Virus record (IMG/VR): IMGVR_UViG_3300030419_005943
Coordinates: 1 to 20,827 of that record
Origin: a virus
Length of the DNA stretch: 20,827 bases
Direction: 5' to 3' (one strand)
A model generated the notes under the pieces. It had not been told where the DNA came from, made no database searches, and worked only from the letters and a program-made list of their open reading frames with translations. This document shows positions 1 through 20,827 of this stretch, piece by piece. The stretch's first letter is position 1, and each line of letters begins with the position of its first letter. Position numbers and translations under genes: made by a program.

Positions 1-74
1 TCTTGTGGTTCATCTGCTACTCTATCATCCTCACAACTAAATAATAATAATAAAAATAAAAGTAATTTTTTCAT
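1..74 (-). CDS. Lipoprotein, N-terminal part only (runs off the window)
   Basis: The reverse complement of the first 74 bases starts with ATG one base after the TAA of the 428-residue gene and stays open for 24 codons to the window edge. It reads MKKLLLFLLLLFSC followed by EDDRVADEPQ. This is a short basic N-terminus, an all-hydrophobic core and a lipobox (L-F-S-Cys, Cys14), so signal peptidase II processing and lipidation are expected. Two Asp and a Glu directly follow the Cys. In Bacteroidota, acidic residues at this place act as a surface-export signal for lipoproteins (family knowledge; applying it here is inference). The ribosome binding site is weak (GGGAT) and lies in the end of the upstream gene, so translation is probably coupled to it. 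The function of the mature protein cannot be judged from this fragment. Confidence 0.75.
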   Translation of the reverse strand, partial: MKKLLLFLLLLFSCEDDRVADEPQ

Positions 75-75
75 T

Positions 76-1362
76 TTAAAATCCCATAAACTGATAGTTA
101 AGCCCTAACTTGATATCGTATGCTGGTCTTTCCCAGTAGTACAAATATCTACCTTCAGCAAACACTCCAAGATTATCTTTGAGTTTTACTCCGAACAATG
201 CACCTAAATCATAATCGTTCCAATCTGCCCAATCACTTTCTAAATACTCAAAGTCATATGGTTCTTTACCTTCTTCTAAATGTGTCTGATATGATGCTGC
301 ATTTTGATAAGAATGTTTTGTATGTCCATAATGTATTGGCATCCAATTTCCCCAAGCATGCATCCACCAATCATCCGAATAATGATAAAAGTCAGCACCT
401 AACACAAGTGATGTTTCACTCTGATATCCTAAGTTCTTCTTAACACCATCTATATAAGTTTCTAACATACCTGGAAAATGATATAGAAAATATTCTCTAT
501 CAGTATAAGCAAATACTCTACCATCAGCATCTCTCCACAACCAATCATGTCCCCAATATTCACCTTCACCATTCCAAAAAGGACCGTCACCTTCAATTGG
601 CACCCATTCACCATTTCGGTATTCTAATAGTTCTTGTTGTATCCAGTTTCCATCTTCATCAACCATAGTTGGATCATACCACATATTATCATCAATACCA
701 AAAGCATCTTCAGCAAATGCCCACCATTGACCTCTATACCAAGTGGTGTCAAGAACCATAGCATCAAATCCATATACAGGATGTTGTCTGTGTTTAAATC
801 CAATTGATATATGAAGTTTATTTCCTAACGCTTCGGGTGTAAGATGAACTCTTAAATCACCCTGTACATAATTAATATCTTCCAATCCTAATTCTGTCCA
901 CCCAACTTTAGCCATTAGAAAATCACCAATGTATCTTAACCAATATTCTTGATTAACATATTCATTTCCCCATTGACGACCTTGAGAATGTTTTATTAAA
1001 TATTCCCAACCCTTTACTGGACCAAATGTAGCACTCTCATTGTAATTAGATTCAGAACCATCGTACCAGCTGCCACCCTTACCAGCAGACTTAACTCCAT
1101 GTTTTGCTTCATATTGGAATCTACCAATTTTACGAAGTCCAAATGAAGTTTGAAAATCAGGTTTTAGTTCACCCTCAGTCCGTTCCACCATTAAATCTCC
1201 AGTAGATAAACCACCTACAATAGCAAACCTATCGTCTTTATATCGAGGTGCATTTAAACTAAAACTTGAATAAGCTGTGGAATACTTAAAAAAGTTAGTA
1301 AAAAAGTTCTGACTAAACAAAGATGAGGATAGCAGTATCCCTAATATAATTTTCTTTAACAT
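76..1362 (-). CDS. Secreted outer-membrane beta-barrel-like protein, 428 aa
   Basis: Residues 1-18 (MLKKIILGILLSSSLFSQ) form a signal peptide with a likely cut before or after the Gln. The last residues, LGLNYQFMGF, alternate polar and hydrophobic/aromatic positions and end in Phe, the usual recognition signal for the BAM machinery. The body is rich in Trp and Tyr (more than 20 Trp), with alternating beta-strand-like stretches such as residues around 125-190 and 310-345. An acidic, Trp-rich segment at about 200-290 may be an extracellular loop or plug. These features suggest an outer-membrane barrel. The exact family is not recognised. The start is supported by AGGAGA seven bases upstream (1369-1374). 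It follows phage tail genes and a small membrane protein and precedes a lipoprotein, so it probably changes the host surface late in infection. Alternative: a virion-associated or purely periplasmic protein. Confidence 0.7.
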   Translation of the reverse strand: MLKKIILGILLSSSLFSQNFFTNFFKYSTAYSSFSLNAPRYKDDRFAIVGGLSTGDLMVERTEGELKPDFQTSFGLRKIGRFQYEAKHGVKSAGKGGSWYDGSESNYNESATFGPVKGWEYLIKHSQGRQWGNEYVNQEYWLRYIGDFLMAKVGWTELGLEDINYVQGDLRVHLTPEALGNKLHISIGFKHRQHPVYGFDAMVLDTTWYRGQWWAFAEDAFGIDDNMWYDPTMVDEDGNWIQQELLEYRNGEWVPIEGDGPFWNGEGEYWGHDWLWRDADGRVFAYTDREYFLYHFPGMLETYIDGVKKNLGYQSETSLVLGADFYHYSDDWWMHAWGNWMPIHYGHTKHSYQNAASYQTHLEEGKEPYDFEYLESDWADWNDYDLGALFGVKLKDNLGVFAEGRYLYYWERPAYDIKLGLNYQFMGF

Positions 1363-1368
1363 CTGTTT

Positions 1369-1374
1369 TCTCCT
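1369..1374 (-). promoter_or_regulatory. Strong ribosome binding site for the 428-aa secreted protein
   Basis: AGGAGA on the minus strand lies in a 23-base spacer, seven bases before the ATG at 1362. It is identical to the site before the 97-aa gene. Most tail genes upstream instead use sites inside the preceding coding sequence. Confidence 0.7.
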
Positions 1375-1385
1375 AAGTTAATATT

Positions 1386-1679
1386 TTATGCAACCATCCA
1401 CCAAGCTGCTCCAATTTCTACAAGCAAGTCAGCTCCAGTATTATATGCCCATTTCTTCTTTGTCCCATAGGTTTCTTCAGTACCTTCTACGATATACTCA
1501 AATATTTCCCATGCAATTCCGATAATCACCACCCATAAAACTGCCCATAAATCAGAACATCCTAACCATTGAGCTACCTTTGCAATAAACAGACCAGCTG
1601 CTATATGATAAGATGTCCAATGGTCAAGTTGACCGCTTTCTAATTGCCAATTTACAAATGGTTGTAGTGGGTTATTCAT
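1386..1679 (-). CDS. Small three-helix membrane protein, VanZ/YjdF-like motif spacing
   Basis: This 97-residue protein has three hydrophobic stretches at about residues 24-41, 44-64 and 82-97. Charged and polar residues sit at helix edges in a recognisable order: D19/H20 and H25 with G29 before and in helix 1, W57-E58 and E61 at the end of helix 2, and N80, D84 and G90 before and in helix 3. The order 'D..H..G', 'WE..E', 'N...D.....G' resembles VanZ-like and YjdF/DUF2238-type membrane proteins, but the protein is much shorter. No lysis motif is evident, yet its size and place after the tail genes also allow a holin-like role. The AGGAGA site at 1686-1691 supports the ATG at 1679. The function is uncertain; the membrane location is well supported. 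Confidence 0.75.
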   Translation of the reverse strand: MNNPLQPFVNWQLESGQLDHWTSYHIAAGLFIAKVAQWLGCSDLWAVLWVVIIGIAWEIFEYIVEGTEETYGTKKKWAYNTGADLLVEIGAAWWMVA

Positions 1680-1685
1680 TTTATT

Positions 1686-1691
1686 TCTCCT
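1686..1691 (-). promoter_or_regulatory. Strong ribosome binding site for the 97-aa membrane protein
   Basis: AGGAGA on the minus strand is followed by AATAAA and the ATG at 1679. It lies in a 24-base spacer after the stop of the fibre-like gene and matches the site of the next gene downstream. Confidence 0.7.
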
Positions 1692-1703
1692 ATATAAATA
1701 TCG

Positions 1704-2519
1704 TTAGTAATCCATTCTTATTAAAAATTTCATTGGTATTTTTTTGCTTTTTGGTATTGGTTTTGATAATCTTGCATATCCCACCAAACTTTTCTGTTCA
1801 TCATACAGACCAACCTCGGTTATGTAAGTTGGAAAATCACTACTGGTTAAATGATTTTTTAACTGACCTAAACCATTAGTATTAAATACAGTTAAATTAG
1901 TTGTGTTATTTAACTCGTTTGGTTCAGTATCACAAGACCATTCATAAGTATTAATAGTATTTATACCTTGATATTCAATTGAATAATTTCCACTAGTTAC
2001 CTCAGTATAATTATTCGATCCATCAAATGATGCTGTTTCTGTAATTGCAACCACACCGACATCATAAAATATATTTCCAACATAATTGTCCGATGAAGAA
2101 AGTGGTGTTACTGATTGAGAAAAAGTAGTATTTGTAGAATAAAGATTACCAGCACTATCATCAACTATCCTAGCACCAGTTGCCGTGTCGGTTAAAACAA
2201 AACTACCTCTCTTTATACCCTCATTAAATTTACTTTGCGGTATAAAAACCACAGAACCAGTATCATAAAATTTATGTAAAAATGTATCTCTACCAGTTCC
2301 ATCCTTTCCTATATTAAATGATTGATTGAAAGTTGCTTCGTCTGTTGAACCACTTAAATAAAAATTTACACGAGCAAAGTCATAATAACTTTTAGATACT
2401 TCGTTAGATGAGTTATTTAAAAACTGATGTCGTGTTAGGTCGGCCTGAGTTAAATTAAATGACTTGTGAGCTTTATACTCGTAAGTACTCTGATTTTCAG
2501 GTGTGAATTGTTTATACAT
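1704..2519 (-). CDS. Fibre-like virion structural protein, 271 aa (paralogue of the preceding gene product)
   Basis: Three signatures that I associate with marine phage structural proteins appear in order: VVFIPQSKFNEGIKRGSFVL at about residues 90-109, an Asp-Asp...GNLY segment, then VGNIFYDVGVVAIT at about 146-159. Near the C-terminus, at about 232-251, is EVGLYDEQKSLVGYARLSKP, followed by a final beta-strand ending in Tyr. The EVGLYD motif resembles the 'EIGLFD..G.LIAVA' signature of tail-collar/tail-fibre proteins. The same block order and end occur in the 353-aa product encoded immediately upstream, so the two are diverged duplicates. The ATG at 2519 lies nine bases after the previous stop, with a weak ribosome binding site and two other ATGs in other frames just before it. 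A role in the fibre or fibre attachment is inferred, not shown. Confidence 0.75.
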   Translation of the reverse strand: MYKQFTPENQSTYEYKAHKSFNLTQADLTRHQFLNNSSNEVSKSYYDFARVNFYLSGSTDEATFNQSFNIGKDGTGRDTFLHKFYDTGSVVFIPQSKFNEGIKRGSFVLTDTATGARIVDDSAGNLYSTNTTFSQSVTPLSSSDNYVGNIFYDVGVVAITETASFDGSNNYTEVTSGNYSIEYQGINTINTYEWSCDTEPNELNNTTNLTVFNTNGLGQLKNHLTSSDFPTYITEVGLYDEQKSLVGYARLSKPIPKSKKIPMKFLIRMDY

Positions 2520-2528
2520 TCCATGACA

Positions 2529-3590
2529 TTAGTAAGTCAAACGAACCTTGACGATTGCTTCAGAACTAAAGTTTTTATTGATTGGTGAACTAAGTCTTCC
2601 TACTGCCAATAAAGAATTTTGATTGTCGTATAATCCAACCTCACTAATATAAACTTGTGGATTAGTTACCATATCGTTATGTCTTATGGTGTAATCTGAA
2701 CCACTCCAAAAGGTTAAATTTTGTGATAGATTATATTCACTTGTTTTAGCTCTACAAAAATAATCATAAATATATTGTTGTTCTTCAGACCTCAAGGTTA
2801 CTGAACCTTTTTGTAGTGCTAGTGTCAACTTATTGGCATTATCTACCGCATCAGCAACTCTAGTATCAGCAGTTAAACCTGTACCAGTAAAACCTGTATG
2901 TCCACTTGAGCTTTGAACTAAACCAGCATCGCCAGGTAAACTTGATGATAAAGCAGTAGCACTCAATACCATTAATCCAGCATCAGGGTAAAAGAAACCA
3001 TAGGTTTTGGATGTATATACCGTATTTACAGTACCAGCAGAACCAGACACAATATTATATCTTGGTCCAAACGGAGCAGATTCTGGATTTACAGTTTTAC
3101 TATCATCCGTTAAAACTAAAGAATTACCAAGACCAGCACTACTTGAACCAGATAATGTCATTGTCCAAGTTCCTGGATTTAATCTATCTTTCATCTGTAA
3201 TCTTTCTGCAGAAACAATATAAACATCTGATTGGCTTACAGCACTTGAACCATTAGTCCCATCAATCATAGCCCATCCCTGTCCATCTCTTAGTTTTTCA
3301 GCATTTGTTTCGACAAGGTTATAAAATTGTTTATAGATAGCTTGAGTTGTTCCCTCTACAGTTGTTGACTCTTCAGCACTACCACTACCACCTATGTGAC
3401 CATAAGTTACACTAAGGTGGTCTTTAGAATTATATTGTAAATTATAATAATAAGATTTTTGTGTAGAAGAAAGTGACGATGTACTAAAATTTGAACCTGC
3501 TAAAGTCCCAACACCACCATCAAAAAATCCATTGGTTACAGTTATTTGGGTTATTATAGTATCTTCTGCTATATTAAATGGTTTCATCAT
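2529..3590 (-). CDS. Fibre-like virion structural protein, 353 aa (paralogue of the next gene product)
   Basis: The protein is rich in Ser, Gly and Thr. It has the same block order as the 271-aa neighbour: DVYIVSAERLQMKDRLNPGT then TWTMTLSGSS at mid-length, a Tyr/Phe block YGFFYPDAGLMVLS, and near residue 316 EVGLYDNQNSLLAVGRL, followed by a last strand ending in Tyr. The C-terminal motif resembles the signature of tail-collar/tail-fibre proteins. Two ATGs are adjacent (3590 and 3587). AGGA lies eight bases before the first, so 3590 is preferred. It follows the 222-aa gene after a 13-base gap. A role as a fibre or as a baseplate-fibre connector is inferred. The receptor is unknown. Confidence 0.75.
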   Translation of the reverse strand: MMKPFNIAEDTIITQITVTNGFFDGGVGTLAGSNFSTSSLSSTQKSYYYNLQYNSKDHLSVTYGHIGGSGSAEESTTVEGTTQAIYKQFYNLVETNAEKLRDGQGWAMIDGTNGSSAVSQSDVYIVSAERLQMKDRLNPGTWTMTLSGSSSAGLGNSLVLTDDSKTVNPESAPFGPRYNIVSGSAGTVNTVYTSKTYGFFYPDAGLMVLSATALSSSLPGDAGLVQSSSGHTGFTGTGLTADTRVADAVDNANKLTLALQKGSVTLRSEEQQYIYDYFCRAKTSEYNLSQNLTFWSGSDYTIRHNDMVTNPQVYISEVGLYDNQNSLLAVGRLSSPINKNFSSEAIVKVRLTY

Positions 3591-3603
3591 GATTCAAATC
3601 CTA

Positions 3604-4272
3604 TTAGTTTGTTGTATTGTTAGCTTCTACAGTAACAGTTACAAATCCTGGTGCAGTTCCTTCTCTCATAACTTCAATACCTATTGACCTCTGTGAAGTA
3701 AATTGTTGTGGTCTAGCATTAATAGTTAAATTTCCAACATTATTTATCATAGCTGAAACTGGTTCTGGGTGGTCAAAGGGTGGTAAATTAGTAGCAGAAA
3801 AAGTTCCTTGTACTATTATTTGATCTGGAGTTACTCCAGTAGCAGTCATACCTCTGATATCTAATACCTTGTAATCAAATCTATTTTGACCACTCTGAGG
3901 AAATACTCTTGGTACTATTGTAGTGGGATTACTTTCTGTTTCACCTGGTACTTTAGTTATGGTTACCGAAGTACCACTAGTAATTGTAATAAAAGAAAAG
4001 TTTTGTACATTCCTCTCGCCTTGTCCATATAATTTAGACCTTAAAAATACATTATCATCTGGTACTGCTTCTAACATTGGAAGATCAGTTATTGCACTTC
4101 CGTAAGCACTTGAACCACTTGGATGACTTGGATTATAAAGAGTATAGTCCACTCCAGTATCTCCAAATGAATATTGTGTTATACCCAAAGCTTGTCCATT
4201 TGCTAACTTTTGACGACCTAACTTAGTTAAAATGGCATCGACTATTACGGTATCATTATCTAAAATTCCCAT
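3604..4272 (-). CDS. Virion structural protein of the 'MGILDN...DAILTK.GR' type, 222 aa
   Basis: The N-terminus MGILDNDTVIVDAILTKLGR, followed closely by YSFGDTGVDYTLYN, is a pattern I associate with tail or fibre-region structural proteins of marine myoviruses. The rest is predicted beta-rich, with Thr/Val-rich strands such as SVTITKVPG and, at the end, GFVTVTVEANN. No enzyme motif, signal peptide or membrane helix is visible. The start is supported by AAGGA at 4282-4286, nine bases upstream. It is the first gene after the widest gap in the window (57 bases) and precedes the two paralogous fibre-like proteins, so it probably belongs to the same appendage. The family is recognised only by resemblance; the precise role is not known. 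Confidence 0.75.
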   Translation of the reverse strand: MGILDNDTVIVDAILTKLGRQKLANGQALGITQYSFGDTGVDYTLYNPSHPSGSSAYGSAITDLPMLEAVPDDNVFLRSKLYGQGERNVQNFSFITITSGTSVTITKVPGETESNPTTIVPRVFPQSGQNRFDYKVLDIRGMTATGVTPDQIIVQGTFSATNLPPFDHPEPVSAMINNVGNLTINARPQQFTSQRSIGIEVMREGTAPGFVTVTVEANNTTN

Positions 4273-4329
4273 AGTTGTAATTCCTTATGTTATAATATTA
4301 CTCATCTATAAATATATCCAAATTATTTT

Positions 4330-7300
4330 TTACCTTATTACTTTTAACTTCTTCGTTGTATCTGAACCACCTATATCAATTGTGTAAGCTGGAATTTTGG
4401 GTGATGTATCTAATTCAGGATCAAAAAATGTAGGATTAGTACCATCATGTTGAGTTCCTTTATAAATAAGATTATTTATTACATCCTTACTTGTTCCAAC
4501 TTTAAAGTAATGATTGATTGGATATGTGATATTTCCATCACTATCTGTTTTAAAGAAAAGTGTCCTACCAACCATTCTTCCATCAACAGTAGCATCATCA
4601 TTACCAAAGTAAGAATTATAAGTGTATCCACTTCCACTATCTACATAGTAACGATTTCCAAAATGTCTAAAATTATCATGGTGATTAAAAGGTTGTTTAG
4701 CTGCCAATTCAGTTCTTGTTTTATATGAACCAGTTATTGGAAAAAATTGTTCAATATCTCCTATTTCTCTAAAATTAAATCTATCATCATATCGAAATGT
4801 ATTATAATCATTATTATTACCTAGTCGTGATGACTTAAAAAAAGTTTTGTTTTCACTCTTACCATGATTTTTATAAAATTCATTTTTAGTACCAAGTAAT
4901 AAATCAGTAAAATTACCCAATGTTACATTAAATACAGTTTGATTTTTTGTATTTGATAAATCAACAATATTCAATGGTGTGGATTCATTTGTTTTTAAAT
5001 TTTTATTAGCAGTAGAGGTTATACCCACATCACTTAAAATGTTTATTGTTTGTTCTTTTAAATTTTCATTATTAATAGCAGTAATAGAAATTTCATCCGT
5101 CAAAACATCCACAGTCTTTTCATATTTCTTCTCGTTAAAATTTATATTTACACTAGGTTCTGTCAAATTTGTTGAACCAATAACTTTATTAGGATTTAAC
5201 TTAGTCTCTAATGTAGCTTTTTTTGTTTTTGACCTAAATAAAATATCATTTTTAACTTCATAAGAAAACTCAAGTTTAGTTTTTGCTGGTATTGATAATT
5301 CAATCTCTTTAATATAATTAGGATTATCGGTATGACTCTCAACTGCTAAAAGATTTCTATTTACATCTACCTTAATATCCTTTTCAGTTATTATTTGTTT
5401 TCTTAAAGTTAACAAATCATTATAAATACCATCATTTACCCCATCATCTAAATAATCATCTAAAACAAAATCCGACATAGCATTGATAATAACAGAATCA
5501 ATAGCATCTACATAAGAAAAAGTTTTACCTATTTTATTTACATTTGATACTTCTGGTATATCTGTATTATTTTTCATAGGAAGTTTTAAAGTTGAAAGTT
5601 TTGAATCTAAATTACCTACAACTTTTAAATTAGAACCCAATAAAGTTTGTTTATTACTTTTTATAGCATCTGTCCCTCGCACTTGGAACTTATAATTTTT
5701 TACATTAGATACATTACTCTTCAAATGTAAACTTGGTTGTTCTGATACTGTTTTGTCAAAACTTTTTACTTTATTTTTAGATGAAATATCTTTTAATGTT
5801 GTCGCGTTTTTACCTTCTGAAAGTTCATAATGGTAAATTAAATTATCTCTAGCAGAAGTTATCGATCCCCCAACAATACTATTATAATTTAAAATATGTT
5901 GTTTAAACTTTGACATACTGATGTATGAATCCCAAGCTCTAATTTGAGCTATAGAACCAGTCATTACTTCCCCAAATAACAAATTATTATTTGGTTGTCC
6001 TGATGCAGTTGTGAAGTTTTTATTAACATCTACATCAAACGATGACATTGATATGTGTTGTATATCTGTTATTTTATCACCATCTTTTCTACCAATAAAC
6101 ACATGATAAGATTGAGTTACTTCATATGAAGAAGTAACAGCATTCCTCTGTAACATTACATTAAAATATTTACCATCATTTATATTATTAATATAATCAG
6201 TTGACATAGATATTGAATTATTAGAAATAGAACTACCAGCGTGTTCGGTATTATTTATTCTTAATTGTAAACTACCAGTAGTAGTTGATGATCCAGAAGG
6301 AATTATTCTTATATCCCAATTATCATTAGAACCACTTGACCTAGCAATTGTCTGTATTTGTGTGTTACCAGTTGATCGAAAAATAAATTCAACACCATTT
6401 GGTTCAGCATCATTTGAATACCAATCTAATGCAATATAACTAGATCCGGAAGATAAATTTAAACTTCTCAAAGGTTCTAACCTTTCTAAAAATGATACAT
6501 TACCAGTAGTGTTTTTTATTCCACTATCCAAATCATTAGCGACATTATTAGTTACTACAGATGGATTATGTTCACTTGTAGATCCACCATACTCGGTTAA
6601 ATTAAATGTAGTTGAATCATATCCATATAGATTCAAAATAGTATTAATACCTTCTTGAGTTCCTTTAGTTTTATAAATATAAATTATATTATTTAATATC
6701 TTTGTCCATAATGATGAAATTGCTTTCTTATCGGATACCTCATCCCCTTTTGTACTAGATAAATAATCTTGTAAATTACTAGTATGTGGATTTAATAAAT
6801 CATAACCTATAGTATTACCAATTATTGGTAAAATGTTATCAGGTATAGAATTAGGATTCTTATATCCCAAACTATAAAAATTATGATAATTATCAATATA
6901 ACTTCTTAATAAATCAAACTGTTCACCTAACATATTTACAAAATCACGAAGAACTTTGTGTTCATCGCCAGTTCTTAAAAATTCAGGTAGATTATTTACA
7001 AGTGAATTAATATTATTTGTATCATAATTTTCGGCAATAGTTTCCATTGTATCATACCAATCGTTCCATTCAGATGAACCAGCGTAGCTACCACTTGTTG
7101 GTCTATATATGTTTGAAAAAGGATGTATATTGGTTGGATTTACTTTACAAACTTTAATATCAGTTACAAAAGTTTCATATGATCCTGTTGTATTTGTTCT
7201 AATTGGAAACAAGTCTCCTTGTGGTAAAACACTAGCAAATACATCAGTTGTATGACCTAATCCCAAACCTTCAGGGTCATATTGAGATGGGAAAAAATAA

Positions 7301-9081
7301 GGAAGATGATTACCACTACTATCTCGTATACCATAACAAAAATTACTACCACTTAATGAAGCGGATAAAACATTTGATCCTGATAATATTTCAAAATCTC
7401 CAGAATTATTTGCAAAATTTATCTCATCAATATCAAGACCTGATATTGGTCTAAAATAATTTTGTTGAGCTCTAAAAATATATCTTCTGTATTCAGATCC
7501 AGTTGATGTTGGATTTAAAATAGCTGAACCGCTAAAGGCATTATATGGTATTTTTCTATCTTTAGCATAAGTGTAACCATTGAAAGTAGAATCATACTCT
7601 CTGTTTGCATCATTAGCATCTGATGAAAAACTATATGTATTATTACCTGTTCTTTCCCCACTTAATAAAAAGGATAAATAAATCCAATCGTTTGTATTAT
7701 AAAAAGGAGAATTTTCTACATTATAAATATCAGTAAACATATGTAGTCTTGAATTAGAAGAATCTGTTTTAAAATGATATACGGAATCAAATCCTTCTAC
7801 TTGCATAGAACTAGATATTTCACTTGTAAATCCATGTTTGTTATCAAAATTATTTCCTGCTAAATTCGAACCTATACCAGGTGCAGATGATGTCGAATAA
7901 CTCTGACCATCGGTGTACATAAAATGTTCATAGTGAGTAAAATTATTTTTTATACTTCTTATCTCTTCAAATAAATTTTTTCTTTTAGAAAGAACACTAC
8001 TATTATTAGTAAAAGATAAAGATGAACTTATTTGTGATAATAATCCTTCTAGTTTGGCAGCTTTAGTTTTAAAATTTTGTAATTTAGATTTAGCAGAACC
8101 AAAAAACACATGATTATCAAATTTACTATAATTAACATTTAAATTTATATCTTTCTTTAAATTAGTTAAACTTTCAATGATGTTTATACCAGTAGAACTT
8201 GATATTTCATTATAGTTTTCATAAGAAGATGAAATAAAACTAGAATCTCCTAGATAACTTTCATCTATGGTCAAACCCAAACCACTTATTGCTAAACCTT
8301 CTCTATCGATAAAAAATATAGTTTCATTTTGAGAAGATAAAAATTTATTTGATATAAAAAAGTTCTTTTCTAATCTTGATATATTATTAGGTAATGGTTC
8401 ATTTAATTTTAAAATAAAAGTATTTTTATTACTAGTAATTCTATCAAGTGCATATCCATTTATCGGAATTAAACGAGATTCGGTTAATTCTAAATAAGAA
8501 TTAAATTGATATACACCATCACTATCTCCACCATTTAAAAAAGCAGTAATTTGATCTATATAGTTGGCATCAAAACCATCTGAAAAAATTTGTTCATCTA
8601 CTTCTATTCTTATTTCTTTCCTACTAGGTGATATTTCAGAAATATATAATTCTTGATTTTCTCTAAACCTTGTTATAAAATCAAATTGTAAATTATAATT
8701 ATCTTCACTAAAACCAGCTCGGTCTAGATATTCATTTGGTTTTAAAAATATTTGTTGATTTGATATATAAAAATCAATATTTTCTTGTAAAATATCAGAA
8801 TCTTGAAATGTACCAAGTTCTGTAAAAACAGATGTTTTTATAAATGGAAACCCTCTACCATCATTTACCCCATTTAGTTGATAATGTATATTCCCAAAAG
8901 ATTCTTTATCGGTAACACCATTATTATCAACCCACCAATTCCAAGCACTACCTCTTGTTTTTTCTACCTCTGATAAATCAAAATAACTATCTACATAGAT
9001 TTCACCAAATGATGTGAATTCATAACTGCCAGATGAAATCAGTTCTAAAGTATCATCATTATATTGTTTTAATATTTCCAT
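4330..9081 (-). CDS. Giant tail/baseplate protein: gpI-like tail domain plus LamG-like domain, 1583 aa
   Basis: Residues 1 to about 690 form a Ser/Asn-rich region with many SGS-type turns and no recognised enzyme motif. Residues about 690-830 match the P2 gpI tail-protein pattern: LPEFLRTGDEHKVLRDFV, then LLRSYIDNYHNF, ILPIIGNTIGYDL and IYKTKGTQEGINTILNLYGY. In P2, gpI is a baseplate component near the tail tip. Residues about 855-1105 form a LamG/concanavalin-like beta-sandwich, with an exposed-strand pattern and an ending of LIYHYELSEG type. Residues about 1318-1380 hold two or three degenerate repeats of 21-22 residues. The C-terminal 140 residues contain GRTLFFKTDSDGNITYPIN and an IYKGTQHDGTNP segment. 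The start overlaps the previous stop by one base (TAATG). It is likely both a structural part of the baseplate and a surface-binding part of it. P2 gpI itself is much shorter, so this is a large fusion. Confidence 0.85.
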   Translation of the reverse strand: MEILKQYNDDTLELISSGSYEFTSFGEIYVDSYFDLSEVEKTRGSAWNWWVDNNGVTDKESFGNIHYQLNGVNDGRGFPFIKTSVFTELGTFQDSDILQENIDFYISNQQIFLKPNEYLDRAGFSEDNYNLQFDFITRFRENQELYISEISPSRKEIRIEVDEQIFSDGFDANYIDQITAFLNGGDSDGVYQFNSYLELTESRLIPINGYALDRITSNKNTFILKLNEPLPNNISRLEKNFFISNKFLSSQNETIFFIDREGLAISGLGLTIDESYLGDSSFISSSYENYNEISSSTGINIIESLTNLKKDINLNVNYSKFDNHVFFGSAKSKLQNFKTKAAKLEGLLSQISSSLSFTNNSSVLSKRKNLFEEIRSIKNNFTHYEHFMYTDGQSYSTSSAPGIGSNLAGNNFDNKHGFTSEISSSMQVEGFDSVYHFKTDSSNSRLHMFTDIYNVENSPFYNTNDWIYLSFLLSGERTGNNTYSFSSDANDANREYDSTFNGYTYAKDRKIPYNAFSGSAILNPTSTGSEYRRYIFRAQQNYFRPISGLDIDEINFANNSGDFEILSGSNVLSASLSGSNFCYGIRDSSGNHLPYFFPSQYDPEGLGLGHTTDVFASVLPQGDLFPIRTNTTGSYETFVTDIKVCKVNPTNIHPFSNIYRPTSGSYAGSSEWNDWYDTMETIAENYDTNNINSLVNNLPEFLRTGDEHKVLRDFVNMLGEQFDLLRSYIDNYHNFYSLGYKNPNSIPDNILPIIGNTIGYDLLNPHTSNLQDYLSSTKGDEVSDKKAISSLWTKILNNIIYIYKTKGTQEGINTILNLYGYDSTTFNLTEYGGSTSEHNPSVVTNNVANDLDSGIKNTTGNVSFLERLEPLRSLNLSSGSSYIALDWYSNDAEPNGVEFIFRSTGNTQIQTIARSSGSNDNWDIRIIPSGSSTTTGSLQLRINNTEHAGSSISNNSISMSTDYINNINDGKYFNVMLQRNAVTSSYEVTQSYHVFIGRKDGDKITDIQHISMSSFDVDVNKNFTTASGQPNNNLLFGEVMTGSIAQIRAWDSYISMSKFKQHILNYNSIVGGSITSARDNLIYHYELSEGKNATTLKDISSKNKVKSFDKTVSEQPSLHLKSNVSNVKNYKFQVRGTDAIKSNKQTLLGSNLKVVGNLDSKLSTLKLPMKNNTDIPEVSNVNKIGKTFSYVDAIDSVIINAMSDFVLDDYLDDGVNDGIYNDLLTLRKQIITEKDIKVDVNRNLLAVESHTDNPNYIKEIELSIPAKTKLEFSYEVKNDILFRSKTKKATLETKLNPNKVIGSTNLTEPSVNINFNEKKYEKTVDVLTDEISITAINNENLKEQTINILSDVGITSTANKNLKTNESTPLNIVDLSNTKNQTVFNVTLGNFTDLLLGTKNEFYKNHGKSENKTFFKSSRLGNNNDYNTFRYDDRFNFREIGDIEQFFPITGSYKTRTELAAKQPFNHHDNFRHFGNRYYVDSGSGYTYNSYFGNDDATVDGRMVGRTLFFKTDSDGNITYPINHYFKVGTSKDVINNLIYKGTQHDGTNPTFFDPELDTSPKIPAYTIDIGGSDTTKKLKVIR

Positions 9082-9095
9082 TAAAATGCCTGTTC
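9078..9095. repeat. 18-base direct repeat at a gene junction, copy 1
   Basis: The plus-strand sequence ccattaaaatgcctgttc is identical to 11183-11200. Read on the minus strand it encodes the last residues EQAF, the stop and the overlapping ATG of the next gene. The flanking bases differ on both sides. Confidence 0.85.
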
Positions 9096-11186
9096 ATCAC
9101 TTATAGTTTCTAATAAAGGTGTTCTCATTACACTATCTTTTCTAATTCTACCATCTTTAGGTTGATTCACTCCATAGTCCCCAATAAGAATTCCTTGTTC
9201 ATCTGTACCGGCTTGGTTTTGTAAAAATAAAAATTCATTATTTGATGGATTAATATCAATGGTACATTCGTCATCTATTATAAATATATCAGTAGCTAAA
9301 CTATTGATTGGTAAAGTATCAGAACCTGAAACTATCCATTTGAATTTATCACCACCAATAAAATCATAAATGTCTCTTGGTTTTGAAAAAACCCTTGTCT
9401 GTCCTAAATCTAATTGCCCAGGCCTTTCTCCTAAAAAATTATTATTTATTTTTTTTACATAATCTTTTGCTGATGCTTTTTGTAGATAATCTTCTGAAAC
9501 AAAATTATCGTCCTTTACTATTTTAGATACCGATGAGTGGTATTGAGATCCTTTATCAAATCCACCTATTATTGCTTGATTATCTCCAATAGGCAAAAAA
9601 TTAAAATCAGTTCCACCAAATACAGCAAAATCTTGAGATTGTAAAAGTCCATCATTTACAACTATGTTTTTTGTTACAAGGTAAGTTTGTGTTAAAAAAG
9701 ATTTACTTTTGTCATATCTATAAACAACTATTTTTATAGACTTAACTCCAGGAGTATTGTAAACATGACTTACCGAGTCTTGTATTGGAACTGCCTCTCT
9801 ATTTTGTGATGCAAACCATTTTTGTAAAAAATAGTTATCGCTTTCTGGATATTCCTCAACATCATAAAGATTAAAAAAATATGTATTCTGTATATCCGTA
9901 TTTGATAATAATTTTTTTTCATCACCCCATTGAATAACTTGATAGGTAAAATAAGAATTATCTATACCAAAATCTATACTCTCAATAAATTCAGCTATAT
10001 CATCTTGACTTGATTCAGGATCAATATAGAAAAGATTAGATATGTCTGATAAAACTTCTGATGATATTTCATTCTGAAATTCCAGATTATCAAATATTTG
10101 TACATTAAATGAAACTTCTATGGGATAAGAAGTATCATCATACTCGACTGATTTTTCTTTACTGTCATAATATAAAAGTTCATTTTGATTATCTGTTGTG
10201 GTATCAATTAAAAATAACTCATCAGTAATCTGTATATTATCAATGATACTAGAATCATCAAGAAAGTAATTATACTCAAACTTTGGAGCACCTAGTTTTG
10301 CTAAAAAATTAAAGGTTGGTTCATCGTCTATAGCATCAGAATTAAAACCATCATCTAAAATATCTAGTTCCCATAGGCCATCTTCGTTTAATTGTGGAGT
10401 AGATGATACATTACTTAGTATAATATGACTACTTTCACTAGGATTTCTAAATCTAAGTTCTCTTGGAAAAATAAGTTCGTGTGTAGGATTAAATCCACCG
10501 CCAGTACTCATTTCAATATAATCAAATTCCCTTTCAATAGTTAAATTTCTAGTCCCACCAAAATCAAATTCAAATCTAAAGCGATTGTCACCTTCTATTT
10601 CTCTTATGTATGCTAAATTATCATTGTTAGGAAATTCAACATTAACATCAATCTCTAATTCTTGTCTGAATTGTCTGTTTTCCCAAGTACCACCACTTCT
10701 ATCACCACCTGAATAATAATGTCCCCAAATCACCATATGTCTATCTTGTACTACCACAGATAACCTTTCTAAATCACTTTGAGTATCATCATAAGAGTAT
10801 TGAATATCTGGTACATTATCAGGATTATTTAAATCAACATCTTCAGGTTCAGTAATAGTATCAGTTAGAATATCACCATAAACTGCATTTTGACCTTCTG
10901 TACCTGATATCAATTCTCTTTTATATCTAATTCTTCTAAGGGGATTAGGTCTTTCAAGTATACCTTCATTAAACCCGATACGAACATCCCTACCTCTTGG
11001 ATCTGAAGTTGGGATTTGACCATTATCTAATGTAAACACCCTATTATCTTTTATAATTGAATTCCAATTCCCTAAAGAAAAATTTTCTAGGTTATCATTA
11101 TTCAATCCAAGCTCTTTTGTAGAACCATTTGGATAAACACCTGGAGTTTTCCAACTAGGATATTTTTCTTTTTTAGAATATGCCAT
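9081..11186 (-). CDS. PKD-like structural protein, 701 aa
   Basis: No overall family is recognised. Residues about 410-500 look like a PKD-type beta-sandwich: YQVIQWGDEKK (W420) in the place of the usual 'WdfGDG', and later HVYNTPGVKSIKIVVYRYD, which fits the PKD closing pattern 'H.Y..pG.y.v...v'. The N-terminal region (MAYSKKEKYPSWKTPGVYPN) is polar, with an Arg-rich segment NPLRRIRYKR at about 82-91. The middle is acidic. Near the C-terminus are FLGERPGQLDLGQTRVF and GDKFKWIVSG. The last four residues, EQAF, are shared with the gene product encoded just upstream. Both ends of this gene lie in the 18-base repeats. It overlaps both neighbours by one base (TAATG). A baseplate or fibre-base role is inferred from position. 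Confidence 0.75.
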   Translation of the reverse strand: MAYSKKEKYPSWKTPGVYPNGSTKELGLNNDNLENFSLGNWNSIIKDNRVFTLDNGQIPTSDPRGRDVRIGFNEGILERPNPLRRIRYKRELISGTEGQNAVYGDILTDTITEPEDVDLNNPDNVPDIQYSYDDTQSDLERLSVVVQDRHMVIWGHYYSGGDRSGGTWENRQFRQELEIDVNVEFPNNDNLAYIREIEGDNRFRFEFDFGGTRNLTIEREFDYIEMSTGGGFNPTHELIFPRELRFRNPSESSHIILSNVSSTPQLNEDGLWELDILDDGFNSDAIDDEPTFNFLAKLGAPKFEYNYFLDDSSIIDNIQITDELFLIDTTTDNQNELLYYDSKEKSVEYDDTSYPIEVSFNVQIFDNLEFQNEISSEVLSDISNLFYIDPESSQDDIAEFIESIDFGIDNSYFTYQVIQWGDEKKLLSNTDIQNTYFFNLYDVEEYPESDNYFLQKWFASQNREAVPIQDSVSHVYNTPGVKSIKIVVYRYDKSKSFLTQTYLVTKNIVVNDGLLQSQDFAVFGGTDFNFLPIGDNQAIIGGFDKGSQYHSSVSKIVKDDNFVSEDYLQKASAKDYVKKINNNFLGERPGQLDLGQTRVFSKPRDIYDFIGGDKFKWIVSGSDTLPINSLATDIFIIDDECTIDINPSNNEFLFLQNQAGTDEQGILIGDYGVNQPKDGRIRKDSVMRTPLLETISDEQAF

Positions 11187-11200
11187 TAAAATGCCTGTTC
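11183..11200. repeat. 18-base direct repeat at a gene junction, copy 2
   Basis: The plus-strand sequence ccattaaaatgcctgttc is identical to 9078-9095, 2105 bases away in the same orientation. It spans the stop of the 217-aa gene and the start of the 701-aa gene in the same register. Confidence 0.85.
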
Positions 11201-11839
11201 TGATTCTTCTGTTTCCATACCGTCTGGTATTATTAAAGTATCAATTTTAAGTCTTAGATTTTCATCAAGGGTTAATTGAAAATCTTGATTATATTCTATT
11301 TTATTTATTTCTGTTTTATCAATCAAATCATCAGTATCATTTTGGTCAAAGTCGACATCTAATAATAGATTATTAGCTATCTCATCTATGTTTGTTATTG
11401 GAGCTATTGATGAATTTCCATAAGAAGTTTCTACATTTACATCATCATCAAAAACTCCAAATTTATTTAACTTAGGTAAAATAGGATATAAATATTCATT
11501 ATCCCAAACTTGATTATCTTCATTTATAATTATATCTCTATAAGATTGTCTTGGTATTTTTGCACCACTAGAAACCCCAACATCGCTATCAACTTCGATA
11601 TTATTTATTTCTAAAGTATCGGTTAGATTAAAAAAATTATAGTCTTTTGGTATTATATTTTTCCAATAAATCTTTTCATTTGGAACATCACTATCATCAT
11701 TTTCAAATCCTAGTTGTTCCCACATGGGTTTTACTCCCTTATAAACTTTAGTAGTTGCTATATCAACATTGTTTAAAGCAGTATCTTTAAATGTATTTGT
11801 TAAGTTTTTATTTATAAATCCGTTGTGTATTTTAGCCAT
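11186..11839 (-). CDS. Small acidic virion protein, 217 aa
   Basis: An ATG at 11863 would give a longer product overlapping the upstream gene by 22 bases. The ATG at 11839 is chosen because AAGGAT lies just before it (11844-11849) and the product then begins MAKIHNGFINKNL. The protein is rich in Asp and Asn, with a motif PMWEQLGFENDDSD and a central DVGVSSGAKIPRQSYRDI. No signal peptide or membrane helix is seen, and the family is not recognised. It ends ESEQAF, matching the DEQAF end of the following 701-aa protein, and its stop overlaps that gene's ATG. It lies between two PKD-containing proteins and is likely a virion or assembly component of the same structure. Confidence 0.7.
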   Translation of the reverse strand: MAKIHNGFINKNLTNTFKDTALNNVDIATTKVYKGVKPMWEQLGFENDDSDVPNEKIYWKNIIPKDYNFFNLTDTLEINNIEVDSDVGVSSGAKIPRQSYRDIIINEDNQVWDNEYLYPILPKLNKFGVFDDDVNVETSYGNSSIAPITNIDEIANNLLLDVDFDQNDTDDLIDKTEINKIEYNQDFQLTLDENLRLKIDTLIIPDGMETEESEQAF

Positions 11840-11841
11840 AA

Positions 11842-13785
11842 TTATCCTTCTTGTATTACCCAACCATATTGTGCTGGCACAGTAAGATTATTTGGATTAA
11901 TAGTTATTCCAACTTGTTCATTAGTCAACCACATATACTGCCAAGTAATACCGTTTGAATCCGTCCATTGTTCATATACACTTGGAGTACCAACATACTC
12001 ATCACTTGGAAATTCATAATTTTCAAGGTCTATATCATCGGTTTCAGTATCATCATCGGAATCATCAAAAACAATATCATCATCAGAATCATCAATATCT
12101 TCATCAAGAACTACATCATCAATAAGAAATAATTCAAACAATAACTCACCATCTTGATAGTTTTCTGGTCCAGGTTCTGTAGTTAAATTTATTTCATACC
12201 AACCAAAAACTAACTCGTCATTTGAATTAGTGGGTGTCCCATCTAGTACATCTATAGGTGTAAGTGTAAATCCAGAACGACTTCCGTTTGCTAAAATTAC
12301 CTCTTCATCAGGTGAAAAATCTCTTCTACTTGGTGTAAATCGAACAAATAAATTACCAACAAAGTCTATGGTATTTATTGTATCAGAATAAGATAAGTAA
12401 CTACCTTCATTTATAAAATCCTCATACCGAATCCCATCATCATTTGGTTCTAATGGAGTGTCAAAATATCTGAAAAAATAATTTATAGATTCCGTATTTT
12501 CAATCATACTAAAACTAATATTGTAATCATAATTACATGAGCCATCATCTGTGTTAGCACCTTCTACAAAGTTATTAGCGTTGACATCAATACACCCTAA
12601 TATCACTTCATCTATGAGTGGTTCAGTTTCATCATCTATCTCAATAGAATATGGATTTAAAAGTGATGTAAAATTGTCATTTAATTCTGAATTTATTTTA
12701 TTCAAAAAATTAAATATTGTTAACCTATCTAATAGATTTAATTTTTCTATTAGTTTTAATGTAGTGTTTTCATTTTCTTGATTTAAAGTTAGTGGGTTTA
12801 GTCCCATTATATTAGCAGTTGATTTAACTAATGAAGAATCTGAACTTAACCCACCTATAGTAGCAAAATTTGAAAAGTCATATAATTTTAATTCATAGTT
12901 TTCAGACGGATTTAATAAAATATTTGTTTTAAATTTTTCATAACCACCGATAATACGACCTTCATAGATAGCACAAACTAATCCTGTTATGGAGTAAAAA
13001 CCTGGTTTATCATAAAAGTGTTCTAATAAAGTTGTACCCTCTAATAATTTTAACTCACTCGTATGTTCTCTTGGACTACCATCACCCCAATCCAAACGAA
13101 AAAGATAAAAGCCAGTATCTTCCCTATCTAAAGAAATAGACTGTGATACATAAAAATCAAATCTATTTTTTCCACCACCGCCAGTATATTTTTGTTTTGA
13201 ACCATAAGTTTCAATATTATGAGATGGTGTTCTACCATTAGCTCTTGGATATAGATAGTAATTTATTTTACCCTCAGTTGCTAAATTATATTCAGTTGGA
13301 TTTATTTCTTTATCATAGTATCTATCTAACCTAACTATTTCATCATCATTGTTTACATCAGTTACAAATGGTAAAGCATCAATAGAATATCTATAAGTTG
13401 ATGAAACACCAAAACTTTCATTAAAAACAATCTCCTCTCCATTATCATCAATGATAGGTCTAGTATTTAAAGCAGTCTCTATTTTTCCCCTTGTATATGA
13501 CTGAAAACTACTTTCATCAAAATTAGAATTTTCCCAATAATCTCTATTATTAAGCGTAATAGTTCCTAAAGTTTGACGATTGTCCCTTTCTTCAATAACT
13601 TTCGTTGAGTTTGGAAACTCAAATGATGAAGACTCTGTATAATTTGGGTTGTTATAAGTTAAATCAATCCCTCTATCAGGTTGAAATACTCTTAGTTGCT
13701 CGTTACCATTACCACCTTCAGTTGGTGGTCCTACAGATTGTTCTGCTGTATTGAATAATTCTTCTATGGTAGTAAATTTTGACAT
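11842..13785 (-). CDS. PKD-domain structural protein with DGSC motif and Asp-rich linker, 647 aa
   Basis: Residues about 205-290 form a PKD-type domain: FRLDWGDGSP (W233) and later EHFYDKPGFYSITGLVC. At 397-419 is a Cys-x18-Cys motif beginning GCIDVNANN and ending DDGSCNY. It closely matches the 'GCtDp.A.NY...A..DDGSC' repeats I associate with surface proteins of marine Bacteroidota. Residues about 555-587 are a nearly pure Asp/Glu/Ser linker. It is followed by a small C-terminal module (VYEQWTDSNGITWQYMW). There is no signal peptide, so the protein is a virion part, not a secreted host protein. The first 200 residues are not recognised. The ATG at 13785 has no clear ribosome binding site. 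It follows the LamG gene by seven bases and translation may be coupled. Likely a tail-associated adhesin or linker; role inferred. Confidence 0.8.
   Translation of the reverse strand: MSKFTTIEELFNTAEQSVGPPTEGGNGNEQLRVFQPDRGIDLTYNNPNYTESSSFEFPNSTKVIEERDNRQTLGTITLNNRDYWENSNFDESSFQSYTRGKIETALNTRPIIDDNGEEIVFNESFGVSSTYRYSIDALPFVTDVNNDDEIVRLDRYYDKEINPTEYNLATEGKINYYLYPRANGRTPSHNIETYGSKQKYTGGGGKNRFDFYVSQSISLDREDTGFYLFRLDWGDGSPREHTSELKLLEGTTLLEHFYDKPGFYSITGLVCAIYEGRIIGGYEKFKTNILLNPSENYELKLYDFSNFATIGGLSSDSSLVKSTANIMGLNPLTLNQENENTTLKLIEKLNLLDRLTIFNFLNKINSELNDNFTSLLNPYSIEIDDETEPLIDEVILGCIDVNANNFVEGANTDDGSCNYDYNISFSMIENTESINYFFRYFDTPLEPNDDGIRYEDFINEGSYLSYSDTINTIDFVGNLFVRFTPSRRDFSPDEEVILANGSRSGFTLTPIDVLDGTPTNSNDELVFGWYEINLTTEPGPENYQDGELLFELFLIDDVVLDEDIDDSDDDIVFDDSDDDTETDDIDLENYEFPSDEYVGTPSVYEQWTDSNGITWQYMWLTNEQVGITINPNNLTVPAQYGWVIQEG
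11844..11849 (-). promoter_or_regulatory. Ribosome binding site that sets the start of the 217-aa gene
   Basis: AAGGAT on the minus strand is four bases before the ATG at 11839 and lies within the last codons and stop of the upstream gene. The alternative ATG at 11863 has no comparable site. Confidence 0.65.
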
Positions 13786-13792
13786 AGTTCAT

Positions 13793-14917
13793 TTATGATG
13801 GTACAGTAACACTTAAGTCACCTATCTTGTAACCTCTAGCCCTTAACAGTTCTGATTTACTAATAATTTCTACTTTACATCTAGCACCAAGACCACTATT
13901 AGAAACTATCTCGTCATTTTCATCAATGTGATTTAACCAATATTGTCTGTTTGTAAAATATGGAGAACTATTATCAAGTTCTAACTCATTAATATTTGGA
14001 TTATAGGTAGCACATATAAAATACCATTCATTTAAATTATCAGTTGGTATTTGTGGAAAAGATGTATGAACTCTTTCATGGATATTATTAATACTACGAT
14101 TTGATAATCTACCTAATGCACCACCAAATTCACCAGTGTGTCCCCAATGATTGTCTCTAAGTGTACCATCACTCTCTCTAACAACCAAACTTATATACCT
14201 ATAGTAATTTCCATCATACTGATTTATTCTTGTTTCTAATCTAAATCCTTCTCCATTTTCTTCTAAAGGATTACCATAATTAAAAAGAGTTCCCTCTGAT
14301 GTTTTACTGACAAATCTCACCCACATAGTTATTGTAAAACCATCTGTTAAGTAAGAATCATTTTTTTGAAACTCTAATAAACCATCATTAGGAGCTTTTA
14401 TGATAATTGCTTGATTTGGTTTTCTTATTTTTAGAAATCCATTTGCTTTATTTTCATATACGGGTCGTTGGTCAGGTATTTCTTGAATTATATTATCAAC
14501 ATCACCTAGATAAGTATTTAATCTATCTCTCATAGACTCAATAGTTTTATCTTGATTATTAGTATCACCTTCGGCGTGTTCATTTAACCTTGTTATATAT
14601 GCCTGCCTATTATTTGGATTTGCACTAATTCTACTTTGTATATCTAACAATTCAATATTCTCATCTATATATTCACCAGCACCATCTAAATTTAAATCTT
14701 GAAAATTAGGTTTATTTCCTATCAATTCATTAAATTCCGAGAAAAAATTATTTATTTGATCTTGTCTATTTGTTTGTACAGGTAATAATTCAAATATATT
14801 AGTATCTAATATATCTCTAGCCTTTTCTGGATTAATCTTTTCACCAGTCTTAATAGTTGTCAACTGACTCAGATTTAGAACATTTAAAAAGTATCTATCT
14901 CTTACAACAGTAGCCAT
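13793..14917 (-). CDS. LamG/concanavalin-like structural protein, 374 aa
   Basis: Residues about 15-150 are mostly helical and polar (for example RDILDTNIFELLPV and TIESMRDRLNTYLGDVDNII) and may form a coiled or trimerising stem. From about residue 160 a LamG/concanavalin-A-like fold follows: GLLEFQKNDSYLTDGFTITM, WVRFVSK, GTLFNYGNP, RYISLVVRESDG and EWYFICATYNP are the typical strand signatures of this fold. Such domains often bind glycans, but no specific binding residues can be assigned. The start overlaps the previous stop (TAATG), with GGAG seven bases upstream. It is preceded by the HxH-motif protein and followed by the PKD/DGSC protein. Likely an adsorption or baseplate-decoration protein; role inferred from fold and position. 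Confidence 0.8.
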   Translation of the reverse strand: MATVVRDRYFLNVLNLSQLTTIKTGEKINPEKARDILDTNIFELLPVQTNRQDQINNFFSEFNELIGNKPNFQDLNLDGAGEYIDENIELLDIQSRISANPNNRQAYITRLNEHAEGDTNNQDKTIESMRDRLNTYLGDVDNIIQEIPDQRPVYENKANGFLKIRKPNQAIIIKAPNDGLLEFQKNDSYLTDGFTITMWVRFVSKTSEGTLFNYGNPLEENGEGFRLETRINQYDGNYYRYISLVVRESDGTLRDNHWGHTGEFGGALGRLSNRSINNIHERVHTSFPQIPTDNLNEWYFICATYNPNINELELDNSSPYFTNRQYWLNHIDENDEIVSNSGLGARCKVEIISKSELLRARGYKIGDLSVTVPS

Positions 14918-15909
14918 TAGAAATCTCCTTCAGCAAAAGCTTCATCAAAATATAATATTACCTCTTCAGCAATAATTACATCAATTATAAGACCATCGTT
15001 ATTATATCTCATTACATATTGCTGTAGTTTATAATATTCTCCAGGCGTCAATGGTAAAGAAGAATCAGAGTAATCGATTTCATCTGGCAATTCAAGACTA
15101 AACTTAGACTCAATATCAATAATAGAACTTTCATGTATGTTCTGACAAATTAGTTCAAAGTTTTTACCTTGTAAATCTTCTCTGTTTTCTAAAGTATTTC
15201 TGTCTTTTTTATAAAATACAAGTGGTTCGTCTTCATCACGACCAGTTTGTTTTTTACCATCACGAATTGTAGTTTGCATAGATAAAACTTGTTCATCAGT
15301 CAATGTATTATTTTGAAACCATAACTTATAAAAAAGGTCACTTACTATTTCACGAACTTGTTGTAAAGTTTCATATGTAAATTTTTCAATTAAAATATTA
15401 AATGAATCATCTAATAAATTATCATCCATATCCTTAAAATCACTACCGTTACCAGCATGTAAAGTACCATCTTGATGCTTATGATATTCCCCAATATATT
15501 GATGTTCTATATTGTTTTTAAAATAAATTCTATCTTGTTCTGTAGCTACTAGCCCAACATCAATAACAAGATTTTCAGTAGGATTAAAATCCATTTCCAT
15601 CATTGTTACTTCTTGATATATAACTTCATCCCAATTTATCTCATGACTAGCACCCATCACTCCCGCACCAGTCATAGTAGTTCCATCTTCGTGTACATGA
15701 TAAAGACCTATATACTGTTCCGAAGGGTTATTAACATAAAACCAATTGTCCGTTTGTGATGCTACTTGATTTACTAAAACTATTGGATTTGAATCGACAT
15801 TAACAGAAAATCCATCTAAATCTGTTCCTGGAGCTAAAACTACAAAATTGTTTACCTCATAATATGTAACATCAGTTTCGGAATTTATTATATCAGTATT
15901 AACACTCAT
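14917..15909 (-). CDS. Structural protein with two HxH-DGT motifs, 330 aa
   Basis: Two copies of a short motif are present: YIGLYHVHEDGTTMTGAG from Y66 and YIGEYHKHQDGTLHAGNG from Y138, each with an H-x-H pair (H71/H73 and H143/H145). I have a recollection of similar 'YHxHxDGT' segments in phage structural proteins, but no named family. HxH pairs bind metal ions in the tip of the T4 long tail fibre, so metal binding is possible here (inference). The C-terminal half is acidic and partly helical, with LPLTPGEYYKLQQYVMRYNN near residue 284. It ends EAFAEGDF. The ribosome binding site AAGG is unusually close to the ATG at 15909. It is not secreted. Likely a baseplate or tail-surface protein. Confidence 0.75.
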   Translation of the reverse strand: MSVNTDIINSETDVTYYEVNNFVVLAPGTDLDGFSVNVDSNPIVLVNQVASQTDNWFYVNNPSEQYIGLYHVHEDGTTMTGAGVMGASHEINWDEVIYQEVTMMEMDFNPTENLVIDVGLVATEQDRIYFKNNIEHQYIGEYHKHQDGTLHAGNGSDFKDMDDNLLDDSFNILIEKFTYETLQQVREIVSDLFYKLWFQNNTLTDEQVLSMQTTIRDGKKQTGRDEDEPLVFYKKDRNTLENREDLQGKNFELICQNIHESSIIDIESKFSLELPDEIDYSDSSLPLTPGEYYKLQQYVMRYNNDGLIIDVIIAEEVILYFDEAFAEGDF

Positions 15910-15914
15910 TATCC

Positions 15915-16871
15915 TTACCCAACTATTTCTTGATTTTCTTCATTACTTATTAATCCATTATCTACAATTACAACAAGCCACCCATTTCCATTTTCATCCA
16001 ATTGATATTCATATGTTTGTCCATTGATTGAAGTTTCACCAGAATATGTAATCAATTCTGGAGGTAATGGGTATTCTAAACCCGTTGAAGTAATTTCTAA
16101 TTTTTGTGAAACATCAATTTCAAATCTTAATTGGTTACCACTTTCTGCCCCCTCGACACCAGTATCTAATATTATATCAAGATGACTAAACGAAACAATA
16201 TAATAATTTTTAAAAAACCCCTTTGATGGATCAGATAAAGTTACAACCATCCCCTCTGTTACTGAAGTTATTAAGTCTGGTCTATTAATAGAATCAATAT
16301 CACAAGTCCACATCTTATTATTATCAGTAGTCATTGTAACTGTACCTGTAATATGACTATCGGTAGTTACATCCTCATTAGTAGTCTCTTGAGTAATCTC
16401 TGTTGTAATGGACTGTGATACATCTAAACTATAATCAACCACTTGTCCATATTCAGCACCATTCACCCCATCAGTTAAAGTAACCATTCCACTACTTAAA
16501 TCAACATCTTGTATAACTTTATTTTCAAAGTAACCTTCTGATGAAATAGAAACATTCATTCCAGGTTGAACTAAAGTAAGTAAGCCTGAATTATTATAAG
16601 TAGTCATCTGCCATAATGTATTATCACTAGTTGTCATAGTGGCAGTACCAGTTAATAAATTCTCATCACTTGTCTGTTGCTGTTGAATAGTAGTCTGCTG
16701 TTGAGTAGTAGTTTGTTGTTGAACTCGTTGTTCATCTACTAATGGTAAATTTTGATTTTGTACTCCCAAATGTTCTTGAGTTGAAGTCGATTCTCTTTGA
16801 TTAGGTACGGTACTAATCGACTGTTCCCCTTGAACTCCAAAATCAGATGCTGGAGTGTAATCATCTGGCAT
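15915..16871 (-). CDS. Structural protein with duplicated beta domain and Gln-rich linker, 318 aa
   Basis: A polar N-terminus leads into a Gln/Thr-rich linker at residues 48-66 (RVQQQTTTQQQTTIQQQQT type). Two homologous domains follow, at about 72-154 and 173-257. Each opens with TGTxTMTT, has a Trp shortly after (W87, W188), continues with GMxVxxS...G(Y/F)F.N..I, then a Gly-rich GV.GAE.G segment, and closes with (Y/F)...DVSQ. This is clear tandem duplication. The last 60 residues contain a small strand-rich module (YSGETSINGQTYEYQLDENG). The start has an excellent GAGGAG site six bases upstream. No known family is assigned. The flexible linker and repeated beta domains suggest a fibre, spike or decoration protein of the baseplate. 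Confidence 0.75.
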   Translation of the reverse strand: MPDDYTPASDFGVQGEQSISTVPNQRESTSTQEHLGVQNQNLPLVDEQRVQQQTTTQQQTTIQQQQTSDENLLTGTATMTTSDNTLWQMTTYNNSGLLTLVQPGMNVSISSEGYFENKVIQDVDLSSGMVTLTDGVNGAEYGQVVDYSLDVSQSITTEITQETTNEDVTTDSHITGTVTMTTDNNKMWTCDIDSINRPDLITSVTEGMVVTLSDPSKGFFKNYYIVSFSHLDIILDTGVEGAESGNQLRFEIDVSQKLEITSTGLEYPLPPELITYSGETSINGQTYEYQLDENGNGWLVVIVDNGLISNEENQEIVG

Positions 16872-16873
16872 TT

Positions 16874-18007
16874 CTAACTCCTCAGTATAAATTCAAAATC
16901 GTTATCATATATTATTGTTTGATCGTCATCATGATTAACCTTTATCAATATCTTGTAAGCACGATTTGGTTCAAACGCATTTAGGTCTTGTTTAAAATAG
17001 TTAGAAGTTGAATCACAACTCATTGTTGTATAAGCACTAAACGGAACAACTGATTCATTCGTTGCCATATCAATGATAGAATAAGATCCAGAAGTCCAAG
17101 GTATATAACTACCACTTACAGTCTGAACAGATGTAGTGAAGCTTTTTTGTATATATCTTTTACGAGCACCAAATCTAAACTTAACGGTTTCATTTTCTTT
17201 ATATGATTCTCTAAAATGTATTGGATACAAATAATTTTCAGCATCACCACTAATATCTAAAGCAGTTAAACTACCAGTATTAGAACCAGTTGCTGGTAAG
17301 TGATCATCCCATTTCAATTCCAACTTAGGTGAATAGATTGTATTGGTTTGCCTTGAGAAAAATTTAAGGTCTTCAAAACTACCACTTGATGTTTCTCTAC
17401 TACCAGAAAATCTTAGTAACAACCCATAATTATTATTCGAACCATCAAACCATTTACCAGCAATAGAAGTTATATCCATATTAATATCAGGTGACTCTGA
17501 TGAAAAGGATTGTGTTACTTCATCACCAGCAATATAACTTGCACCTGTACTACTGGTTACTACTCCAGCTGTCCATAGTGAACTTTCTAAATTCCATTCA
17601 ACCTCTGCTGCACCATCTCTATTTTTTCTATATTTCCAACTACAACCATCAGTTGTTTTTGGATCATCAGATTCTTTACCTACACCCTCATCCCAAGATT
17701 CAGAAAGTGGATAAGCAGCAATAGTATAATCTTCACTTAAACCACTTGTACCTTCTGTTTCATATAGTCTTAAATTTAATTTGTAGGTATTTGGTAAAAC
17801 TGAAGAACTGATATAACTTTCGATTTCATCAACATCGAACTGAAGCAAAATACGAGTTGGATAATGAAAATTTCTATTCCAAAATGCTTTCTTTAATTCA
17901 AGTATTTCATCTTGTCCAGCATTCTTATCTTTAAAATCTTCGCCCGTAGTTTCATTTGAACCACTACTAATAAAGGCATCTTTGGTTGTAAAAAAATATC
18001 TATGCAT
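16874..18007 (-). CDS. DNRLRE-like structural protein, 377 aa
   Basis: Residues about 1-235 resemble the DNRLRE/CBM96-type beta-sandwich. After the N-terminal FFTTKDAFIS come RILLQFDVDEIE, then LNLRLYETEG, YTIAAYPLSESWDEGVG, DITSIAGKWFDG, YGLLLRFSGSRE and FFSRQTNTIYSPKLELKWDD. This fold normally occurs in extracellular proteins and some carbohydrate-binding modules. Residues about 250-377 are a second module (HFRESYKENETVKFRFGARK, SIIDMATNESVVPFSAYT, FEPNRAYKILIKV). I have seen this arrangement in other marine phage structural proteins, though without a named function. The ATG overlaps the stop of the gp6-like gene (TAATG). It sits where gp7 or gp8 would follow gp6 in T4, but resembles neither. 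A baseplate-periphery role is inferred. Confidence 0.75.
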   Translation of the reverse strand: MHRYFFTTKDAFISSGSNETTGEDFKDKNAGQDEILELKKAFWNRNFHYPTRILLQFDVDEIESYISSSVLPNTYKLNLRLYETEGTSGLSEDYTIAAYPLSESWDEGVGKESDDPKTTDGCSWKYRKNRDGAAEVEWNLESSLWTAGVVTSSTGASYIAGDEVTQSFSSESPDINMDITSIAGKWFDGSNNNYGLLLRFSGSRETSSGSFEDLKFFSRQTNTIYSPKLELKWDDHLPATGSNTGSLTALDISGDAENYLYPIHFRESYKENETVKFRFGARKRYIQKSFTTSVQTVSGSYIPWTSGSYSIIDMATNESVVPFSAYTTMSCDSTSNYFKQDLNAFEPNRAYKILIKVNHDDDQTIIYDNDFEFILRS

Positions 18008-19923
18008 TATATCACTTTCCCGTAAATATCCTTATTAGGATTTTTTAATTCAAATACAGCAGGAGTAACCGATGGTCTATATATACCATCTTGTAAAGAA
18101 TTTTCAAAATTGTATTGAAACCCATAAGTTGATTCATGTCCACTAACACCATCATAGGTATCACCATCTGCTTGATAATAATAAAGTTTTCTATTATTAC
18201 CATAATCACTATTACCATTTTGAAATAATTTGAGTTCTTTTACCCCAACAACCCCATCTAAACCTAATATATTGTATTGAAGTTCATTAATGTTTATTAC
18301 TTGCTTAAATTGCATTTTTTCTATTCTAAAAAAGTTCTTTATAGTATCTATAACTTCCAACTTAACAGAGGTTGAATTAAATCTTCTATCACAATTTACA
18401 ATAAAATGAACTCCAAAATTAACAACATACCCAGAAAAGATATTTTCTTGTAATGTATATCCGAAATTTAATGAATCATTTATTATTCTAAACTGATTAA
18501 GATATGTTTCTAAATTTTGTAAAACAAGATGTGGAGTTTGAACAAGATTTTTATCTTGATTGTAAGATAGTGTAGAAATTAATAATGAACCACCATCCAT
18601 TCTATCAACATAACACTTAGCTATGTTACCAAACTTTGCTGGAAGATTTTTTATTCTTGCCGTATAATCTTCTTTTGTAACACATCTCAATTGAGAAGCA
18701 AAAAATGCACTAGCATTATTCTTAATTTCATCTACAGTTTGACCATCAGTTCCACCCACACCAGGTTCATCATTTGATACAGTAATAGATTCATTAGAAT
18801 TTTTTATTTCTGTTAATTCACCCACTTGTATATTTGAATCATACCCACCACCAACTCTATAAGTTAAAGTTAATATCGTATTATTTGGAACTTCACCTAA
18901 ATTTAAATTATTTGAAATACCTGATCCTATACTGTCACTTGCATTTGCAACATCTTCCCCATTAATTGTAACACCAACTTGTTCCACTGGATCTACTGCA
19001 GAACCTGTGTTACTGTATCTAAATAAACCATTACCGAACTGAATTTTATAAGCTTGATCGTCTTCATCAAAATTAGTTGTAAATTTTTTATTTGTTTTTA
19101 TATATTCAGCAACATACGGTATAGGTATTGATGATAATGAATCACTATAAGGATCTTGATTATAAGCACTATCTCTTGCAGCATCATCAGTATAATGAGT
19201 TTCTTTTAAAATTCTATCCTGTGCTAAATAATCAACTTCATACCACTTTTGTCCAGAAGCATCTTTACAATCTATTATTTCAATTAGATTATCTTCACCT
19301 AGATTTATTTCTAAAAATTTAGTTGGACTTGTTATTGTAAATGATTTAGTTTTTGTTTTACCAGATACGGCTCTTACATATCTCGTTAAAGTATACGAAT
19401 CCGCCTCTCCATTTTCATCAAGTGTTGGTGCACTTATTAATGGATCGGATGATCCACTCGATGTAAAATCTATAACATCTGTTGTTTCAAAAAGTATTTC
19501 AGAATTTATATTAGAAGCAATTTGTAAACCACTATCTATTGGAGATGGTACTTCTCCATAATTTGGTGAACCATCACTATTAGCATTAATTGTTGTATTT
19601 ACTTTTAGTTTAACAACCGATGGCGTTTTGTTTGGAGTTTTATATCCAAGAAACTCAGCCAATCTTCTTACATTTCTTTTTTCAGTTGCAGTTGATAAAA
19701 GGTTCTCTTTATAATTGTAATCAATGTAATAAGAAAGAACATCACCAACATAACTTGATAATTCTATTAACATCATACCAGGTGATGTTTCATTAAAATC
19801 TTTATATGTATCTGGAAAATAAGATTTTGTATATTCAATTAAATCAGCTTTAATTGTACTAAAGTCCTTACTTGTGTAATTTATGTTAGTTGGTACTAAT
19901 TTTTGTTTTTCTGTATATGCCAT
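18007..19923 (-). CDS. gp6: Baseplate wedge protein, gp6/baseplate-J-like, 638 aa
   Basis: The N-terminus matches the gp6/J family: INYTSKDFSTIKADLIEYTK at about 14-33, then NETSPGMMLIELSSYVGDVL at about 44-63 and EKRNVRRLAEFLGYKTP at about 81-97. The centre has the typical block PGVGGTDGQTVDEIKNNASA at about 384-403 followed by LRCVTKEDYTARIKNLPAKF. In T4, gp6 dimers form the ring of baseplate wedges that changes shape when the sheath contracts. The length is close to that of T4 gp6 (660 residues). It lies directly after the gp25-like gene, two bases from its stop, with GGAG ten bases before the ATG. The gp25-gp6 pair is a conserved neighbour pair in contractile tails. The family call is firm. 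Confidence 0.92.
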   Translation of the reverse strand: MAYTEKQKLVPTNINYTSKDFSTIKADLIEYTKSYFPDTYKDFNETSPGMMLIELSSYVGDVLSYYIDYNYKENLLSTATEKRNVRRLAEFLGYKTPNKTPSVVKLKVNTTINANSDGSPNYGEVPSPIDSGLQIASNINSEILFETTDVIDFTSSGSSDPLISAPTLDENGEADSYTLTRYVRAVSGKTKTKSFTITSPTKFLEINLGEDNLIEIIDCKDASGQKWYEVDYLAQDRILKETHYTDDAARDSAYNQDPYSDSLSSIPIPYVAEYIKTNKKFTTNFDEDDQAYKIQFGNGLFRYSNTGSAVDPVEQVGVTINGEDVANASDSIGSGISNNLNLGEVPNNTILTLTYRVGGGYDSNIQVGELTEIKNSNESITVSNDEPGVGGTDGQTVDEIKNNASAFFASQLRCVTKEDYTARIKNLPAKFGNIAKCYVDRMDGGSLLISTLSYNQDKNLVQTPHLVLQNLETYLNQFRIINDSLNFGYTLQENIFSGYVVNFGVHFIVNCDRRFNSTSVKLEVIDTIKNFFRIEKMQFKQVININELQYNILGLDGVVGVKELKLFQNGNSDYGNNRKLYYYQADGDTYDGVSGHESTYGFQYNFENSLQDGIYRPSVTPAVFELKNPNKDIYGKVI

Positions 19924-19925
19924 TT

Positions 19926-20402
19926 TTAATATGCTCCACCAGTTTCTTGTGTTGATAACTCCCCACCACCAACGCCATTAAATGTAACTTGAACGCTTTC
20001 TAAAGAATTAGGTGTTCTTTTTATATTAAATTCTATATTTAAATTAATTTGATTTAAATCATTTCTTTGATTTATATTTATATCCCTTAATTCAACAAAA
20101 GGCAACCATGTTTGAAACATATCCACAATATTATTTTCTATTTGTACAGTTAAATCTTCTGTCATTTGTTCAAATAAAAGTTGTCTTAAATTCATTCCCA
20201 AGTTAGGTTGGAATACCCTCTCACCTTGATTGGTCTGTAAAAGAAGTTTAATATTATTTTTTATTGCATCTACAGTTGTTTTTGTAGTATTAAAATACCC
20301 ATCACCGCCAGCAACTCTACCAAAAGGAAAGTCAATTCCCACAGATACTCTTGTATCTTGGTCTTCTACAAATCTGTCTTTTCTTCTATCAAGTATTGGC
20401 AT
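19926..20402 (-). CDS. gp25: Baseplate wedge protein, gp25/GpW-like, 158 aa
   Basis: The family pattern is clear: VGIDFPF near residue 21, TTVDAIKNNIKLLLQTNQGE at about 42-61, RVFQPNLGMNLRQLLFE at 62-78, then an amphipathic helix and the strand INQRNDLNQINLNIEFNI. The GER...P..G block (60-69) is the place of the conserved EPR-type core of the gp25 family, which forms the inner part of the baseplate wedge and helps nucleate the tail sheath. The length is slightly above T4 gp25 (132 residues). The start overlaps the stop of the preceding gene by one base (TAATG), with GAGGA nine bases upstream. The following gene is the gp6-like partner. Confidence 0.92.
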   Translation of the reverse strand: MPILDRRKDRFVEDQDTRVSVGIDFPFGRVAGGDGYFNTTKTTVDAIKNNIKLLLQTNQGERVFQPNLGMNLRQLLFEQMTEDLTVQIENNIVDMFQTWLPFVELRDININQRNDLNQINLNIEFNIKRTPNSLESVQVTFNGVGGGELSTQETGGAY

Positions 20403-20764
20403 TAGTCTAATTCCTCAGCTTTTAATAATTTTACTTTAGATTTTTTTACAGCAGTAGGAACTCTTGGATCCATTATATTATTTGATGTCTCACTTATCTG
20501 TGCAGTATTAGTGATGGGAGCAACATTTGCTTGTGCTGCCGGCGTACCAGCTACATTAATAGTACCTGGTAGAAAATTAATAGGTGCTTCCATTTCAGTA
20601 ATTTTAAATTCTTGTTTAACTACCCACTCCACAATCGCATTAGTTAGGTCTTGAGCCAATACCGAGACCTTTTCCTTACCTTCAGCGGATACCTCGTAAT
20701 CAGGATCTTTATCAACCTTGATGTTCTTCAAGAAAGCATTTTCTATATTGGTTTTAAGCCCCAT
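20402..20764 (-). CDS. Small unknown protein before the baseplate wedge genes, 120 aa
   Basis: The N-terminal half is helical and mixed charge (GLKTNIENAFLKNIKVDKD, then VSVLAQDLTNAIVEWVVKQE), leading into FKITEMEA. The middle is Ala/Pro/Thr-rich and probably flexible (residues about 66-100), and the C-terminus is Lys-rich. No signal peptide or membrane helix is present. I do not recognise a named family. The location directly before gp25, with a TAATG overlap, suggests a small tail or baseplate assembly protein. The start is taken at 20764. The upstream gene reads 11 bases into it, so translation may be coupled, and the ribosome binding site is weak. Confidence 0.65.
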   Translation of the reverse strand: MGLKTNIENAFLKNIKVDKDPDYEVSAEGKEKVSVLAQDLTNAIVEWVVKQEFKITEMEAPINFLPGTINVAGTPAAQANVAPITNTAQISETSNNIMDPRVPTAVKKSKVKLLKAEELD

Positions 20765-20827
20765 TCTTAAACTTTGCCTTTTCTTCTACTTTTTGCATTA
20801 CTTGTGTATAATCTTTGTTAAGAGCAT
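20754..20827 (-). CDS. 3' end of an upstream gene, partial
   Basis: One minus-strand frame is open from the window edge for 23 codons and ends at TAA (20754-20756). It reads ALNKDYTQVMQKVEEKAKFK followed by NGA. The other two frames stop quickly. It overlaps the start of the 120-aa gene by 11 bases, like the other compact junctions here. The charged, helical C-terminus gives no functional clue. Confidence 0.5.
   Translation of the reverse strand, partial: ALNKDYTQVMQKVEEKAKFKNGA

Follow-up and report, generated by a model that had tools for sequence, protein, structure and literature searches.

A new family of predicted phage-encoded outer-membrane barrels that covaries with a downstream envelope module

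We propose that a 428-residue protein encoded on the minus strand of an uncultured ocean phage (76..1362) is the outer-membrane part of a phage module that remodels the envelope of its host, itself most likely a member of the Marinimicrobia, probably by way of a type IV pilus/type II secretion-type machine; we assign this reading a probability of about 0.5. The window, by which we mean the whole stretch of DNA analysed, is the 20,827-base virus record IMGVR_UViG_3300030419_005943, and its open reading frames read as a minus-strand series of baseplate and tail genes. The protein is a member of a real, new and conserved family, and its class had been called correctly in a preliminary description of the window.

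What identifies the product as an exported barrel? The gene is preceded by a Shine-Dalgarno sequence (AGGAG, 1370..1374, minus strand) about 8 nt before its ATG, and the first 18 residues, MLKKIILGILLSSSLFSQ (1309..1362, minus strand), form a signal peptide with a putative cleavage site at its end. A test for Lys or Arg followed by a hydrophobic core was passed by 70 of 71 distinct N-termini of the family. At the other end the protein finishes in Phe, and 59 of 76 distinct complete family members likewise finish in an aromatic residue (42 Phe and 17 Trp). Tryptophan makes up 5.1% of the protein (22 of 428 residues), with ten of these residues lying between positions 200 and 310. The signal peptide, the barrel-type C-terminus ending in Phe and the Trp-rich body that had been pointed out earlier are all borne out by these data. 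The mature chain reaches a maximum 19-residue hydropathy of 0.68 and contains no hydrophobic helix. Searches of Pfam (E≤1), the PHROGs and PDB sequences returned no match to the protein. Its length, its approximately 14 predicted strands and the lack of a Pfam match at E≤1 set it outside the Ail/Lom/OmpX family, and the lack of any Pfam, PHROG or PDB sequence match sets it outside the general, OmpC-like porins.

AlphaFold models were calculated from alignments of 29 and then 62 rows, and with the larger alignment the pLDDT rose from 66.0 to 71.9 and the pTM from 0.60 to 0.66. The model contains about 14 predicted strands, nine of which (residues 29–37, 41–50, 58–65, 69–80, 118–130, 133–145, 149–158, 163–174, and 183–195) precede and five of which (residues 313–328, 332–346, 378–395, 398–409, and 412–424) follow a large Trp-rich loop or plug formed by residues 196–312 (427..777, minus strand). 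A second long loop, residues 81–117 (1012..1122, minus strand), is predicted with low confidence (pLDDT about 32, and below 50 throughout residues 80–114) and is highly conserved (mean entropy 0.48 bits). By the same entropy measure, residues 196–224 and the C-terminal strands are also highly conserved, and conservation is low in residues 225–262 and 347–377. The predicted last strand and C-terminal tail, RPAYDIKLGLNYQFMGF (79..129, minus strand), resembles a beta-signal, ends in Phe and shows the strongest hydrophobic alternation of all the strands (3.08). Over all predicted strands, alternation equally high was seen in 7 of 300 shuffles, and several individual strands show little of it.

Foldseek comparison of both models with the PDB yielded, among the matches listed, nearly exclusively outer-membrane channels and barrels, including BcsC, FapF, NanC, OmpG, NalP, chitoporin, and OprB. 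The global superposition is poor: the PDB barrels align with TM-scores of 0.18–0.33 by query length and rmsd values of 9–27 Å. Because these global scores are low, we describe the protein as predicted to form a barrel with about 14 strands, and do not claim a demonstrated closed barrel. Given the signal peptide, the aromatic C-terminus, the absence of a helix from the mature chain, the predicted strands and the Foldseek matches, insertion into the host outer membrane, as had first been suspected, is by far the likeliest outcome predicted for this exported protein.

Viral contigs were scanned with different queries, which gave at least 50, 135, 148 and 131 matches, respectively, and after merging, the family counts at least 84 distinct loci, from uncultured phages. 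Identity to the window protein ranges from 86% down to about 47%, and the mean column identity of the family (66–71% over 29–62 distinct sequences) is far beyond chance. One locus, L016, carries tandem barrel genes (8001–10557); the second copy is 47% identical and belongs to a divergent subfamily shared with L128, L130 and L131. A tblastn search of INPHARED with the window barrel and with a divergent member found no match, and the MshEN-like neighbour described below was likewise without a match there. On the bacterial side, a short-pattern scan of GTDB genomes and a profile search of six pilin-bearing genomes found no barrel, and the barrel profile, which detects seven of seven viral records used as a control, found no relative among 245 genomes from the Marinimicrobia (the phylum of genome G009). 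The barrel is therefore, as far as seen, phage-borne. We found no description in the literature of this barrel family or of phage-encoded pilins of the kind discussed below.

On the tail side of the barrel, a gp25 gene (19926–20402, minus strand) and a gp6-like wedge gene (18007–19923, minus strand) were assigned through Pfam and PHROG matches, and the nearest cultured relatives of the wedge protein, from Microcystis phage Mel-JY01 and the Flavobacterium phages immuto, are 30–34% identical to it. Within the tail region, the genes at 16874–18007 and 13793–14917 (minus strand) have weak, sub-cut-off matches to CBM96 carbohydrate-binding and laminin-G/ConA-like domains. Closest to the barrel are two genes, for protein A (353 residues, 2529..3590, minus strand) and protein B (271 residues, 1704..2519, minus strand), that gave no match in Pfam and PHROG searches and are called tail-fibre-like from their position and their EVGLYD-type C-terminus. 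Between them and the barrel gene lies a gene for a 97-residue membrane protein (family tm97; 1386..1679, minus strand), which has an AGGAG before its start and relatives near the barrel in about one third of the loci. A heliorhodopsin assignment for this protein was rejected, the Pfam match (E 0.0003) falling below the cut-off.

The order at this end of the window is therefore two tail-fibre-like genes, the 97-residue gene, the barrel gene and a lipoprotein gene of which 24 codons fall inside the window, with gaps of 24, 23 and 1 bases from fibre-like gene B onward; a scan for promoters and terminators gave hits no more frequent than in shuffled sequence. This arrangement corrects the preliminary description in two respects. 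The barrel gene does not lie directly downstream of the tail fibre genes, since the 97-residue gene intervenes, and it does not end the operon, since the lipoprotein gene (1..74, minus strand) begins one base beyond its stop codon and runs off the window. The 24 visible residues, beginning MKKLLLFLLLLFSCEDDRVADEPQ, include an LLFSC lipobox. In the related locus L022, a near-identical lipoprotein N-terminus is found and the gene continues, and a lipobox is present in 51 of 55 distinct relatives.

Everything beyond residue 24 of the lipoprotein lies outside the window and is extrapolated from relatives whose barrels are 47–86% identical, and the following counts refer to the 30 distinct loci whose downstream flank spans 6 kb. 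An MshEN-like protein and a thioredoxin-like protein are encoded downstream of the barrel in 30 of 30, and the lipoprotein in 22 of 30; a membrane protein with POPDC and cyclic-nucleotide-binding domains (14 of 30), pilins (11 of 30) and a holin-like gene with three TM segments (9 of 30) are less constant. The N-terminal 60 residues of the MshEN-like protein match the N-domains of PilF, PilB and MshE in profile comparisons with PDB chains (E 5e-11 to 3e-5). The Pfam MshEN model (PF05157) does not match the protein, so the assignment rests on these profile-to-PDB matches. A single MshEN-like unit is followed by a TM helix, detected in 64 of 65 sequences, and a coiled coil, and there is no ATPase domain. 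The thioredoxin-like neighbour is exported and has a thioredoxin fold by profile search (E 5e-18), and the CxxC motif of active thioredoxins is absent from all 59 distinct sequences. An example of the POPDC and cyclic-nucleotide-binding protein is found in L105 (14481–15131; Pfam E 2e-14 and 2e-16). Separately, L094 encodes near its pilins an exported protein that carries a C-terminal TonB domain (16482–16805; E 1e-11).

The pilins point to a host. The Pfam N_methyl model matches two phage pilins (E 2.6e-9 and 3.4e-6) and does not match a third, the SLAEF pilin; N_methyl matches occur in five of six long records. In L109 (13058–14965) and L105 (15343–17411), three to four pilin-like genes stand in series, like the pilin series of Marinimicrobia. 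Among GTDB contigs, 21 carry a relative of the SLAEF pilin; most are titled (Neo)Marinimicrobia, the best match is 69% identical, and several of these loci, including L216, carry genes whose translations read as PilB/PilC-type proteins together with a matching pilin series. In a maximum-likelihood tree the phage and bacterial pilins intermingle. One GTDB contig filed under Alphaproteobacteria SZUA-1021 (L236) has a nuclease, a lipoprotein and a SLAEF pilin like those of these phages and is probably a misbinned phage contig. Marinimicrobia (SAR406) are most likely the host, judging from this one gene family; viruses linked to Marinimicrobia have been briefly mentioned before (PMC4533152; PMC10721903). 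A complete phage-borne pilus or secretion machine was considered and rejected: eight records of up to 131 kb, possibly incomplete, contain no T2SSF or Secretin match and only sub-threshold P-loop hits to T2SSE. Since pilins are present in only 11 of 30 loci, the pilus link fails for some members of the family.

Does the barrel belong to the tail or to the envelope module? A tail gene lies within 700 bp upstream of the barrel in 65 of the 79 distinct loci with enough flanking sequence, so that most related loci have the gene beside tail genes; in two long contigs, barrel and module lie 37 kb (G001, barrel at 25480–26778 and fibre genes at 63558–65678) and 41 kb (G002) from the fibre genes. Of the genes compared, the barrel is best conserved, with a median pairwise identity of 73–74%, followed by the MshEN-like protein (63–65%), the thioredoxin-like protein (54%) and the lipoprotein (51%); the tail fibres reach 38–43% and a third tail gene 36%. 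Mantel correlations with the barrel point the same way: rho is 0.60 for the MshEN-like protein, 0.58 for the thioredoxin-like protein and 0.38 for the lipoprotein (p 0.002, the lowest value attainable with 499 permutations), as against 0.09 and 0.05 for tail-fibre-like proteins A and B and 0.07 for the third tail gene. The module correlations could in part reflect shared ancestry, the genes compared being those of the tail and of the downstream envelope module only, and recombination is probably freer among the tail genes, an effect that by itself could lower theirs. From the covariation and from the position in G001 and G002, we conclude that the barrel is not part of the tail cluster: adjacency to the tail is common, but in its evolution the barrel goes with the envelope module. 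The earlier placement of the gene in a tail operon is not supported.

These measurements bear directly on the roles that might otherwise be ascribed to the barrel. Were it a tail-associated or virion protein in spite of its signal peptide, the operon that it shares with tail genes in most loci would find a ready explanation, but the conserved export signal, the aromatic C-terminus and the predicted barrel fold all speak for another destination, and a protein that evolves independently of the tail genes and can lie far from them makes this idea very improbable. Greater weight, if still that of an unlikely alternative, attaches to superinfection exclusion by receptor blocking, in which the adjacent tail fibres would find their receptor masked or substituted by the barrel, acting by itself or together with the lipoprotein. 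The usual place of the gene behind tail-fibre-like genes recalls that of llp beside the T5 receptor-binding gene (PMC9586334), and the lipoprotein follows immediately. Blocking of the phage's own receptor, one of the roles envisaged at first, is nevertheless disfavoured, since no other gene in the comparison is as well conserved as the barrel (median 73%) and the adjoining fibres are so variable (38–43%); the near-zero covariation with the fibres and the distances in G001 and G002 count against it as well. A receptor conserved across all these phages would weaken this objection.

A porin-like auxiliary gene, which would admit nutrients or signals across the infected cell's outer membrane, strikes us as slightly less probable again. 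Porins and polysaccharide or chitin channels are among the Foldseek neighbours and other uncultured phages encode porin-like barrels, but the protein has no sequence relation to porin families, its Trp-rich segment of 117 residues could fill the lumen as a plug, and a simple pore would leave the constant association with the MshEN-like and thioredoxin-like proteins unexplained. The late-gene position, together with the holin-like gene a few kilobases downstream in 9 of 30 loci, would suit a role in release, in which the envelope would be weakened or fused during lysis by the barrel together with its partner proteins. Such a role appears improbable: G001 has, by sequence reading, an endolysin-like gene elsewhere (80229–80705) and small exported gene products that may be spanins (85717–86441), the POPDC protein and the pilins do not fit, and barrels are not known as lysis effectors.

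Returning to the envelope module, we propose that the infected host exports the barrel, probably late in infection, through Sec and BAM, in that order, to its own outer membrane. There it would form or serve a module with the outer-membrane lipoprotein, an inner-membrane protein whose PilB/MshE-like MshEN domain and coiled coil would be cytoplasmic, and a periplasmic thioredoxin-fold protein that lacks the redox motif; these proteins may form a physical complex. The module most likely alters the surface of the infected cell, probably through the host's type IV pilus/type II secretion-type machine, where an MshEN domain that lacks the motor part could be a competitor of the motor ATPase. Some phages would also bring replacement pilins, without motor, platform or secretin. 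The likely benefit would be that other phages are excluded or that attachment is changed, and superinfection exclusion by the module is plausible by analogy with phages in which inactivation of PilB serves exclusion (PMC11436027). A bolder version, which we offer tentatively and regard as doubtful, is that a large and widespread group of uncultured Marinimicrobia phages encodes a trans-envelope complex, made up of these four proteins, that attaches to the type IV pilus machine of the host and displaces or reprograms its motor, and that some of these phages feed it phage pilins so that the cell acquires a virus-specified surface.

What would such a module mean for the biology of these phages? 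An unnamed, strongly conserved family, present in at least 84 distinct loci, goes together with a constant set of envelope proteins and with host-type pilins. This suggests that, for phages in Marinimicrobia, a phylum for which we know of no cultured phage system, controlling the host surface is a core rather than an accessory function. The set of proteins is concrete, and their interactions as well as their effect on the pilus can be tested.

Finally, phage-encoded outer-membrane proteins are known in a few laboratory phages. In lambda, lom adjoins the tail-tip gene J and, to our knowledge, lacks a comparable downstream module. Like the window protein, Lom, of the Ail/OmpX/PagC family, is a phage-encoded outer-membrane barrel, but it is a protein of 15–18 kDa with eight strands (PMC4198210), whereas the window barrel has 428 residues, about 14 predicted strands and no Pfam match. 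Among viral models (BFVD), Foldseek placed A0A516LKJ4 first (E 1e-23), followed by porin-like phage barrels. This 342-residue viral protein is, among the matches listed, the best in structure and sequence together (24% identity, TM 0.49/0.58) and the only clear homolog outside the IMG/VR family, and it is shorter than the window barrel. The porin-like barrels of uncultured Caudovirales share the same general fold, but with mostly 4–8% identity they belong to no common family with it. The T5 Llp and Cor lipoproteins block FhuA, and a lipoprotein is what they have in common with the module. Llp is a phage outer-membrane lipoprotein encoded near receptor-binding genes (PMC9586334); Llp and Cor, however, are small lipoproteins that jam a host transporter, whereas here the phage adds a barrel of its own and covariation between barrel and fibres is absent. 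Similarly, PilB, PilF and MshE share their N-terminal MshEN domain with the module neighbour, which differs in having no ATPase domain. Control of the pilus by phages has a precedent in Gp05 of D3112 and Aqs1 of DMS3, which inactivate PilB and thereby serve exclusion (PMC11436027). The module resembles these systems in its PilB-like MshEN domain and, in some phages, its pilins; whereas Gp05 and Aqs1 inactivate PilB itself, the module would act through a membrane-anchored MshEN domain and host-type pilins.
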